Positions 1-64,000 of a stretch of 64,000 nucleotides of DNA are shown one piece after another. The position numbers and the translations under genes were made by a program. The DNA lies in NCBI RefSeq assembly GCF_000337615.1, contig NZ_AOII01000020.1, positions 1 through 64,000 of the forward strand, in the 5' to 3' direction. The stretch comes from Natrinema pallidum DSM 3751. Lineage in GTDB: Archaea; Halobacteriota; Halobacteria; Halobacteriales; Natrialbaceae. Positions within the stretch are counted from its first letter, which is position 1, and the number at the start of each line of letters is the position of its first letter. A model generated the notes under the pieces. The model had not been told where the DNA came from. It saw only the letters and a program-made list of their open reading frames with translations, and did not search any database.

Positions 1-88
1 GACGGCGGTCGAATTTTACGGATTTCTAATTGAATTCCCCGATTTTGAACCTACTGTCCTCCTGCGATTTCTGGGGGTAAACACATAC
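1..88. mobile_element. End of an insertion element (left window edge)
   Basis: Bases 40-88 are an exact reverse complement of bases 63952-64000 at the other end of the window (49 of 49). The identity stops sharply at base 88, and base 89 begins sequence that codes for a TRAP permease. This is what an insertion-element terminus inside a gene looks like. The element body lies outside the window, so the family cannot be named. The + frame stays open from base 2 through the terminus into the permease frame. No target duplication can be checked because only one side is visible. Confidence 0.6.
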
Positions 89-463
89 GATTCGTGTAAA
101 CAAGCGCTCCGACTCGGCGCGCCCGGGTTTGTCATTCCCTACGCGTTCATCGCGAACGAGAGTCTGATCTACTGGTCGTGGGAGACGCTCGTCGCGTTCC
201 CTGTGGTACTCGCCGGCACCGTCGGCTTGATCGTCGCGACGATCGGCTTCGACGGGGCTCGAGAGCTCTCGGCACCGGCTCGTGGTCTCTACATCGCTGC
301 CACGTTCTGTGCGATGTTCGGCTCGATCGTCCACGTCGCGGTACAGATCGCCGCAGCGGTCGTGATCGTCGGCGTGTTGGCGCACGCTCGATACGTCGTC
401 GGCTACGACCTACCGACCGACCCCGAGGCCGAGTCACGTCCCGACGCGTCGACCCTCGACTAA
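89..463 (+). pseudogene. TRAP transporter fused permease, 3' fragment (interrupted)
   Basis: An open frame of about 124 codons without a plausible own start resembles the C-terminus of large fused TRAP permeases (DctM type, TAXI-TRAP systems), which import organic acids with a periplasmic binding protein. The stretch GAPGFVIPYAFIANES followed by two or three hydrophobic segments and a short polar tail is typical of that C-terminus. Full-length proteins have 600 residues or more, so most of the gene is missing. The frame begins exactly at the insertion-element end at base 88, so the gene was probably cut by that element. A GTG at 203 could start an 86-residue product, but this would be a fragment with no expected transport function. 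Confidence 0.7.
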
Positions 464-568
464 CCGCTCCGCAACCGGGGCGGCGCTCCCGGTTTCGGGA
501 ACAACCGAAGTAAATGTAATTACCGAGTAACAACCCTTTTGTGGGCCTCAGACAACCATACACAAGGT

Positions 569-2122
569 ATGACAAATCTCGTGAGGGAAGTCGGCGAGAC
601 CGTGCAAGCGAACCCCGACTCGGCCGCGGTCGCGTATCAGGGGACCGAATGGACCTACGAGGAGTTCTGGGAGCGAGCCGGGCAGTTCGCACAGGCACTC
701 GAGGACCGCGGCATCGGCGAGGGCGACCGCGTCGGAATCTATCTCCCGAACTTGCCCCAGTTCGTCACCGCCTTCTACGGCACGCTCCGCGCCGGCGGGA
801 TCATCGTTCCGATGAATCCCCAGTACAAGGCCCGCGAGATCAGCCACATGCTGGGCGACAGCGGGGCGAAAGCGGTCGTCTCGCTGGCGGATCTCGTTCC
901 CAACGTTCTCGAGGTGCAAGACGACACCGCGGTCGAGCAGGTAATCAGCGTGGGAGCGGACGTCGAGGGAGCCACCGCGTTCGACGACTTCCTCGCGGAC
1001 GACACCAACGGGATCGTCGAGCGTGCTGACGACGATGTCGCGGTCCAGCCGTACACCTCGGGGACGACCGGCACGCCGAAGGGCGTCCTGTTGACCCATC
1101 ACAATCTAGCCTTTACGACGCGGGCGAACGCGAGCGTCCCGCCGGGCGGGTTCCAGGCCACCGACCGACTCATCGGGACGCTCCCGCTGTTTCACATCTA
1201 CGGTATGTCCGTCGTGATGAACGGCGCGATGTACAGCGGCGGTACCTACTACCCCGTTCCCGAGTGGGACGCGCCGACGGTCATGGACCAACTCGAGGAC
1301 GACGGGATCACGATCATGTTCGCCGTTCCCGCGATGTTCAACGACATGATCAACCAGCCCGACGCCGCCGAGTACGAGTTCGAGGCGCTGCGCTTTGCCA
1401 ACTCCGGGGGCGCGAGTCTCCCGCTCGAGGTCCTCGACCGGTTCGAGGAGTTGTGGGACGTTCAACTCAACGAAGGCTACGGGCTGACCGAGACGAGCCC
1501 GGTTACCCACGCCAACACGAACGACGCGCGTCGGAAAGGTAGCATCGGGCAACCGCTCGAGGGCGTCGAGGCGAAGATCGTAGACGAGCACTTCGACGAA
1601 GTGCCCCGCGTCGCGGAGGGGCCGATCGACGAGGAGGCGGCCGACCTCCACGAGATCACGGGCGAACTCGTCATCCACGGCCCCAACGTGATGAAGGAGT
1701 ACTACGGCCTCCCCGAGGCCAACGAGAAGGCGTTCACCGAGGCGGACGGCAAGCGGTGGTTCCACACCGGTGACATCGGTTACTGGGACGAGGACGACTT
1801 CTTCTACGTCGTCGATCGCGAGAAGCACATGATCGTCACCGGCGGCTACAACGTCTATCCGCGCGAGGTCGAGGAGTTGCTTTTCGAACACGAGGACGTC
1901 GCCGACGCCGCAGTGGTCGGGGTTCCGGACGACCGCCGCGGGGAGACCGTCAAGGCGTTTATCGTCCCCACACCCGACGCCGACGCGACCCCCGAGGAGA
2001 TCAAACAGTACTGCCTGACGAACCTCGCGGAGTACAAACACCCCCGCGAAGTCGAATTCGTCAAGGAACTTCCCCGAACGACCACCGGCAAGGTCCAGAA
2101 GTTCGAACTCCGCGACGAGTAG
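569..2122 (+). CDS. Acyl-CoA ligase (AMP-forming, long-chain fatty acid type)
   Basis: Member of the ANL adenylate-forming family: activates a carboxylic acid, probably a fatty acid, to its acyl-CoA with ATP through an acyl-AMP intermediate. At 517 residues it has the normal family length. Visible motifs are the P-loop YTSGTTGTPKGV (about residues 161-172), YGLTET (about 304), the hinge region GDIGYWDEDDFF near 401, and the C-terminal lysine motif TTGKVQKFELRD near 506-517. The ATG at 569 gives the usual N-terminus; the upstream GTG at 539 adds ten residues with no family support. An acyl-CoA dehydrogenase and thiolase follow, which points to beta-oxidation. Chain-length preference cannot be read from the sequence. 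Confidence 0.9.
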   Translation: MTNLVREVGETVQANPDSAAVAYQGTEWTYEEFWERAGQFAQALEDRGIGEGDRVGIYLPNLPQFVTAFYGTLRAGGIIVPMNPQYKAREISHMLGDSGAKAVVSLADLVPNVLEVQDDTAVEQVISVGADVEGATAFDDFLADDTNGIVERADDDVAVQPYTSGTTGTPKGVLLTHHNLAFTTRANASVPPGGFQATDRLIGTLPLFHIYGMSVVMNGAMYSGGTYYPVPEWDAPTVMDQLEDDGITIMFAVPAMFNDMINQPDAAEYEFEALRFANSGGASLPLEVLDRFEELWDVQLNEGYGLTETSPVTHANTNDARRKGSIGQPLEGVEAKIVDEHFDEVPRVAEGPIDEEAADLHEITGELVIHGPNVMKEYYGLPEANEKAFTEADGKRWFHTGDIGYWDEDDFFYVVDREKHMIVTGGYNVYPREVEELLFEHEDVADAAVVGVPDDRRGETVKAFIVPTPDADATPEEIKQYCLTNLAEYKHPREVEFVKELPRTTTGKVQKFELRDE

Positions 2123-2255
2123 GCATCTGGGTCGTCCGGGACCGCATCGAACGCCGCCCCGTTTCCGCTGCGCGGTCGACATCGCGGCAGGGTTAACAGA
2201 ATCAAATGGCGGGTGCATCCGAAGCTACTTTGTAAGACGACACCAAGCAAACGAT

Positions 2256-3395
2256 ATGGCATTCCAGCTGTCCGCTGAGCACGAGGCGATCCGTGACGCC
2301 GTCCGCGAATTCGGCGAAAACGAGCTGAAACCGGTCGCCGAGGAACACGACCGCGAGCACAAGTATCCCGAAGAGTTGCGCAGGAAGGCCGCCGAATACG
2401 ACTTCGTCGCGCCGAACATCCCGATCGAATACGACGGTGCCGGGATGGACAAGATTTCCTCGACGATCGTCACCGAAGAGCTCTGGCGTGCCGACCCCGG
2501 TATCGGCTCGGCCGTCGGCTCCGCCGGCTTCGGAACGGACATGATTATCGAGTTCGGCGACGACTGGATGAAAGAGAAGTGGCTGCCCAAGATCGCCAAC
2601 GGGGAGACCGCCTCCTGTTCGATGATCTCCGAGCCCGCCCACGGCTCGAACGTCGCCGGCATCGAGACGGTCGCCGAGAAGGACGGCGACGAGTACGTCC
2701 TCAACGGCAACAAGATGTGGATCACCAACGGGACCGTCGCCGACGTCGGCGTCCTGATGGCCAAGACCAGCCCCGACGAGGGCCACAAGGGCATCACCGC
2801 CTTCCTCGTCGAGATGGACCGCGACGGTATCGAGACCGACAAGATCACCAACAAGCTGGGCATCCGCGCCTCCGACCTCGCGGAGGTCGTCGTCGACGAC
2901 GTTCGCGTCCCCGAGGAGAACGTCATCGGCGAGGTTGACGAGGGCTTCTACCAGCTGATGGAGTTCTTCGCCTCCGGCCGCACCAGCGTCGCCGCCCAGG
3001 CCGTCGGTGCCGCTCAGGGCGCACTCGACGCCGCCATCGAGTACGCCAACCAGCGCGAGCAGTTCGACCAAAAGATCTCGGATTTCCAGGCTATCCAGCA
3101 CAAGATCGCCGAGATGGCCACCAAGGTCGAGGCCGCTCGCTCGCTGACCTACCGCGCCGCGACCCAGGTCGAGCAGGAAAACCAGGACGTCGCCGCACAG
3201 TACTCGAGCATGGCGAAGTACTTCGCGAGCGAGATTTCGGTCGAAGTCGCCGACGAGGGGATTCAGGTCCACGGCGGCTCGGGCTACGTCACGGACTACC
3301 CCGCCGAGCGCTACTACCGCGACGCCCGCATCACGAAGATCTACGAGGGTACCAGCGAGATCCAGAAGAACATCATCGCCGACCAGATCCTGTAA
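2256..3395 (+). CDS. Acyl-CoA dehydrogenase
   Basis: FAD flavoprotein that introduces the alpha,beta double bond into acyl-CoA, the first oxidation of beta-oxidation, passing electrons to electron-transfer flavoprotein. It has 379 residues, the standard length. The signature SCSMISEPAHGSN (about residues 118-130) and the C-terminal IYEGTSEIQKN, which carries the catalytic-glutamate region, are both present. It lies 133 bases after the acyl-CoA ligase in the same direction, with its own short upstream region, so it may be co-transcribed or separately started. Substrate chain length is not evident. Best guess is a short- to medium-chain or branched acyl-CoA. Confidence 0.92.
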   Translation: MAFQLSAEHEAIRDAVREFGENELKPVAEEHDREHKYPEELRRKAAEYDFVAPNIPIEYDGAGMDKISSTIVTEELWRADPGIGSAVGSAGFGTDMIIEFGDDWMKEKWLPKIANGETASCSMISEPAHGSNVAGIETVAEKDGDEYVLNGNKMWITNGTVADVGVLMAKTSPDEGHKGITAFLVEMDRDGIETDKITNKLGIRASDLAEVVVDDVRVPEENVIGEVDEGFYQLMEFFASGRTSVAAQAVGAAQGALDAAIEYANQREQFDQKISDFQAIQHKIAEMATKVEAARSLTYRAATQVEQENQDVAAQYSSMAKYFASEISVEVADEGIQVHGGSGYVTDYPAERYYRDARITKIYEGTSEIQKNIIADQIL

Positions 3396-3600
3396 TCGGG
3401 CTCCGCTCGCGGACGGCTCCGGGATGCGAACCATCGATCTGTGTGCAGTCCATACCGGGATCGCTGTCACGCTTTCGCAGGGTCAGTACGGCCTCCATCG
3501 ACGATCTGATTCGTACTCTCGGATTCGGATTTCGCAGCGATCACTGGCGCGAGAAAAGGGGGCTCGAGCCCGTTCGGTCGACCGGCGACTCGAGTCGCCC

Positions 3601-4743
3601 TTACTGCGCCGGTACGCGGAACTCGATCGCCGCACCCTGCCCGTAGCCGACGCACATCGTCGAGAGGCCGAGGCCGCCGTCCCGACGCTGCAGTTCGTGA
3701 ATCAGCGTGACGGGCAGGCGGGCACCCGACGCGCCGAGCGGATGGCCGATGGCGATCGCCCCGCCGTTGACGTTGAACCGCTCGTCGTCGAAGCCGAGTT
3801 CGTCCCGGCAGTAGATCGTCTGGCTCGCGAAGGCCTCGTTGAGTTCCACGAGGTCGTAGTCGTCGGCCGAGCGGCCGTTGCGCTCCCAGATTCCCCGCAC
3901 CGCTGGAACCGGGCCGACACCCATGATTGTCGGATCGACGCCCGCGACGTTGTGGTCCTCGATCTCGGCCATGATCTCGAGGTCCTCCCGCTCGGCGAAC
4001 TCGCGGCTGGTGATGAGGACGCCGGCAGCGCCGTCGGAGACCTGCGAGGCGTTGGCGGCGGTGACGGTACCCGCCTCGCGGAACGCTGGCGGAAGGCCGG
4101 CGATCTTCTCTTTGGTCGTGCCGGGACGGAGCCCCTCGTCCTCCTCGACGAGGCCCGCCTCGGTCTCGATCGGGACGATCTCCGCGTCGAACTTGCCGTC
4201 CTCGGTCGCTTTACAGGCCCGCTGCTGGCTGCGCGCGCCGTATTCGTCCTGCTGGCCCCGGCTGATGTCGTACTTGTCGGCGACTGTCTCGGCGGTCTGG
4301 CCCATCGCGAGCCCGGCCGCGTCGTACTGCTCGGCGATGCCCGCGTAGGAGTCGATCCCCTTCCGGCGCTCGTTGCGGGACATGTTCTCGACGCCACCGG
4401 CGACGATGACATCGCGCTGGCCCGCTCGGATCGCGTCGCTGGCGCTCATGATCGCCTCCGCCGAGGAGGCACAGAGCCGGTCGATCGTGGTGCCGGGGAC
4501 GCCCTCACCCAGGTCCGACAGGAGGGCGATCACCCGCGCGATATTGTTGCTTTGCTCGTTGACCTGCTTGGCACACCCCCACCGGATGTCGTCGACGTCC
4601 TCGCCCGAGAGTTCCGTCCGCTCGAGCATCTCGTCGACGAGCGGAACCGACAGGTCCTCGCTGCCGGTCTCGGCGAAGACGCCACCGTGTTTCCCTTGCG
4701 GCGTTCTGACTGCCTGGACGACGACTGGCTGCCGATCGCTCAT
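3601..4743 (-). CDS. Thiolase (acetyl-CoA C-acyltransferase)
   Basis: Thiolase that cleaves 3-oxoacyl-CoA with CoA, or runs the condensation in reverse. The nucleophilic cysteine is C91 in [10 protein letters not shown]; the histidine motif [15 protein letters not shown] and the second cysteine motif [10 protein letters not shown] are intact. At 380 residues it is close to the usual length. The ATG at 4743 is preferred over an in-frame ATG 18 bases upstream because a TATA-like box sits about 27 bases before 4743, making it leaderless. It is a close paralogue of the thiolase at 37653 (shared LIDE/LVDE, WGCA and NGGAIA blocks). It converges with the acyl-CoA dehydrogenase gene. Confidence 0.93.
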
Positions 4744-4748
4744 TGGTA

Positions 4749-4777
4749 GTGAGTACCTCACGCTCCGACACTAAAGT
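4749..4777 (-). promoter_or_regulatory. Promoter and small inverted repeat of the thiolase gene
   Basis: Read on the minus strand, TACTTTAG (4770-4777) lies about 27 bases before the ATG at 4743, the normal place of a haloarchaeal TATA box. Between it and the start is the inverted repeat GTGAG-TAC-CTCAC (4749-4761), placed where a bound repressor would block initiation. An operator role is inferred only from position. Confidence 0.45.
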
Positions 4778-4914
4778 AGCTCCGTTCGAGCGGTTTCGCC
4801 CGTCGATCGGGACACCGTGCGTTCGCCGCTGACGAGTGCCCGGACGGAACGATCTACAGTAGCGAGCGGCGCTCTCGGTTCCGCGCGGCGCGGCGGTCCC
4901 GCCTTTGGTCCTCT

Positions 4915-5265
4915 CTATCGCGTCGCGAGCAGATAGCCGCCGACCAGTACGGTTGTCATTGCGACCGTCCCTGTCGTCCCGACGGGATCGATCGGAGCGT
5001 CGCCGCGACCGATCACGAACACCTGTCCGAGACCGAGACTCACGGAGGTCAGCAGAAGTACGCCGTACAGACCCATGATCGCAGACCCGAGTTCGTCGAG
5101 TTGGTTTGTCGTAACTGCATGGACCAGCAGCAGCGAACCAGAGCCGATCGGGATCGCGATCAGCGCGTCGGTCGGCTCCGCCACGAACACGAATCCGGCG
5201 AGGAGGAGACAGATGGCATAGACGCTGACTGTGCCGAGCGTTCGGAGTCGGTACGGGACAGTCAT
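4915..5265 (-). CDS. Four-helix membrane protein of unknown function
   Basis: A 116-residue protein composed almost wholly of about four hydrophobic segments, with short charged loops such as TNQLDELGS. I do not recognise a family. The ATG at 5265 is chosen because a very clear TATA box (5288-5299) lies about 25 bases upstream; extending to 5340 would add a lysine-rich stretch that includes the promoter itself. It lies between divergent beta-oxidation genes but nothing ties it to them. Its real start and membrane nature are well supported, function is not. Confidence 0.7.
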   Translation of the reverse strand: MTVPYRLRTLGTVSVYAICLLLAGFVFVAEPTDALIAIPIGSGSLLLVHAVTTNQLDELGSAIMGLYGVLLLTSVSLGLGQVFVIGRGDAPIDPVGTTGTVAMTTVLVGGYLLATR

Positions 5266-5286
5266 CCGTGCCCAAATAGATTCTTG

Positions 5287-5300
5287 AAAAATATATTTCT
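5287..5300 (-). promoter_or_regulatory. TATA box of the small membrane protein gene
   Basis: An AT-only run in a GC-rich region, reading GAAATATATTTTTC on the minus strand, ends about 22 bases before the ATG at 5265. This is the canonical spacing for a leaderless haloarchaeal transcript. Confidence 0.7.
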
Positions 5301-5521
5301 TTTGATGAAACCATCTCTTGATGGGCGTGTCTCCGGACACGTGATTGCGAAGGGGTGTGTGCGGTCATACCGCCCTGCGTCCGCTGCTCGTCGCTCGAGG
5401 CCCGCGTCGGACGTGAGCACGGCCGACAGCACGCGCCGTGTGTTCGCGGATGGAAGGGACGAGACGGGGCGCAGTTGTTCGAACGGGAACGCTTTTGGGC
5501 GTTTCCGCTGTGCCCTCTCAC

Positions 5522-6409
5522 ATGCGAATCGCAGTTCTTGGAGCCGGCAGCATGGGACACGGAATCGCACAGGTCTCCGCGATGGCGGGCCACGATGTGG
5601 TCCTGCGGGACATCGAAGCGGACCTCGTCGAGGACGGACTCGAGGGAATCCGTGAGAACCTCCAGGGGGGTGTCGACCGGGACAAACTCACCGAAGACGA
5701 GATGGACGCGGCCCTCGAGCGCATCGAGGGGACGACCGACCTCGCGGGCGCGGTCGCGGACGCCGACCTCGTCGTCGAAGCGGTACCGGAGGATATGGAC
5801 CTCAAACAGGAGGTCTTCGCGGACGTCGAGGACGCAGCGAGCGAGGAGACGGTCATCGCGTCGAACACGTCCTCGCTGTCGGTGACCGAGATGGCAAGCG
5901 TCCTCGAGCATCCCGAGCGGGCGGTAGGGCTGCACTTCTTCAACCCGCCGCATATCATGGACCTCGTCGAGATCGTCATCGCCGAGCAGACCGACGAGCG
6001 CACCGAGGCGTTCGCCGTCGACTACGTCCGGGACATCGACAAGGCAGACGTAGTCGTTCGGGACACCGCCGGCTTCGCCACGTCGCGGCTGGGACTGGCG
6101 CTTGGACTCGAGGCGATCCGGATGGTCGAGCAGGGCGTCGCCAGCCCGGCAGACATCGACGAGGGAATGGAGATCGGCTACGGGCATCCGATGGGACCCC
6201 TCGAGCTGACTGACCACGTCGGACTGGACGTCCGCCTGCACATCGCGGAACACCTTCGCGAAGAGCTCGGCGAGCGGTTCAAGCCGCCCCAGTCACTGCG
6301 CCGAAAGGTCCGTGCGGGCAAGCTCGGCAAGAAGTCCGGCGAGGGCTACTACGTCTGGGAAGACGGCGAGCGCGTCGGCATGAGCGGCGAGTGGGGCGGC
6401 GACGCGTAA
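5522..6409 (+). CDS. 3-hydroxyacyl-CoA dehydrogenase
   Basis: NAD-dependent oxidation of 3-hydroxyacyl-CoA to 3-oxoacyl-CoA, the third step of beta-oxidation. The N-terminal Rossmann motif GAGSMG (residues 7-12) is followed by the family block NTSSLSVTEMA, GLHFFNPPHIMDLVEIV and the C-terminal helical domain with GYGHPMGPLELTDHVGLD. At 295 residues it matches single-domain bacterial and archaeal enzymes. The ATG at 5522 places the Rossmann strand right at the N-terminus; an in-frame GTG/ATG region from 5438 would add an unrelated arginine-rich stretch. Likely works with the ligase, dehydrogenase and thiolase just upstream. Confidence 0.93.
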   Translation: MRIAVLGAGSMGHGIAQVSAMAGHDVVLRDIEADLVEDGLEGIRENLQGGVDRDKLTEDEMDAALERIEGTTDLAGAVADADLVVEAVPEDMDLKQEVFADVEDAASEETVIASNTSSLSVTEMASVLEHPERAVGLHFFNPPHIMDLVEIVIAEQTDERTEAFAVDYVRDIDKADVVVRDTAGFATSRLGLALGLEAIRMVEQGVASPADIDEGMEIGYGHPMGPLELTDHVGLDVRLHIAEHLREELGERFKPPQSLRRKVRAGKLGKKSGEGYYVWEDGERVGMSGEWGGDA

Positions 6410-6763
6410 CGCTGCCGTCGTCGGTCGCCACGCTGCGGGACGGCCCCGAACAGAGAGACCCTAACTAGTTAGGCAAATCGTTTGTTTCGACGCCGCGGCT
6501 ACTAGAAGTACCGCCCGCCGATCGGGCGGCGGCCCCGGGGGCGCACGTGGAAAAACGACGGGGCCACTTTTCGATTCGGTCACCGTAGCGGGCATCGAAA
6601 CAACCGCGTATCGGCCGGGTGGTCCGAGAGCCACCATCCGGCATCACCGTTTCCCGCCGACCGATGTGTCGGGCCGGGTAGACGACTCCGATATAGCGGG
6701 GGAGAGCCGCGACGGACCGTCGGAACGCGGGTACTTTTAGCCGCGCCTGCGTAAGGGTGACGT
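6410..6763. other. Intergenic region with a 14-bp perfect palindrome
   Basis: No gene is visible. CCTAACTAGTTAGG at 6460-6473 is a perfect palindrome 50 bases after the dehydrogenase stop. Further on there is GC-rich inverted sequence around 6513-6535 and a run of T at 6567-6570. It may hold a terminator for the upstream gene and a regulator site for the downstream dehydrogenase; neither is proved. Confidence 0.4.
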
Positions 6764-9700
6764 ATGTCCCTGGAGCCGAGCGCCGACCCGGCCGCCGACC
6801 GGCGAGCGAACTACGACTATCAAAGCGATGATGTCGATCGCCCGGCCCTGGTCGCTGACCTCGAGACGATCGGCGACTGCGAGGTCCGGGCCGACTCCTA
6901 CTCGCGCGAGCTGTACGCGACCGATGCGAGCGCCTACGAGCGGACGCCGATCGCCGTCGCCTTCCCCGAGTCGACCGCCGATGTCGCGGGCATCCTCGAG
7001 TACTGTGCGGAACGGCGGATTCCGGTCCTCCCACGGGGCGGCGGGACGAGCCTCGCCGGGCAGACGGTCAACCGGGCCGTCGTGCTCGACTTCACGCGGT
7101 ATATGAACGACATCCTCGAGATCGATCCGGACGCCCGGACCGCGACGGTCCAGACCGGAACGATCCTCGGGACGCTCAACGAGACTCTCACGCCCCACGG
7201 TCTCAAGTTCGCACCCGATCCCGCGTGGGGCGACAAGAGCGCCATCGGCGGCGCGATCGGCAACAACTCGACCGGGTCGCACTCGCTGCAGTACGGCAAA
7301 ACCGACGCCTATATCGAAGAGGTCGAAGTCGTTCTCGCCGACGGTACCGTGACCCGGTTCGGCGAAGTCACCGTCGCGGAGATCGGCGAGCGGGCCGACC
7401 CCGACGGCGACCTCGAGAGCCGAATCTACGCCGCGGTCGAGCGCATTCTCGCGGACGACGCGGATCGCATCGCGGACACGTATCCCGATCTCAAGCGCAA
7501 CGTGTCCGGCTACAACCTCGACCGACTCGTCGCCGAGGCTCGCGGCGAGGACCTGCCCGGCGGCGAGGACACCGGCGAGCCGGGGACCGTCAACCTCGCG
7601 CGCCTGCTCGCCGGCAGCGAGGGGACCCTGGCGATCGTCACCGAAGCGACCGTCTCGCTCGAGCCGGTCCCGGAGACGAAGGCCGTCGCCCTGCTGTGCT
7701 ACCGCGACCTCCACGAGGCGATGGAAGACGTCGAGCCGATCCTCGCACACGATCCCGCGGCGGTTGAAGTGTTAGACGACGTGTTGCTCGATCTGGCACG
7801 CGATACCGCGGAGTTCGGGCCCGTCACCGCAATGCTGCCCGACGGGACCAACGCCGTCCTGCTCGTGGAGTTCTACGCCGAGGAGACGGCCCACGGTGAG
7901 GAACGAGTCGCGGCCCTGCTGGCCGACCGCGTGCCGTCGGCGACGCCGGCGGGGGAGTCGGCCGACGACGCCCCCGCCAGCGACGCCGACCCCCTCGCGC
8001 TCGAGGCGCTGGAGGCCTACGACGAGGCCGAGCGCGCGAAGCTCTGGAAGCTCCGCAAGTCCGGCCTCCCGATCCTGCTCTCGCGGACGACCGATGCGAA
8101 GCACATCAGCTTCATCGAGGACACCGCGATCCCGCCGGCGAAGCTCCCCGAGTTCGTCGCGGAGTTCGAGGCGATCCTCGAGCGACACGACACCTATGCC
8201 AGTTTCTACGCCCACGCCGGCCCCGGCGTGCTCCACGTCCGGCCGCTGGTGAACACGAAGACCGAGGTCGGCCTCGAGCAGCTCCACGGCATCGCGGACG
8301 ACGTGACTGACCTCGTGGTCGAGTTGGGGGGCTCAGTCTCGGGCGAACACGGCGATGGTCGCGCCCGGACCCAGTGGAACCGGAAGCGCTACGGCGACGA
8401 CCTCTGGGCGACCTTTCGAGACCTCAAGACCGCCTTCGACCCCGACTGGCTCCTCAACCCGGGCCAGGTCGTCTTCCGCGAGGACGAGCCCACTGACCTG
8501 CGGGAGAACCTGCGGTTCGATCCCGACTACGAGTTCGACGCGGGTTTCGATCCCGTACTCGAGTGGGACAACGACAACGGTATGCAGGGGATGGTCGAAC
8601 TCTGTCACGGCTGTGGTGGCTGTCGCGGCGAACAGGAGACCACGGGCGGCGTGATGTGTCCGACCTATCGGGCGAGCCAGGAGGAGATCACGGCGACTCG
8701 TGGGCGGGCGAACGCGCTCCGGCAGGCGATGAGCGGCGATCTCGAGCCCGACGAGGCCGCCTCCGACGAGTTCGTCGAGGAGGTGATGGGGCTGTGTATC
8801 GGCTGCAAGGGCTGTGCCATCGACTGTCCGAGCGAGGTCGACATGGCGAAGCTCAAGGCCGAGGTCACCCACGAGTACCACCAGCGAAACGGCGCGACGC
8901 TCCGGGACCGGCTCTTCGCCAACGTCGGAACCCTCTCGCGATGGGGGAGCAAACTCGCCCCGCTCTCGAACGCCCTGCCGAAGCTCCCGGGCGCACGCAA
9001 GGCGCTCGAGGTGACCCTCGGAATCGATGCCGACCGACCGCTGCCGACGTTTCACGGGACGACGTTCCGGGACTGGTTCGACGAGCGCGGCGGCGCTCGC
9101 GTGAGCGAAGCCGACGCCGCCCGCAAGGCCGTCCTCTATCCCGACACCTACACCAACTACAGCCATCCCGAGGCCGGAACGGCCGCCGTCCGCGTGCTCG
9201 AGGCCGCCGGTGTCCACGTCACCGTCCCCGACGACCTCGGCGATACGGGCCGTCCCGCGTTCTCGAAGGGCTTCCTCGAGAAGGCGACGGACGCCGCCCG
9301 CGAGAACGTCAACACGCTCGCACCACGGGTGGCCAACGGCTGGGACGTGGTCGTCATCGAGCCCTCCGACGCGGTCATGTTCCAGTCCGATTACCGCGAC
9401 TTGCTTCCCTCGGCGGCCGCCGAGACGCTCGCGGACGCGACCTACGGCGTCTGCGAGTACGTCGATACGTTCCGTCTGGACGAGGACATCGCGTTCGACG
9501 ACCGTGCGGCGACCGACGACGTGATCTATCACGGCCACTGTCATCAGAAGTCCGTGGCCAAGGACCACCACGCCGTCGGCGTCCTCCGGCGGGCCGGTTA
9601 CGCGGTCGAGCCGCTCGATTCGGGCTGCTGTGGCATGGCCGGCAGTTTCGGCTACGAGTCCGAACACGCCTCGATGAGCGACGCCATCGCCGGCATTCTG

Positions 9701-9838
9701 TACGACCAGATCGCGGACAGCGCGGGCGACCGTGTCGTCGCTCCCGGTGCCTCCTGTCGGACCCAACTCGAGAACAGGCCCGACGCCTCGGCGGAGCCGC
9801 CGACGCCGATCGAAGTCGTCGCCGACGCGCTCGAGTAA
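6764..9838 (+). CDS. FAD-linked oxidase fused to Fe-S subunit (D-lactate / D-2-hydroxyacid dehydrogenase, YdiJ-like)
   Basis: A 1024-residue fusion of a GlcD-like flavin domain and a GlpC/GlcF-like iron-sulfur domain. The first half has the PCMH FAD-binding block PRGGGTSLAGQTV and AIGGAIGNNSTGSHSLQYGKT and the FAD-oxidase C-terminal domain ending in SGEHGDGRART. Two Fe-S motifs follow: CHGCGGC...MCP (about 613-630) and CIGCKGCAIDCP (about 677-688). A cysteine-rich CCG domain with CCGMAGSFGYE is near 955. E. coli YdiJ, with the same architecture and length, oxidises D-2-hydroxyglutarate; haloarchaeal relatives are usually called D-lactate dehydrogenase. It probably feeds electrons to the membrane quinone pool. 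The exact substrate is open. The gene ends at the edge of the replication origin. Confidence 0.88.
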   Translation: MSLEPSADPAADRRANYDYQSDDVDRPALVADLETIGDCEVRADSYSRELYATDASAYERTPIAVAFPESTADVAGILEYCAERRIPVLPRGGGTSLAGQTVNRAVVLDFTRYMNDILEIDPDARTATVQTGTILGTLNETLTPHGLKFAPDPAWGDKSAIGGAIGNNSTGSHSLQYGKTDAYIEEVEVVLADGTVTRFGEVTVAEIGERADPDGDLESRIYAAVERILADDADRIADTYPDLKRNVSGYNLDRLVAEARGEDLPGGEDTGEPGTVNLARLLAGSEGTLAIVTEATVSLEPVPETKAVALLCYRDLHEAMEDVEPILAHDPAAVEVLDDVLLDLARDTAEFGPVTAMLPDGTNAVLLVEFYAEETAHGEERVAALLADRVPSATPAGESADDAPASDADPLALEALEAYDEAERAKLWKLRKSGLPILLSRTTDAKHISFIEDTAIPPAKLPEFVAEFEAILERHDTYASFYAHAGPGVLHVRPLVNTKTEVGLEQLHGIADDVTDLVVELGGSVSGEHGDGRARTQWNRKRYGDDLWATFRDLKTAFDPDWLLNPGQVVFREDEPTDLRENLRFDPDYEFDAGFDPVLEWDNDNGMQGMVELCHGCGGCRGEQETTGGVMCPTYRASQEEITATRGRANALRQAMSGDLEPDEAASDEFVEEVMGLCIGCKGCAIDCPSEVDMAKLKAEVTHEYHQRNGATLRDRLFANVGTLSRWGSKLAPLSNALPKLPGARKALEVTLGIDADRPLPTFHGTTFRDWFDERGGARVSEADAARKAVLYPDTYTNYSHPEAGTAAVRVLEAAGVHVTVPDDLGDTGRPAFSKGFLEKATDAARENVNTLAPRVANGWDVVVIEPSDAVMFQSDYRDLLPSAAAETLADATYGVCEYVDTFRLDEDIAFDDRAATDDVIYHGHCHQKSVAKDHHAVGVLRRAGYAVEPLDSGCCGMAGSFGYESEHASMSDAIAGILYDQIADSAGDRVVAPGASCRTQLENRPDASAEPPTPIEVVADALE

Positions 9839-9874
9839 CCGGATGGCATAGCCGGAGCCGATATCGACGGTCGT

Positions 9875-9943
9875 GTGACCCGAGACGACGGCGATGTGGC
9901 GTGACCCGGGACGACGGCGATGTGGCGTGACCCGGGACGACGA
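9875..9943. repeat. 26-bp tandem repeat, about 2.6 copies
   Basis: The unit GTGACCCGGGACGACGGCGA plus TGTGGC occurs at 9875-9900 (one mismatch) and 9901-9926, with a partial third copy from 9927. It lies between the upstream gene and the first AT-rich stretch of the origin. It contains no origin-recognition box, so its role is unknown. Confidence 0.8.
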
Positions 9944-10007
9944 TCACGGATTGTACGTGTTGGCTTCGGTCGACCATTATATATCTAGAGTTATAGATGA
10001 CACGCAC

Positions 10008-10026
10008 ACCCCGGGTGTCGAGTGTA
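10008..10026 (-). repeat. Origin recognition box (ORB) 1
   Basis: On the minus strand reads TACACTCGACACCCGGGGT. It is the only good copy in this orientation and faces the plus-strand copy at 10248 across AT-rich DNA. Confidence 0.85.
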
Positions 10027-10109
10027 GATAGGAAAATAGCCGCGGGAGAGCCCGAGTACGACTGATATAGGCAGCAATCAGGTATCGGATGAACGGCTCA
10101 CGTCAGAGT

Positions 10110-10170
10110 AGGAGAACTAGAGTTGGAAAGGTTTATAATCGATAGATAGAAATGATATCCGTACTCCACC
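10110..10170. other. Candidate DNA unwinding element
   Basis: An AT-rich stretch (containing GGTTTATAATCGATAGATAG) between the two oppositely oriented boxes at 10008 and 10248. This is where strand opening would be expected from other archaeal origins. A second candidate is 9977-10000. Confidence 0.55.
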
Positions 10171-10247
10171 ACGACTGTAACTAGAATAAGGCAGAAGCGA
10201 TCCCTACACCCACCGATCACACGCTCTACAGCAGCTTTTCGGACATC

Positions 10248-10266
10248 TACACTCGACACCTGGGGT
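10248..10266 (+). repeat. Origin recognition box (ORB) 2
   Basis: Reads TACACTCGACACCTGGGGT and is nearly identical to the minus-strand copy at 10008, with which it forms the inverted pair. Confidence 0.85.
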
Positions 10267-10363
10267 GTGGGAGTCCGTTCCACTGCGATCCCGCAAGGTA
10301 CGCTTCCGCGAGGTGATCTCAGTCACTGATCACGGACTGGACACCCTGCCGCTGTGCGATCCA

Positions 10364-10380
10364 TTTCATTCGACAGGAGG
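10364..10380 (+). repeat. Degenerate ORB-like half site
   Basis: TTTCATTCGACAGGAGG matches the left half of the motif but lacks the GGGGT end. Confidence 0.45.
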
Positions 10381-10440
10381 ATAATCGGTCGCTGTATGAT
10401 ATCGATTACACAGGCTCGTTTTGTACCTATCTCCGCGATC

Positions 10441-10459
10441 TACATCCGACAGCTGGTGT
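10441..10459 (+). repeat. Degenerate ORB in the orc1 promoter
   Basis: TACATCCGACAGCTGGTGT differs at a few positions from the consensus. It ends about 17 bases before the TATA box of orc1, so binding there could adjust initiator expression. Confidence 0.5.
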
Positions 10460-10475
10460 CTCCGGATCACCAGGC

Positions 10476-10483
10476 TATAAATA
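10476..10483 (+). promoter_or_regulatory. TATA box of orc1/cdc6
   Basis: TATAAATA lies about 27 bases before the ATG at 10507, which supports that ATG rather than the GTG at 10498 and predicts a nearly leaderless mRNA. Confidence 0.7.
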
Positions 10484-10506
10484 AGCTCCATTGATACGTG
10501 ACGGGT

Positions 10507-11760
10507 ATGGAAGACGGCACCGGTGGCGAAAACGGGTCCCTCGAGGAGTTCTGGGCGACGGAGGACCCGATATTCAGCCGCAAGGAACTCCTCGATATCG
10601 ACCTCGTTCCGAACGAGGACCGGATCATCGGCAGGGACAGCGAAATCAAGAACGTCGCCTCGAGCATTCATCCCGCGGTGAAAGGCCAGTCCCCCCGAAA
10701 CACGCTCATTTATGGCAAAACGGGAACCGGGAAATCGCTCGTCGCGAAACACGTGACCAGAAGTGCCCAGCAGTATTCGGTCGAAAACGGGACCGAACTG
10801 GGGCGGGCGTACGTCGACTGTACGCAGACGAAGACCGAAACGCGCGTCGTGATCAATCTGGCACAGACGCTGAACGATCCGGAAGAAACGGGCATCAGCA
10901 TCCCCGTTACCGGATTATCGACCGATGTCTACTACGAGCGCTTTTGGTCGATCCTCGACCACTGCTACGATGTCGCGATCATCATTCTCGACGAGATCGA
11001 CAAACTCCAAGACAGCGAGATTCTCATGCAACTGTCCCGCGCGGGGGAAGCCGGTAAGCTGGACTCCTGTAACGTGGGGATCATCGCGATCAGCAACAAA
11101 ATCTCGTTCAAGGAATCGCTCGACGAACGAATCCTCAGTAGTCTGCAGGATCGTGAGTTCGTGTTTCCGCCGTACGATGCGAACCAACTCCGCGAAATCA
11201 TGTCCAACCGCGAGGATGCCTTCAGGGACGGCGTTCTCTCGGACGACGTCATCCCGTTGAGCGCCGCGTTCGCTGCCCAGGAGCACGGCGATGCGCGGAA
11301 AGCCCTGGATATCCTCCGAAACGCCGGCGAACTGGCAAAGGACGGGGACGCCGAGGAAGTTACCGAAGAGCACGTACGCAATGCTCGAGAGAGGGCCGAT
11401 ATCGACCGGTTTTCCCAGCTGCTCGAGGGGCAGCCGACACAAATCAAGGCGTCCGTATACGCGCTGTCGCTGCTCGCGGAGCAACACAGCGATCGGGAAG
11501 AGTTCGCGACCCGCGAGATTTACGAGATGTATCAGACTATCACGTCGGACAGCGCTCTCGGAATCGAAACGCTCTCGCAGCGCCGAATGAGCGATAAACT
11601 CGACGAGCAGGTCTTCCTCGATATTCTCGGACGGACCGAACGGGTCGGACGCGGGTACAGCAGCGGCGTGACGAATTACTACTACCTCCTGGAGGACCCG
11701 TCCGTCGTACAGGCCGTTATTCACGACGACAACCGCTTTTCCGAACTCGATCGAACGTAG
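10507..11760 (+). CDS. orc1: Orc1/Cdc6 replication initiator
   Basis: AAA+ ATPase that binds origin boxes and helps load MCM helicase. Of 417 residues, the N-terminal ATPase has Walker A YGKTGTGKS (69-77), Walker B ILDEID (about 160) and sensor 1 in GIIAISNK; the C-terminal winged helix, which contacts DNA, covers roughly the last 100 residues. The length is normal. It is surrounded by matching origin boxes, as expected of an initiator with its cognate origin. Haloarchaea carry several orc paralogues with distinct boxes; this one should recognise the TCGAC-GGGG type seen here. Which paralogue number it has cannot be told from the window. Confidence 0.95.
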   Translation: MEDGTGGENGSLEEFWATEDPIFSRKELLDIDLVPNEDRIIGRDSEIKNVASSIHPAVKGQSPRNTLIYGKTGTGKSLVAKHVTRSAQQYSVENGTELGRAYVDCTQTKTETRVVINLAQTLNDPEETGISIPVTGLSTDVYYERFWSILDHCYDVAIIILDEIDKLQDSEILMQLSRAGEAGKLDSCNVGIIAISNKISFKESLDERILSSLQDREFVFPPYDANQLREIMSNREDAFRDGVLSDDVIPLSAAFAAQEHGDARKALDILRNAGELAKDGDAEEVTEEHVRNARERADIDRFSQLLEGQPTQIKASVYALSLLAEQHSDREEFATREIYEMYQTITSDSALGIETLSQRRMSDKLDEQVFLDILGRTERVGRGYSSGVTNYYYLLEDPSVVQAVIHDDNRFSELDRT

Positions 11761-11769
11761 CGACGGGAA

Positions 11770-11788
11770 TTCACTCGACAGCCGGGGT
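11770..11788 (+). repeat. Origin recognition box (ORB) 3
   Basis: TTCACTCGACAGCCGGGGT, starting 10 bases after the orc1 stop codon. Confidence 0.85.
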
Positions 11789-11859
11789 GGTCCGCTAGGG
11801 CGGGTCCGGATTCGATACTCGGGAGTCGCTCGTTCGGTTCGAACCGTCTTTCGGATGAT

Positions 11860-11878
11860 TTCACTCGACACCTGGGGT
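11860..11878 (+). repeat. Origin recognition box (ORB) 4
   Basis: TTCACTCGACACCTGGGGT; 90 bases after the previous box. Confidence 0.85.
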
Positions 11879-11927
11879 GGATGACAGATCACTCGCCGCT
11901 CGAAGGGGGCATGTCTCGCCATCACAT

Positions 11928-11946
11928 TTCATTCGACAGTTGGGGT
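11928..11946 (+). repeat. Origin recognition box (ORB) 5
   Basis: TTCATTCGACAGTTGGGGT; 68 bases after the previous box. Confidence 0.83.
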
Positions 11947-12000
11947 GCCCTGATTCGTGAAGGCCGGTACAAGAACATCTATCGGCCGATTTTGAGTGCT

Positions 12001-12019
12001 TACACTCGACGCCCGGGGT
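12001..12019 (+). repeat. Origin recognition box (ORB) 6
   Basis: TACACTCGACGCCCGGGGT; 73 bases after the previous box. Confidence 0.83.
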
Positions 12020-12071
12020 ATTCGGGACGGTGCGATCGACGCTCGATTCGACTCGCTGGTTAGGGACCAAT

Positions 12072-12090
12072 TTCATTCGACGGCCGGGGT
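12072..12090 (+). repeat. Origin recognition box (ORB) 7
   Basis: TTCATTCGACGGCCGGGGT; 71 bases after the previous box, so boxes 5 to 7 are almost evenly spaced. Confidence 0.83.
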
Positions 12091-12143
12091 CTCGAGTTCC
12101 GAAGCGGGGGGCGGGAAACGCTCTCCGACCTGTAAGCCACCGG

Positions 12144-12162
12144 AATCACCCGACACGTGGCT
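12144..12162 (+). repeat. Degenerate ORB at the end of the array
   Basis: AATCACCCGACACGTGGCT sits 72 bases after box 7, keeping the spacing, but has lost the GGGGT end. Confidence 0.45.
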
Positions 12163-12216
12163 ACGGCACGCCTTGCGGACCAGGACCAGACTGAGTCTGG
12201 TCCGCGCCGGATCGAC

Positions 12217-13257
12217 TCAGCGGCCGACCAGTTCGTCGTAGCGCGCGCCGGTCTGTTTCAGCGTCTCGGTCGAGTACAGGCGCTCGTGGTCGACGGGGAG
12301 GTAGTCGGCGGCGAGTTCGTCGATCTTCGCGTCGACGGCCTCGGGATCGCGGCCGTGGATCATCGTAAACAGGTTGTACGACCACTGCTGGTCGGGTCGG
12401 CGGGGCCGGTGGTAACAGAGGGTAACGTACGGCAGTCCGCCCGCTCGCTCGCCCCACTCGTCGAGGGACTCGTCGGGCACGTCCCAGACGACCATGCAGT
12501 TGGCGTCGAACCCCGTCACGACGTGGTTGATCACGCAGCCGATGCGCTTGATACAGCCGCGCTCGAGCAGTCGCTCGACGGCCGCGAGCACGTCCGCAAC
12601 ATCATCGCCGATCTCGTCGGCGATGTCGCGGTACGGCGTCGCCGACAGCGGGAACCCGTCCTGAACCGCGAGCAGCAGGTCGGCCTCGAGCGCGGAGAGA
12701 TCGCCCGTCGCTTCCTCGCTGATTCGGGTCGCTGCGGAGTCCAGTCGCTCCGCGAGCGATTCGCGTGCGAAGCGGTCGCCGTTGACGACGGGAAACTCGA
12801 GGTCGATGTAATAGTCCGTCAACATCGGCAGGTTCAGAACGTCACAGCCGGTCCGGCGCTCGATATCGGTGAGGATCTCGTCGCGAGCGTCCTGCGAGCC
12901 GGCGGTGACGACGAACCACATGTTCCACTCGTGGTCGCGAGCGTAGTTGTGGTTGACCTGCCGGTAGTCGTTGATGATCGCCGCGACTTCGTCGAAGCGA
13001 TCCGCGGGGGCCTGGACCGCAGCAAGCGTCGACGAACCGATCACGGGCGGATTGAGGACCGCACCGAACCGACGGACAATGCCGGTCTCCCGCAGGGAGT
13101 GGACGCGGTCGACTGCCGCCGTTTCGTCGATCCCGAGGTCGGCAGCGACGCGGCGAAACGGACGTTCTTCGATCGGGAAGCCGCTCTGATAGCCGTCGAT
13201 CAGCGCCGCGTCCACGTCGTCGATGGCCTCTCGCCAGTTCCCCGACAGGGTGCTCAT
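12217..13257 (-). CDS. Siroheme decarboxylase, AhbA-AhbB type fusion
   Basis: Two Lrp/AsnC-like units in one 346-residue chain. Each has a helix-turn-helix-like N-part and a ligand domain. The first half holds NHNYARDHEWNMWFVV, the second CYHRPRRPDQQWSYNLFTMIHG; these histidine/arginine blocks are the signatures of the two siroheme decarboxylase subunits, which convert siroheme to 12,18-didecarboxysiroheme. Haloarchaea make heme by this alternative route, so the assignment fits the organism. Generic annotation as an Lrp regulator would be misleading. The gene points toward the origin, its stop 55 bases from the last degenerate box. Confidence 0.85.
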   Translation of the reverse strand: MSTLSGNWREAIDDVDAALIDGYQSGFPIEERPFRRVAADLGIDETAAVDRVHSLRETGIVRRFGAVLNPPVIGSSTLAAVQAPADRFDEVAAIINDYRQVNHNYARDHEWNMWFVVTAGSQDARDEILTDIERRTGCDVLNLPMLTDYYIDLEFPVVNGDRFARESLAERLDSAATRISEEATGDLSALEADLLLAVQDGFPLSATPYRDIADEIGDDVADVLAAVERLLERGCIKRIGCVINHVVTGFDANCMVVWDVPDESLDEWGERAGGLPYVTLCYHRPRRPDQQWSYNLFTMIHGRDPEAVDAKIDELAADYLPVDHERLYSTETLKQTGARYDELVGR

Positions 13258-13386
13258 TGGTTGCCCTAGGGAGAAGGGGGCCGTATCGTTTTCGGGTCCG
13301 CTCGAGCCGGCTCGCAGGACACCACGGGGACGTGTGTGATCCCGTAGTAGGGTGCGACGATCGCCTCCCGGTCGGCAGTGTCGCCA

Positions 13387-13740
13387 TTACGGCGACCGAG
13401 GGTGACGAGCGATCACCCCACGGATCTCCTCGGTTACCGCCTCGATCGCCGCGTCGGCGGTCGAGAGGTTTCCGTCGGTCGCCGCCTCGAGATCACCGTC
13501 CGCGTCGTACTCGCGCGGATTCCTGTGGCGACGGGTGACGTTGTCGTCGGCGTCGTCGGCAGCCTGGAGGAGTCGGGACTGGGGCATTTCGACGGCCGAG
13601 ACGGCCGACGCGTGGGACGCGGGCGCGGGGCCTGTAAGGACGCCGGCACCGCCGCTCGCGAGCACGAGGAGGACGGTGGCGAAGACGGCGCTACTCGCAC
13701 GCGAATCACTCACGCCCTCGCGTTCGCGCCCGGGATACAT
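13387..13740 (-). CDS. Small secreted protein, unknown
   Basis: A 117-residue reading frame with a charged N-terminus, then a hydrophobic segment with FATVLLVLASGGAG and a PASHAS region resembling a signal-peptidase site, followed by an acidic, alanine-rich tail with RRHRNPREYDADGD. I recognise no family. The ATG at 13740 is chosen because it puts the hydrophobic segment near the N-terminus; the frame stays open upstream but becomes arginine-rich. It lies between divergently placed genes. It could be spurious, since its only support is the signal-like segment and the acidic composition. Confidence 0.45.
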   Translation of the reverse strand: MYPGREREGVSDSRASSAVFATVLLVLASGGAGVLTGPAPASHASAVSAVEMPQSRLLQAADDADDNVTRRHRNPREYDADGDLEAATDGNLSTADAAIEAVTEEIRGVIARHPRSP

Positions 13741-14116
13741 AGCTATGCGTTCAGTTCGCGCCCACTGCGCGTCCGCGGGAAGTCTCAGGACCGTCTTACT
13801 GCGCCCGTTTCGCGGACCGAACCCGGCACACCTCCGGAACACGCGGCGGTTACGAGCGGGATCAAATCCGCTCACAGCCGTTCCGTCGTCGACTCGTCGT
13901 GTCCGTAACACTGGCCTACGGATGGCGATCTATAACATTTCGTAACTGTATCGAACCCTGATGCTCGAGGCCGTTCACCGATGACCGAACCGCCGCACTA
14001 CCCACCGGTCCGCGCGCCGTTTTCGAGAGCCGTCCGCACCGCCGAATCCCGTCATTTGACCGCGCGAAGGGACCGGAAACGGGAGGTTTTTGCGCCGGCC
14101 GTCCCAACGAGTGCAC
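13741..14116. other. Intergenic region, no gene seen
   Basis: No frame with protein-like composition is visible. A TATA-like run, CTATAACATTT at 13930-13940, is the only promoter-like feature. It lies too far from the gene at 14117 for a leaderless start, so either a leader exists or the true promoter is not recognisable. Confidence 0.3.
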
Positions 14117-15199
14117 ATGGCGCAGGCAACACAGGAGTTCGGCGAATGGCCGTTGAAACGCCTGATGACGGAGGTCGTCGGCTCGGGCCCTAAATCGGCC
14201 GACGACATGAACCGCGCGCAGGCTCGCGAGGCCTTCCAGCGGATTCTGTCGGGCGAGCCGGACGCGACCACGCTCGGCGCGTTCTGGCTGGCCAACCGCT
14301 GGAAGCGCAACAACCCCGAGGAGCTGGCGGCCTACACCGACGTCATGCGCGAGGAGTCGGTCGTTACCGCCGAGCCCGACGCCGATCCGGTCGACTGCGG
14401 TGCGAACTACGACGGCAAGGATACCTCCGCGATCCTCGGCGTCGGTGCCGGCGTCGTCGCCGCCGCCGCGGGCACGCCGGTCGTCGTCCACTCCGGCGAC
14501 TACGTTCCCTCCCAGAAAGCGCCGGCATACAAACACGTCCTCGAGGAGCTCGACGTCCGTACCGAGCTCGAGCCGACCGAAAGCGCCGACATGGTCGACG
14601 AGACCGGCTTTGGCTTCTACTACCAGCCCGCGTTCAACCCCGGCATCGACGACCTTTACGATCGACGCGACCAAATGGGCGTTCGGACGTTCGTCAACAC
14701 CATCGAGACCGTCGCCAACCCCGCGAACGCCGACGTCCATCTGGGTTCGTTCTACCACCTCGCGTTCGCGAAGAAGCTAACCGATCTCATCACGGAAAGC
14801 GACCAGCTCGGATACTCCCGTGCGATCTTCTTCCAGGGGATGGAAGGGTATGACGACATCCGCCCCGGCTACACGAAGGTCGCCGAATGGGATCAGGTCG
14901 GCGACGACGGCGAGGAATCCTTCGCGGACTACGAGATCGAGACCGCCGCGTACGGCATGGAAATGGAGCGATCGGACCTCGCGGTCGACGACATTGCGAC
15001 CGACTCCGCGTCGATCACCGAGGCGGTTCTCGCCGGCGACCGCGACGATCACTTCGCCGACGCGATCGCCCTCAACGGCGCGTTTCGGATGTACGCCCGC
15101 CAGGACGTCGACAGCGTCGAAGACGGCCTCGAGCAGGCCCGCGAGGTCATCGCCGACGGCAGCGCGCAGGCCGTCCTCGAGGAGCTGCAGGCGTTCTGA
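14117..15199 (+). CDS. TrpD-like (anthranilate phosphoribosyltransferase family) protein
   Basis: A 360-residue protein of the nucleoside phosphorylase/phosphoribosyltransferase class III fold: N-terminal helical domain with DATTLGAFWLANRWKRNNPEE, then the alpha/beta domain. The canonical TrpD motif GTGGD is absent; the corresponding place reads CGANYDGKD, and the later region has PVVVHSGDYVPSQK. That pattern is closer to the TrpD2/YbiB group, whose members need not make phosphoribosylanthranilate. No other trp gene is nearby. I therefore call it TrpD-like rather than TrpD. The ATG at 14117 is chosen because MAQATQEFGEWPLKRLM starts the conserved part. Confidence 0.75.
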   Translation: MAQATQEFGEWPLKRLMTEVVGSGPKSADDMNRAQAREAFQRILSGEPDATTLGAFWLANRWKRNNPEELAAYTDVMREESVVTAEPDADPVDCGANYDGKDTSAILGVGAGVVAAAAGTPVVVHSGDYVPSQKAPAYKHVLEELDVRTELEPTESADMVDETGFGFYYQPAFNPGIDDLYDRRDQMGVRTFVNTIETVANPANADVHLGSFYHLAFAKKLTDLITESDQLGYSRAIFFQGMEGYDDIRPGYTKVAEWDQVGDDGEESFADYEIETAAYGMEMERSDLAVDDIATDSASITEAVLAGDRDDHFADAIALNGAFRMYARQDVDSVEDGLEQAREVIADGSAQAVLEELQAF

Positions 15200-15403
15200 G
15201 CGAGCGACTGTCCGCTCCACTCCGCATCGATCGTCGTATCGCTTCTCCTATGGGTTTCGTATCGTGACGGCTTTCGTATCGTTTCGGGACGGGAGTCTCG
15301 GTCGGCGACTGGCAGTCGCCGGCCCCGACGGGCGGTCGGAGTCGCCGTTCGAGGCGGGAGTCGAACCGGACACCTTTTTGATCGGTAGCAGTGACCATCA
15401 CCC

Positions 15404-16201
15404 ATGGACGAATCACTCGAGACAGTGCTGGTGGCGTTCGACGAGAATCGCGGCGTCGGGACGCTCACGATGCACCGCCCGGACGCGCTGAACGCCCTGA
15501 ACGCACAGTTGCGAGCCGATATCGTCACGGGGCTCGAACTGCTCGAGGAGCGGAACGAGGAAACCGACGGCGTCGCCCTGCGCGCCGTGGTGCTCGAGGG
15601 GGCCGGCGAGAAGGCCTTCTGTGCCGGCGCGGACGTCGGCGGCTTCTCCGAGGCGTCGGCCGGCGGCACCTCGGCACGGTCGCACTACGACGTCATCCGG
15701 GAGTTCCCTGCGCCCGTCATCGCGAAGATCGACGGCTACTGTCTGGGCGGCGGCCTCGAGACCGCGCTGGCCTGTGATTTCCGGCTGGCCAGCGAGACCT
15801 CCACCTTTGGCTTCCCCGAGGTCACCCTCGGCATCCTGCCGGGTGCCGGCGGCGTTCAATACGTCAGCAAACTGGCCAGCCCCGCCGTCGCGAAGGAACT
15901 CGCGATGACCGGCGACCACATCTCCGCGACGCGAGCGGACGAGGAGGGCATCATCAACCACGTCTACGCCGACGACGAGTTCGACGACGCGGTCGACGAG
16001 TTCGTCACCGACCTCGCCGGTCAGGCACCGCTGGCGGTGCAGGCCATCAAGCGATCCGCCGACATGGCCGTTCACAGCGGGCTCGAGGAGGGGATTGAAT
16101 ACGACTCTCACCTCTTCAAGCGGCTCCTCGAGACCGAGGACCACGCGGAGGGGGCAGCGGCGTTCGCCGAGGACCGCGAGCCCGAATTCGAAGGGAAATA
16201 G
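15404..16201 (+). CDS. Enoyl-CoA hydratase/isomerase (crotonase family)
   Basis: Adds water across the trans-2-enoyl-CoA double bond, the second step of beta-oxidation. At 265 residues it is of normal length. The oxyanion-hole segments AFCAGADVGGF and YCLGGGLETALACDF are present, with the first catalytic glutamate in GGGLE; the second lies in FPEVTLGILPGAGG. Downstream the block AVQAIKRSADM and the C-terminal helix complete the crotonase fold. It stands 204 bases after the TrpD-like gene. A different crotonase reaction cannot be excluded, but both acidic residues and the beta-oxidation neighbourhood favour a hydratase. Confidence 0.9.
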   Translation: MDESLETVLVAFDENRGVGTLTMHRPDALNALNAQLRADIVTGLELLEERNEETDGVALRAVVLEGAGEKAFCAGADVGGFSEASAGGTSARSHYDVIREFPAPVIAKIDGYCLGGGLETALACDFRLASETSTFGFPEVTLGILPGAGGVQYVSKLASPAVAKELAMTGDHISATRADEEGIINHVYADDEFDDAVDEFVTDLAGQAPLAVQAIKRSADMAVHSGLEEGIEYDSHLFKRLLETEDHAEGAAAFAEDREPEFEGK

Positions 16202-16424
16202 TGGGGAAGACGACGGACGGCGTCCCACGCCGGATCGATTCCGGAACCTGCGGTGGCGCGCGCTGTCGGCTGCCCGAGTGACAGCGAGGGCAGTCGACGA
16301 CGTTGCGCGAGGGATGAGCGAACGAACGCGAGTGAGTGAGCGAATCGGGTGGGGAGGGCGTGGTAATACCGTGGTGCCACGGGAGTCGGATACCCGTTCC
16401 CCCTTTTTCCGTCGGGAACCATGT

Positions 16425-16660
16425 CTCTGGAACGACGACTTCGAGAGCAGGACCGACGACGGAGAGCGCCTTGTCGACTTGCGCCTCCGTCGCGATTCCC
16501 TCGTCGACGATCTGCCGGGCCTCCTCGCGTATCGCCGCGTGACAGCGGTTGGCGATGACGGTGATCTCGCGGACGGCCACCTCGTAGCCGCGACGTGCGA
16601 GTCCCTGTGCCATACGGAACCCATGCTGCCGCCGCCGACGGTAGCGCTCTTTCGTGCCAT
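16425..16660 (-). pseudogene. Relic of a 3-hydroxyacyl-CoA dehydrogenase
   Basis: The minus strand starts MARKSATVGGGSMG, a Rossmann start like that of 3-hydroxyacyl-CoA dehydrogenases. After a frame change comes MAQGLARRGYEVAVRE, the next part of that fold. This is joined directly to ANRCHAAIREEARQIVDEG and IATEAQVDKAL, which resemble the helical domain normally some 180 residues later. So one frameshift and a large internal deletion have destroyed the gene. The rest of 16202-16911 holds no gene. A complete paralogue is at 5522. Confidence 0.65.
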
Positions 16661-16882
16661 GTCCCTACCCGACATGGATGTCGACATCGGTCTTGGCAAC
16701 GCTCGAGACAACCGGCGACGGCCGCCGAAACTGCCGGGCCGAGAGCGGCCGGAATCGCAACGACACGACGGGATGGTGGCTACGAGCACATCGACGGGAA
16801 CGCCCGCGAAAGCGGCTATCGAGCGCCCTGTCGGCTCTCACGCCGGCCGGTTCGATCGACTCGTAACGACAGCTGGTACACA

Positions 16883-16889
16883 TTTAATA
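16883..16889 (+). promoter_or_regulatory. TATA box of the R2-like oxidase gene
   Basis: TTTAATA lies about 26 bases before the ATG at 16912, predicting a leaderless transcript. Confidence 0.6.
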
Positions 16890-16911
16890 GTCGCGGCGTA
16901 AAGCATGAGGT

Positions 16912-17844
16912 ATGGCAACTGAGTACACGCCAACCGAGATGATGGATCGGGAGTCACGATCGAACCGCTACTATCGCAACGCGGTCGAACGCCACTGGGA
17001 CCCCGGCGAGATCGACCTCGAGCGCGACGTCGAGAACCTGCTCGCGTTCATCGACGAGACGGAGACCGACGACAGGGAGCCGTGGTACGGGATGCTTAAC
17101 GGGATCGCGAAGTTCGGGGCGGGCGAGGACGCGGTCACGGAGGACCTCGCGCCGCTGGGGACGGTCCTCGACGACATCGACGACCAGCTGTTCCTGACGA
17201 CACAGCTGTACGAGGAGGCCAAACACGCCGACTTCTTCGATCGGTACTGGCGCGAGGTCGTCTGGACGGTCGAGGACGAGTTGGGGTGGGAGCGATCGAA
17301 CCCGCGTCACGACCGGTGGTTCAACGATCCCTACATCGAACTGTTCGACCGCAACCGGCAAGCGCAGCGCCGGCTGCTCGAGGAGGACACCCCGGAAACC
17401 CGTGCGAAAGCCTACTGTCATTACCATCTCACGGTAGAAGGCATCCTCGCCCAGACGGGATACTACGGGATGCAGACCTCCTACGGCGGCGAGTTCGACG
17501 ACCTGCCACATCTGCCGGGGCTCGTCCAGGGGTTTACCAAGATCCGCAGCGACGAAGGACGCCACGTCGGCTTCGGAATGAATCAACTCAAGAAGCTCAT
17601 TGCCGAGGGGGTCGACCCGCACCTCATCGAGACGACCGTCGAAGACCTGCTCCCGCTCGTCCAGGGAATCACGGAGGACGACCGGTATCAGGCCGACGAC
17701 CCCGAGGAGCGCGTCGGGCTCGACGACGGACAGTTGGCCGAGTACGCGGTCACGAAGCACACCGACCGGATGCGACAGATCACGGACGCCGCGGCGGACA
17801 TTCCGGACGTCGACGAACTGGTATCGCTCGAGGGCGACGACTGA
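16912..17844 (+). CDS. R2-like ligand-binding oxidase (ferritin-like di-metal protein)
   Basis: A 310-residue four-helix-bundle protein related to ribonucleotide reductase R2. Metal-ligand motifs are visible in order: a first glutamate region GAGEDAVTEDL, EEAKHADFF, VEGILAQTGYYG and DEGRHVGFG, which supply the four Glu and two His of the site. No catalytic R1 partner is nearby and the spacing fits the R2lox group, which carries a mixed Mn/Fe centre and holds a long-chain fatty acid. The setting supports a lipid role: enoyl-CoA hydratase upstream and CaiB plus acyl-CoA dehydrogenases downstream. The physiological reaction of R2lox proteins is not established. Confidence 0.82.
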   Translation: MATEYTPTEMMDRESRSNRYYRNAVERHWDPGEIDLERDVENLLAFIDETETDDREPWYGMLNGIAKFGAGEDAVTEDLAPLGTVLDDIDDQLFLTTQLYEEAKHADFFDRYWREVVWTVEDELGWERSNPRHDRWFNDPYIELFDRNRQAQRRLLEEDTPETRAKAYCHYHLTVEGILAQTGYYGMQTSYGGEFDDLPHLPGLVQGFTKIRSDEGRHVGFGMNQLKKLIAEGVDPHLIETTVEDLLPLVQGITEDDRYQADDPEERVGLDDGQLAEYAVTKHTDRMRQITDAAADIPDVDELVSLEGDD

Positions 17845-17926
17845 TGCCGTGAGACGAACCCGACGGTTCCGATCCCGGCACGACCGGCGACAGTAGGCTT
17901 TTGGGGGCGGATCGACACGTGGGACC

Positions 17927-19090
17927 ATGCAGCTCGATTCGGTGCGGATACTCGATCTGTCGCGCCTGTTACCCGGGCCGTACGCGACGCAACTGCTCGC
18001 CGATGCGGGCGCGGACGTGATCAAAGTCGAGGATACGGACAGGGGTGACTACGCCCGCGATATCCCGCCGACGACCGGCCGCGGCGTCGGCGCGCTGTTC
18101 GAGAGCGTCAATCGCGGCAAGCGCAGTATCGCGCTCGACCTGAAGTCGGAGGCCGGCCGCGAGGCGTTCTACGAACTCGTCGCGGACGCGGACGTCGTCT
18201 TCGAACAGTTCCGGCCGGGCGTCGCCGACCAGCTCGAAATCGATTACGAGACGCTGCTCGAGTACAACGACGACCTCGTCTACTGCTCGCTGTCGGGCTA
18301 CGGGGGGACCGGTCCGGACACCGAGCGCGCGGGACACGATCTCAACTACGTCGGTGTGGCCGGATTACTCGATATGACCCGAGAGGACGAATCGATGGCC
18401 CCGCAGATCCCGGGCTACCAGATCGGAGACCTCGGCGGCGGGCTGTTTGCAGCCTTTTCGATCGTCGGCGGGCTGCTGTCGCGGGCGCTGGGTAACGGCG
18501 GCGAGTACGTCGACGTGGCGATGACCGACGTGGTCGCCTCCTTTTCGCAGGCCGTCGCCCACGAAGCGCTCACGGGCGGCGATCCCCGGCCCGGCGAGAC
18601 CCCGCTCACCGGGACGTTTCCCTGGTACGACGTGTACGAGACCGCCGACGGGCGATACGTGACCCTCGCGGCGCTCGAGCCGAAGTTCTGGACGACCTTC
18701 TGTGAGGAAGTCGACCGCGAGGGGTTGATCGCCGCTCACGGCACCGACGACCCGGCCGAACTGGCGGCCGTCCGCGAGGAACTCGAGGCGCTGTTCGCGA
18801 GCCGATCGCGGGACGCGTGGCTCGCGGACCTGAGCGAGGAGACGATGGTCGGGCCGGTGTGTACGCCGGCCGAAGCCCTCGAGCACCCCCAACTCGAGGC
18901 TCGCGGCCTGATCGAACGGCCCGCGGACGCGCCGCCGCGGATCGGCTTTCCCGCGAGAGGGTCGAACGTGCCCCAAACTCACGACGAATCGGTCCCGGAG
19001 CATGGGGAACACACCGACGAACTGCTCGCGTCGGTCGGCTACGATGACGCCGAGCGAGCCGCCCTTCGCGACGCGGGCATCATCCGCTGA
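17927..19090 (+). CDS. CaiB/BaiF family CoA-transferase (or 2-methylacyl-CoA racemase)
   Basis: A 387-residue member of the class III CoA-transferase fold. The start VRILDLSRLLPGPYATQLLADAGADVIKVED is the family's N-terminal block, followed by NRGKRSIALDLK and SGYGGTGPDTERAGHDLNY, which contains the catalytic aspartate region, and later PLTGTFPWYDVYET. The family includes CoA transfer between acids and racemisation of branched 2-methylacyl-CoA esters. The latter would let branched chains such as isoprenoid-derived acids enter beta-oxidation, which suits an archaeon, but the sequence does not decide. It follows the R2-like oxidase by 82 bases in the same direction. Confidence 0.88.
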   Translation: MQLDSVRILDLSRLLPGPYATQLLADAGADVIKVEDTDRGDYARDIPPTTGRGVGALFESVNRGKRSIALDLKSEAGREAFYELVADADVVFEQFRPGVADQLEIDYETLLEYNDDLVYCSLSGYGGTGPDTERAGHDLNYVGVAGLLDMTREDESMAPQIPGYQIGDLGGGLFAAFSIVGGLLSRALGNGGEYVDVAMTDVVASFSQAVAHEALTGGDPRPGETPLTGTFPWYDVYETADGRYVTLAALEPKFWTTFCEEVDREGLIAAHGTDDPAELAAVREELEALFASRSRDAWLADLSEETMVGPVCTPAEALEHPQLEARGLIERPADAPPRIGFPARGSNVPQTHDESVPEHGEHTDELLASVGYDDAERAALRDAGIIR

Positions 19091-19154
19091 CGGCCAGTTG
19101 TCCCGTCACGAGGACGTACTCGCCCCAACTAATAAGCTGCTGGATAGAATACGT

Positions 19155-19370
19155 ATGACGACCATGCCGAATGTCGAGTTAACGCGTGCCATGCTCCGCG
19201 AGCGGGCGGTCGACCTGTACTCCGACCGGGAACTGGTGACGAAACTGCCCGGCGGGCGCACGCACCGGTACACGTACGCCGACGCCGGCGAGCGGATCAA
19301 CCGGCTCGCGGGCGCGCTCGATGGCCTCGGTCTCGAGGCGGGCGATCACCGACGGATAGCACTATGGTAG
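19155..19370 (+). pseudogene. N-terminal stub of an acyl-CoA ligase
   Basis: MTTMPNVELTRAMLRERA starts a frame that matches the beginning of long-chain acyl-CoA ligases, continuing through YTYADAGERINRLAGALDGLG and then ending after 71 residues. Full-length enzymes have over 500 residues and the adenylation motifs are absent. The stub retains a promoter-like AATAAG at 19129-19135. Its last seven bases overlap the acyl-CoA dehydrogenase start at 19364, so a deletion seems to have joined the promoter and start of one gene to the next gene. It might now serve as a translated leader. Confidence 0.65.
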
Positions 19371-20632
19371 CAAACACCACTGGCGGCGTGAGTTTCGACA
19401 CCGACGGCGAGACCGAACTGATCCTCGACAGTCTCGACGAGTTCATCGAGCGCGACGTCGAGCCGATCGTCGAGGAGTTGGGAGACGTCTATACCAATCC
19501 CAGGAAGGGACACCACGAGAACGGGCGCTGGACCGACGAGGTGCTCGAGGCCCGCGAAGAAATACGGCGTCGATCCGCGGAGGGCGGCTTCTACGCGATG
19601 AACCTGCCCGAAGCCGCGGGCGGCGAGGGCGTCTCGCCGGTCACCTGGTACCGGGCGAAGAAACACCTCGCAGCTCACGGCGGCGGCCTCGAGCGCTACG
19701 TCCTCGCCGGGCCGGAAGGGCCGAAACCGCTCCTGTTGCAGGCGAAGGGCGAGCAGGTCGAGCGCTACCTCGCGCCGACCGTTCGGGCGGAGAAGTCGAC
19801 GGCGTTCGCTCAGACCGAGCCGGGTTACGGATCGGATTCGCCGAACATGGAGACCACCGCGGAGAAGAGCGAGGCGCGGAGCGCCTCGGAACGTAGCGGC
19901 ACAGCCGCGGAGAAAGACGGCGACGAATGGGTGCTGAACGGCCGCAAGCAGTGGATCACCAACGCGCCCTACGCCGACTTCGTCCAATTGTTCGCTCGGA
20001 CGACCCCACAGGAGGAGGCCGGCCGCTACGGTGGCATCACGTGTTTCATCGTCGAGCGCGAGGAGTACGAACTCGGCTCGTACAACAACGCCGTCGGTGC
20101 CGAGGGGATGCAGGCCGAGATCGTGCTCGACGACGTTCGAATCCCCGAGGATCGCGTGCTCGGTGAGGTCGACGAGGCCTTCTACGCTGCGATGGAGTTC
20201 CTCTCACTTGGCCGGCTCGAGCTGGGAGCCGAAGCCGTGGGATACGCGGAGTACCTGCTCGAGGACGCCGGCGAGTACGTCACCGATCGCGAGGCCTTCG
20301 GGCGGGCGATCGGGAACTTCCAGCAGGTCTCCACGAAACTCGCGCGGGGGCGAGCAAAGACCTACGCGGCCGACGCGGCGGGGCTCAAACTCGCCTGGAA
20401 GATGGCCCAAGACGAGCGGACGGTGATGGATGCGTCCGTGCTGAAGTGGTTCGCGACGACCGTCCTCTGGGAGGTCGTCGACGCGGCCGTGCAGGTACAC
20501 GGAGCCAACGGGCTGGCAGAGGACCACCCCTACATGGACCTGGTCCATCAGGCGCGGATCCTGCGGATCGTCGAGGGGACCGACGAGATTCAACTCAACA
20601 CGATCGCGAAGACGATGGGGATCGTGGACTGA
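19364..20632 (+). CDS. Acyl-CoA dehydrogenase with a 16-residue in-frame insertion
   Basis: A 422-residue FAD-dependent acyl-CoA dehydrogenase. Motifs: STAFAQTEPGYGSDSPNM for the FAD/substrate site, WVLNGRKQWITNAP, and the C-terminal IVEGTDEIQLN. The usual stretch around AEKDGDEW is interrupted near residue 166 by an extra 16 codons flanked by a 10-base direct repeat; this stays in frame, so the protein should still fold with an enlarged loop. The N-terminus is longer than in the enzyme at 2256. The start overlaps the ligase stub before it. Likely acts on branched or long-chain substrates, but this is inferred only from context. Confidence 0.88.
   Translation: MVANTTGGVSFDTDGETELILDSLDEFIERDVEPIVEELGDVYTNPRKGHHENGRWTDEVLEAREEIRRRSAEGGFYAMNLPEAAGGEGVSPVTWYRAKKHLAAHGGGLERYVLAGPEGPKPLLLQAKGEQVERYLAPTVRAEKSTAFAQTEPGYGSDSPNMETTAEKSEARSASERSGTAAEKDGDEWVLNGRKQWITNAPYADFVQLFARTTPQEEAGRYGGITCFIVEREEYELGSYNNAVGAEGMQAEIVLDDVRIPEDRVLGEVDEAFYAAMEFLSLGRLELGAEAVGYAEYLLEDAGEYVTDREAFGRAIGNFQQVSTKLARGRAKTYAADAAGLKLAWKMAQDERTVMDASVLKWFATTVLWEVVDAAVQVHGANGLAEDHPYMDLVHQARILRIVEGTDEIQLNTIAKTMGIVD
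19857..19914. repeat. 48-bp palindromic insertion inside a coding region
   Basis: CCGCGGAGAA occurs at 19857-19866 and again at 19905-19914, exactly 48 bases apart. Between them is the hairpin CGAGGCGC-GGA-GCGCCTCG (19870-19888). A length that is a multiple of three keeps the acyl-CoA dehydrogenase frame open. It looks like a small mobile palindromic element. Confidence 0.6.
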
Positions 20633-20845
20633 GTCGGCGCTATCGAACGCTCGACGCACCCGGACCCCGCGCCCGTCAACTACTACAGCCCGGGTTTCGA
20701 GGACATTGCCTCACGGAGCACGCAACTATGAGCGGGACAGTGAACTCGAGCCACTGACACCGCCTCAGACGGACTGTCGTACCGATTGCCCGGCGCACCC
20801 GCGAACCATCGTGCGGATGCCGTCACCGACGGACAGTCGCTCCTC

Positions 20846-21631
20846 TCAGAAGCTAAACAGGTCAATCCCACCCGTGACACCGATAATTTGCCCGGTGACG
20901 TAGGACGCCTGCTCCGAGCAGAGGTAGGTGACCATGTTGGCCACGTCTTCCTCCGTGCCGAGGTGACGCATCGGGGTGGCCTCGGCGATGCGAGCGAAGT
21001 ACTCGTCGACGTTCTCCCGGAGTTCGTCGGGGTTCATGTCCGCCCAGTCCCCAACGACGATGTTCGGCGCGATGACGTTCGACGTGACACCCGATTGGGC
21101 ACCCTCGAGGGCCATCGTCCGGCCGACGCCGATCATGGCGGCTTTCGTCGCCGAATAGGAGAGTTGACCGAACCCGCCATACCAGCCGGCCATCGAGGAC
21201 ATGTTGACGATCCGCCCCCAGCCGCGGTCGCACATCCGCGGGAACAGTTCCGTGCTGATGTTGTAGGTACCGGTCAGATTGATCTCGATGTCCCGGTCCC
21301 AGATCCCGTCGTCGTAGTCGCCGATGCGCGAGCGGGCGTCGACCATCGCCGCGTTGTTGACGAGGATGTCCACGCCGTCGAAGGCGTCTCGAACCTCGGC
21401 CATCGAGTCGGCGACGTCCTCGCGGTCCGTGAGGTCACACTCGAGGGCCATCGCCGCACCGCTGTCCGCGGTTTCGTCGATCTCCGCGGCGACCTCCGCC
21501 GCGCCGTCGGCATCGATATCGAGGACGACGACGTTTGCGCCCTCCTCGGCCAGCAGTCGACAGTCCGCGCTTCCGATCCGTCCCGCACCGCCAGTGACGA
21601 CCGCGGTCCGGTCCCGAATGCCAAGGTCCAT
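20846..21631 (-). CDS. SDR family oxidoreductase (3-hydroxyacyl/ketoacyl reductase type)
   Basis: Classical short-chain dehydrogenase of 261 residues. The nucleotide-binding motif TGGAGRIG is at residues 13-20, the NNAAM structural motif follows, and the catalytic serine and tyrosine are in MSSMAGW and YSATK (about 155-159). An aspartate at the end of the second strand (VVLDID) suggests preference for NAD(H). It could be a 3-hydroxyacyl-CoA dehydrogenase in the surrounding beta-oxidation set. AT-rich sequence with a TATA-like TTAAGTCAAATA lies just upstream on the minus strand (about 21650-21662). It is divergent from the thiolase at 21793, with 161 bases between. Confidence 0.88.
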   Translation of the reverse strand: MDLGIRDRTAVVTGGAGRIGSADCRLLAEEGANVVVLDIDADGAAEVAAEIDETADSGAAMALECDLTDREDVADSMAEVRDAFDGVDILVNNAAMVDARSRIGDYDDGIWDRDIEINLTGTYNISTELFPRMCDRGWGRIVNMSSMAGWYGGFGQLSYSATKAAMIGVGRTMALEGAQSGVTSNVIAPNIVVGDWADMNPDELRENVDEYFARIAEATPMRHLGTEEDVANMVTYLCSEQASYVTGQIIGVTGGIDLFSF

Positions 21632-21792
21632 TGCTCGATTGACTACTTCGTTATTTGACTTAATTATTGTGGGGCGATAGCAGACTCCGCGGCCGAGAAA
21701 GACTCCGATAGCGGCGGAACGAGTCCAGTACGGGCGACCACGGATATATGCACAACAGCTATGACGAACGGAGAACTATTCAAACATACGTC

Positions 21793-22941
21793 ATGAACTC
21801 CGCAGTCATCGTCGATGCCGTCCGGACGCCGTTCGGGAAACGCGACGGCTCGTTCAGGGACACGCACCCACAGGATCTGGCCGCCGAACCGCTCGAGGCC
21901 CTGCGCGAGCGCAACGGGTTCGAGCCCGGGACGATCGAAGACGTCATCTACGGCTGTGTGTCCCCAGTGAGCGAGCAGGGGCTCAATATCGGGCGACTCG
22001 CGCCCATGGTCGCCGGCTGGGGCGATGTGGTCCCCGGCGTACAGCTCAATCGGATGTGCGGATCGGGCCAGCAGGCGGCCAACTTCGCGGCGGCGAACGT
22101 CATGGCCGGCCAGCACGACGTCCTCATCGCCGGCGGGGTCGAACACATGACCCGCGTCCCGATGGGCTCGGACGGCGACGGCCTGACCGACACCTACTTC
22201 GACCACTTCGACGAGCTGACCACGCAGGGCGAAGGGGCCGAGCGAATCGCGGAGCACTACGATTTCACGCGATCGGACCTCGACGGGATCGCCGTCGACT
22301 CCCAGCGGCGCTGGAAGGCGGCCTGGGACGAGGGACGGTACGACGATCAGGTCGTGCCAGTCGAGACCGAACTCGAGGGCGAAGAGATCGTCGTCGAACG
22401 GGACGAACACCCGCGGCCGGGCACGGACGAGGAAACGCTCGCCGACCTCCCGCTGTCGTTCCGCGAGGAGGGGGAGGGCGTTCACCACCCCGGCAACTCC
22501 TCGGGGATCGTCGACGGCTCCTGTGCGCTGTTGATCACGAGCGAAGCGGCCGCCGAAGAACACGGCTGGGAGCCGATGGCCCGCATCGTCCAGACCGAGG
22601 TCGTCGGTGTCGACCCCGTCACGATGCTTCGCGGCCCCATCCCGGCGACGGAGAACGTCCTCGAGAAAGCCGACATGTCGGTCTGCGATATCGACCGCTT
22701 CGAAGTCAACGAAGCGTTCGCGTCGGTCGTCGCCGCCTGGCTCGAGGAGACCGGCGCGCCCTGGGAGGACGTCAACGTTAACGGCGGCGCGATCGCCCAC
22801 GGCCACCCGCTGGGCGCGACCGGCGCGATGTTGCTGACCAAGCTGGCCCACGAACTCGAGCGGACCGACCAGGACACCGCGCTCTCGACGATGTGCATCG
22901 GCTTCGGCCAGGGTATCGCGACGATCATAGAGCGAGTCTGA
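21793..22941 (+). CDS. Thiolase (acetyl-CoA C-acyltransferase)
   Basis: A 382-residue thiolase with catalytic C89 in NRMCGSGQQAANF, the histidine motif NGGAIAHGHPLGATG and the C-terminal cysteine in STMCIGFGQG. It is more distant from the other two thiolases of this window, which share a different motif (CASS rather than CGSG), so it probably has a different chain-length range. The ATG at 21793 begins MNSAVIVDAVRTPFGKRDG, the standard thiolase N-terminus; the upstream in-frame ATG at 21748 would add 15 residues with no counterpart. It precedes an acyl-CoA dehydrogenase in the same direction. Confidence 0.92.
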   Translation: MNSAVIVDAVRTPFGKRDGSFRDTHPQDLAAEPLEALRERNGFEPGTIEDVIYGCVSPVSEQGLNIGRLAPMVAGWGDVVPGVQLNRMCGSGQQAANFAAANVMAGQHDVLIAGGVEHMTRVPMGSDGDGLTDTYFDHFDELTTQGEGAERIAEHYDFTRSDLDGIAVDSQRRWKAAWDEGRYDDQVVPVETELEGEEIVVERDEHPRPGTDEETLADLPLSFREEGEGVHHPGNSSGIVDGSCALLITSEAAAEEHGWEPMARIVQTEVVGVDPVTMLRGPIPATENVLEKADMSVCDIDRFEVNEAFASVVAAWLEETGAPWEDVNVNGGAIAHGHPLGATGAMLLTKLAHELERTDQDTALSTMCIGFGQGIATIIERV

Positions 22942-23091
22942 GCCGGGCGCGGTCGGCCGACGGGAGCCGAACCCAGCTGGCGACACCGCCGACCAGGGGC
23001 GTCTCGAGAGCGAAGCACCGACCGGTGCCCGACAACCGGTTGCCAATTTATGCGATCTCTTACCTATAGCTTTACAATGCTGTATCCTGTC

Positions 23092-24351
23092 ATGAGTGAT
23101 ATGGAGTACCACGACTCCGAGACGGCAAAGGAGGTTGCGGGCCGCGTAGCGGACTTCATGGACGAGGTCGTCATCCCGCGCGAGCGAGAGGCGCTCGCCA
23201 CGGGCGAGGAGATCACGACGGGCGAGATCGAGGACCTGTGGGAACTGGCCAAGGAACGCGACCTGTTCGCGCCGCAGGTGTCCGAGGAGTACGGCGGACA
23301 GGGGCTGGACTTCAGCGACATGCTGCCGTCGTTCGAACAGGTCGGTCGCTCGCTGATCGGCGCGCTCGCGATCCGCGCGAACGCGCCCCAGGAGGGGAAC
23401 ATGCACACCTTGGAGATGGTCGGGACCGAGGAACAGAAAGCGGAGTATCTCCGACCGCTCGTACAGGGCGAACTCTCCTCGGCGTTCGCGATGACCGAGC
23501 CCAAGGTCGGTGCCGGCTCGGACCCCAAGATGCTCCAGAGTACCGCGGTCAAGGACGGCGACGAGTGGGTCGTCAACGCCCACAAGTGGTGGACCTCCGA
23601 CGGACTGGACGCCGATTTCTATCTGGTGATGGCCCGGACCGACCTCGACGCCCACCCCTACGAGGGAACCTCGATCATCCTCGTTCCGCGTGACGCCGAC
23701 GGCGTCGACGTCCAGCGGAACGTTCCCCACCTCGGCGGCCACGGCATCACCGAGCGCGAGGGCGGCCACGCCGAAGTGAAGTTCGACAACGTCCGCGTCC
23801 CCGTCGAAAACACGATCGGCGAGGAGGGGGCCGGGTTCCGGATCGCGCAGATGCGACTCGGCGGCGGCCGACTGACCCACTGCATGCGCTACTCCGGCAT
23901 GGCCGAGCGCTCGCTCGACATCGCCAAGGCCTACCTGCAGGAACGCGAGGCCTTCGGCACGAAACTCGAGGACAAACAGGCGCTGCGCCATCGGATCGCC
24001 GACGCCGAGACGCGTTTGCACGCCGCTCGCTGTATGGTTCGCCACGCCGCGCGCGAACTCGACCGCAGCGACGCCCGCATCGAGGTCGCGATGTCGAAGA
24101 TGTTCACCGCCAACGTCACCAACGAGACCATCGACCTCGCACTCCAGTGTTGTGGGGGCAACGGGATCGGCAAGGACCTGCCGATCGCCCACTTCTACGA
24201 GAACGTCCGTGCGTTCCGCATCGTCGACGGGGCCGACGAGGTCCACCGCCGTTCGATCGCTCGCTGGGCGTTCGAGGACATCGACGAGGCCGAAATCGAG
24301 AACACCCTGGAGTTCGACGAGGACCTGCGGATCGACGGCCTCGACGAGTAA
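23092..24351 (+). CDS. Acyl-CoA dehydrogenase, ACAD10/11-like
   Basis: About 419 residues. FAD-site motif SAFAMTEPKVGAGSD, then WTSDGLDADFYLVMARTD, and a C-terminal LQCCGGNGIGKDLPIAHFYENVRAFRIVDGADEVHRR. The DGADEVH form in place of EGT.EIQ is typical of the ACAD10/ACAD11-like branch, which handles long or unusual acyl chains and where the catalytic base is placed differently. TATA-like sequence (CTATAGCTTTACA, 23066-23078) lies just before the ATG at 23092, which makes that start more likely than the ATG at 23050 inside the promoter; an ATG at 23101 is also possible. Confidence 0.88.
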   Translation: MSDMEYHDSETAKEVAGRVADFMDEVVIPREREALATGEEITTGEIEDLWELAKERDLFAPQVSEEYGGQGLDFSDMLPSFEQVGRSLIGALAIRANAPQEGNMHTLEMVGTEEQKAEYLRPLVQGELSSAFAMTEPKVGAGSDPKMLQSTAVKDGDEWVVNAHKWWTSDGLDADFYLVMARTDLDAHPYEGTSIILVPRDADGVDVQRNVPHLGGHGITEREGGHAEVKFDNVRVPVENTIGEEGAGFRIAQMRLGGGRLTHCMRYSGMAERSLDIAKAYLQEREAFGTKLEDKQALRHRIADAETRLHAARCMVRHAARELDRSDARIEVAMSKMFTANVTNETIDLALQCCGGNGIGKDLPIAHFYENVRAFRIVDGADEVHRRSIARWAFEDIDEAEIENTLEFDEDLRIDGLDE

Positions 24352-24380
24352 CGGTCCGGACTCGAGCGAGCCGTTTCGAA

Positions 24381-24399
24381 CCCCGACGGAAAAGCGGGG
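24381..24399 (+). terminator. Candidate terminator hairpin
   Basis: CCCCG and CGGGG flank an A-rich loop about 30 bases after the acyl-CoA dehydrogenase stop codon. There is no following T run, so the call is weak. Confidence 0.3.
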
Positions 24400-24564
24400 C
24401 TCGCGTCGCCGTCCGAGGATTACGCAGTCCCGTCCGAGAAGGGTACTGTTATGTCAGTCGTCCACAAACCATGGCGGCAATGAAACGCGGACACCGCGCC
24501 GAGGTGCGATGCGACGCGCCGACCGACCGGTCGACGACTCTCGCGCGAGCCACGGAGGGCGTCC

Positions 24565-25575
24565 ATGCCGAATAGGCCGCTCGCAGAACTCGAGGCAATG
24601 GTCGGCGACGCCCGCGTCACCGTCGAAGCGTTTCGTATCGAACCCGGCAAAGTCGAGGAGTTCGCGCGGGCGATCACGGCCGCAGACCCCGTCTTCCGCG
24701 ACGGGTCGGTCGCCGCGGACCGGGACTACGATCGCGTCCCCGCGCCGTTGACCTACACGCAGGTCGGCCGATTCCCCCGCTACACGCCCGCCGACGTCGA
24801 CGGGAAGGGGTTCGATCTGGGCTTCAAGCCGGAGTACGTCCTCCACGGCGAGCAGGCCTACGAGTACGAACGTCCCATCTACGTCGGCGACGTGCTCGAG
24901 GGGACGACCACCCTCGTGGACGTCTTTCAGCGCGAGGGCGGTCGTGCGGGGACGATGACCTTCGCCGTCCTCGAGACCGAGTACCGGACGCCGGACGGCG
25001 ACCTCGTCCTGACCGACCGCTCGACGGCGATCGAAACGGAGGGAGCGGTCGACAACGGCGACGAGAGCGGCGACGGGTCCTCGAGCAACGCGTCGACCGA
25101 GCCCGACGGCGGCACCGCGAATCCGGAGCCGGCAGCACCCACGGCAACGGTCGACGAGTTCGATCGCGTCCGCACCGTCGACGGCCTCGAGCCCGGTGCC
25201 GCCGGCCCAACCGTCGTCGTCCCGAACCTCGAGCGCCAGCAGTTCGTCAAGTACGCCGGGGCCAGCGGCGACTTCAACCCGATCCACTACGACGAGCCCT
25301 ACGCGACGGCGGCGGGCAACGAGAGCGTTTTCGGCCAGGGGATGTTCACCGCCGGCGTCACCTCGCGGGTCGTCGCCAACTGGTTCGAGCTGCGGGACGT
25401 AACGAGCTTCGGCGTGCGGTTCCAGTCCCGGGTCTTTCCCGACGAGACAATCGTCGCGAGCGGCGAAGTCGCCGAGATCGACCCCGACGCGGGAACGGTC
25501 GAGACGGCACTCGAGGCCCGGACGACCGACGGCGAGACGCTGCTGACGGGGACGGCGACCGCCGCTCTCGAGTGA
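24565..25575 (+). CDS. Double hot-dog MaoC-type dehydratase
   Basis: A 336-residue chain with two hot-dog units. The N-terminal half resembles the FAS1-type dehydratase domain (TYTQVGRFPRYTP, GFKPEYVLHGEQAYEYERPIYVGDVL). A Ser/Gly/Glu-rich linker covers about residues 155-190. The C-terminal half has the hydratase 2 motif YAGASGDFNPIHYDE, with the catalytic aspartate and histidine, and FGQGMFTAGVTSR. It most likely hydrates enoyl-CoA to (R)-3-hydroxyacyl-CoA or the reverse. It follows an acyl-CoA dehydrogenase and precedes an IclR regulator, consistent with an acyl-CoA operon. Confidence 0.87.
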   Translation: MPNRPLAELEAMVGDARVTVEAFRIEPGKVEEFARAITAADPVFRDGSVAADRDYDRVPAPLTYTQVGRFPRYTPADVDGKGFDLGFKPEYVLHGEQAYEYERPIYVGDVLEGTTTLVDVFQREGGRAGTMTFAVLETEYRTPDGDLVLTDRSTAIETEGAVDNGDESGDGSSSNASTEPDGGTANPEPAAPTATVDEFDRVRTVDGLEPGAAGPTVVVPNLERQQFVKYAGASGDFNPIHYDEPYATAAGNESVFGQGMFTAGVTSRVVANWFELRDVTSFGVRFQSRVFPDETIVASGEVAEIDPDAGTVETALEARTTDGETLLTGTATAALE

Positions 25576-25705
25576 ACAAGGCCACACTCGGTTGTGGCTC
25601 CGGCGCGAACCCGGACTCGCGGCCCTGTCGGAGCCCCGCCCGAAATGGTCGCCACTGAAACGCGTTCCGGACTGACCGTAACGCCGTCATGCGGTCAGGT
25701 GTGTA

Positions 25706-26452
25706 GTGACGTGGAGTGACTCCTGTAGTGCGCCCGTCGTGCTCGAGGCACTGTGGCAGGCGGATGGGGCCGGCGTCACGGTACTCGCCGAGCGGACGGG
25801 GCTCGCGAAGAGCACGGTTCACGCCCATCTGACGACGCTGCGGTCAAAGGGGTACGTGGTCCAGGAGGACGACGAATATCGGCTGAGCCTCCGATTCCTC
25901 TCCTTCGGCGAGCACGTCAAACACGCCGAGTCGCTGTACGCGGCGTCGGAGACCCCGATCGCCGAGCTATCGGAGCGGGTTGGGGAACGAGTGCTCTGTT
26001 CGACACACCAGAACGGACTGGGAACGGTCGTCAACGTCAGCGAGGGCACCCGGTCGTTCACCAGCGACATCGATGTCGGGACGCACACCTATCTGCACAG
26101 TTCGGCCGGCGGAAAGGCCATGCTCGCCCACTTCCCCGAGGAGCGAATCGACGGGATCATCGACGAGTGGGGACTCCCGGTTTTTACCGAGGACACGATC
26201 GGCGATCGCGACGCCCTCGTCGATGAACTCGCCGCGGTTCGCGAGGCGGGCGTCGCGTACAGTCGCGAGGAGTACCTCCAGGGGATCAGTGCGATCGCCG
26301 CTCCGATACGCGACACCGACGGCACCGTCTACGGCGCGGTTACCGTCACCGGACCGGACCGCCGACTCGCGAACGAGTGGGAAGAACGCGACCTCCGCAC
26401 TCAGTTGCTGTCGACGGCGAATACGATCGAGGTGAATCTGCTGTTCTCGTAG
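25706..26452 (+). CDS. IclR family transcriptional regulator
   Basis: A 248-residue regulator: N-terminal winged helix-turn-helix with VTVLAERTGLAKSTVHAHLTTLRSKGYV (about residues 24-51) and a C-terminal effector domain with SSAGGKAMLAHFPEERI, YSREEYLQGISAIAAPI and GAVTVTGP. IclR proteins sense small carboxylates or aromatic compounds. The placement beside MaoC and an SDR suggests control of acyl-CoA genes. There is no ATG in a suitable place; the GTG at 25706 is the likely start. The first residues (MTWSDSCSAP) do not resemble the usual helix 1, so the N-terminus may be slightly altered. Confidence 0.85.
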   Translation: MTWSDSCSAPVVLEALWQADGAGVTVLAERTGLAKSTVHAHLTTLRSKGYVVQEDDEYRLSLRFLSFGEHVKHAESLYAASETPIAELSERVGERVLCSTHQNGLGTVVNVSEGTRSFTSDIDVGTHTYLHSSAGGKAMLAHFPEERIDGIIDEWGLPVFTEDTIGDRDALVDELAAVREAGVAYSREEYLQGISAIAAPIRDTDGTVYGAVTVTGPDRRLANEWEERDLRTQLLSTANTIEVNLLFS

Positions 26453-27107
26453 CCGTTCGATGACAGTGAACACATCGCGTGTCACTCGAGACATCGCGGG
26501 GGCCCGTCGGTCCCGCTCGACCGGGAACTCAGTGCGTCATCGACCACTGAATTACAGAGATATGGCTGTAATATCGGTCTCGGTCGTGACGCCGGACAAA
26601 TTCCCCTCGAATACTCGAACCCGTTCGACTGAGACGGACCATTGTTTATCAAGTATGAAATAGTACCACTATTCCAGCTATCTATGAATAATGAAACGAC
26701 CGTAGAGATCGCGAACTCGGCGAGCGATCGGTAACTCCGCTCCGGCTCTCGGAGAGACCATTTCGGAGTCTCCGTATCACGCGTACGGTACTCCGAACTG
26801 GAACCACTCGAGACCGGCGTCGAAGCGGCGTCTCGGCCACTGAAGCAACGGACTGTCGCCATTGATCACCCGGGCTCCGTGTTTCACGGTCGGCCCATTC
26901 ATGACAGATCAATTATTACATTCGGGAATGGAAAATATTGGAGAATGGGAGGCGGGGTCATCGTTCCGGCGACGCACCGCTCGGTCGCAGGCCCCGTGCG
27001 ATGGTAGACTTCCACTGTTCGGCTACAGTGAATATTTCGAAAACAACGTCGGGGATAGATCGAAAATGATGAACGAATTTATGTGCCGCCCGCTCGATAC
27101 GGGATCT
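26453..27107. other. Long intergenic region, lower GC, no clear gene
   Basis: No frame looks like a protein. The stretch 26640-26710 is AT-rich and contains the inverted repeat AATAGT-ACC-ACTATT at 26659-26673, a possible regulator site next to the IclR gene. A second AT-rich part at about 26900-26945 and 27025-27085 ends in the promoter of the SDR gene. It may contain decayed sequence or an unrecognised RNA. Confidence 0.4.
27074..27081 (+). promoter_or_regulatory. TATA box of the SDR gene at 27108
   Basis: AATTTATG lies about 30 bases before the ATG at 27108, which fixes the start well inside a much longer open frame. Confidence 0.5.
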
Positions 27108-27866
27108 ATGCGACTTGAAAACAAGACAGTAGTTATCACGGGTGCGGCGTCGGGTATCGGACAGGCGACGGCCGAGCGCTGCGCCGAGGAGGGCGCACGC
27201 GTCATCGTCACTGATGTCGATATCGAGGGCGGAGACGCGGTCGTACGGGCGATCGAGGACGCCGGTGGGGAGGCCGCGTTCCACGAACTCGACGTCACCG
27301 ACAGCGACCAGTTCCACGCGGTCATCGACGCGGTCGCCGACGACGACGGCCTCGACGTGCTGATCAACAACGCCGGGACCGGCCATCCGGCCGGGAGCCT
27401 CGAGGACGTCGACGACGATATGCGCGACTTCGTTATGAACGTCAACGTCAACGGCGTCTGGAACGGTTGTCACGCCGCGCTCCCCCATCTGAAATCGCAG
27501 GGCCACGGTGCCATCGTCAACGTCGGGTCGCTGGCGAGCATCCTCGGGCTCCCCAAGCAGGCTGCCTACTCGATGAGCAAGGGTGCGGTCCTGAACATGA
27601 CGAAGGCGGTCGCCGCGGAGGCCGGTCCGTACGGCGTCCGCGCGAACACGGTCTGTCCCGGCTTCACCGAGACCTCCCTGCTCGACCGGTACCTCGATGA
27701 GCAGGAGAACCCCGACCGGGCTCGCGAGCAACTGATCGAGCAGTACCCGCTCAAGCGCCTCGCCGAACCCGAAGAGATCGCGGACGCGATCCTGTTCCTG
27801 GCCAGCGACGAGTCCTCGTTCGTCAACGGCCACGGACTGGTCGTCGACGGCGGTTTCTCGGCCTGA
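27108..27866 (+). CDS. SDR family oxidoreductase (FabG-like)
   Basis: A 252-residue classical short-chain dehydrogenase. TGAASGIG is at residues 11-18, NNAG follows, and the catalytic tyrosine is in YSMSK (about 154-158). An aspartate after the second strand (VIVTDVDIEG) suggests NAD preference. The C-terminus FLASDESSFVNGHGLVVDGGFSA is typical of FabG-like enzymes. The open frame runs 82 codons further upstream but those residues look random and contain the promoter. Substrate unknown; a 3-hydroxyacyl or sugar/alcohol dehydrogenase are both possible. Confidence 0.88.
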   Translation: MRLENKTVVITGAASGIGQATAERCAEEGARVIVTDVDIEGGDAVVRAIEDAGGEAAFHELDVTDSDQFHAVIDAVADDDGLDVLINNAGTGHPAGSLEDVDDDMRDFVMNVNVNGVWNGCHAALPHLKSQGHGAIVNVGSLASILGLPKQAAYSMSKGAVLNMTKAVAAEAGPYGVRANTVCPGFTETSLLDRYLDEQENPDRAREQLIEQYPLKRLAEPEEIADAILFLASDESSFVNGHGLVVDGGFSA

Positions 27867-27891
27867 ACTGCGCCGCCACACCGCCGTCGTC

Positions 27892-28863
27892 TCACTCCCC
27901 GTGGACCAGCGCCACGCTCGCGAGTTGGTCGCCGGCGGTCACGGTCGCCTCGCGAGTGAGCGCGTAGAGTATGCCCTCCCGGTCGGCACGCGCCTCGTGG
28001 AGCGGGTCGTAGCGCGTCGGATGATAGACCGTCCCCAGAAGCGTTCCGTCGGCGATCGACTCACCTACCTCGAGCGACGGGTTCGGGCGGAAGAGCCCGG
28101 AGTCGTCCGCGGTGACCTGGCCGCAGTGGTTTCGGGCGACGACCTGCTCGCGCTCGGGAACGGTGCCGGGCAGCAGACCGAGATACCGACAGACATCGCA
28201 GAGGCCGTCGACGCCCGCCTCGATGACGTCCTCGAGGAGTTGTTTGTTGTGGGCGAGTTCGGGCGTGATCGACGGGAGGTTTTCCTCGGCGGCGACGACG
28301 CGAAGTTTGCCCGCGAACCCGCGGCGGTGCCACTCGTCGGAGGCGTCCTCGGCTGCCCGTTCGGACAACAGGAGGTCGGCTCCGAACGCTTCGGCGAGTC
28401 GGCGGGAGCGCTCGTCACCCTCGCGGTAGACGACGTGGGGAAGCATATCGGGGCTCCCGGTGTGGAGGTCGACGAGCGCGTCGGCCGCCGTGACGTACTC
28501 CCAGAGGCGGGCGGCCATGCGCTGGGTGATGCTCCCGTCGCTGTTGCCCGGCCAGATTCGGTTCATGTTGGGATTGACGCTGTCGAATTGCTCCGGCGTC
28601 GTGTACGAGACGCGATCGAACGTCAGCGGGTTCGCGACGGGAACGGCGATCACGGTTCCGGACAGCGACTCGAGGGGCAGCCGCTCGTGGAACCGCCGCA
28701 ACACCTCCGTTCCGTTGATCTCGCGGCCGTGCTGGGCGGCCTGCACGTACAGCGTCGGCCCCGGCTCGTCGCCGCGGTAGGTGTGGACCGTCGTCGTCAG
28801 TTCAACGCCCGACGGCAGCCGGGCGAGCGGTATCTGCTTGGCCGTGTGCGTGCCTCCGGTCAT
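27892..28863 (-). CDS. Succinylglutamate desuccinylase/aspartoacylase family zinc hydrolase
   Basis: A 323-residue M14-type metallohydrolase. Zinc ligands are seen in HGREINGTE (H45, E48) and VDLHTGSP (H134); the substrate-arginine region is [10 protein letters not shown]. The C-terminal third ([17 protein letters not shown]) resembles the beta-rich domain of the AstE/AspA group that cleaves N-acyl amino acids. No arginine-degradation gene is near, so the true substrate is open. The start at 28863 is preferred because the family block begins soon after; the frame extends upstream without similarity. It converges with the SDR gene, with 25 bases between. Confidence 0.8.
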
Positions 28864-29084
28864 ATCCCGTCGTTCCACGCCCGGCGATATGTACCTGCGG
28901 CCGCCCGTTGCCGAGTCGGGAAGGTCGATGGATCGGTACGGGAAGGCGGCCACCAGCTGTCCCCGCACAGCCGTCTCACAGCGCCACTCGGGGAACGACA
29001 GGGCTACTGCGTATCGGTCGTCAGTACTCGAATCGGCCAGCCGAGACCACTAGCGTTTTCACTTGTCCCGCCGTTCCGGCTCCT

Positions 29085-29603
29085 ATGGGAGACGTTACTG
29101 CTACGCTGCACACCAACAAAGGCGACATCGATGTGGAACTCTACGACGAGCGCGCACCGCGGACCGTCGACAACTTCGTCGGACTCGCGACCGGCGGGAA
29201 GAGCTGGACCGACCCCGAAACGGGCGAGGAAGTCGAGGATGAGCCGCTGTACGATGACGTGGCCTTCCACCGCGTCATCGAGGACTTCATGATCCAGGGC
29301 GGCGACCCGACCGAGACCGGTCGCGGCGGCCCCGGCTACGAGTTCGATGATGAGTTCCACGACGACCTGCGCCACGACGACGAGGGCATCCTGAGTATGG
29401 CCAACTCCGGCCCCGACACCAACGGCTCGCAGTTCTTCATCACGCTCGACGCCCAGCCACACCTCGACGGCCGCCACTCGGTCTTCGGCAAAGTCACCGA
29501 CGGGATGGACGTCGTCCACGAGATCGGCTCCGTCAACACCGACGCCAACGACCAGCCGAAAGAAGAAGTCGTCCTCGAGTCGGTCTCCGTCGACTACGAG
29601 TAA
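29085..29603 (+). CDS. Cyclophilin-type peptidyl-prolyl cis-trans isomerase, cytoplasmic
   Basis: A 172-residue cyclophilin that speeds cis-trans proline isomerisation in protein folding. The core motifs [15 protein letters not shown] (the catalytic arginine is in FHR), [29 protein letters not shown] and [12 protein letters not shown] are all present. No signal peptide, so it acts in the cytoplasm. It is about three-quarters identical, by eye, to the lipoprotein cyclophilin at 31682, from which it is separated by an AT-rich island and a membrane gene; the two are probably products of one local duplication. Confidence 0.93.
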
Positions 29604-29727
29604 GGAAGACAGATCGCAGCCGAGTCCGAAGCCGGTTTTTTGCGAGTCCCCCCGTACTCAAGAGAGCCGTCGACGGCAGCGTTCGAGAGCCGTTGGTACC
29701 GTAGTCCTGCTCTGAGATACTCGGCAG

Positions 29728-30552
29728 CTACTCGCTCGAGTGTGGATTCTCGGGGGTGAACCACCGGGCGATACCACTTGACTCCCCGGACCACTGCGAC
29801 TGGCGGGTCGCCCACTCGATTGTGAGTTTGCCGGCGATCACGAGCGACGAGATCCCGAGTTCGGTCACGGTCGCCGTCTCGAATACGAGCGCGATCGGCC
29901 AGAGCAACAGCGGGAAGACGAGCTGTGCAAATATCGTCAACAGAAACCAAAAGACGATCACGCGGATCGGGAGTTCCGCGATCGTCGCTGCGGACAGTCG
30001 TTCGTGCCGTCGGTGACCGAAGAACTCGCGTCGAATCGTCACCAACTGCGAGACGAACAGCAAACACGCATTCAACAGAATCACCGGGGAGAACGCGTTC
30101 CCGATGATCGAAACGACATCGCCGATCGGGACACCCTCGCCACTTGCCGAGAGTTCGAGGGTTGCGCGAGCGGGCATGAGTACCATTAACACTGCGAGGC
30201 ACCACCAAAACACGAGTCCCCAGACGAGCAGGCCGATTGCGTACCGAACGTTTCGAGGATACACCGGTGGGATTCGATCGAAGGGCTGTATCGGGGCTTC
30301 TCGAGCGTTCACGAACGGGAGAGAGAACGAAAGCGGGTCGATATTTCGATCGGCTGGTCGCGATTCCCGTTTTGCGAACAACAGCAGTCCGCTGTAGAGC
30401 ACGACGAAACTGCCGATCTCGAGCCAGTATACGAATAACACCTCCTCGGGGTGCCAATCGAGGAACGCGATTCCGGCCAGTGGAAACAGATTGGCAATGA
30501 GAACAGGGAGAAACAGTACCCCACTGTTTGCCTGTGCTCTCCTGACCATCAT
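29728..30552 (-). CDS. Polytopic membrane protein (DUF6498-like)
   Basis: A 274-residue protein with about six to seven hydrophobic segments. The N-terminal pattern IANLFPLAGIAFLDWHPEEVLFVYWLE, with an acidic residue after a YW pair in the second helix, is what I associate with DUF6498 proteins, found in haloarchaea and bacteria without known function. The central loop contains a proline-rich segment before the third helix. It lies between the first cyclophilin and the AT-rich island and points toward the former. The family name is from memory and should be checked. Confidence 0.7.
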   Translation of the reverse strand: MMVRRAQANSGVLFLPVLIANLFPLAGIAFLDWHPEEVLFVYWLEIGSFVVLYSGLLLFAKRESRPADRNIDPLSFSLPFVNAREAPIQPFDRIPPVYPRNVRYAIGLLVWGLVFWWCLAVLMVLMPARATLELSASGEGVPIGDVVSIIGNAFSPVILLNACLLFVSQLVTIRREFFGHRRHERLSAATIAELPIRVIVFWFLLTIFAQLVFPLLLWPIALVFETATVTELGISSLVIAGKLTIEWATRQSQWSGESSGIARWFTPENPHSSE

Positions 30553-31655
30553 GCTACTCTAGCCGCAATGGTCTAATAATTCTTTCTTCTTATGTCAGAA
30601 ACACAATTAAGCGTATAAGTCATAGAATAACGATAGTTATAAATATAATTATATTCAATATATTATTGTATGTCTGAAAAAGACATAGAAGATATACCAA
30701 GACGAAAAGCACTCTTGACTGCCGGTGGATTCGGAACTATACTGGTTGGATACCCTGGCATTGCAGCGGCCGACGATGATTCCAATAACAATTCCAAACG
30801 GGAACAGGCATATAGGGAATCTGAATACATCCTAGAGAGGGATTACTGGACCAACGAAAACGGGGATGTTACGCTTGAGAATGCAGAGATAGATCAGTGG
30901 AGTGTCACTACCTACAAACAAGAGGACCAAAATAACGGCCTCAATACCCAATCCTCCAAACAGGTAACCGATATTCAAATATATGTGGGAAAACACAAAA
31001 ATGCAGACCCACCCAGCGGACAACCAATCATTGAACATGAAACCGAGTCCGAATCCGAAGTTTCGCAAGTGCCAGTTGAAACGACGGCATCTCCAGATCT
31101 GTACAGAACGCTCGCATCGGGTGAAATCCCCAACTCTGCGCCCGAACTGGGAGGGACCGATTGGGCGATTAATATGGGAATTCAAGTTAATGCAACAGCA
31201 TTATCGGCCGAAGCGGACCTCTCGGTGAAGATTGGTGCATCAGAGATCACACTTTGGAGCGTCGGTATTAGTTATGGCCAAAGTAAAGGATTTTGTACAG
31301 ATATCTCACCGAGTCAATTCCCTGTTGGGATCGAACCATGTATCGATCTCAAGTGGGACGGTCAGAACGAGATTACGGTAGGTGGGTCTGTAGATCTCTG
31401 TGTCCCGCCTGAGGATATATGCGGGAACTTGGTTGACTGTCAATACTGTCTAGGTGGAGTAGGAATCAGTGAAACTTTCAGTTGGTAATCGAATCGTCCA
31501 GGTGTTTTTATTTTAATCAACAAATATCCTGGAACTGGAACGCAAAACACGATACAGTCGAACCCTACATAATAAGCGACGGTAGAATTCAATGTCCGAA
31601 CAACGCAGGTTCGAGCGCGACCGGCCGCCGCTTGCGACCCGAATCCGATACCGTT
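30553..31655. other. AT-rich island of foreign character
   Basis: From just after the membrane-protein start to about 31600 the base composition falls sharply, with runs such as ATAAATATAATTATATTC before 30670, and the codons of the enclosed gene favour A/T in third position. The neighbours on both sides are typical GC-rich haloarchaeal genes. No transposase, integrase or clear repeat is seen at the borders. The remaining 160 bases after the gene hold nothing recognisable. Confidence 0.65.
30670..31488 (+). CDS. Exported (Tat-type) cysteine-containing protein, unknown
   Basis: A 272-residue protein starting MSEKDIEDIPRRKALLTAG: a twin-arginine followed by a hydrophobic stretch ending near IAAADDD, a plausible Tat signal. 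The middle is polar, with an acidic segment. The last third, from GISYGQSKGFC, contains six cysteines (GFC, EPC, DLC, DIC, VDC, QYC), which could form three disulfides outside the cell. A cysteine-rich end on a Tat precursor recalls halocin C8, but spacing and sequence differ and no immunity gene is seen. I do not recognise the family. Codon use is unlike the neighbours, suggesting acquisition by transfer. A strong TATA region precedes the ATG. Confidence 0.75.
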   Translation: MSEKDIEDIPRRKALLTAGGFGTILVGYPGIAAADDDSNNNSKREQAYRESEYILERDYWTNENGDVTLENAEIDQWSVTTYKQEDQNNGLNTQSSKQVTDIQIYVGKHKNADPPSGQPIIEHETESESEVSQVPVETTASPDLYRTLASGEIPNSAPELGGTDWAINMGIQVNATALSAEADLSVKIGASEITLWSVGISYGQSKGFCTDISPSQFPVGIEPCIDLKWDGQNEITVGGSVDLCVPPEDICGNLVDCQYCLGGVGISETFSW

Positions 31656-31681
31656 AGGTCAACCCCGCGCCCACGGACAGT

Positions 31682-32332
31682 ATCACTCGCTATCGCCGAC
31701 CGCTACTGGCCGCCGTTGGCTCGAGTCTCGGACTCGTGCTCGCGGGCTGTACGAGCGACGGCGGAGATGAGACGACCCCCGACGCGGACGAATCCGTGAC
31801 GAGCGCAGCGGTAGAGGGAGACCGTACGGCGACGCTGCACACGAGCGAGGGCGACATCGAGGTCGAATTCTACGGCGACCGCGCGCCTCGAACCGTCGAG
31901 AACTTCGTCAGGCTCGCAACGGGCGAGCGCGCGTGGATCGACCCCGAAACGGACGAAACAGTCGAGGGCGAACCGCTGTACGACGACGTGCCCTTCCACC
32001 GCGTCATCGAGGACTTCATGATCCAGACCGGCGATCCGACCGGGACCGGCCGCGGCGGCCCCGGCTACGAGTTCGACGACGAGTTTCACCCCGACCTCCG
32101 TCACGATGAGGCGGGCGTACTGAGTATGGCCAACGCCGGCCCCGACACCAACGGCTCGCAGTTCTTCATTACACTCGCTCCGCAACCGCACCTCGACGGC
32201 CGCCACTCGGTCTTCGGCACCGTCACCGACGGGATGGACGTCGTCCGCGAGATCGGCAGCGTCGACACCGACGGCAACGATCGGCCGACGGACCCCGTCG
32301 TCCTCGAGTCCGTCGCCGTCGACACCGAGTGA
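31682..32332 (+). CDS. Cyclophilin-type peptidyl-prolyl isomerase, lipoprotein
   Basis: The second cyclophilin of the window, with core motifs [43 protein letters not shown] and [12 protein letters not shown]. Before the domain there is a full lipoprotein signal: RYRRPLL, a hydrophobic stretch and the lipobox LVLAGC, so it should be anchored outside the membrane. No ATG, GTG or TTG lies before this signal in frame; the codon in the expected place is ATC (31682-31684), followed by ACT CGC TAT CGC. The only conventional start, GTG at 31736, would remove most of the signal. I give the coordinates with the ATC. Either the start has mutated or an unusual start is used. Confidence 0.75.
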
Positions 32333-32374
32333 CTCGACTGGTATCCATTTAGGGACGGCAACACTAGGTGTGGT

Positions 32375-33325
32375 ATGAGTTGGACAGCCGACGACGTTCC
32401 CGACCAGCGCGGCCGCACGGTCGTCGTCACGGGCGCGAACAGCGGTCTCGGCCTCGAGACGACCCGTGAGATCGCGCGCAACGGGGCGACGGTACTCATG
32501 GCCACTCGAAGCACCGAGCGCGGCGAGGACGCGGCTCGGGACGTTCGCGAGGACGTTCCCGATGCCGACCTCCGCGTCGAGGAGTGTGACCTCGCGAACC
32601 TCGAGTCGGTCCGGTCGTTCGCGGACCGACTCGCGGACGAGCCGATCGATGTCCTGATCAACAACGCAGGAGTCATGGCGATTCCGCGATCGGAGACGGA
32701 CGACGGGTTCGAGGCCCAGTTCGGCATCAACCACCTCGGACACGTCGCGCTCACTGGACTCCTCCTCGAGACCCTGGCGACCGACGAGGGCGACCCGGCG
32801 CGGGTCGTCACCGTCTCGAGCGGCATCCACGAGCGCGGCGAGATCGATTTCGACGACCTCCAGGGCGAGGAGGCCTACGACAAGTGGGACGCCTACGCCC
32901 AGTCGAAACTGGCGAACGTCCTGTTCGCGTACGAACTCGAGCGGCGGTTCCTCACCGCAGGAATGAACGCCGAGAGCATGGCCGTACATCCGGGCTACGC
33001 GAACACGCAGTTGCAGTTCCGCGGTCCAGAGCAGAGCGGGAGTCGACTCCGAATGGCGGCGATGAAATTGATGAACACGGTGGTCGCACAATCGGCCGAG
33101 ATGGGCGCGCTCCCGACGCTGTACGCCGCGACCGCGCCAGGGGCCGAGGGGGGCGCGTACTACGGCCCCGGCGGCCTGCTGTACATGCGCGGCGCGCCCG
33201 AACGGCAGGCTTCCTCGGATCGTTCCTACGACGAGGAGACGGCCCGCCGACTGTGGGCGGTCTCGGAAGCACTGACCGGCGTCAGCTACGACCTGCCGGA
33301 ACCGAAGGGAGAAGTCTCGGCGTAA
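32375..33325 (+). CDS. SDR family oxidoreductase (retinol dehydrogenase/protochlorophyllide reductase-like)
   Basis: A 316-residue extended short-chain dehydrogenase. TGANSGLGLETTREIA is the cofactor site; arginines after the second strand (MATRSTERGE) suggest NADPH. NNAGVM, VTVSSGIHE and the catalytic YAQSK follow. This pattern is that of the widespread Rdh/WWOX/POR-like group, whose substrates vary. It follows the lipoprotein cyclophilin by 43 bases and precedes a ferredoxin gene. Function beyond NADP-dependent reduction of a carbonyl is not assignable. Confidence 0.88.
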   Translation: MSWTADDVPDQRGRTVVVTGANSGLGLETTREIARNGATVLMATRSTERGEDAARDVREDVPDADLRVEECDLANLESVRSFADRLADEPIDVLINNAGVMAIPRSETDDGFEAQFGINHLGHVALTGLLLETLATDEGDPARVVTVSSGIHERGEIDFDDLQGEEAYDKWDAYAQSKLANVLFAYELERRFLTAGMNAESMAVHPGYANTQLQFRGPEQSGSRLRMAAMKLMNTVVAQSAEMGALPTLYAATAPGAEGGAYYGPGGLLYMRGAPERQASSDRSYDEETARRLWAVSEALTGVSYDLPEPKGEVSA

Positions 33326-33394
33326 GACCGCTCTCGGTCTCTCCGCGTCGCCCCAACCGTAACGTGAAAGACGACGCGGCCGAAGGAATATACA

Positions 33395-33733
33395 ATGAGC
33401 AACGACGGCATTCAGCGCGCCAGTGACATCGGCTCGGCCGATGCGCCGCCGGTCGACGAAAAACCCTACAAGATCGTCTTCGAGGCCAACAAGTGCTTCG
33501 GCGCGGGCAAGTGCGCCGAGGTCAGCGCCAACTGGGAGATGTCCATCGCCTCGGGCATGGCCCAGCCGAACGAGTACTTCTTCGACGAGGACGACCTCGA
33601 GCACAACATCCGCGCCGCGGAAATCTGTCCGGCGAAGAAAGACGACGGCTGCATCCACGTCGTCGACCGCCGGACCGACGAGGAGATCGCGCCCGATCCA
33701 CACGGTGACGGCACGCTGAGCGTCGACTGGTAG
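33395..33733 (+). CDS. Ferredoxin (single Fe-S cluster)
   Basis: A 112-residue acidic protein with KCFGAGKCAEV and ICPAKKDDGC. The arrangement of cysteines (C-x5-C, later C-x7-C) fits ferredoxins of the 3Fe-4S/4Fe-4S one-cluster type such as those serving cytochrome P450 enzymes rather than the plant-type 2Fe-2S ferredoxin of haloarchaea. The conserved C-terminus DRRTDEEIAPDPHGDGT is shared with haloarchaeal relatives I recall. Likely a cytoplasmic electron carrier; the partner is not clear, though an SDR lies directly upstream. Confidence 0.82.
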   Translation: MSNDGIQRASDIGSADAPPVDEKPYKIVFEANKCFGAGKCAEVSANWEMSIASGMAQPNEYFFDEDDLEHNIRAAEICPAKKDDGCIHVVDRRTDEEIAPDPHGDGTLSVDW

Positions 33734-33811
33734 GGACTCGTGGCCGGAAGCGGCGAGCGCACACCGAAACGCACATCCCCGCCCCGCGACAATCTTCGCG
33801 TGCACTTCTGT

Positions 33812-33895
33812 GCGAGGGTAGCCAAGCAGGCCAACGGCGGTGGGCTTAAGACCCGCTCCCGTAGGGGTCCTTGGGTTCAAATCCCAACCCTCGCA
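33812..33895 (+). tRNA. tRNA-Leu (anticodon UAA)
   Basis: The acceptor stem GCGAGGG pairs with CCCTCGC, with discriminator A. The anticodon stem GTGGG/CCCGC encloses the seven-base loop CTTAAGA, giving anticodon UAA. A long variable arm (TCCCGTAGGGGT) marks a class II tRNA, as required for leucine. The T arm is TTGGG-TTCAAAT-CCCAA. No intron is present and CCA is not encoded. A strong hairpin begins at its last bases (33894-33926). Confidence 0.95.
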
Positions 33896-33926
33896 CTCGT
33901 CACGAACACTTCGTGAGTGACGAGTG
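33894..33926 (+). terminator. Hairpin directly after tRNA-Leu
   Basis: CACTCGTCAC (33894-33903) pairs perfectly with GTGACGAGTG (33917-33926), and an alternative inner stem CACGAA/TTCGTG exists. It could end the tRNA transcript or be part of a recombination site; see the repeat at 33993. Confidence 0.45.
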
Positions 33927-33992
33927 CGTAACGCGGGGTTTGAACGAGAGAAGTCGCAGCGCCCGAGCGAAGGAGGGCGACCGTCTTCGCGT

Positions 33993-34014
33993 GGTTCAAA
34001 TCCCAACCCTCGCA
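33993..34014 (+). repeat. Second copy of the tRNA-Leu 3' end (att-like)
   Basis: The 22 bases GGTTCAAATCCCAACCCTCG plus CA repeat the tRNA 3' end (33874-33895) exactly, 119 bases downstream. As in the tRNA, the copy is followed by a hairpin, GCCACGAAC (34019-34027) with GTTCGTGGC (34048-34056), and similarity continues weakly through it. Elements integrating into tRNA genes leave such a duplication. Only about 100 bases without a gene lie between the copies now. Confidence 0.75.
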
Positions 34015-34100
34015 TGTCGCCACGAACAACCCGTGAGCGGCCACTACGTTCGTGGCGTCGAACGAGCGAGGCCGTAACGCCGACCGACTCGAGTACGGCC

Positions 34101-34529
34101 TCAGGAGAGCCGTTGCGGCAGTACCACTGCGAGCGGAAGGTAGATTACCGTCGCGATGATGGCCGTCGCGAGCACGCCGAGGACGAGGTTCTCGGAGACG
34201 AACCGCCACGCGAGCAGCAGGATGCCAGCCGGCGGGAGCGCGAGGCCGGCGGCCGTCCGGTGGAACTGCCGCAGCCGATCGTCGACGGCCGCCGGCGCGG
34301 CCGTCGGGTCGCTTCGTTCGTCGTCCGCCAGGAACGCGGGAAACGAGAGGAACAGCCCGAGTCCGATAACGAGACCGACGAACGCGCCGAACGCCACGTC
34401 GCCGAACAACTGCTGTCCGAGATACGCGAACACCGGGACGTCGAATGCACCGGCGGCAAGCCCGATCAGATCGGGCGACAGCCGTCCGTCCTCGGTCGCC
34501 TCCGATCGTGCGCTGCGTGACCCGCTCAT
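34101..34529 (-). CDS. Small polytopic membrane protein, unknown
   Basis: A 142-residue protein with four hydrophobic segments: VFAYLGQQLFGDVAFGAFVG, VIGLGLFLSFPAFLA, AAGLALPPAGILLLAW and LVLGVLATAIIATVIYLP. The N-terminus and the loop between helices 2 and 3 are acidic and charged. I recognise no family. It stands alone between the tRNA repeat and the gene at 34713, in the same direction as the latter's neighbours. Composition supports a real gene. Confidence 0.7.
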   Translation of the reverse strand: MSGSRSARSEATEDGRLSPDLIGLAAGAFDVPVFAYLGQQLFGDVAFGAFVGLVIGLGLFLSFPAFLADDERSDPTAAPAAVDDRLRQFHRTAAGLALPPAGILLLAWRFVSENLVLGVLATAIIATVIYLPLAVVLPQRLS

Positions 34530-34712
34530 GTGTCGACCGACTCACCGCAGCCACATGAGAGTACTGTCGGCCGGCGCGGTCTCGCGTACGCTACTCGAGG
34601 ATCGCGGCTCGAGCGACCCCGCTCGCTCGGCGGCGGGCGTGGTGCTCTAGAAGCTATAGCACGTCGTCCACGCCCGATCGGCCGACGCTTGCGTAACAGC
34701 GTACGAATCGAT

Positions 34713-35369
34713 TCAGTCGCGACTCTCGTCCGCGCTCTCGGCGATGTCCTCCGCGCGTAACTCCTCGCTGGCCTCGCGAACCTCACGCATGACACTCGAG
34801 ATGCGTTCCTCGGCCTCGAGTTCGTCCTCGACGGCGAGGTCGACGCCCTCGACCTCGAGCAGGAACTTGGCGACTTCGGTGGCCTCGTACATCACGTCGT
34901 CGAGTTCCTCGGCGGTGAAGAAGTCACACATCGCGCCGTAGAGGAACGTCGCGCCGGCGGTGCGGACCTTGTCCTCGAACGACGAGCGGGCCTGGTTGAC
35001 CGCCTGCGGCGAGTAGGTGTCGGTCATAAACGGGACCAGATCGGGCAGGTTCTCGCCGATCTTGGTCATCTCGACGCCAGTCTCGGTCCGGAAGTCCGAA
35101 CAGAGGCGGGCGATGGCCCACTCGCGAGCGGTGATGTAGGTCCGATCCCGAAGGAACTCGTTGACGCGGTCGTACTGCGCGCCGTCTATCTTCTTGAAGC
35201 GGGCGTACTTCCGGACGTCGTCGGGAACGTCGCTCTCCTGCGGATCGGGGTCCGGAACGCCCGGCATCGACGCGTCGCCGTCGCTCGAGTCGTCGGTCGT
35301 GCCGGTCGGCTCGTCGGACCGCTCCGGAGCGTCGGTATCGGGCCGGTCGACCGTCTCGTTGCCGTCCAT
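34713..35369 (-). CDS. Conserved haloarchaeal protein (DUF5806-like)
   Basis: A 218-residue soluble protein. The first 50 residues are a disordered acidic tail rich in D, P and T. The rest looks helical and conserved, with YARFKKIDGAQYDRVNEFLR, YITAREWAIARLCSDFRTETG and AGATFLYGAMCDFFTAEELDD. I recall this type of protein as a haloarchaeal family of unknown function (DUF5806), but cannot verify it here. No catalytic motif stands out. It precedes the beta-propeller gene's stop by 101 bases, both on the minus strand, and might be co-expressed. Confidence 0.72.
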   Translation of the reverse strand: MDGNETVDRPDTDAPERSDEPTGTTDDSSDGDASMPGVPDPDPQESDVPDDVRKYARFKKIDGAQYDRVNEFLRDRTYITAREWAIARLCSDFRTETGVEMTKIGENLPDLVPFMTDTYSPQAVNQARSSFEDKVRTAGATFLYGAMCDFFTAEELDDVMYEATEVAKFLLEVEGVDLAVEDELEAEERISSVMREVREASEELRAEDIAESADESRD

Positions 35370-35469
35370 GGCGTGGCATTACGAAACGGCGGGCAAAAGC
35401 ATTCCCCTCCCCTACGAGAGAGGGCAGGGGCGGCTACCGGGCGAGTCCGCGCGAAAGCGGCCTGCAGCG

Positions 35470-37461
35470 TTACAGATCGATGCGAGTCTCTTCCGTCCAG
35501 GTCGTCTCGTCGAGGACGACCGCGTGGTCCTCCCCGAAGACGTAGAGACGATCACCGACGTACATCGCGCGGGTTCCGGGCCCACCCACGTCGACGCGGG
35601 CGACCTCCTCGAGATCGCCGCCCTCGTAGTCGAACACGTAACTGCCCTGGCTGGCCGGCATGAAGAAGACGCCGTGGGCCTCGTCCTGTAGGAAGGCGGT
35701 GTGCGTTCGACTGACATCGCTGCCGTACTCGCTGGAGAGGATTTCCGAGTCGAGTTCGACGGGATCGGTCGGATCGCTTACGTCGAATAGCGTCGCCTTG
35801 GGACGACGGTCCTCCTGACCGATGCCGAGCACGAGGTCGTCCTCGAGCGGGTGGAGGTACTCCGAGAAGCCCGGGAGTTTGAGTTTGCCGTCGACGGCGG
35901 GATCGGTCGGGTCGGAGAGATCGAGCGTGTAGAACGGATCGATCTCGCGGTAGGTGACGACGTAGCCCTCGTCGCCCTCGAAGCGGACCGAGTAGATGCG
36001 CTCGTCGACGCCGAGCCCGGTCACGGAGCCGACCGTCTCGAGGTCCGAGTCGAGGACGTAGACATCGTTCACCGAGTCGACGCCGTGGGTTCGGGGAATC
36101 GTCGTCGCGATCCGGAGGTGGTCGTCGTGTTCGTCCATCGAGAACTGATTAAGCGGCGTCCCGGGAACCGCACCGCTGGCGTCGACGGACAGGTCGCCGT
36201 CGATATCGACCCTGACGATCCCCGTTGTCGTCAGTTCGCGCTGGTGTGCCGCGGCGTAGTCGCGAAGTCCCGTCTCGAACGCGCGATCGGAACTCCGGCG
36301 CGCGTCCTCGTCCATTCGGTCGCGCCAGTCGTCGAGGATCTCCTGTAGTTCGACGGCCTTGGCGCGTTTGGACACGTCGATGTCGTCCAGCGCCGCGACG
36401 CGCTCGCGGGCCTCGGCGTCGAGCAGCGCGGAGCCGTTCTCGCTGCCGAGGTACGACCGCCGCAGGTCGTACTCGTCGGTCGAACGGGTATAGGAGAGGT
36501 AGATTCCGTTCTCCGAGACGTAGGTCGCCGACAGCGAACGCGAGCCGACGACGCTTGTCTCGCTTTCCAGGCGGCCCGTCTCGGGATCGACGCGGGCAGC
36601 CGTGTAGACCGCATCGGCGTCAGCATCCGCGGTCGGTCGAACGACATCGGTACACGCGATCGTCCGATCGCCGTACGGTTCGATCGGACACGGATCGTCC
36701 CCCGGCCGGTCGACGAGGACGAGGTAAAGGTCACCGTCATACAGGCGGGCCGTCTCGAGTCGCGCCTCGAGGTCCGTGCGCCACTGCTCGTCGGGGGCCT
36801 CGGGATCGCTCACGTCGTAGCCGGCGGCTTCCTCGTCGCCGAGGACGATGAGGGTCTCTCCCGCGAGCAGCAGGTCGCCGGAGAGGGGAATCGAGCCGAT
36901 CGTTTCGGGGGCTTCGGGGTCGCTCACGTCGACGATCGACGTCTCACCCCATCGGGACGTGTAGCGATGGTCGGCGTAGTAGACCGATTCGCCGTCGGTT
37001 TTCAGTACGTCGGGTTCGTCGAGGGCCGCTTCCTGAACGTTCGTCTCGGAGTAGCGGGGCTCGCCGTTCGAGGCGGATGTCGTTTCGCCCGCGCCACCGT
37101 CGGACATTCCGCCGCCGTCGGCCATCCCGCCGGCGTCGGTACTCCTGCCGCTCTCGGCCACGTCGTCGGCGTCCGCTTCCGCGTCGACCGCCGCGTCGTC
37201 ACCGGCCGCCCGAACCGTTGCGGACGGTCGAGTCAGAGCAGCGGTCTCCGATCGATCGGCAAAGTACTCGGCGAACGCATCCTCGGACGCGAAGGTTGTT
37301 AGTTCGGGTTCGCTCCGACCGGCGAGTGACCCGTCCGCTCGCTCGGTGTCGGTCCCGTCAGTCCGCCGCTCGTCGAACAGGCCCGTGAGGCCGGCACCGA
37401 TGACCGACCCCACCACCAGCGCTGCGAGGGCGACCGCGATCAGAGTCGTTCTGCGATCCAT
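35470..37461 (-). CDS. Secreted beta-propeller domain protein
   Basis: A 663-residue protein with one N-terminal hydrophobic segment (LIAVALAALVVGSVIGAGLTG) and an acidic, Ser/Gly-rich linker (to about residue 125). After that come repeated strands of the form VDVSDPEAPETIGSIPLSGDLLLAGETLIVLGDE, YDVSDPEAPDE and DVSDPTDPVELD, characteristic of the C-terminal beta-propeller family (PF09826-type) found in archaeal surface proteins. It is probably anchored by the N-terminal helix and faces outward. Binding partner unknown. A TATA-like CTTATTAC (37481-37488, minus strand) lies about 23 bases before the start. Confidence 0.82.
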   Translation of the reverse strand: MDRRTTLIAVALAALVVGSVIGAGLTGLFDERRTDGTDTERADGSLAGRSEPELTTFASEDAFAEYFADRSETAALTRPSATVRAAGDDAAVDAEADADDVAESGRSTDAGGMADGGGMSDGGAGETTSASNGEPRYSETNVQEAALDEPDVLKTDGESVYYADHRYTSRWGETSIVDVSDPEAPETIGSIPLSGDLLLAGETLIVLGDEEAAGYDVSDPEAPDEQWRTDLEARLETARLYDGDLYLVLVDRPGDDPCPIEPYGDRTIACTDVVRPTADADADAVYTAARVDPETGRLESETSVVGSRSLSATYVSENGIYLSYTRSTDEYDLRRSYLGSENGSALLDAEARERVAALDDIDVSKRAKAVELQEILDDWRDRMDEDARRSSDRAFETGLRDYAAAHQRELTTTGIVRVDIDGDLSVDASGAVPGTPLNQFSMDEHDDHLRIATTIPRTHGVDSVNDVYVLDSDLETVGSVTGLGVDERIYSVRFEGDEGYVVTYREIDPFYTLDLSDPTDPAVDGKLKLPGFSEYLHPLEDDLVLGIGQEDRRPKATLFDVSDPTDPVELDSEILSSEYGSDVSRTHTAFLQDEAHGVFFMPASQGSYVFDYEGGDLEEVARVDVGGPGTRAMYVGDRLYVFGEDHAVVLDETTWTEETRIDL

Positions 37462-37618
37462 ATTCCTTCAATCCAACCCTCGTAATAAGGGTGCACCGCT
37501 AGGTAAAACGCCACTTTCACCCACCGAACCCGAGGAGCGCCATCACCACTCGTCCAGAGAGCGCCGCTCGGCGGCGTTCGCGTCGCGTAAACCCTTTTCC
37601 CGCCCTCGAGAGTTCGAC

Positions 37619-37626
37619 CGGATTTA
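37619..37626 (+). promoter_or_regulatory. TATA box of the thiolase gene at 37653
   Basis: GATTTAAG lies about 30 bases before the ATG, the spacing of a leaderless haloarchaeal promoter. Confidence 0.5.
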
Positions 37627-37652
37627 AGTTCGTGAGGGGCATTCGGTAGTAT

Positions 37653-38789
37653 ATGTCACAGACGCCAGTCGTAGTCAAGGCAGTCCGGACGCCACAGGGG
37701 AAAGAAGACGGCGTGTACGCCGACGTTCGTAGCGAGGATCTCTCGGTCCCGCTGATCGACGAGATTCTGGCCGAAACCGGTCTCTCCGGGGAGGAGGTCG
37801 ACGATCTGATGTGGGGCTGCGCCCAGCAGCGCGAGGAGCAGGACAACAACCTCGCCCGCGTCATCGCTCTCCTCTCGGAACTCGGGGAGTCGGTGCCGGC
37901 GACGACGATCAACCGCTGGTGTGCCTCCTCGATGCAGTCGGTCATCTCCGCCTCCGACGCCATCGCGGCCGGCAACCGAGACGCCATCATCGCCGGCGGC
38001 GTCGAGAGCATGAGCCGCGTCGCGATGGGCGAGAGCTACGGCCACATTCACCCGAAGATCTCCGAACTGTACGACCTCGGGGACCTCCAGATGGGGATGA
38101 CCGCCGAGAAAGTCGCCGCGGAGTACGGCGTCAGCCGCGAGGAACAGGACGAGTACGCCGCCCGTAGCCAGCAGCGAGCCACCGAGGCGACCGAAGAAGG
38201 CCGCTTCGACGACGAGATCGTCCCGATCGAAACCGAGGACGGCACCGTCGAGGAAGACGAGGGCATCCGACCGGGCACCACCCCGGAGAAACTCGCCGAG
38301 CTTCCGACCGTCTTCAAGGAGGACGGCACCGTCACGCCCGGCAACGCGTCCCAGATCTCCGACGGAGCCGCTGCCCTGCTGATCACCAGCGAGGCCTTCG
38401 CCGAGGAACACGACCTCGAGATCATGGCCGAGATCGGGCAGAACAACGTCGCCGGCGTCGATCCCACCGTCATGGGAATCGGCCCGGTCCCGGCGACGAA
38501 GGGGCTGCTCGAGCGCAACGGCCGCGACATCGACGACTACGATCTCGTTGAACTCAACGAGGCCTTCGCGAGCCAGTCGATCTACTCGCGCGACGAACTC
38601 GGCATCGACCCCGAGATCTTCAACGTCAACGGCGGTGCGATCGCGCTCGGTCACCCGCTGGGCGCGTCGGGCGCTCGCCTGCCGGTGACCCTGATCAACG
38701 AACTCCAGAAGCGCGGCGGCGGCCTCGGACTGGCGACGCTCTGTGTCGGCTTCGGACAGGGTGCGGCGATCGAGTTCGAGGTTAACTGA
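37653..38789 (+). CDS. Thiolase (acetyl-CoA C-acyltransferase)
   Basis: A 378-residue thiolase, with catalytic C90 in [26 protein letters not shown] for the histidine and LCVGFGQG for the second cysteine. It closely resembles the thiolase at 3601 throughout, so these are recent paralogues, while the one at 21793 is a separate type. It has its own promoter and no beta-oxidation neighbours; the adjoining genes are a secreted propeller protein and small membrane proteins. Possibly a housekeeping or biosynthetic copy, but this is not shown by sequence. Confidence 0.92.
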   Translation: MSQTPVVVKAVRTPQGKEDGVYADVRSEDLSVPLIDEILAETGLSGEEVDDLMWGCAQQREEQDNNLARVIALLSELGESVPATTINRWCASSMQSVISASDAIAAGNRDAIIAGGVESMSRVAMGESYGHIHPKISELYDLGDLQMGMTAEKVAAEYGVSREEQDEYAARSQQRATEATEEGRFDDEIVPIETEDGTVEEDEGIRPGTTPEKLAELPTVFKEDGTVTPGNASQISDGAAALLITSEAFAEEHDLEIMAEIGQNNVAGVDPTVMGIGPVPATKGLLERNGRDIDDYDLVELNEAFASQSIYSRDELGIDPEIFNVNGGAIALGHPLGASGARLPVTLINELQKRGGGLGLATLCVGFGQGAAIEFEVN

Positions 38790-38978
38790 AGCGCGGTTCG
38801 GAGACCAACGGCCGAAAACCGCGGATCGAGAGCGATCTCGAGGGGACGTGTTACGGACGGCGCAGGACTGAGGATCGGCCGCGAGACGAATTCAGCGCGT
38901 GATCTGACCCGATCTGCCCGTTTCGATGGGTGCGAACGTTTCGACAGGATATTTACGTTCGAGTCGTTTCGGGAACAT

Positions 38979-39200
38979 ATGGGCGGCGTGAAACGTCTCT
39001 ATGACCGCACCGATGCGTGGTTGCGGGGGCTCTCCCGCGGACGGTACGCGGCCGTTTTGGGGTTGGCGACGGGTATCGGGGTCCTCGCAGTCGGCTTCCT
39101 GTTGAGTCGGGACCTCCTCCTCGTTCAAGCGGTCACGATGGCGCTCGTCATGTTCGGCCTCGAGTGTGCGTTCGGGCGATGGGGGGAGTACGCGAGCTAA
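38979..39200 (+). CDS. Small two-helix membrane protein
   Basis: A 73-residue protein with a basic N-terminus (KRLYDRTDAWLRGLSRGR), two hydrophobic segments (AAVLGLATGIGVLAVGFLL and LLLVQAVTMALVMFGLECAF) and a short tail. I recognise no family. A TATA-like GATATTTACG starts about 32 bases before the ATG, which supports it as a real leaderless gene. Ends before another small membrane protein with 87 bases between. Confidence 0.6.
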   Translation: MGGVKRLYDRTDAWLRGLSRGRYAAVLGLATGIGVLAVGFLLSRDLLLVQAVTMALVMFGLECAFGRWGEYAS

Positions 39201-39287
39201 CAGCATGTCCGTCGGCTCTCCGCCGCCCATCCTCGAGCCACCGTCGGTTGGGGGGTCGTTTAGTATCCTCGAGTCCGTAGGTTTCGT

Positions 39288-39605
39288 ATGCGCATCGGGT
39301 TGCTCGCGATCATCGTCGGAATCCCGCTGGCCTGGCATCTCGGGCTCACCGCACTCGCCTACTGGGACGCCGGTCGGGTGGGCCTCGAGCCCCAGTGGAA
39401 GTGGGCGGCGATCACCTTCTGTATCCCGCTGGTCGGGTTTTTCAGCTACATCTTCGAGCGCAGCGAACTCTCCTACGATCCCGAGACCGACCCCTATCGG
39501 GGGCACAACGTCAACATCCACCCCTCGCGGGCCGACGACACGTCGCTGCCGTCGCGCGGTGACGACCGCCTCGAGCCGGCGCTCGAGGAAACCGACGACG
39601 AGTAG
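39288..39605 (+). CDS. Small membrane protein with acidic tail
   Basis: A 105-residue protein: an N-terminal hydrophobic segment (IGLLAIIVGIPLAWHLGLTALAYW), a second one (WAAITFCIPLVGFFSYIF), then an acidic hydrophilic C-terminus with YDPETDPYRGHNVNIHPSR. The layout resembles the short haloarchaeal two-helix proteins often annotated only as hypothetical. It is followed by the TraB-like gene after 47 bases on the same strand, so they may share a transcript. Confidence 0.62.
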   Translation: MRIGLLAIIVGIPLAWHLGLTALAYWDAGRVGLEPQWKWAAITFCIPLVGFFSYIFERSELSYDPETDPYRGHNVNIHPSRADDTSLPSRGDDRLEPALEETDDE

Positions 39606-39652
39606 CAGGCGGGGTCGTGGCTTCAAGCCGCTGGCCGGTGAATACACAGGGG

Positions 39653-40411
39653 ATGTCCGACCACGGCACAGTCACCGTCGTCCCCAGCGTCCACTTCTCG
39701 CCGACACATTGCCGACGGGTCCGGGAACGAATCCGCGCGGTCGAGCCGAACCTCGTCGCCGTCGAACTCGACGAGTCGCGCTTCGAGCGCCTCGAGGCCG
39801 CGACCGAGCCGGACCTCGCCGAGCTGAGCCGCGAGTTGTCGCCGCCGGCCGCGGCCGCCTACAGTGCAGTCCGTGCGTTCCAGCGGACGGTCGTCCGGCT
39901 CGCCGGGCTCGATCCCGAGTACACCGACATGGAGGCGGCCATCGAGACGGCCGCCGAGCGAGACCTCGACGTCGCGCTGATCGACGATCCGGTCGCGGAG
40001 ACCCTGCGGGAACTCGCCCGTCGCATCGGCCCGTTGACGATCCCGCGAAGCATGCTCCGTGCGCAGTCGATGGGACCGGACGCGTACGCCGACCTGCTGG
40101 CGCTGCTCGAGCAGCCCGTCGCGGAGATTTCACACGGTGACGACGTCCGGCCGGCGATCGACCACCTCCGGCGGCTGTTCCCCGAGGTGGCGGCGGGACT
40201 GATCGACCGCCGGGATCGGTCGATGGCACGGCGGCTCCACGCGCTCCGGCGTGAGGGCCACGACGTCGTCGCGGTCGTCGGCGCGGGCCACCACAACGGA
40301 GTCGAGCGGCGACTCGCGACGCTCGAGGGCGAACGCAACGCCGCCGAGCGGACCGAATCGGTCCCGATCAGAACGCCCGCACGGACGGTAACGCGAATTC
40401 CGATCGAGTGA
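39653..40411 (+). CDS. TraB/PrgY-like protein
   Basis: A 252-residue protein of the TraB/TIKI-like fold. The start has TVTVVPSVHFSPTHCRRVRERI and NLVAVELDESRFERL, and near the end DRRDRSMARRLHALR and VVAVVGAGHHNGVERRL, all matching the conserved blocks of this family. Bacterial TraB/PrgY proteins shut down peptide pheromones and related animal proteins are metalloproteases; the archaeal role is unknown. Usual archaeal TraB proteins carry a C-terminal multi-helix membrane part, which is missing here, so this is the soluble short form. The ATG at 39653 is chosen because conserved sequence starts there. Confidence 0.78.
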   Translation: MSDHGTVTVVPSVHFSPTHCRRVRERIRAVEPNLVAVELDESRFERLEAATEPDLAELSRELSPPAAAAYSAVRAFQRTVVRLAGLDPEYTDMEAAIETAAERDLDVALIDDPVAETLRELARRIGPLTIPRSMLRAQSMGPDAYADLLALLEQPVAEISHGDDVRPAIDHLRRLFPEVAAGLIDRRDRSMARRLHALRREGHDVVAVVGAGHHNGVERRLATLEGERNAAERTESVPIRTPARTVTRIPIE

Positions 40412-40455
40412 GCGGGCTCGAACCGCTCGCGCCGACCGGGGAGACCGAGTTGCGA

Positions 40456-42141
40456 TCAGTCGTCGGCCGGTGCCCCACTGTCCCCGCCGACTTTCGTGTC
40501 GGGGACGGTGCCGTCGTCGTTCCAGCCGCGCTCGGCGTAGTACTCCTCGAGCCCCTGCTCGAAGTCGGGCAGTTCGTAGGGCAGCCGGTCGTCGCCGCGG
40601 TCGAAGCCGCGCTGGTTATTGAAGTGTCGTTCCAGCGCGACGACCTCGCCGCCGAGGGCGAGCAGATCGTCGTAGTCGGCATCGAGCAGCGTCTCGATGC
40701 GCTCTTCGGTCAGGAAGTCCCGGGAGAACTTACAGAAGATCGCGCTGTCCTTGACGGCGTTCAGGTTCTCGAGTTCGACGAGCTTTGGCGGCTTGTCCTC
40801 GAGTCCCTCCTTCTGGAACGCGTCTTCCTCGCCGACCAGCGGGTACTCGTAGGGGTAGAACTCGGCGTACATGTGGTCGGCACCGCGGTTCGAGGTCGCG
40901 AAGGCGAGTCCCTGGCCGTTCAACGTACGGCCGTCGTGGGCGGCGAACTCCATGCCCTTGACCGACCAGTTCTCGACGCCGAGCTCGTCGTGAACCCGGT
41001 CGATACCCTCGGCGAGCGTGTCGCCGACGCCCTCGCGGTAGGCGATCCGCTCGACGAGATCGTGAATGAGGTCGACGTTGCCGAACTCGTCCTCGCTGGC
41101 GAGGTAGGCCGCGACGGTGTCGCCCGCCGAGATGGTGTCGAGTCCGTACTCGTCGCACAGCTTGTTCGATTTCATCACGTCGACGATATCGTCGACGCCG
41201 GAGTTCGAACCGAACGCCATCAACGTCTCGTATTCGGGACCCTCGGTCTCGAGGTCGGACGCCTCGTCCCGCGTCGGCAGCTTGCAGGCGAACGCACACG
41301 ACGAGCAGGTGCCTTTCTTGTACTTCTTCTCCTCGACGCGGTCGCCGCTGATCCCGTCGATGCCGTCGAACGACAGGTCCTCGAAGTAGTAACTCGGCAG
41401 GGCCTCGACCATGTTGGCGTACTCCGCGACCGACGTGGTCCCCTGGGCCTTCATGGGGTGGTCGGCCTGGGCGGCCTCACCGTGGATCTCCATCTGGACC
41501 GGCGGAATATCGACCTCGGCGGTCGAGTCGCCGTCGAAGGTGATCGCCTTGACGTTCTTCGAGCCGAGGACGGCACCGAGTCCGCCCCGACCGAAGGCAC
41601 GCTCCTCGGAGGTCATCATCGAGGCGAATCGAACCCGGTTCTCACCGGCCGGGCCGATGATCACAGTGTGTTCCGCGCCGAGGTCGCGTTCGCCCTCGAT
41701 GTACGCACAGGTTTCCGGGACGGTCGCCTCGGCGAGGTCCGGGACTGCCTCGAACTCGACGCCCTCGTCGGTAACGTGAACGATAACGAGGTCGTCGCTC
41801 GCGCCGGTGATCTCGACGGCGCTGTAGCCGGTTCCGGTGAAGTTCCGCGAAAGGAACCCGCCGGCGTTCGAGGAGAGCAGGCCATCGGTCAGCGGCGAGA
41901 CGCCGGTCGCCGACATCCGGCCGGTGAAACTCATCGTCGAGTGCTGCATCGGCCCCGTTGCGAAGTACAGCCGGTTGTCGGCTCCCAGCGGATCGGCGTC
42001 GAACGGGACCCGTTCGTGGGCGAGTTTCGTTCCGAGCGCCCGTCCGCCGACGTACGACTCGAGGACGTCGTCGATGTCCTCGGTCTCGACGGTTCGGTCC
42101 CCGACATCGATCGAGCACAGCGGTCCTCGTACGTGTCTCAT
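40456..42141 (-). CDS. Aldehyde:ferredoxin oxidoreductase (tungsten enzyme family)
   Basis: A 561-residue member of the AOR family, which uses a tungsten (or molybdenum) bis-pyranopterin cofactor and one [4Fe-4S] cluster to oxidise aldehydes to acids with ferredoxin. Cluster ligands CSSCAFAC lie about residues 280-288, with the fourth cysteine in FCKFSRDF near 469. The N-terminal domain has YVGGRALGTKLA, GPMQHSTMSFTGRMS and SSNAGGF; GRGGLGAVLGSKNVKAI is the pterin-binding region. Slightly shorter than the typical 600-residue enzymes, but no domain is missing. The ferredoxin at 33395 could be a partner, though distance makes this a guess. Substrate unknown. Confidence 0.9.
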   Translation of the reverse strand: MRHVRGPLCSIDVGDRTVETEDIDDVLESYVGGRALGTKLAHERVPFDADPLGADNRLYFATGPMQHSTMSFTGRMSATGVSPLTDGLLSSNAGGFLSRNFTGTGYSAVEITGASDDLVIVHVTDEGVEFEAVPDLAEATVPETCAYIEGERDLGAEHTVIIGPAGENRVRFASMMTSEERAFGRGGLGAVLGSKNVKAITFDGDSTAEVDIPPVQMEIHGEAAQADHPMKAQGTTSVAEYANMVEALPSYYFEDLSFDGIDGISGDRVEEKKYKKGTCSSCAFACKLPTRDEASDLETEGPEYETLMAFGSNSGVDDIVDVMKSNKLCDEYGLDTISAGDTVAAYLASEDEFGNVDLIHDLVERIAYREGVGDTLAEGIDRVHDELGVENWSVKGMEFAAHDGRTLNGQGLAFATSNRGADHMYAEFYPYEYPLVGEEDAFQKEGLEDKPPKLVELENLNAVKDSAIFCKFSRDFLTEERIETLLDADYDDLLALGGEVVALERHFNNQRGFDRGDDRLPYELPDFEQGLEEYYAERGWNDDGTVPDTKVGGDSGAPADD

Positions 42142-42262
42142 GGTCACACAGTGGTAGGCACGGCCGCAAAACGGTACCGGTTTTTCAGGCAGGTTCGCCC
42201 GGTGGAACGGTGCGTTGCCAGTCGGCGAACGGCGGAGTGTCGACGGGACCGCGTCGAGACTC

Positions 42263-42273
42263 GGCTTTATGTA
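42263..42273 (+). promoter_or_regulatory. TATA box of the DUF2391-like gene
   Basis: GGCTTTATGTA lies about 28 bases before the ATG at 42296, consistent with a leaderless transcript. Confidence 0.5.
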
Positions 42274-42295
42274 GCCGCGGTCGCTGGGTTCGTGC

Positions 42296-42961
42296 ATGTC
42301 CCGGTCGAAGCGGCCTCGCGAGGAGACGACCCTTGACGACGTTTACGACCAACTCGAGGCGCTCGAGGAGACGGTCGATACGTCGGACGAACGGTCGGAG
42401 GTACACCGGACGATGCATCTCGTCAGTCGGCTGTCACACAACGCGGCGGTCGGGAAGGTGATTACCGGATTCACCCGCAAGGACAAGGCGGAGGCGTTCG
42501 TTGGCAGCGTCGTGATCGGCCTTCCGATGGTGGTCGAAGACGGCGTATTCAGTATCGGTTCGTTCCTGGCGACGCATCCCGGCTTGCTGCTGCTGCACTT
42601 CGTATTCACGGTCGGGCTGGTCGTCGGCATCCTCTACGTCGCCGATTTCCGGGAGGTCCAGATTCACAATCCCTACTTCGGCGTCGTTCCGCGTCGCCCC
42701 GTCTGGGTGTTGCTGATCGCGTTCGCGACTGCCGCGGGGGTGATGACGCTGTGGGGCCGAATCACGTGGGCCGAGCCGTGGGTCAACTGCTGTCAGGTTT
42801 CGGTCGTCTTCACCGCGATGGCGCTGGGCGGTTCGCTGGGCGACATTCTGCCCGGGGAGAGCGAGCAGCGGGCCCTCGACGACCCGGGCTCCCCCGACGG
42901 CGGTCGGCGGGTCGTCTCGCGGGCGGAACGGTCCGCGCGAACGGAACGTTTATCCGAGTGA
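42296..42961 (+). CDS. Integral membrane protein, DUF2391-like
   Basis: A 221-residue protein. An N-terminal 35-residue acidic helix (DDVYDQLEALEETV) is followed by about four to five hydrophobic segments, with the well-conserved KAEAFVGSVVIGLPMVVEDGVF and SVVFTAMALGGSLGDILPGESEQ. This matches the DUF2391 (TIGR02587-like) group of archaeal and bacterial membrane proteins, for which no function is known. Divergent from the aldehyde oxidoreductase with 154 bases between; followed after 16 bases by the EamA-type gene, so the two could be one transcript. Confidence 0.75.
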   Translation: MSRSKRPREETTLDDVYDQLEALEETVDTSDERSEVHRTMHLVSRLSHNAAVGKVITGFTRKDKAEAFVGSVVIGLPMVVEDGVFSIGSFLATHPGLLLLHFVFTVGLVVGILYVADFREVQIHNPYFGVVPRRPVWVLLIAFATAAGVMTLWGRITWAEPWVNCCQVSVVFTAMALGGSLGDILPGESEQRALDDPGSPDGGRRVVSRAERSARTERLSE

Positions 42962-42977
42962 CGGCAAAGCCGGCCCC

Positions 42978-43391
42978 ATGGTCAGTACGGCGATTCTGTT
43001 CGCACTCGGCGCATTGCTGCTCTACGGCGGCTGGGCGGTCACCGGCGGCGTCGCGACGCGCTCGCTCTCGCCCGTGAACGCGGTCTTTCTCTCCTACGTC
43101 GCCAGTCTCGTGATCGTCGGCGGCTACGTGCTCTCCCTGCGCCGCCCCATCGTCGGCACCCGCGTCGACATCACCTTCGCGCTCGTCTCCGGGGCGTTCC
43201 TCGCAGCCGCGTCGATCTGTTTTTACGCCGGTCTCGCGCGCGGGAACATGGCGATCGTATCGGCGATCGCCGCCCTGTACTTCGTCGTCCCGGCGGTCGT
43301 CGGCGTCTTCTATTTCGATGCCCAACTCTCCGCAACGAACGTCGCCGGACTCGCGCTCGCGGTGGTCGCCGTCGGCCTCGTCGCGACCTGA
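42978..43391 (+). CDS. EamA-like half transporter
   Basis: A 137-residue protein with about five hydrophobic segments corresponding to a single EamA (drug/metabolite transporter) unit: LLLYGGWAVTGGVATRSLSPVNAVFLSY, then FLAAASICFYAGLARGNMAIVSAIAALYFVVPAVVG. Full DMT transporters have two such units, so this one should work as a dimer, as in the small single-unit members. An own TATA-like CGTTTATCC overlaps the end of the upstream gene. Substrate not predictable. Confidence 0.75.
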   Translation: MVSTAILFALGALLLYGGWAVTGGVATRSLSPVNAVFLSYVASLVIVGGYVLSLRRPIVGTRVDITFALVSGAFLAAASICFYAGLARGNMAIVSAIAALYFVVPAVVGVFYFDAQLSATNVAGLALAVVAVGLVAT

Positions 43392-43571
43392 CTGCGGCGT
43401 TCGGCGGCCGCCCGTGACGTCACGGGTGTTCGTCCTCGTCGCCACCAGCGGGCTCGTGCGCCGGTCCTCACCGGCAGTCGGGACCGATCGGACAGACCTT
43501 GCCTCGAGCGCCGAGCGTAACGGTTCGCCGAGCCGCCGAAGTGTTTTGTGCTAACCGTTGAACGGTCGGTT

Positions 43572-43989
43572 ATGGATTGGACCGATCGAACGGCGACGCT
43601 CGGACTGCTCCTCGCGCTCTCGCTTGGCATCTGTACGCACTTTCTCGTCGCCAGCGACTTCGTCCTCGGTGCCCTCTTCGAATTCCTCGGCCTCGTGACG
43701 GTCGTCATCGGGTGGTTCATCCTCGCACCGGCGTACTACTTCCACACGCGGACCGAGGCTCGCGAAACGGAGTCGGCCGACGGGCGCGATTCGACGGACC
43801 GAGCGTCGGAACCGGAGTCGGCGGCTGCCGATGACCACCCTCCGGCGACGGTACGCCGCGGGCGAACCCTCCGAAGCGGAGTTCGAGCAGAAAGTCGAAC
43901 GGTTGCTCGAGACCGACGCCGGCGAGACCGGGGGCTCGAGCGATGGACGCATCGACGACGAACTGGACCGCGAACTCGAGTACGAGTGA
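43572..43989 (+). pseudogene. SHOCT-domain membrane protein with a frameshift
   Basis: Frame one from the ATG at 43572 encodes two hydrophobic segments (TLGLLLALSLGICTHFLVA and FEFLGLVTVVIGWFILAP), then an acidic linker ending in SAAAD, after which it turns arginine-rich. From about 43831 the next frame encodes TTLRRRYAAGEPSEAEFEQK and VERLLETDA, a complete SHOCT motif, ending at 43989. Two helices plus a C-terminal SHOCT domain is a common haloarchaeal architecture, so the two halves belong together and are split by one extra base near 43831-43834. Either the gene is broken, the sequence has an error, or the ATG at 43831 lets the second half be made separately. Confidence 0.65.
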
Positions 43990-44013
43990 GCGCTGCGAGC
44001 CCCCGACGACCGC

Positions 44014-45951
44014 CTAGACCGGCCTGCCACACTGCTCGATGGCCTCGCGAACCGCCTCGGAGCGGCCGATGAGCGTGATGTGATCGCCGCGCTCGAGTTC
44101 GACATCGGGGGTTGGTACTTCGCTCGTCCCGTTGCGACTCACGAGCGCGATGAGGACGCCGTTCGGGAGTTCGCTGCCGAGATCGACGATCTGCTTCCCG
44201 ACGAGGGCTTCCTCGGTGATCTCGATCTCCTGAACGTCGCCGGAGCGACCGAGTTCGGACATCCAGTTCGAGAGCGCGGGTCGTTCGATCTGGTTGTCGA
44301 TCGCCCACGCGGTCGACTCGGCCGCCGAGATGGTCTGGACGCCGAGGTCCTCGAACGCCGACGCGTTCGAGGGCTGGTTCGCCCGGGCGATCACGTTCTC
44401 GACGTCGAAGTTCGACTTCGCGAGCTGTGCCACGAGCAAGTTCGCGTCGTCGTCACCGGTGGCCGCGACGACGGTCTTGGCGTTCTCCGCGCCCGACTCA
44501 CGCAACACCTCGACGTCGGTGCCGTCGCCCTGACGGGCGGTAAAGCCGTCGTTGCGCAACTCCTTGAGGACCGTCAGGTCCTCCTCGATCAGTACTACGT
44601 TTTCACCGCGCGCTTCGAGCCGTTCTGCCAGCGAGCGACCGACGCGGCCGCCGCCGATGATGAGTACACGCATGGGTATCACGTCGAGTTTCTCCGCGAT
44701 CTGCCGGGCCAGGCCGCCCTCGAGGACGACCGAGACGAGGATGACGAGGAACACCGTTCCGACGAGCAGATCCGCGCCGGCCGGATTCGTCGGCGGGGCG
44801 CCACCCTCCGCGACCCCGGTCTGCAGCCGGATCGCGAACAGGGTCGCGACCGACGCGGGGATGATGCCCCGCGGGCCGACGAAGCTCATGAACAGCGTCT
44901 CTCGGAACGTAAACCGGTCTCCCCGGGTCGTCAGAAAGACCAAAAGCGGTCGCAAGACGAACATCACGGTCACGACGACGGCCACGCCACCGAGTCCGAG
45001 CATGAACAGTTGATCGAACTCGAGCAGTGCCGCGAGCGTGATGAAGACGAAAGACAGGACGATCAACGTAATATCGCCTTTGAACGCCTCGATATCCTCC
45101 TCGTAGGGGAGCCCGGCGTTCCCGAGGATCAATCCGGCCGTGGCTGCGGCCGCCACGCCCGCCTCCGAAAAGACGTAATCGGCCGTCCCGAAGGCGACGA
45201 TCGCCCCCGCGAGCGTGAGCAACCGAGCGTTTTGCGGCGCGTTATCCGGCGAGAGATCGACGTACTGGAGCACCGACCAGACGACCGCAGCGACGACGAC
45301 CCCGACGAGGAGCCCCGTCCCGAGCCGTTCCGCGAACAACTGGAGATAGAGTTCGGTGGTCAGCGTCTCCTCGCCGACGGCCATCGCCTTGAACAGCACG
45401 ACCGCGAGGATCGCCGCCGTCACGTCGTTGACGATACCCTCCGTCTCGAGGGTCGCAGCGACCCGGTCGCGGACGGGGACGACCTTCAGGATCGGTGTGA
45501 TGACCGTCGGCCCCGTCGCGATCAGGAGCGCGCCGATCAACAGCGCGATGTCCCAGTGGGCTCCGAGGAAGAAGTGGACCGCGGCGGCGGTCCCGAAAAA
45601 CGCGATCGCCGCGCCGATCGTGGTCAGCCGTAACACGGCCGACGGTGCCTCTTTGATCTTGTCGATCTTGAGGTGGAACGCGCCCTCGAAGACGATGATG
45701 GCGACGGAGAGGCCCACGATCGTCGAGAGGCCGCTCTCTCCGAAGGAGTCGATTGTCAACACGCCGAGCCCTTCCGGTCCGATCGCGACCCCGGAGACGA
45801 TGAGAAAGAGGACGCTCGGCACGCGGAACCGGGCCGAGAGGAGCTGTGAGAAGACGCCCAGGCCAACGATCGAGGCGACCAACAGAAGCAAATCGGCACC
45901 GCCTTCTGCCCCGGTCATAGTCGTCGCTGCGGTCCCATGATCGGTCGACAT
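44014..45951 (-). CDS. Na+/H+ antiporter (CPA1) with TrkA nucleotide-binding domains
   Basis: A 645-residue membrane protein. About 12 helices form the exchanger part, with VGLSVAIIVFEGAFHLKIDK, IATGPTVITPILK, LETEGIVNDVTAAI (the acidic ion-binding region) and VGPRGIIPASVATLFA. It is followed by a TrkA-N domain beginning MRVLIIGGGRVGRSLAERLE (about residue 435) and a TrkA-C domain with GKQIVDLGSELPNGVLIALV. This fusion is typical of haloarchaeal NhaP-like antiporters in which nucleotides or second messengers gate transport. A second start at ATG 45918 would lose 11 residues. Serves sodium and pH balance in a halophile. Confidence 0.9.
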   Translation of the reverse strand: MSTDHGTAATTMTGAEGGADLLLLVASIVGLGVFSQLLSARFRVPSVLFLIVSGVAIGPEGLGVLTIDSFGESGLSTIVGLSVAIIVFEGAFHLKIDKIKEAPSAVLRLTTIGAAIAFFGTAAAVHFFLGAHWDIALLIGALLIATGPTVITPILKVVPVRDRVAATLETEGIVNDVTAAILAVVLFKAMAVGEETLTTELYLQLFAERLGTGLLVGVVVAAVVWSVLQYVDLSPDNAPQNARLLTLAGAIVAFGTADYVFSEAGVAAAATAGLILGNAGLPYEEDIEAFKGDITLIVLSFVFITLAALLEFDQLFMLGLGGVAVVVTVMFVLRPLLVFLTTRGDRFTFRETLFMSFVGPRGIIPASVATLFAIRLQTGVAEGGAPPTNPAGADLLVGTVFLVILVSVVLEGGLARQIAEKLDVIPMRVLIIGGGRVGRSLAERLEARGENVVLIEEDLTVLKELRNDGFTARQGDGTDVEVLRESGAENAKTVVAATGDDDANLLVAQLAKSNFDVENVIARANQPSNASAFEDLGVQTISAAESTAWAIDNQIERPALSNWMSELGRSGDVQEIEITEEALVGKQIVDLGSELPNGVLIALVSRNGTSEVPTPDVELERGDHITLIGRSEAVREAIEQCGRPV

Positions 45952-46106
45952 ACCGACGCTGCTGATCCGTCCATTCGTCCCGACGGACTCAGTCCAACCG
46001 GTTAACTCCTGTGAGAAACGGCCGCCGCGATAGTCGAGGGGCGCACTTCCCGTCTCGAGCCCCTCAAGCGCGTAAGCGGGCAACAGCGACCGTTATCGAT
46101 CGCCGC

Positions 46107-48131
46107 TCAATCGTTCTCGAAGATTCGATCGACACGGTCCTCGAACCGCTCGAGGATGACCCGCCGCTTCTTCTTCATCGTCGGCGTGAGCATGTCGTTT
46201 TCCTCGGTGAACTCCAGCGGGACGAGTTCGAACTGCTTGATCGTCTCGTGTTTCTCGAAGTTCTCGTTGACCCGGTCGACCTCCTGCTGGATGTGGTCGC
46301 GGACGCGGTCGTCGTCACACATCGCCTGGGGGTCGTCGGGGAGATCGATCCCCGCCGATTCGGCCCACTCGCGGACGTGGTCCGTGTTGGGGACGAGCAG
46401 GGCTCCGATGAACTTCTCGCCATCGCCGACGACCATCGCCTGCTCGACGATTTCGCTCGCGGCGAAGGCGTCCTCGATCGGTCCGGGCGCGACGTTTTTC
46501 CCCGTCGAGAGGACGATGATCTGCTTGACGCGGTCCCGAAACTCGAGGTAGCCGTCGGGCCTGATGTGGATGATATCGCCGGTGCGGAACCACTGCCCCG
46601 ACGAGGCCGCCGATGCTCCGCTCGCGTCCGCGGCTCCCGACCCGCTCGAACGGGCCGCGGTCTCCCCGGGGGCGGCGTCGATAAACGCACCCTCTGTCGC
46701 GCCGGGTTTGTTCCAGTAGCCCTGGGTGACGTTTGGCCCCCTGACGAGGAGTTCGCCGACCTTGCCGGGATCGTCGGCGAACGCCTCCTGATCGGCGACG
46801 GTCTCGTCGACCGTCACCTCGACGTTGAACAGCGGCGGCCCGATCGTTCCGATCTTCGCGGCCTCCGGGGGATTCGTCGCGACGATCGGCGCGGTCTCGG
46901 TCAGCCCGTACCCCTCGAAGATGGGGAGCCCCATCGCGTGATAGAGCCGGCAGAGTTCCGGCGAGAGGCTCCCGCCGCCGCTGATCAGTATTTCGATGTT
47001 GCCGCCCAGGGCCTCCCGAACCGTCGAGAAGACGAGCGTATCCGCGAGCGCCTGTTTGGCCGAGAGGATCGGCCCCGGCGACTCGGCTTGCTGGTACGCG
47101 ACGCCGACATCCGTCGCCCACTCGAAGATCCGTTGTTTGGCCGGGGACTGGCTCGCTTCCTCGCGGATGCCGTCGTATATCTTCTCGTAGACCCGGGGAA
47201 CGCTCGTGGCCGTCGTCGGCTCGACGAGGCCGAAGTCCTCCTGGAGCGTGTCCGGACTCTCCGCGTAAGCGACACAGGCACCGCTTGCGAACAGCACGAA
47301 GTGCCCGGCGGTCCGTTCGAAGACGTGGGCCAGGGGAAGGTATGACAGCGCTACCGACTCCTCGTTTAGCACCGGCACGTCGTCGCCCTTGTCCGGCCGC
47401 GGGCCGAAGCGTTTCCGGGACGCGTTGACGTTCGACCGGAAGTTCCCGTGGGTCAACTGGACGCCCTTTGGCTGCCCGGTCGTCCCGCTCGTGTAGATCA
47501 GGCTCGCCAGATCGTCCAGTTCCGTCTCCTCGATCCGGGCCTCGTAGGCCTCGAGGTCGAAGGTTGCATCGCCGCGGGCATAGACCTCGCCCAGCGTGAG
47601 GATGTCGTCGCGGTCGTCGTATCCCTCGATGGCGTCCATCGAGACGATGAACTCGAGATCGAGGGCGTCCTCGACCGAGAGGACGGTCTCGAGCAGGGCC
47701 TCGTTCTCGACGACGACGCCGTCGGCATCGGGGTCATCGAGCAGGTACTCGACCTGCTCCGGTGAGGAACTCGTGTAGACGGTCGTGACGACCGCGCCGG
47801 CTCCGAGGAGGGCGAAGTCGGTCTGGGCCCACTCCATCCTGGTGTTGGCGAAGAGGCCGATCCGGTCGCCCGTTTCGACCCCCAGATCGCGGAAGCCGGC
47901 CGAAAGCCGCCGAACGATATCGCGCACCTCGGCGTAGGAGAGCGTCCGGAACTCACCGGACGTTGCGGCGGGAATCACCGAGTCGGTCAGCGATCGCTCG
48001 TAGACACCTCCCTTGTACTGCTGTGCCGGTCGATTCGAATTGCGTGCGGCCGACTCCTCGAACAGTCGTGCGAGGGTCGTCTCGCCGATCACCTCGTCTT
48101 CGTACTCGCGTTCGGCATCCCGCCAGTTCAT
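46107..48131 (-). CDS. Long-chain acyl-CoA synthetase (FadD/FAA-like)
   Basis: A 674-residue AMP-forming synthetase, longer than the ligase at 569 and of the long-chain (FAA/ACSL) type: SLIYTSGTTGQPKGVQLTHGN, SYLPLAHVFERT, GYGLTETAPIV, WFRTGDIIHIRPDGYLEFRDR and ending in a KKKRR block with the reactive lysine region. Roughly residues 485-510 contain an extra Ser/Ala/Gly stretch (ARSSGSGAADASGASAASSG) just before WFRTGD, a loop that most relatives lack. It stands apart from the beta-oxidation clusters, between the antiporter and an MBL hydrolase. It activates long-chain fatty acids, probably at the membrane. Confidence 0.9.
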   Translation of the reverse strand: MNWRDAEREYEDEVIGETTLARLFEESAARNSNRPAQQYKGGVYERSLTDSVIPAATSGEFRTLSYAEVRDIVRRLSAGFRDLGVETGDRIGLFANTRMEWAQTDFALLGAGAVVTTVYTSSSPEQVEYLLDDPDADGVVVENEALLETVLSVEDALDLEFIVSMDAIEGYDDRDDILTLGEVYARGDATFDLEAYEARIEETELDDLASLIYTSGTTGQPKGVQLTHGNFRSNVNASRKRFGPRPDKGDDVPVLNEESVALSYLPLAHVFERTAGHFVLFASGACVAYAESPDTLQEDFGLVEPTTATSVPRVYEKIYDGIREEASQSPAKQRIFEWATDVGVAYQQAESPGPILSAKQALADTLVFSTVREALGGNIEILISGGGSLSPELCRLYHAMGLPIFEGYGLTETAPIVATNPPEAAKIGTIGPPLFNVEVTVDETVADQEAFADDPGKVGELLVRGPNVTQGYWNKPGATEGAFIDAAPGETAARSSGSGAADASGASAASSGQWFRTGDIIHIRPDGYLEFRDRVKQIIVLSTGKNVAPGPIEDAFAASEIVEQAMVVGDGEKFIGALLVPNTDHVREWAESAGIDLPDDPQAMCDDDRVRDHIQQEVDRVNENFEKHETIKQFELVPLEFTEENDMLTPTMKKKRRVILERFEDRVDRIFEND

Positions 48132-48328
48132 ATCCCTATGGGAGTTGCTCCCGTGCGATAAAACGTGATGAAACGGACATAATCAGTGAGTGTGTTTATC
48201 ACTCGGCCGAGGACGGTCGAGACGCCCGCTGCGGGCCGAACACTCCATCTGACGGGGTACCTAACGGTAATCGTCGGCCGCGATTGCGTCGGCCGGCTCG
48301 CGGCTCGTCCCCGCAGCATGTGTCTCGG

Positions 48329-49252
48329 TCACCCATCTCGATGATCGAGATACCCAAGCACACCCCGCGTGTTCAGTTTCGCCTCCTCGCTGGCTTTCTC
48401 GTCGCCCCAGACGTCGGTCAGGTCGGACGCGTTCGCGAAGTACTCGATCACCGCGTCGTCGTCCCCGAGTTCGCGGCGTTTCGCCGCGACCGCGTCGACC
48501 CATTCCTCGAGAACCGTCGCGTACTCCTCGAGAGCGACATCGGCGTCGTCGCCGACGTAGCGGGGGCCGAAGTGGGGATAACAGAACACGTCCGGGTCGA
48601 GTTCGGCCAGCATCTCGATGTCGGCGAGACACTGCTCGAGGTCGAAGTTCGACGGCGGCGAGGTTTCCCTGATCGCCTCGATCTCGGGCACCCAGATGCC
48701 GGCGGCGTCGGCGGTGAAAACCGCGTCGTTCGCGGGGTCCTCGAAGACGACCTGGTGGGGCGCGTGACCGGGTGCCCCGTGGACACGCAGTTCGTGGGTG
48801 CCGAGGTCGATCACGTCGCCGTCGTCGATGTCGACGATTCGCGATTCCGGGATCGGCTCCGGTTCCACGTAATGCGTCCACTGTTCGCCGACGGCGTTTT
48901 TCGTCCCCGCGACCAATCGCGAGGGATCGGCCATGTGGTCGGCACCTAACGCGGGGACGTAGACATCGGCGTTCGGATAATCCGCGGCGAGAAACCCGGC
49001 CCCGCCAGCGTGATCCAGATGCACGTGCGTCAGGGCGATGACCTCGAGATCGGCCGTCCCGATACCGACCTCGGCGAGTCCCTCGCGGAGCAGGTCGTAG
49101 TTCGTCCCGATACCGGTGTCGACGACGGCGGGCCGCTCGTCGTCGAGGATGTAGACGGCACCGTACCCGTTCGTATCGTACATTCCCGTGTCGAGGTAGT
49201 AGAGGTCCGAGCAGTCGCCGGTAGCCACGTTACGGATGTCTCCGACTTCCAT
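48329..49252 (-). CDS. MBL-fold metallohydrolase
   Basis: A 307-residue metallo-beta-lactamase fold protein. The metal motif THVHLDHAGG (H76, H78, D80, H81) is followed by the next histidine in GAPGHAPHQVVF, an acidic ligand in VFTADAAGIW and a histidine in CYPHFGPRYVG. The FGPR element after the last histidine and the acidic YVGDDAD tail resemble glyoxalase II-like or lactonase-like members, without deciding the substrate. It is followed on the minus strand, across the gap, by the acyl-CoA synthetase gene at 46107-48131, but no direct link is evident. Confidence 0.83.
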   Translation of the reverse strand: MEVGDIRNVATGDCSDLYYLDTGMYDTNGYGAVYILDDERPAVVDTGIGTNYDLLREGLAEVGIGTADLEVIALTHVHLDHAGGAGFLAADYPNADVYVPALGADHMADPSRLVAGTKNAVGEQWTHYVEPEPIPESRIVDIDDGDVIDLGTHELRVHGAPGHAPHQVVFEDPANDAVFTADAAGIWVPEIEAIRETSPPSNFDLEQCLADIEMLAELDPDVFCYPHFGPRYVGDDADVALEEYATVLEEWVDAVAAKRRELGDDDAVIEYFANASDLTDVWGDEKASEEAKLNTRGVLGYLDHRDG

Positions 49253-49399
49253 AGCGAAAGCGCGTCAGCGAACGGGATAAAAGCTCGCGTCGCGGCGACC
49301 CACCCGGGTAGTAGGCCGTTACAGACTTCACACCCCGGACTCTTGAACACCATAGATGCGTCGAATCGACGCCGAACCACGACTGAGTCTCGAGGCGAC

Positions 49400-50563
49400 A
49401 TGAGCCACGATACGCCCGCCCGGTCCCGTACCGAGACCCCCCGCTCGTGGCTCACCCAGAAGTACGTGCCACGGCTCATCGGCTGGTTCGGCGGACTCTC
49501 GGTACTCTCCCTCGTCGGCTGGACGGTCGCGTTTGCCGGCATGATCGACGTTCCGGGCCTCCTGCTCAGTGCCGCGTTCACCGGCGGGCCGGCCCTCGGG
49601 CTGATCTGGGGCGGCTATCGACTCGACCGAAGCGACATCGAGACGGGCCGGTACGCTCGAATTCTCCAGTGGTGTGTCGGCGGGTCGGTCGGCTTCCTGG
49701 CGATCAACCTCCTGACGATGGTCTTCTTTCCCTGGTACAGTCTGGCAGGCAACATCTCCTGGGCGCACTTCTCTGTCAATGCGGGTGCGGTCGGCGGCTT
49801 CGCCGTCGGGTACGTCGAAGCGCGAGCGATCCAGCGCGAGGTCGAGGCGACGGTCGCCACCGTCCGTGCCGACCAACTCGCGGACGAGCGCGAACTGCTC
49901 CTGTATCTGAACGACCTCCTCCGACACGAGGTGTTGAACTCCGCACAGATAATCAGCGGCCACGCGTCGCTGCTGCAGGCGGAGTGTAACGACGAGCGGG
50001 TTCGTACGCGCCTCGAGATGATCGAAGGCGAGAGCGACGACCTCGTCGATGTCATCGACGATATCCGGGCGATGCTGGAGGCGAACCGAGACCCGGAGAC
50101 GCACTCGACCGTCGACCTCACCACGTTACTGAGGGCACAGGTGGCCGAATGTCGTGCGCGCTTCGACGAGGCCGTCATCGATATCGAGTGCCCCGCGTCG
50201 GCTCACGTTCAGGGCAATGAGGGGCTCAAATGGGTCTTCTCGAACCTCCTCGAGAACGCGATCGAACACGCCGACGCCGCGACGCCACACGTCCGCGTGA
50301 CCGTCGATGAGCAACCCGAGACCGTCATCGTCACCGTCGCCGACGACGGCCCCGGGATTCCCGAAAAAGAGCGGGAGAGGCTGTTCGAACGCAAGTCGAC
50401 CAACCACGGACTCGGCTTGTACCTCTCGCGTATCCTCGCGAACAGGTACGGCGGCTCTGTCGACCTCGCCGACACCGGCCCCGACGGGAGCGTCTTCGTC
50501 GTGGCGTTACCCCGCGCTTCGGCCGCCGACGATGCCGAGACGTCCGACTACCGTCGCCGCTGA
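49400..50563 (+). CDS. Membrane sensor histidine kinase
   Basis: A 387-residue kinase. Four hydrophobic segments fill residues 25-140, then a short coiled coil (AIQREVEATVATVRADQLADE) leads to the phosphoacceptor region LRHEVLNSAQII with H176. The ATPase domain has NLLENAIEHAD (N box), DDGPGIP (G1) and HGLGLYLSRI (G2). There is no PAS or HAMP domain and no response regulator nearby, as with many haloarchaeal orphan kinases. The sensed signal may be read by the membrane helices themselves. The ATG at 49400 is chosen since the upstream frame lacks membrane-protein character. Confidence 0.88.
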   Translation: MSHDTPARSRTETPRSWLTQKYVPRLIGWFGGLSVLSLVGWTVAFAGMIDVPGLLLSAAFTGGPALGLIWGGYRLDRSDIETGRYARILQWCVGGSVGFLAINLLTMVFFPWYSLAGNISWAHFSVNAGAVGGFAVGYVEARAIQREVEATVATVRADQLADERELLLYLNDLLRHEVLNSAQIISGHASLLQAECNDERVRTRLEMIEGESDDLVDVIDDIRAMLEANRDPETHSTVDLTTLLRAQVAECRARFDEAVIDIECPASAHVQGNEGLKWVFSNLLENAIEHADAATPHVRVTVDEQPETVIVTVADDGPGIPEKERERLFERKSTNHGLGLYLSRILANRYGGSVDLADTGPDGSVFVVALPRASAADDAETSDYRRR

Positions 50564-50579
50564 CCGTCATATTCACTCG

Positions 50580-50626
50580 AGCACACGACGGCTGTGCAAT
50601 CCGCACGAGTCGGTTCAGTTGGGACT
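50580..50626 (+). repeat. Dispersed stem-loop repeat, copy 1
   Basis: Contains GCACACGACGGCTGTGC and GTCGGTTCAGTTGGGACT. It resembles copies at 59102 and 62639 in order and sequence. It overlaps the last codons of the CDF transporter gene. Confidence 0.55.
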
Positions 50627-51550
50627 GTCACGGCCCTCGAACTCGTCGGCCGATTCCTTCCACTCGCCGATGCCCGAGGGATCGAGGTGGACGTGGGCGT
50701 CGCCGACGTCTTCGAGACCCCGCAGTCGTGCGACCAGTTCCGACTCGATATCGTGGGCCTCCCGAAACGGCATGTCGCCATCGACCTCGACGTGGACTTC
50801 GACCTCGAGCACCGTGCCGTCGTAGAAGACGGTCAGGTCGTGGACGCCCGCGACGGCCGGATGCCGCCGGAGGGCGGCCGTGATCTCCCGTCGCTTCTCG
50901 GGACCGGGCGCGGCACCGATGAGGTAATCGACGTTTTCCCTGCCGATCTCGATGCCCTGATAGACGACCAGCAGACTGACGAGGCCGCCGGCGACGGGAT
51001 CGAGTATCGGATAGCCGACGAGGACGCCGAGAACGCCCACGATGGCGGCGACCGAGGTGTAGATATCGTTCAAACAGTCCTTCGCGAGCGCCGCGAGCGC
51101 GGTCGACTGCAGGTGCTCGTTGATCGCCACAGTGTAGCGATAGACCAGATACATGTCGACGATCGAGAAGCCGAGCGCCACGAGGAGCAACGCACTGAAC
51201 TCGATGTCGGTTCCGTACAGCAGTCCCTGACCGGACCGGTAGAGCAGGTTCAATCCTAACAGTGCGATGACGGCCCCGACGAACAGCGCCGTCAGGGGCT
51301 CGATCCGGTCGTGACCGTGGGGATGCGTGTCGTCGGGTTCGTCGAACGCGCTCCGTCCCCAGACGAGGACGACGACGCTGGCAACGAGATCGGCCAGCGA
51401 GTGAGCCGCGTCGGCCAGCAGGGCAACGCTGCCGAACGCGAACCCCGCACCGCCCTCGGCGACGATCTTGGCGATGTTCCCGAGGACGTTCGCCCACGAC
51501 GCCCACGCGAACCCGCGTCGCCCGCCGTCCGCCGCGTCCGCTTCGGACAT
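50615..51550 (-). CDS. Cation diffusion facilitator (CDF) transporter
   Basis: A 311-residue metal/proton antiporter that exports divalent cations such as Zn, Mn or Fe. Six hydrophobic segments occupy the first two thirds. The metal site is seen in LLADAAHSLADLVAS (helix 2); the second half-site in helix 5 reads AKDCLNDIYTS, where the more usual H-x3-D is C-x2-ND, so metal preference may be altered. A histidine-rich loop (DDTHPHGHDRIEP) follows helix 3 start. The C-terminal cytoplasmic domain has HDLTVFYDGTVLEVEVHVEVD. Divergent from the fluoride channel genes. Its last codons lie in a dispersed repeat. Confidence 0.88.
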   Translation of the reverse strand: MSEADAADGGRRGFAWASWANVLGNIAKIVAEGGAGFAFGSVALLADAAHSLADLVASVVVLVWGRSAFDEPDDTHPHGHDRIEPLTALFVGAVIALLGLNLLYRSGQGLLYGTDIEFSALLLVALGFSIVDMYLVYRYTVAINEHLQSTALAALAKDCLNDIYTSVAAIVGVLGVLVGYPILDPVAGGLVSLLVVYQGIEIGRENVDYLIGAAPGPEKRREITAALRRHPAVAGVHDLTVFYDGTVLEVEVHVEVDGDMPFREAHDIESELVARLRGLEDVGDAHVHLDPSGIGEWKESADEFEGRDSPN

Positions 51551-51668
51551 GGCTCGGTTTAGAGGCAGTCTAACCTTGGCTCTTTTCCTTCCCCGCTCGA
51601 GGCGCGCGCCGTCGATCGGGCACCGATCACAACCCTCATTGGGGGACCACGAGAGGGACGAAACGACC

Positions 51669-51767
51669 GGGCGATGGGGCCCGCCCGACCCAACCGCCGG
51701 AGCGACATCGACCGCGTCCGGAGCGAGCACGGACTCGCCGAGCGTCGTCCGGCTGACGGTCCCTGCG
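51669..51767 (+). promoter_or_regulatory. Fluoride riboswitch (crcB RNA)
   Basis: P1 is GGGCG-ATGGGGCC-CGCCC (51669-51686), which equals the 18-base hairpin of the crystallised Thermotoga petrophila fluoride aptamer except for one base. P2 is formed by GCCGGA (51696-51701) and TCCGGC (51748-51753), extended by CGAC/GTCG after one bulge. The loop pseudoknot pairs GGGGCC (51677-51682 region) with GGTCCC (51758-51763). The changed loop base, A to G, is matched by U to C in its partner, a covariation. The linchpin A (51756) and U (51764) are kept. The P2 arm carries about 46 extra bases with a hairpin GTCCG/CGGAC. It ends 13 bases before the channel ATG. Confidence 0.85.
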
Positions 51768-51779
51768 TGAGTCCCAGTC

Positions 51780-52187
51780 ATGGCAGACACACATCCACTC
51801 GTTCGCCTCGAGACGGTCGCACTGATCGCTGTCGGCGGGTTCGCCGGCTCGAACCTCCGGTTTTTCGCGATGGGGCTGCTGCCCGACGTGCCGTCGATCG
51901 TTCTGGTCAACGCCGTCGGAAGCGCGGTCCTCGCCTTCCTGGTCTACGAAGCCGACTACGCGAACCGCCTGACCGCACGGACTCGACTCGTCTTCACGAC
52001 GGGGGTGCTCTCCTCGCTGACGACCTACAGCACGTTCGCGCTCCAGACCGCGCTCGCGGCGCGCCCGCTCGCGCTGGGCGGCATCGTCGCCGCGAACTAC
52101 GGGCTCGGCCTCGCCGGCGTCCTCGTCGGCCGGTTGCTCGCGCGTCGGTTCGGCGTACCGCGGCCGACCGGTGGTGAGACCGCATGA
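51780..52187 (+). CDS. crcB: Fluoride exporter FluC/CrcB, subunit 1
   Basis: A 135-residue four-helix fluoride channel. Family features are GGFAGSNLRFFAMGLLP near the N-terminus (usual form GGxxGAxxR), LVNAVGSAVLAFLVY with the conserved asparagine, and the central TTGVLSSLTTYSTFALQT, matching the G-x-FTTFSTF block with some changes. FluC channels are antiparallel dimers; organisms with two genes in tandem make heterodimers, which fits the overlap with the next gene. The fluoride riboswitch directly upstream should turn the pair on when fluoride is present. Confidence 0.93.
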   Translation: MADTHPLVRLETVALIAVGGFAGSNLRFFAMGLLPDVPSIVLVNAVGSAVLAFLVYEADYANRLTARTRLVFTTGVLSSLTTYSTFALQTALAARPLALGGIVAANYGLGLAGVLVGRLLARRFGVPRPTGGETA

Positions 52188-52612
52188 GCGTGCTCCTTCT
52201 CGAGGGGATCGACATGCTCGGTCGAACGGCCGCCACCATCGATCTCGAGCCGGCCCACGTCGTCGGCACCGGCGGGGCGATCGGAGCCAGCCTTCGATAC
52301 GTGACCACGCAACGGGTGACCGAACGGCTCTCGAGCGAGCGGGTCCCGCTGGCGACGTTCGTGGTCAACGTCGTCGGCAGTTTCGTCCTCGGTCTCGTGG
52401 TCTTCGCCGGCGTGGGCGGGTCGACGCTCCGACTCGTCGGGACCGGTATCTGTGGCTCGTTCACGACGTTTTCCTCGTTTTCGGTCGAAACGGTCCGGCT
52501 GTACGAGCGCGGCGATCGGACCCTCGCGGTCGCCAACGCCGCGGTGACTCTCGTCTGCTCGCTCGCGGCGATCGGACTGGCGTGGCTACTCGTCGCCGTC
52601 ACCGCCCTCTGA
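52184..52612 (+). CDS. crcB: Fluoride exporter FluC/CrcB, subunit 2
   Basis: A 142-residue channel protein with GTGGAIGASLRYVTTQR, TFVVNVVGSFVLGLVVFAG and GTGICGSFTTFSSFSVET, a closer match to the family consensus than its partner. It overlaps the first gene by four bases (ATGA), a sign of coupled translation. Together the two probably form a heterodimer with the two pores differing in the phenylalanine box. The ATG at 52217 inside the frame could also be used, since conserved sequence starts near residue 27. Confidence 0.93.
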   Translation: MSVLLLEGIDMLGRTAATIDLEPAHVVGTGGAIGASLRYVTTQRVTERLSSERVPLATFVVNVVGSFVLGLVVFAGVGGSTLRLVGTGICGSFTTFSSFSVETVRLYERGDRTLAVANAAVTLVCSLAAIGLAWLLVAVTAL

Positions 52613-52720
52613 GCGTCGCACTCCCCGCCGAACGCGGGCCACGGTAGGTTAGCGACCCGTCACGAACGGGGCCAACCACCACGACCTCGCGCGGTCGGGT
52701 CGCCTTCGACCCGCGGTAGG

Positions 52721-52727
52721 TTTATGT
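52721..52727 (+). promoter_or_regulatory. TATA-like box of the MgtE pair
   Basis: TTTATGT lies about 26 bases before the ATG at 52750, consistent with a leaderless transcript. Confidence 0.5.
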
Positions 52728-52749
52728 CCGGCTTCCGTGAGACGACAGT

Positions 52750-53325
52750 ATGGAGGCTCGCCAAGACGCGTGGCGGATCTACCGCGAGTCACTGCCGATC
52801 CTCGTGGTCAGCCTCGCCGGCGGGATCTTCGCCGGATCGGTCCTCGGATCGGAAGGAATGACCGAGGGGTTCGAGCGGTTCCCCGGGCTCTTACTGTTGC
52901 TTCCCGCCTTCCTCGCGACGCGAGGGAACGTCTACGGCGCGATGGGGGCGCGCATCTCGAGTGGACTTCACCAGGGGATGATCGACCCCGAGTTCTCGTG
53001 GGACCGGCGGCTGGTCAACGCCGTCGCCGCCTCGTTTATCAACGGCATCGGGATCTCGGTCGTCATCGCGGTCCTCTCGTGGGGCATTCTGCATCTCCTC
53101 GGTCGTGAATCGGCCAGGCTCGTCGAACTCGTCGGCATCATGCTCGTCTCCGGCGTCCTCACGTCCGTGACCCTGATCTTCGGACTGCTGGGGCTGGTGT
53201 TCGCGAGCTACAAATATGGGCTCGATCCGGACAACCTGATTGGCCCGATCGTCACCACGCTCGGCGACATCTTCGGCGTCGTCTTCCTCTTCGTCGCGAT
53301 CACCGTCGTGGGGGGGATCTTCTAA
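52750..53325 (+). CDS. MgtE-type divalent cation transporter domain, first half
   Basis: A 191-residue protein consisting only of the MgtE membrane domain (five helices): LPILVVSLAGGIFAGSVLGS, LLLLPAFLATRGNVYGAMGARISSGLHQG (the conserved N-x-G region of the pore) and GLDPDNLIGPIVTTLGDIFGV (the helix-5 cation site with its DxxxxP..T..GD pattern). The N-domain and CBS domains of bacterial MgtE are missing. It overlaps a second MgtE domain gene by one base. The two should assemble as a heterodimer or two-domain transporter like eukaryotic SLC41. Likely transports magnesium. Confidence 0.87.
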   Translation: MEARQDAWRIYRESLPILVVSLAGGIFAGSVLGSEGMTEGFERFPGLLLLLPAFLATRGNVYGAMGARISSGLHQGMIDPEFSWDRRLVNAVAASFINGIGISVVIAVLSWGILHLLGRESARLVELVGIMLVSGVLTSVTLIFGLLGLVFASYKYGLDPDNLIGPIVTTLGDIFGVVFLFVAITVVGGIF

Positions 53326-53906
53326 TGGCGGCCGCGGGCCCGGAGGAGCCGCTCGATACCTGGGCGATCCGCAGCATCGTTACTACGATGTTTCCCATCC
53401 TGCTCGTCCTCTCGCTGCTCGAGATGGGATCGGGCTACGTGCTCGAGGCACTCGAGAAAACCTATCTCTCCAATCCGACGCTGCTGGTGCTCGTCCCCGT
53501 CATGATCGGGATGGGCGGCAACCTCGGTGCGATCCTCTCCTCGCGACTCTCGACGCGGCTCCACCTTGGCCTGCTCGAGTTCGATCCGCGCGACGAGGTC
53601 CTGTGGACGAACGTACTGGCGATCATGGGACTGGCGGCGACGATCTTCTCGGCGCTGGGCGTCGCGGCCTGGATCGTCGGACGGGTCATCGCCGAACCGA
53701 TGGCGCTGGCCGATCTCATGCTCATCTCGACCGTCAGCGGTCTGCTTCTGGCCGTGATCGCGATCGTACTCAGCATCGGCGCGACCTATATCTCCTACAC
53801 GCAGGGTCTGGACCCGGACGATACGACGATCCCGGTAGTCACGAACGTCTGTGACATCCTCGGCGTGATCGTCCTCTCGGGGGTCGCGATCGTCGTCCTG
53901 AACTAA
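53325..53906 (+). CDS. MgtE-type divalent cation transporter domain, second half
   Basis: A 193-residue MgtE membrane domain: FPILLVLSLLEMGSGYVLEA, LLVLVPVMIGMGGNLGAILSSRLSTRLHLG and GLDPDDTTIPVVTNVCDILGV. The start codon shares a base with the stop of the first half (TAATG), so the two are made together. Compared with the first half, the asparagine of the pore region sits in GGNLGA and helix 5 has the D/T/N/D set. The regulation missing from the proteins may come from the adjacent PhoU/TrkA-C gene. Confidence 0.87.
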   Translation: MAAAGPEEPLDTWAIRSIVTTMFPILLVLSLLEMGSGYVLEALEKTYLSNPTLLVLVPVMIGMGGNLGAILSSRLSTRLHLGLLEFDPRDEVLWTNVLAIMGLAATIFSALGVAAWIVGRVIAEPMALADLMLISTVSGLLLAVIAIVLSIGATYISYTQGLDPDDTTIPVVTNVCDILGVIVLSGVAIVVLN

Positions 53907-54021
53907 CGGATCGGTCCGAAACGGGGGAGTCGGACGCCCTCCCGTCATTGCTCCACGTTGTGACCGAAGGTACGGAAAGAACGGACGGAACAGACGGTCG
54001 TGACGACGGACCGGGTCGGAG

Positions 54022-55230
54022 CTACGCGGACGCGAGGTCGCGAAACGCCGCCGCGGCCGTCCGGGTCCCCTTGGAGATGAGTACGTCGCCGCCGCGCAGT
54101 TCCGCGTCGGCGTCCGCGACCAACAACCAGCCCTCGTCGGGCCGCCGAATGGCGATCACGGACATCGTCGAATCGGCATCGGGAACGCCGGCGGTCACCG
54201 CGGTCCCGTCGAGATCGCTCCCCTCATCGACCTCGACGCGGGTGATGATCTCGTCGCTCTCCTGGACGGCCATCTGCACTACCGGATGGACATCGATCTC
54301 CCTGAGAACGCCTTCGCTGATCTCGATCGCGGCGTCGCTGATCCGCTCCGTGCAGTTCCCCAACTGGATCAACCCGCGGAGAACGACCGGGTCCGTTGCG
54401 TCCGCGGCGGCCCGGAGCGTCCACGCCTCGAAGCGCGATTGCATCGCGTCGACCTCAACCTCGAGATTCCGGACCTCCTCGGCCAGTTCCTCGCTGTCGA
54501 ACAGCACGCTGCTGTAGGCCAGATCGACCGCCAACTCGGAGAAATCCTTCATGTGGATGATCGTATCCACGGCGCGCTCCAGGTCGTCGATATCCGGCGT
54601 TTCAGCGGTCGGGGCCTCGTAGGCCTCGCCGGTCAGTTCCGCGCAGACGTCACCGATCGCCGACTCGGGGCCCCGGAGGAGCGCGACGTCGTCGGCCTCG
54701 ATGCGGGTCGTCGGTCCCGGATTGAGCAGCCAGTCGCTGCCCCGCCGGAGCGCGATCACGCGCACGCCCGTCACCGACTCGAGGTCGATGTCCTGGAGCG
54801 TCCGGCCGGCGTAGGCCGAGTCCACCGCGACGACCCCGCGAAGGAGCGCCTCCGCAGCGTCGGGCAGCGCCGCGCGCATCGCCTCGGGGAGACCCATATC
54901 TTCGAGGACGATCTTCGCGATATCGCCGGCGGCGTCGCTGATCCCGTCCGCGGCCCCGACGATCCCGAGGACGGGAGCGAGCTGTTCCGCGTCCGCCGGC
55001 TTCCGGGCGGCCATCAGGAGGCTCATCCGCGCCCGCATCTCGAGGACGTCCATCCGCTCTTCCAGGCGCAGGACTTCCGTCGCGAGCTGCTCGCTTTGGT
55101 GGAGCACGGCCGAGTACGAGAGGTCGATCAACAGCTCGGCGGTATCTTTCATCTCCACCAGCACGTCCTTGACGCTGACGGGCTCGTACTCGATCGGGGC
55201 CGACGATGTCTCGCCCTCGAGCGGGTCCAT
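54022..55230 (-). CDS. PhoU/TrkA-C duplicated regulatory protein
   Basis: A 402-residue soluble protein built of two similar halves, each a PhoU-like helical domain followed by a TrkA-C domain. First: SVKDVLVEMKDTAELLIDLSYSAVLHQSEQLATEVLRLEE then GVRVIALRRGSDWLLNPGPTTRIEADDVALLRG. Second: MKDFSELAVDLAYSSVLFDSEELAEEVRNLE then MSVIAIRRPDEGWLLVADADAELRGGDVLISKG. TrkA-C domains bind small ligands such as c-di-AMP in several transport regulators. This gene type commonly sits by MgtE-like genes in archaea, so it probably gates the pair at 52750-53906, toward which it converges. Confidence 0.85.
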   Translation of the reverse strand: MDPLEGETSSAPIEYEPVSVKDVLVEMKDTAELLIDLSYSAVLHQSEQLATEVLRLEERMDVLEMRARMSLLMAARKPADAEQLAPVLGIVGAADGISDAAGDIAKIVLEDMGLPEAMRAALPDAAEALLRGVVAVDSAYAGRTLQDIDLESVTGVRVIALRRGSDWLLNPGPTTRIEADDVALLRGPESAIGDVCAELTGEAYEAPTAETPDIDDLERAVDTIIHMKDFSELAVDLAYSSVLFDSEELAEEVRNLEVEVDAMQSRFEAWTLRAAADATDPVVLRGLIQLGNCTERISDAAIEISEGVLREIDVHPVVQMAVQESDEIITRVEVDEGSDLDGTAVTAGVPDADSTMSVIAIRRPDEGWLLVADADAELRGGDVLISKGTRTAAAAFRDLASA

Positions 55231-55353
55231 ACTTCGGGAGAAGGTGGCCCGCGGAAAAAGCGTTTCCCGCTTGGGAGTCTGGATCGGGCGATCGAACGAC
55301 GCGGCCTTCCGACACGGTTTTGCCCGGGCACAAAGAACGGACGATCAATACCA

Positions 55354-56733
55354 ATGCTCGACCGGACCCATCTGCGCGAGAATCCCGACGAGGTACGCGA
55401 CGCCCTCGACGACCGCGGGGCCGACGTCGATCTCGACGAACTCCTCGACCTCGACGACCGCTGGCGGGAGCTCAAAGCCCGCGGCGACGACCTGCGCCAC
55501 GATCGCAACCAGATCACCAAGCGGATCGGCAAACTCGTCGCCGAAGGCAAAGACGAGGAGCGGGAGGAGGCCATCAAACGCTCGCGGGAACTCAAAGCCG
55601 AGATCGAGGACGTCGAGGAAGAAGCCGCCGAACTCCAGTCGGAGCTCCGGGAGCGGATGCTCGAGATCCCGCAGCTCCCCCACGAGAGCGTCCCGCTCGG
55701 GGTCGACGAACGCCACAACGTCGAGGACCGGCGCTGGGGATTCGACGACGCACACGAGTTGCCCGAGGAAATCACGCCCCACTACGAACTCGGCGAGGAG
55801 TTGGACATCATCGACGAGGAACGCGCCGCCAAGACGACCGGGGCGGGCTTTTACTTCCTCAAGGGCGCGGGCGCACAGCTCGAGCACGCCCTGATCCAGT
55901 TCATGATGGACATCCACCGCGAGCAGGGGTACGTCGACCTCTTCCCGCCCGTTCCGGTCACGAGTGAGTCGATGCGCGGGACGGGACAGCTCCCGAAGTT
56001 CGCCGACGACGCCTACCGAGTGGGCGGCAGCAACGAGGAGGCGTACGAGGACGACGACCTCTGGCTCTGTCCCACGGCGGAGGTCCCGGTTACCAACATG
56101 TACCGCAACGAAATCCTCCTCCAGGACGACCTCCCGCTCAAACACCAGGCCTACACGCCGAACTTCCGCCGCGAGGCCGGCGAGCACGGTACCGAAACCC
56201 GCGGCATCGTCCGCGTCCACCAGTTCAACAAGGTCGAACTCGTCAACTTCGTCGAACCGTCGGAGAGCTACGACCGACTCGAGAACCTCCTCGCGGAGGC
56301 CGAGGACGTCCTCAAACGCCTCGGGCTTCCCTACCGCATCCTCGAACTCTGCACCGGCGATCTGACCTTCGCCAGCGCCAAGACCTACGACATCGAGGTC
56401 TGGGCCCCCGGCGACGACATGGACGACGGTCCCGACGAGGGCGGCCGCTGGCTCGAGGTCTCCTCGGCCTCGAACTTCGAGGCCTTCCAGGCCCGACGCG
56501 CCGGCCTTCGCTACCGGCCCGAGCGCCACGAATCGGCCGACTACCTCCACACGCTCAACGCCTCCGGGCTCGCGATTCCCCGAGTCATGGTCGCCATCCT
56601 CGAGTACTACCAGAACGAGGATGGTACGGTGACGATCCCCGAACCGCTGCGGCCGTACATGGGCGGCAAAGCGGTCATCGAGGGCCACGAAAAGGTCGGG
56701 GAGTCGGCGCTCGGTGCGGGCGACCGCGAGTAG
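55354..56733 (+). CDS. serS: Serine--tRNA ligase
   Basis: Class II aminoacyl-tRNA synthetase of 459 residues, charging tRNA-Ser. The N-terminal tRNA-binding arm is a long coiled coil (RWRELKARGDDLRHDRNQITK to EAAELQSELRERM). Motif 2 is in TPNFRREAGEHGTETRGIVRVHQFNKVE and motif 3 in LNASGLAIPRVMVAILEYYQ; TAEVPVTN and GRWLEVSSASNFEAFQARR complete the active site. The N-terminal MLDRTHLRENPDEVRDAL fixes the start at 55354, although the frame is open far upstream through the antisense of the preceding gene. It is divergent from the PhoU/TrkA-C gene. Confidence 0.96.
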   Translation: MLDRTHLRENPDEVRDALDDRGADVDLDELLDLDDRWRELKARGDDLRHDRNQITKRIGKLVAEGKDEEREEAIKRSRELKAEIEDVEEEAAELQSELRERMLEIPQLPHESVPLGVDERHNVEDRRWGFDDAHELPEEITPHYELGEELDIIDEERAAKTTGAGFYFLKGAGAQLEHALIQFMMDIHREQGYVDLFPPVPVTSESMRGTGQLPKFADDAYRVGGSNEEAYEDDDLWLCPTAEVPVTNMYRNEILLQDDLPLKHQAYTPNFRREAGEHGTETRGIVRVHQFNKVELVNFVEPSESYDRLENLLAEAEDVLKRLGLPYRILELCTGDLTFASAKTYDIEVWAPGDDMDDGPDEGGRWLEVSSASNFEAFQARRAGLRYRPERHESADYLHTLNASGLAIPRVMVAILEYYQNEDGTVTIPEPLRPYMGGKAVIEGHEKVGESALGAGDRE

Positions 56734-56821
56734 CGACACCCGGTACCGTCGTGTCAGGGCGTCCGCCGGCCGGGGGCATCGAGTCCGGTGCTCGAGTGGA
56801 TCGGGACTCTGTCAACGAAAC

Positions 56822-56831
56822 AACTATAGTT
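56822..56831 (+). promoter_or_regulatory. TATA-like palindrome before the 48-residue membrane protein
   Basis: AACTATAGTT is a perfect 10-base palindrome, 21 bases before the ATG at 56852, slightly close for a TATA box but the only AT-rich element there. Confidence 0.4.
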
Positions 56832-56851
56832 CGGAAGCAGAGTCGACAGGT

Positions 56852-56998
56852 ATGTACATCGATCTCCGGCAGAAAGTGATCGCATCGATCATCGGAGTGC
56901 TGTTCCTCGTCGGCGCGCTGGTCCTGTTCCCGTGGTGGGTCGCGCTGTTCGTCTTCGCCGTCATGCTTCCGTTCTACAGGAGAGTGCTGACGGCGTGA
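56852..56998 (+). CDS. Single 48-residue membrane peptide
   Basis: A short gene: MYIDLRQKVIASIIGVLFLV continues into a hydrophobic hairpin (GALVLFPWWVALFVFAVMLPFY) and ends in a basic RRVLTA tail. The composition is that of a small membrane protein with one or two helices. I know no family. Support is from the AT element upstream, the clear ATG and the membrane character. It comes 118 bases after serS. Confidence 0.55.
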   Translation: MYIDLRQKVIASIIGVLFLVGALVLFPWWVALFVFAVMLPFYRRVLTA

Positions 56999-57050
56999 CG
57001 GCCGGTGGCAACGATCGCTCGAGCAGCAAACAGCACCGAGAGACTGAGAC

Positions 57051-57069
57051 GGTGACCGTTCCGGTCACC
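57051..57069 (+). terminator. Perfect 8-bp inverted repeat
   Basis: GGTGACCG (57051-57058) and CGGTCACC (57062-57069) surround TTC. It could end transcription from serS and the small gene, or be a protein-binding site. No T run follows. Confidence 0.35.
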
Positions 57070-57251
57070 GAACCAGCCGGCCGCAGTGGGTGCGGTCTCG
57101 ACGTGCCGACTCGATGGGGGCTGATGCCGACGGCGGAGCAGTCGCCGGGGCGCGTCCCGGCAGCCGATTCGGAAGTGCTACCACGCCGGGATCGCCGTCG
57201 GTGTTCGGCGGCCGCTCGGCGGACCGGTCGTCCGCGTTGATGCCATCGGCG

Positions 57252-58787
57252 TTACGTGTCGGCCAGGTTTCGGATCTCCTCGACGGCGTCGGCCGCGTTG
57301 TTCAGCGCGTCCGCGATCGGCGGAAGCGGGGCGTTCTCGGCCGCCTCCCGCGCCTCCGCGACCGTACTCACGTCGTACTCCATTCCCGATTGGGCTTCGA
57401 TCTCCGCCGTGACCTGCGTGAAGATTTCCGCGGCGAGATCGTCGATCGTCCCGCTGTCGGTGTTCTCGATCGTGCCGACTGGATCGACGTTCTCGAGTTG
57501 CGCGTTGATGTCCTCGACGATGGCGTTGATCTCCGCGACCGCGTCGCTATCGTCGCTTTCACCGTCGCCATCGCTGCCGTCGTCGATGGTGTAATCGGCA
57601 AGGGATGCGATTTCTTCGACGGCATCGGCCGCGTTGTTCAGCGCGTCCGCGATCGGCGGGAGCGAGGCGTCCTCGGCCGCCTCTCGTGCCTCCGCGGGCG
57701 TGCTAACATCGTACTCGACGCCGGCCTGGGCTTCGATCTCCGCCGTGACTTGCGTGAAGATCTCATCGATAAGCGCACCGATCGTCTCGTCGCTGGTATC
57801 CTCGATCGTGCTGACCGGATCGACGGTCTCGAGTTGCGCGTTGATATCCTCGACGATGGCGTTGATTTCCGCGACCGTTTCGTTACCGCTGTCGCCGTCG
57901 CTGCCGTCGTCGATGGTGTAGTCGGCGAGGGATGCGATTTCCTCGACGGCATCGGCCGCGTTGTTCAGCGCGTCCGCGATCGGCGGAAGCGAGGCATCCT
58001 CGGCGGCTTCCCGTGCCTCCGCGGGCGTGCTGACATCGTACTCGACGCCGGCCTGGGCTTCGATCTCAGCCGTGACCTGCGTGAAAATCTCGTCGATGAG
58101 CGCACCGATCGTCTCGTCGCTGGTGTCCTCGATCGTGCTGACCGGATCGACGGTCTCGAGTTGCGCGTTGATGTCCTCGACGATGGCGTTGATCTCCTCG
58201 ACGGGACCGTCGTCGGGGTCGTCATCGGGATCGTCTTCCTCCTCCGTGACGACCTCGCCGTCGGCCTCGCCGCCGACGCGGGCGTCGGCTTCCGTGTTTC
58301 GCATGACGACGTTCAGGTCCGTCTCGCTCGAGCCGCTAACGTCGTTAACGGTGACCACGAGACGGAGGGCGACGTTCTTCTCCGTCGTACTGCTGTCCTC
58401 TTCCGCTTTGAAGTCCGATGCCGAGAGACCGTCGTGGTCGAGGACGCTCCCCGCGAGTTCCTCGCCGAGGGCAACATTCGACTGACTGGTGCCGTTCACC
58501 TCGGTGGTCGCCTCGTCGATCGTCTCCGCTTCCCCACCGTGTACCACCTGAAGTTCGACCGTCGCTTCCCCAGGCTCTTCGTCCAGCCCTTCATACCTGA
58601 AGCCGACGTTGACCGCCTCCGCACGGATGTCCGTTACGGACCCGTCGTCACTTTCCCCGCTGATGCTGGTTCCTCTGAACGTGTGATCCCGAATCTCCGC
58701 CGCCGCCGATCCGGACAGTATTACTGTAGTGCCGATAGCTGCCGTGCCGATACCGCCTGTACTAGCGATGAACTTTCGTCGATTCAT
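57252..58787 (-). CDS. Tat-secreted protein with three tandem repeats, unknown
   Basis: A 511-residue protein beginning MNRRKFIASTGGIGTAAIG, a Tat signal with RR and a hydrophobic stretch ending near SAAAE. Next comes a unique domain of about 150 residues (predicted beta-rich) and an acidic D/E/P hinge. The rest is three repeats of 109-112 residues: INAIVEDINAQLETVDPV..., TIGALIDEIFTQVTAEIEAQ, VEYDVSTPAEAREAAEDASL, PPIADALNNAADAVEEI, separated by acidic spacers such as DDGSDGD. Repeats one and two are almost identical, also in DNA (spacing 327 and 336 bases); the third has drifted. The helical repeats contain no cysteine. I recognise no family. It is likely a surface or matrix protein. Confidence 0.82.
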   Translation of the reverse strand: MNRRKFIASTGGIGTAAIGTTVILSGSAAAEIRDHTFRGTSISGESDDGSVTDIRAEAVNVGFRYEGLDEEPGEATVELQVVHGGEAETIDEATTEVNGTSQSNVALGEELAGSVLDHDGLSASDFKAEEDSSTTEKNVALRLVVTVNDVSGSSETDLNVVMRNTEADARVGGEADGEVVTEEEDDPDDDPDDGPVEEINAIVEDINAQLETVDPVSTIEDTSDETIGALIDEIFTQVTAEIEAQAGVEYDVSTPAEAREAAEDASLPPIADALNNAADAVEEIASLADYTIDDGSDGDSGNETVAEINAIVEDINAQLETVDPVSTIEDTSDETIGALIDEIFTQVTAEIEAQAGVEYDVSTPAEAREAAEDASLPPIADALNNAADAVEEIASLADYTIDDGSDGDGESDDSDAVAEINAIVEDINAQLENVDPVGTIENTDSGTIDDLAAEIFTQVTAEIEAQSGMEYDVSTVAEAREAAENAPLPPIADALNNAADAVEEIRNLADT

Positions 58788-59371
58788 ATCTGATCGATGA
58801 CGCCGTACGACGCCCGGCGCTGGCGGACTCACAGCATTGCCACTCGTCGGTGACCTGCGCTGACCGACCGTTTCGCAACGCGTCTTAATTGCGTGTGAGT
58901 GGCGGAACAGACCATGTTTTCATGTATAAAAATTTCTGATTATAAATTATAAATACTGTACAACTGGTTTTTGGTTTATTTAATATAATAGCTGTTTGAT
59001 AACAATAACGAACAGTGAGCCGCGTGCAAGCCCGCGGCCGTGACACGACCGGGACGGCACTGCCCGACTCTATAGTAGCCACTGCAAGTCACTGCCCACC
59101 TGATCGCACGACAGTTGTGCCATCAGTGTGTGATTGTTACTATAGCTCCTGCCTCCCGTCCCTCTGTTCCTGTGTGGAGGAAGCTCCCGAGCCTGTCTCC
59201 CCACAGAGGATCTTCGACTGCGAGCCACCGGGCTGGGTCTCCGGATAGCCGACGAGGGAGACGGCCGTCGCTACTCGAGGTCGAGCGAAGAGAGCGACCG
59301 ATCGGGCAAGAATCGAACACCCGATCGGCGTCGATACAAACGGAACTGTGGGTTCGAACGCGGACGCGGCG
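58788..59371. other. Intergenic region with a very AT-rich core
   Basis: No gene is visible. The core, 58910-59010, is strongly AT-rich (TTATAAATTATAAATACTG and TTTATTTAATATAATAGC). It is too far from the secreted-protein start (58787) for a simple leaderless promoter, so either a leader of about 100 bases exists or the core serves something else. A dispersed repeat copy is at 59102. Between the AT core and the EF-2 stop codon no other element was seen. Confidence 0.4.
59102..59133 (+). repeat. Dispersed stem-loop repeat, copy 2
   Basis: GATCGCACGACAGTTGTGC is followed by CATCAGTGTGTG. The copy at 62639 has the same order with three substitutions in the first block. The inner GCACGAC/GTTGTGC can fold with one G-U pair. 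Confidence 0.6.
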
Positions 59372-61558
59372 TTATATGTAGTCGATACTCGGCGGCAGCT
59401 CGAGCTTCATGCCCTTGCGTTCGCGGATCTCCATGGTCTTGTCACGCTGGAGCGAGTTGGACATGACCTCGAAGCCGGCGTTCTCCGTGTTCCAGGAGGC
59501 ACGACCCTCGGTCGCGGAGCGGATATCCGAGGCGAAACCGATCATCTCGCCGACGGGCGCGATGCCCTCGACGACCATCAGGTCGCCTTCCTGGTACATG
59601 TCGTCGACGCGGCCACGGCGACCCTGAATCTCGCCCGAGGCTGCGCCCATGTGGTCGTTGGGCACGTCGATGCGCACGTCCTGCATCGGCTCGAGCATCT
59701 TGATCTTCCCATCGATCAGCGCCTTGTGGACGGCTTCGCGGGTCGCGGGGATGACCTGTGCCGGGCCACGGTGGATGGTGTCCTCGTGGAGCCGTGCGTC
59801 GTGCAGGCGGATGAGCGTCCCCTGAACCGGCTCGTTTGCGAGCGGACCGTTGTCGAGGGCTTCCTCGAGCCCCTCGATGACGAGTTCCATCGTCTCGTTC
59901 AGGTGCTGGATCCCCTTCGTGTCGTCGATGAGGATGTTCGTCCCGTGCATGTGCTCGACGTTCTGGGACGTGTCCTTGTCCATGCCGGCGTCCTGCAGGG
60001 CTTCACGACGGTCCTGCTCGGGCATGTCCATCGAGGCCTCGCCGAGCTGGATCGTCTCGACGATCTCCTGGTCCATCGGTTCGATGGAGATGTAGAAGCG
60101 GTTGTGGCGGTTCGGCGAGATGCCCTCCACCTGGTCGCTGGCCTGCTGGGGCGCTTCGCGGTAGACGACGATCGGTTCGCCGGTGTTAACCGGAATGCCC
60201 TGGTTCTTCTCGATACGCTGAGTAATGACTTCGAGGTGGAGTTCACCCTGGCCGGAGATCAGGTGTTCGCCGGTGTCCTCGTTGATCTCGATCTGGATCG
60301 TCGGGTCCTCCTTGGAGACCTGTCGCAGCGTCTCGATCAGCTTCGGCAGGTCGTCCATGTTCTTCGCCTCGACGGCCTTCGTAATGACCGGCTCGGAGAT
60401 GTGCTCGATCGACTCGAACGGCGTCATCTCGACGCTCGAGACGGTCGAGCCGGCGATCGCGTCCTTGAGTCCGGTGACGGCGGCGATGTTCCCGGCGGGA
60501 ACCTCGTCGACCTCCTCGCGTTCCCCGCCCATGTAGACGCCGACGGACTGAATTCGGTTCTTGCCCGCGGTCCCGGAGACGTACAGCTCCTGTCCCTTCT
60601 CGAGGGTCCCCGAGAAGACGCGGCCACTGGCGACTTCGCCCGCGTGGGGGTCCATCGCGATGTCGGTGACCATCAGGACGACTTCGCCGTCCTCGTCGAC
60701 CAGACGCATCTGTTCGGCGATGTCGGACTCGTCGTCGCCACGCCAGACACGCGGGATACGACGGGGCTGGGCGTTGATCGGGTTCGGGAAGTGCTCACAG
60801 ACCATGTCGAGCACGACGTCCGACAGCGGCGTCCGCTCGTGGAGCTCCTGGCGCTTGTCGGCGCGCTCGAGTTCCATGATCTCGGCGAAGTCCATCCCGG
60901 TACGCTGCATCGACGGCATGGAAACACCCCACTTGTACAGTGCGGAACCGAAGCCGACGGTGCCTTCCTCGACCGAAACGGTCCAGTCATCGATGTCGTC
61001 CATGTCCTCGGTCATCCCGCGGATGAGTTCGTTGACGTCGCGGATGACCGAGAGGAGTCGCTCCTGCATCTCCTCGGGTCCTTCCTGGAGTTCGGAGATG
61101 AGACGGTCGACCTTGTTGATGAACAGGGTCGGCTTGACACCCTCTCGCAGTGCCTGCCGGAGCACCGTCTCGGTCTGGGGCATCGCCCCTTCGACGGCGT
61201 CGACGACGACGAGCGCACCGTCGACGGCGCGCATCGCTCGCGTCACGTCGCCACCGAAGTCGACGTGGCCCGGCGTGTCGATGAGGTTGATGAGGTGGTT
61301 CTGATCCTCGTACTCGTGGGTCATCGAAACGTTCGCCGCGTCGATGGTGATCCCGCGTTCCTGCTCGTCTTCTTCGGTGTCCATCGCGAGCTGCTCGCCG
61401 GCAGTCTCGTCGGAAATCATGCCGGCACCGGCCAGCAGATTGTCCGTAAGGGTCGTTTTTCCGTGGTCAACGTGAGCGGCGATGGCGATGTTCCGGATGT
61501 TCTCCGGGTCGTCCATCAGCCGTTCACACTCCTGGACGATCTTCTTGCGTCGGCCCAT
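59372..61558 (-). CDS. fusA: Translation elongation factor EF-2
   Basis: A 728-residue translocase GTPase. The G1 motif AHVDHGKT is at residues 28-35, [12 protein letters not shown] and NKVDR follow as G3 and G4. The domain IV loop [12 protein letters not shown], with the histidine that archaea convert to diphthamide, is near residue 597. Full family length and conserved C-terminus ([17 protein letters not shown]). In many haloarchaea fusA follows rps7; here the two are separated by a gene on the other strand, so EF-2 must have its own promoter. It is transcribed leftward, against a fork arriving from the origin at 10 kb. Confidence 0.97.
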
Positions 61559-61819
61559 ATACCCCCCAATACCGCCAGCGGGGTCAAAAGGGTAGTGTTT
61601 CGTCGCCGCCGGAATTCGTCGGCTTTCCCCATCCGAACGCTGTAATATCCAATTTGAGTGAGTGAACGACTCTCATAATTGTACGGATCGATGGTACGAG
61701 GCCCCGCACCCGGACCCGGACCGCAGTCGGGCGACTTCCCGACGGTCCAACCGCGCGATTCGACCCCGTGCAACTGTACACAAGAGTCAAATCCCGTCGG
61801 CCTCTTGCTAGGGCCACAC

Positions 61820-62575
61820 ATGGATATCCGCGTACAGGGACCGGGTCCGACCTCTCCATTCCTCAGCGCCCGCGACCTCTTCGAGACCGAACAGGACCTC
61901 TCGCTGCCGGTTCACGTCCGCCTCCGGGACGACCCCGACGAACGGACCTGGGCCGCCCACTACGACGACCACCACGTCCTGAACATCTCGAGACAGGCCG
62001 CGTCATCGGCCATGGCCCGCGAACTCGCGCTCCACGAGTTCGCCCACATGGCCCGCCACGAACAACAACACCCCTCACACACCCAGTCGACCGAAGAAGT
62101 CCTCTACCTCGCACTAGCCGGGAAGAGCGTCGAACGGCGCAAGCTCTCCCACTGCTATCAGATCGCCAATCACATGAAGGACATCTACGCTGACGACATC
62201 ACCCTCTCGGTCGGCCCCGGCGAGAAACTGCTGTCCTTCCTCGAGTCCAGCCTCGCGGCGGCCGTCGCCGATCGGCCCGGGACGCCGTCCCGCCCGGGGT
62301 TCAAGCGACTGTCCGCGAGCGCCGACCCCGAGATCACGGCGGTGAATGCGGCCTTCGCACTCGCGCTTGCGGAACGACACGATCTCGTCGACGAGGAGCA
62401 CCGGCTGTACGATCTGGCGTACGCGGCCGCGATGGACGCCCCGGAGATCGACTTCGAGGGGTTCAAACGCCGCTTCCGCGAGCTAGTCCGGGAACCGGAT
62501 ACGAGCACCTATCGCCAGGTGCTCGTCGACGCGACGCGCTCGTACGTCGGCGGAACGAGCCGCGCCGCGGACTGA
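61820..62575 (+). CDS. Predicted zinc metalloprotein, DUF5781-like
   Basis: A 251-residue protein with the zinc-peptidase motif LHEFAHMARHEQQH (HEFAH at residues 72-76), a plausible third ligand further on, and a second domain with VGPGEKLLSFLESSLAAAVADRPG. It has no signal peptide, so a cytoplasmic metallopeptidase or a non-peptidase relative is expected. I recall such proteins as conserved in haloarchaea (DUF5781). Its place between fusA and rps7 on the opposite strand breaks the usual str gene order. The ATG at 61820 is chosen since conserved sequence begins there. Confidence 0.78.
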   Translation: MDIRVQGPGPTSPFLSARDLFETEQDLSLPVHVRLRDDPDERTWAAHYDDHHVLNISRQAASSAMARELALHEFAHMARHEQQHPSHTQSTEEVLYLALAGKSVERRKLSHCYQIANHMKDIYADDITLSVGPGEKLLSFLESSLAAAVADRPGTPSRPGFKRLSASADPEITAVNAAFALALAERHDLVDEEHRLYDLAYAAAMDAPEIDFEGFKRRFRELVREPDTSTYRQVLVDATRSYVGGTSRAAD

Positions 62576-62638
62576 GGGACCGTCGTCGAGAACCGGTCGG
62601 TTCGGTTGGAGTCGCCACTACCCATCACCGTCCACCGG

Positions 62639-62690
62639 ATCGCACGACGGTTGTGCGGTCAGTGTGTCACTCGGTTCGGTTGGGACTACG
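62639..62690 (+). repeat. Dispersed stem-loop repeat, copy 3
   Basis: GATCGCACGACGGTTGTGC, then GGTCAGTGTGTCAC and TCGGTTCGGTTGGGACTAC. It shares its first blocks with the copy at 59102 and the last block with the copy at 50580. It lies between the stop codons of two convergent genes. Confidence 0.6.
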
Positions 62691-62734
62691 AGAGGACGGA
62701 GAAAAACGACCGCAAATCGAATCGGTGAGCCGCG

Positions 62735-63343
62735 TTAGCGGGCGGCTGCCGCGACGCGCTCTTTCTCTTCTTTCTGGCTGACCGCGTAGGTCTGGACGTC
62801 GTAGTTGGCCGCGCCGATAAGCTGGTTGGCGATGGCCTCCTCGATGTCCGTGGTGGTCTTGAACGAATCGTTGTAGACGCCTTCCGCGAGGAACTTCAGC
62901 GACTGGTCGACGCGGCGCTGCGGGGCAACGTCGACGGCCTTCGGAACCGAAATACCGCCGTATTTCAGGCGAACGGTCTCCTCTCGAGGAGCCGCGTTCT
63001 CGACGGCCGTGACGAGCACCTGGATCGGGTTGTCCTCGGTCCGTTCGTGGATGATGTCGAAGGCATCACGGACGTAGTTGAGCGTCTTCTGTTTCTTGCC
63101 CGTGTTCTCCTCGGTCTGCATCAGCCGGTTGATGAACCGCTCGACGATGGAGATCTGGGACTTCTTGAACTGCTTGCCGGCGTGGCGACCCGCGGTGTGA
63201 GCGACGGGGGTCACCGTGATGTAACGCTCGGTCGAGGGGTCGGCGTACTCGAGGTCGCCGAGTTCCCACGTGCCAAAGAGCTGTGCCGAAACGTCCGTGC
63301 CACCGGCCGGGGCGTCCGGGTCCGGTTGATCTTCTGCCGCCAT
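62735..63343 (-). CDS. rps7: 30S ribosomal protein S7
   Basis: A 202-residue S7 that nucleates the 3' domain of 16S rRNA. After a halophile-type acidic N-terminal extension (EDQPDPDAPAGG), the core has HTAGRHAGKQFKKSQISIVERFINRLM, NPIQVLVTAVENAAPREETVRL and YGGISVPKAVDVAPQRRVDQSL. The ending EEKERVAAAAR is typical of archaeal S7. Its start lies two bases after the rps12 stop codon, so the two form one transcript. Confidence 0.97.
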   Translation of the reverse strand: MAAEDQPDPDAPAGGTDVSAQLFGTWELGDLEYADPSTERYITVTPVAHTAGRHAGKQFKKSQISIVERFINRLMQTEENTGKKQKTLNYVRDAFDIIHERTEDNPIQVLVTAVENAAPREETVRLKYGGISVPKAVDVAPQRRVDQSLKFLAEGVYNDSFKTTTDIEEAIANQLIGAANYDVQTYAVSQKEEKERVAAAAR

Positions 63344-63345
63344 GA

Positions 63346-63774
63346 TTATCGCACCGGTTTTTCCGCGTTGCCGCGAACGAGTTCCTTCAGGGCGACGCCG
63401 TTGACCTTGTCGACCTTGTAGTTGACACCGGAGAGGTCACCCATCGCACGACCCTTGGCCCCACCGATCCCGGCGATGGTGACTTCGTCGTGTTCGTCGA
63501 TGAACGAAATCGCGCCGTCACCGGGACAGAACGCGGTGACCTGCTTGCCGTTCTTGATCAGCTGGACTCGGACGCACTTTCGGATCGCCGAGTTGGGCTG
63601 TTTGGCTTCGATGCCGACCTTTTCGAGTACGATACCGCGGGCCTGGGGCGCACCCTCGAGCGGGTCGGACTTCTCGCGAAGTCCGCGGGCGCGGCGCGCG
63701 TAGTCCGAGTCGGACCACCGCTGGTTCTGGCGGTCCTTCTTGAGCTTGCGCGCGGCGTATTTGCCGTTTGCCAT
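63346..63774 (-). CDS. rps12: 30S ribosomal protein S12
   Basis: A 142-residue S12 at the decoding centre. Conserved blocks: [61 protein letters not shown] (the PNSA loop at the decoding site) and [20 protein letters not shown]. The ATG at 63774 opens the standard N-terminus; the frame extends upstream without similarity. It heads the rps12-rps7 pair with its own promoter. nusA, commonly just upstream in haloarchaea, is not in the 220 bases before it; an insertion-element end is found there instead. Confidence 0.97.
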
Positions 63775-63796
63775 GGGCGTCGCTATCCGACGAAGG

Positions 63797-63805
63797 CACT
63801 TAAGC
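63797..63805 (-). promoter_or_regulatory. TATA box of rps12-rps7
   Basis: On the minus strand GCTTAAGTG is centred about 27 bases before the ATG at 63774. This would give the ribosomal genes a start independent of anything further upstream. Confidence 0.5.
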
Positions 63806-63951
63806 GACCCGTTTCGAGTCGGCGTTACGGCGTGAGAGCGGTCGATCGGGGTCGACGAAGGAATCTGAGCGGGTTTCACTACCGCGTAACAGCTCTCGGG
63901 CTGTCCGAGCGGATGGACCGCCCGATATCAGATCGTATAATTAACTAGGAG

Positions 63952-64000
63952 GTATGTGTTTACCCCCAGAAATCGCAGGAGGACAGTAGGTTCAAAATCG
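63952..64000. mobile_element. End of an insertion element (right window edge)
   Basis: An exact reverse complement of bases 40-88. The repeat is cut by the window end, so its true length exceeds 49 bases. It starts 178 bases upstream of rps12. The preceding AT-rich TATAATTAACTAG (63936-63948) is a plausible insertion target. The element body is outside the window. Confidence 0.6.

Follow-up and report, generated by a model that had tools for sequence, protein, structure and literature searches.

A predicted fluoride riboswitch with an enlarged P2 arm in the leader of twin fluC genes of Natrinema pallidum and other Natrialbaceae

The 5' leader of the fluC1-fluC2 gene pair of Natrinema pallidum DSM 3751 contains, at positions 51669-51767 (+ strand) of the window (the whole 64,000-nucleotide stretch of contig NZ_AOII01000020.1 that was analysed), an element that is confirmed, by its architecture as read from the sequence and by its place upstream of fluoride exporter genes, as a fluoride riboswitch aptamer. 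The predicted RNA is of a known kind, from which it departs by a long P2 arm and a C at position 41. The leader as a whole probably forms a fluoride-ON riboswitch, which would act on translation through pairing with the start region.

Identification of the aptamer

A preliminary description of this DNA had proposed a fluoride riboswitch here, and the proposal was borne out by a match to the Rfam covariance model RF01734 and by comparative evidence. The match covers 51661-51772 (+) with 26.8 bits (E 2.5e-5 in the 601 bases searched) and was the single one in a search of the entire genome (E 3.8e-5). At Rfam's gathering score of 34 bits, which is a curation limit and not a biological feature, 51669-51767 is not listed. 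Taken to the letter, the RF01734 score that had been suggested as a check thus lies below threshold (26.8 versus 34), but the genome-wide E-value and the passing of relatives with short inserts uphold the aptamer. In the alignment to the model all consensus pairs are standard and the P2 arm is mostly placed as an insert. This insert explains the low score, because five relatives that share the core but whose inserts measure 5-9 nt reach 35.4-38.6 bits with RF01734; the loss to the window amounts to about 10-12 bits. A haloarchaeal covariance model found the same sole genomic site with 69.4 bits, a score that is not independent since the window belongs to its training set.

All parts of the aptamer lie on the + strand. 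The RF01734 match and covariation place the P1 hairpin at 51669..51686 (strands 51669-51673 and 51682-51686), and its loop contains the 5' strand of the pseudoknot (GGGGCC, 51676-51681). The P2 stem and its enlarged arm occupy 51696..51753, with strands at 51696-51701 and 51748-51753 and an insert at 51699-51750 that has an internal hairpin. There follows a segment, 51754..51764, of U38, G39, A40, C41, the 3' pseudoknot strand (GGUCCC, 51758-51763, forming one G-U pair with the 5' strand), and the linchpin U48; its placement rests on the covariation of the pseudoknot. All 14 core pairs of P1, P2, and the pseudoknot are standard in the window, and the linchpin A40 (51756) and U48 (51764), both kept in nearly all relatives, are present, in agreement with what had been noted earlier on P2 pairing and the linchpin. 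The ATG of fluC1 is at 51780, 15 nt past the linchpin U, and the relatives are alike in this position of the aptamer in the fluC1 leader.

A single base difference in P1 from the T. petrophila aptamer, with a matched change in the pairing partner, had also been described, and this difference was found again as A9G matched by U46C. Two further differences, C44U and U41C, were absent from that account. The T. petrophila sequence used in this comparison is consistent with the nucleotide positions given in PMC11586693.

Covariation and distribution

Natrialbaceae and seven further families of Halobacteria supplied forty distinct cores, in which 97.3% of the cells over the 14 pairs hold standard pairs and seven core pairs show double changes (42 cells in total). 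None of 500 shuffles matched the real cores in percentage paired, in double-change cells, or in covariation score. Trimming the core rows to a fixed frame about the known motif somewhat favours the structure; sliding the structure along the alignment is the fairer control, and every slide scored far lower than the real core structure. The pseudoknot occurs as GGAGUC/GACUCC, GGCGUC/GACGCC, GGGGCU/GGCUCC, and GGGGCC/GGUCCC. Thus, the one matched change from which a covarying pseudoknot had been proposed belongs to a wide pattern, in which P1, P2, and the pseudoknot covary across eight haloarchaeal families.

RF01734 matches were obtained in 43 of 125 Natrialbaceae genomes, in eight of which they pass the Rfam cut-off. 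Every match of at least 24.9 bits in this family precedes fluC and has the same core; the two weakest (22-23 bits) were rejected as false, being located inside argC and hutU. A second covariance model, built from 42 relatives, detected the aptamer before fluC in 46 genomes that RF01734 had missed. The aptamer therefore precedes fluC in about 89 of the 125 Natrialbaceae genomes, and this FluC is encoded in 119. Most of these copies (all but eight of about 89) are hidden by the Rfam threshold because the P2 arm can grow to 177 nt.

The enlarged P2 arm

The preliminary description had noted about 46 extra bases in P2. The arm is real, with an insert of 52 nt by our count, but it is not a fixed feature and is short in some relatives with the same core. 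Among Natrialbaceae the insert ranges from 3 to 177 nt (median 46.5) and reaches at least 20 nt in 70 of 86 copies, versus 4-24 nt (median 9) and one of 32 copies in the other haloarchaeal families; in methanogens and other Halobacteriota, too, the fluoride aptamers are compact. Within Natrialba alone the insert extends from 13 nt, at three loci, up to 154-177 nt. The three arms of 154-177 nt have grown by tandem units resembling GGTCGGCTG, which fold into one long hairpin. The enlarged P2 arm is thus specific to the lineage, and it is hypervariable in sequence and length.

As a group, the Natrialbaceae arms fold better than shuffled sequences, with a mean z of -1.54, and 24 of 71 fall below -2; grouped in nine sequence clusters, they have a mean z of -1.46 (p 0.006). 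The arm of the window has a folding z of -1.5 if the six outer base pairs are included and of -0.13 with another choice of ends. In the arms of five close relatives two compensatory pairs were found, which is weak evidence as 39 of 500 shuffles score at least as high for covariation, and a consensus fold of eleven arms from the window's genus was uninformative because their alignment is too divergent. We read these data as selection that holds the arm closed without fixing its sequence or length. The 52-nt arm would then be a peripheral extension kept paired, which may stabilise P2 and would require no function of its own. The possibility that the arm is a dispersed repeat or mobile insert was rejected, as it has a single genomic copy and other matches are short and weak.

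Promoter and transcript start

A promoter-like element with a BRE-like CACAA and a CTCAT at the TATA position lies at 51628..51639 (+) and agrees with a consensus found in most Natrialbaceae. Anchored on P1, this consensus reads CGcAAc.cTcAT, with the CTCAT 35 nt 5' of P1, and is followed by GAGAA and gtAtCCG. Since the same element is kept before seven fluC genes without an aptamer, CGcAAc.cTcAT belongs to the promoter. In other haloarchaeal families the most A+T-rich hexamer is mostly found 31-38 nt 5' of P1. The haloarchaeal BRE and TATA elements have been given as CGAAA and TTWT, respectively (PMC4983044). About 26 nt past the element at the TATA position is the predicted start region, 51660..51665 (+), from which we infer that transcription starts just 5' of P1, at about 51660-51665. 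In Haloferax volcanii about 72% of the transcripts have no leader, and leaders with structure were regarded as untypical of this species (PMC4983044); by that standard a fluC leader of about 115 nt is unusual in itself.

Control of expression

In the mechanism that we consider probable, transcription would begin just 5' of P1 and, without fluoride, GGCUGAC in the 3' half of the aptamer would pair with CAGYY (Y, C or T) beside the AUG and thereby hold the start region. This helix might nucleate at the toehold U38-G39-A40-C41 and then invade the foot of P2. The candidate start-sequestering element of the window is CAGTC at 51775..51779 (+), just before the ATG, which complements GGCUG at 51751-51755. 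A CAGYY motif abutting the ATG, complementary to GGCUG in the 3' strand of P2, was present in 56 of the 82 leaders with an aptamer versus two of 30 aptamer-less fluC leaders (p 3e-9) and none of the 55 starts of long ORFs in the window (p 2e-18 against the aptamer leaders), where both p values are nominal as relatives are not independent samples. In six Natrialbaceae leaders the anti-start helix comprises 9-10 bp and reaches into the pseudoknot strand. Two further leaders retain a complement of this type farther from the ATG, which favours pairing over a conserved start context. Folding points in the same direction at the level of the group: in 77 Natrialbaceae leaders the start is more closed than in shuffled leaders (z -5.0), and forcing the aptamer fold opens it more than in the shuffles (z 5.1).

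The signal is weaker in single leaders. Tested one by one against shuffled leaders, the anti-start helix reached p <= 0.05 in 16% of cases, the group tests being stronger, and 31 leaders of other haloarchaeal families had no significant start sequestration in folding. In the window, the helix CAGUC/GGCUG has 5 bp including one G-U, folding of the leader revealed no switch (93% of shuffles do equally well), and the P1 loop pairs with the leader instead in the free fold of lowest energy. P1 and P2 are already formed without fluoride in the B. cereus riboswitch (PMC11586693), and the long P2 arm should resist invasion by the strand adjacent to the start. Translational control is thus likely for the clade, as far as these comparisons go, and less sure for the copy in the window.

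The weakness of this helix in the window would fit a true fluoride riboswitch whose target is transcription (its elongation or its termination) or the stability of the mRNA instead of the start of translation, and terminators are used by many bacterial fluoride riboswitches (PMC13273304). However, the complementarity next to the start is specific to aptamer-bearing genes, and the 82 Natrialbaceae leaders contain no T run longer than three between the pseudoknot and the ATG, a stretch of 11-20 nt (median 15); a U-tract terminator was likewise not found in the window. U-tract termination was rejected accordingly, for want of both room and signal, and we regard control at one of these other levels as unlikely. 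Where the preliminary description had left the choice between translation and termination, the start-adjacent complementarity favours translation.

Position 41 and the integrity of the switch

Immediately 3' of the linchpin A, where fluoride riboswitches have a highly conserved U, the window has a C (51757), as do nearly all copies in Natrialbaceae. Relatives with short arms whose scores exceed the Rfam cut-off have C41 too, and C41 therefore is variation inside the riboswitch family. In contrast, 31 of 32 copies from other families of haloarchaea have U41, as does every true aptamer examined from other Halobacteriota. When 84,980 genomes were scanned for cores with C41, and for these alone, 13 stretches were returned, nine of them in Natrialbaceae. 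Two Natrialbaceae loci (L002 and L011, in genomes G023 and G019) carry the classical type with U41, a GGAGUC pseudoknot, and a short arm; both aptamer types, as typed from their sequences, occur within the family.

These features can be combined into one reading, in which a derived Natrialbaceae subclass, marked by C41, the GGGGCC/GGUCCC pseudoknot, a freely growing P2 arm, and sequestration of a start that lacks a Shine-Dalgarno sequence by the 3' strand of P2, would have been retuned for fluoride in a cytoplasm of molar KCl. C41 and the opposite leader base would be part of one switching helix, and the length of the arm would tune the set point via the stability of P2. As a joint proposal this is improbable to our minds.

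C41 might also have abolished or changed fluoride binding, so that the fold is kept while the response is gone, leaving the leader as a constitutive structure heading for loss. Such a reading could draw on the hypervariable P2 arm, on decayed or lost copies at seven loci of the genus (L051, L052, L062, L066, L067, L071, and L072), and on the B. cereus switch, where U41A causes a loss of ligand response (PMC11077080). A C at this position was outside the mutants tested there, and a change from U to C is milder than one from U to A; furthermore, fluoride is held via backbone phosphates and Mg2+ (PMC8752731). The core, including the linchpin A and U, is near-invariant in dozens of genomes and its pseudoknot pairs are kept. 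A dead aptamer would not remain so constant, and we consider loss of the response very unlikely. That G+C-rich DNA before fluC resembles the aptamer by chance, as the score under the gathering threshold and false matches in coding DNA of up to 22-23 bits might suggest, was rejected as extremely improbable on conservation and covariation, given that about 89 genomes have a near-invariant core with compensatory changes at this one site upstream of fluC.

Relation to known riboswitches

With the RF01734 aptamers of T. petrophila and B. cereus the element shares P1, P2, the pseudoknot, the linchpin A and U, and an exporter gene downstream; it differs from them in its 52-nt P2 insert (up to 177 nt in relatives), in C41 for U41, in the GGGGCC/GGUCCC pseudoknot, and in having no terminator. 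The compact aptamers of other families of Halobacteria have the same core and the same site before fluC, many with CAGYY before the ATG, but have inserts of 4-24 nt, U41, and mostly a GGAGUC/GACUCC pseudoknot. The crcB motif was reported from bacteria and archaea in 2010 (PMC2864571). According to a 2021 publication (PMC8241225), the fluoride riboswitch of T. kodakarensis (Speed et al. 2018) was then the sole natural archaeal riboswitch determined experimentally. By its description there it resembles the present element in being archaeal, presumably translational, and associated with fluoride-export genes; its host is a hyperthermophile, unlike the haloarchaeal host here. Synthetic theophylline riboswitches of Haloferax volcanii mask the start region without ligand, as is proposed here, and indicate that control by start masking is workable in haloarchaea, although they are engineered, respond to another ligand, and mask the Shine-Dalgarno sequence too (PMC8241225). 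No report of a haloarchaeal fluoride riboswitch was found in the open-access literature. If the present reading is true, a natural haloarchaeal fluoride riboswitch would be among the few archaeal riboswitches and would occur in a genetically tractable group. It would raise the questions whether a sensor of this anion can function in molar chloride, how translation can be controlled by a ligand where mRNAs mostly are leaderless and the use of Shine-Dalgarno sequences is doubtful, and whether C41 can stand in for a supposedly essential U.

Genomic context

Both genes of the pair belong to the CrcB family, as had been proposed: fluC1 (51780..52187, +) matches PF02537 (E 7.5e-14) and NCBIfam crcB models, and fluC2 (52184..52612, +) matches PF02537 (E 3.6e-24) and TIGR00494 above its cut-off. 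The start of fluC2 overlaps the stop of fluC1 by 4 nt (ATGA), and 59 of 60 related loci contain a FluC2-like gene. Directly downstream of fluC2 (52750-53906) stands a tandem of two MgtE-type genes of half size (PF01769). Upstream, a divergent gene for a CDF-type cation exporter (50615-51550, - strand) is separated from fluC by a region that contains the palindrome GGTTTAGAGGCAGTCTAACC (51556-51575), which probably serves the CDF gene as its operator. At four other loci (L005, L025, L066, and L083) palindromes of a similar kind are found next to fluC.

In the window's genus, L051, L059, L062, L067, and L072 have each lost core pairs and/or the linchpin U, the aptamer of L052 is without its 5' half, L071 retains a remnant, and L066 has the promoter and start with no aptamer. 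These copies, located before intact fluC genes with the promoter element kept, form a natural series of riboswitch loss. The riboswitch is dispensable in some species of the genus, the copy in the window being intact. At two loci from another family (L165, with aptamers at 262-320 and 677-735 on the + strand, and L172, on the reverse strand; genomes G347 and G395), two fluoride aptamers lie 415 nt apart.
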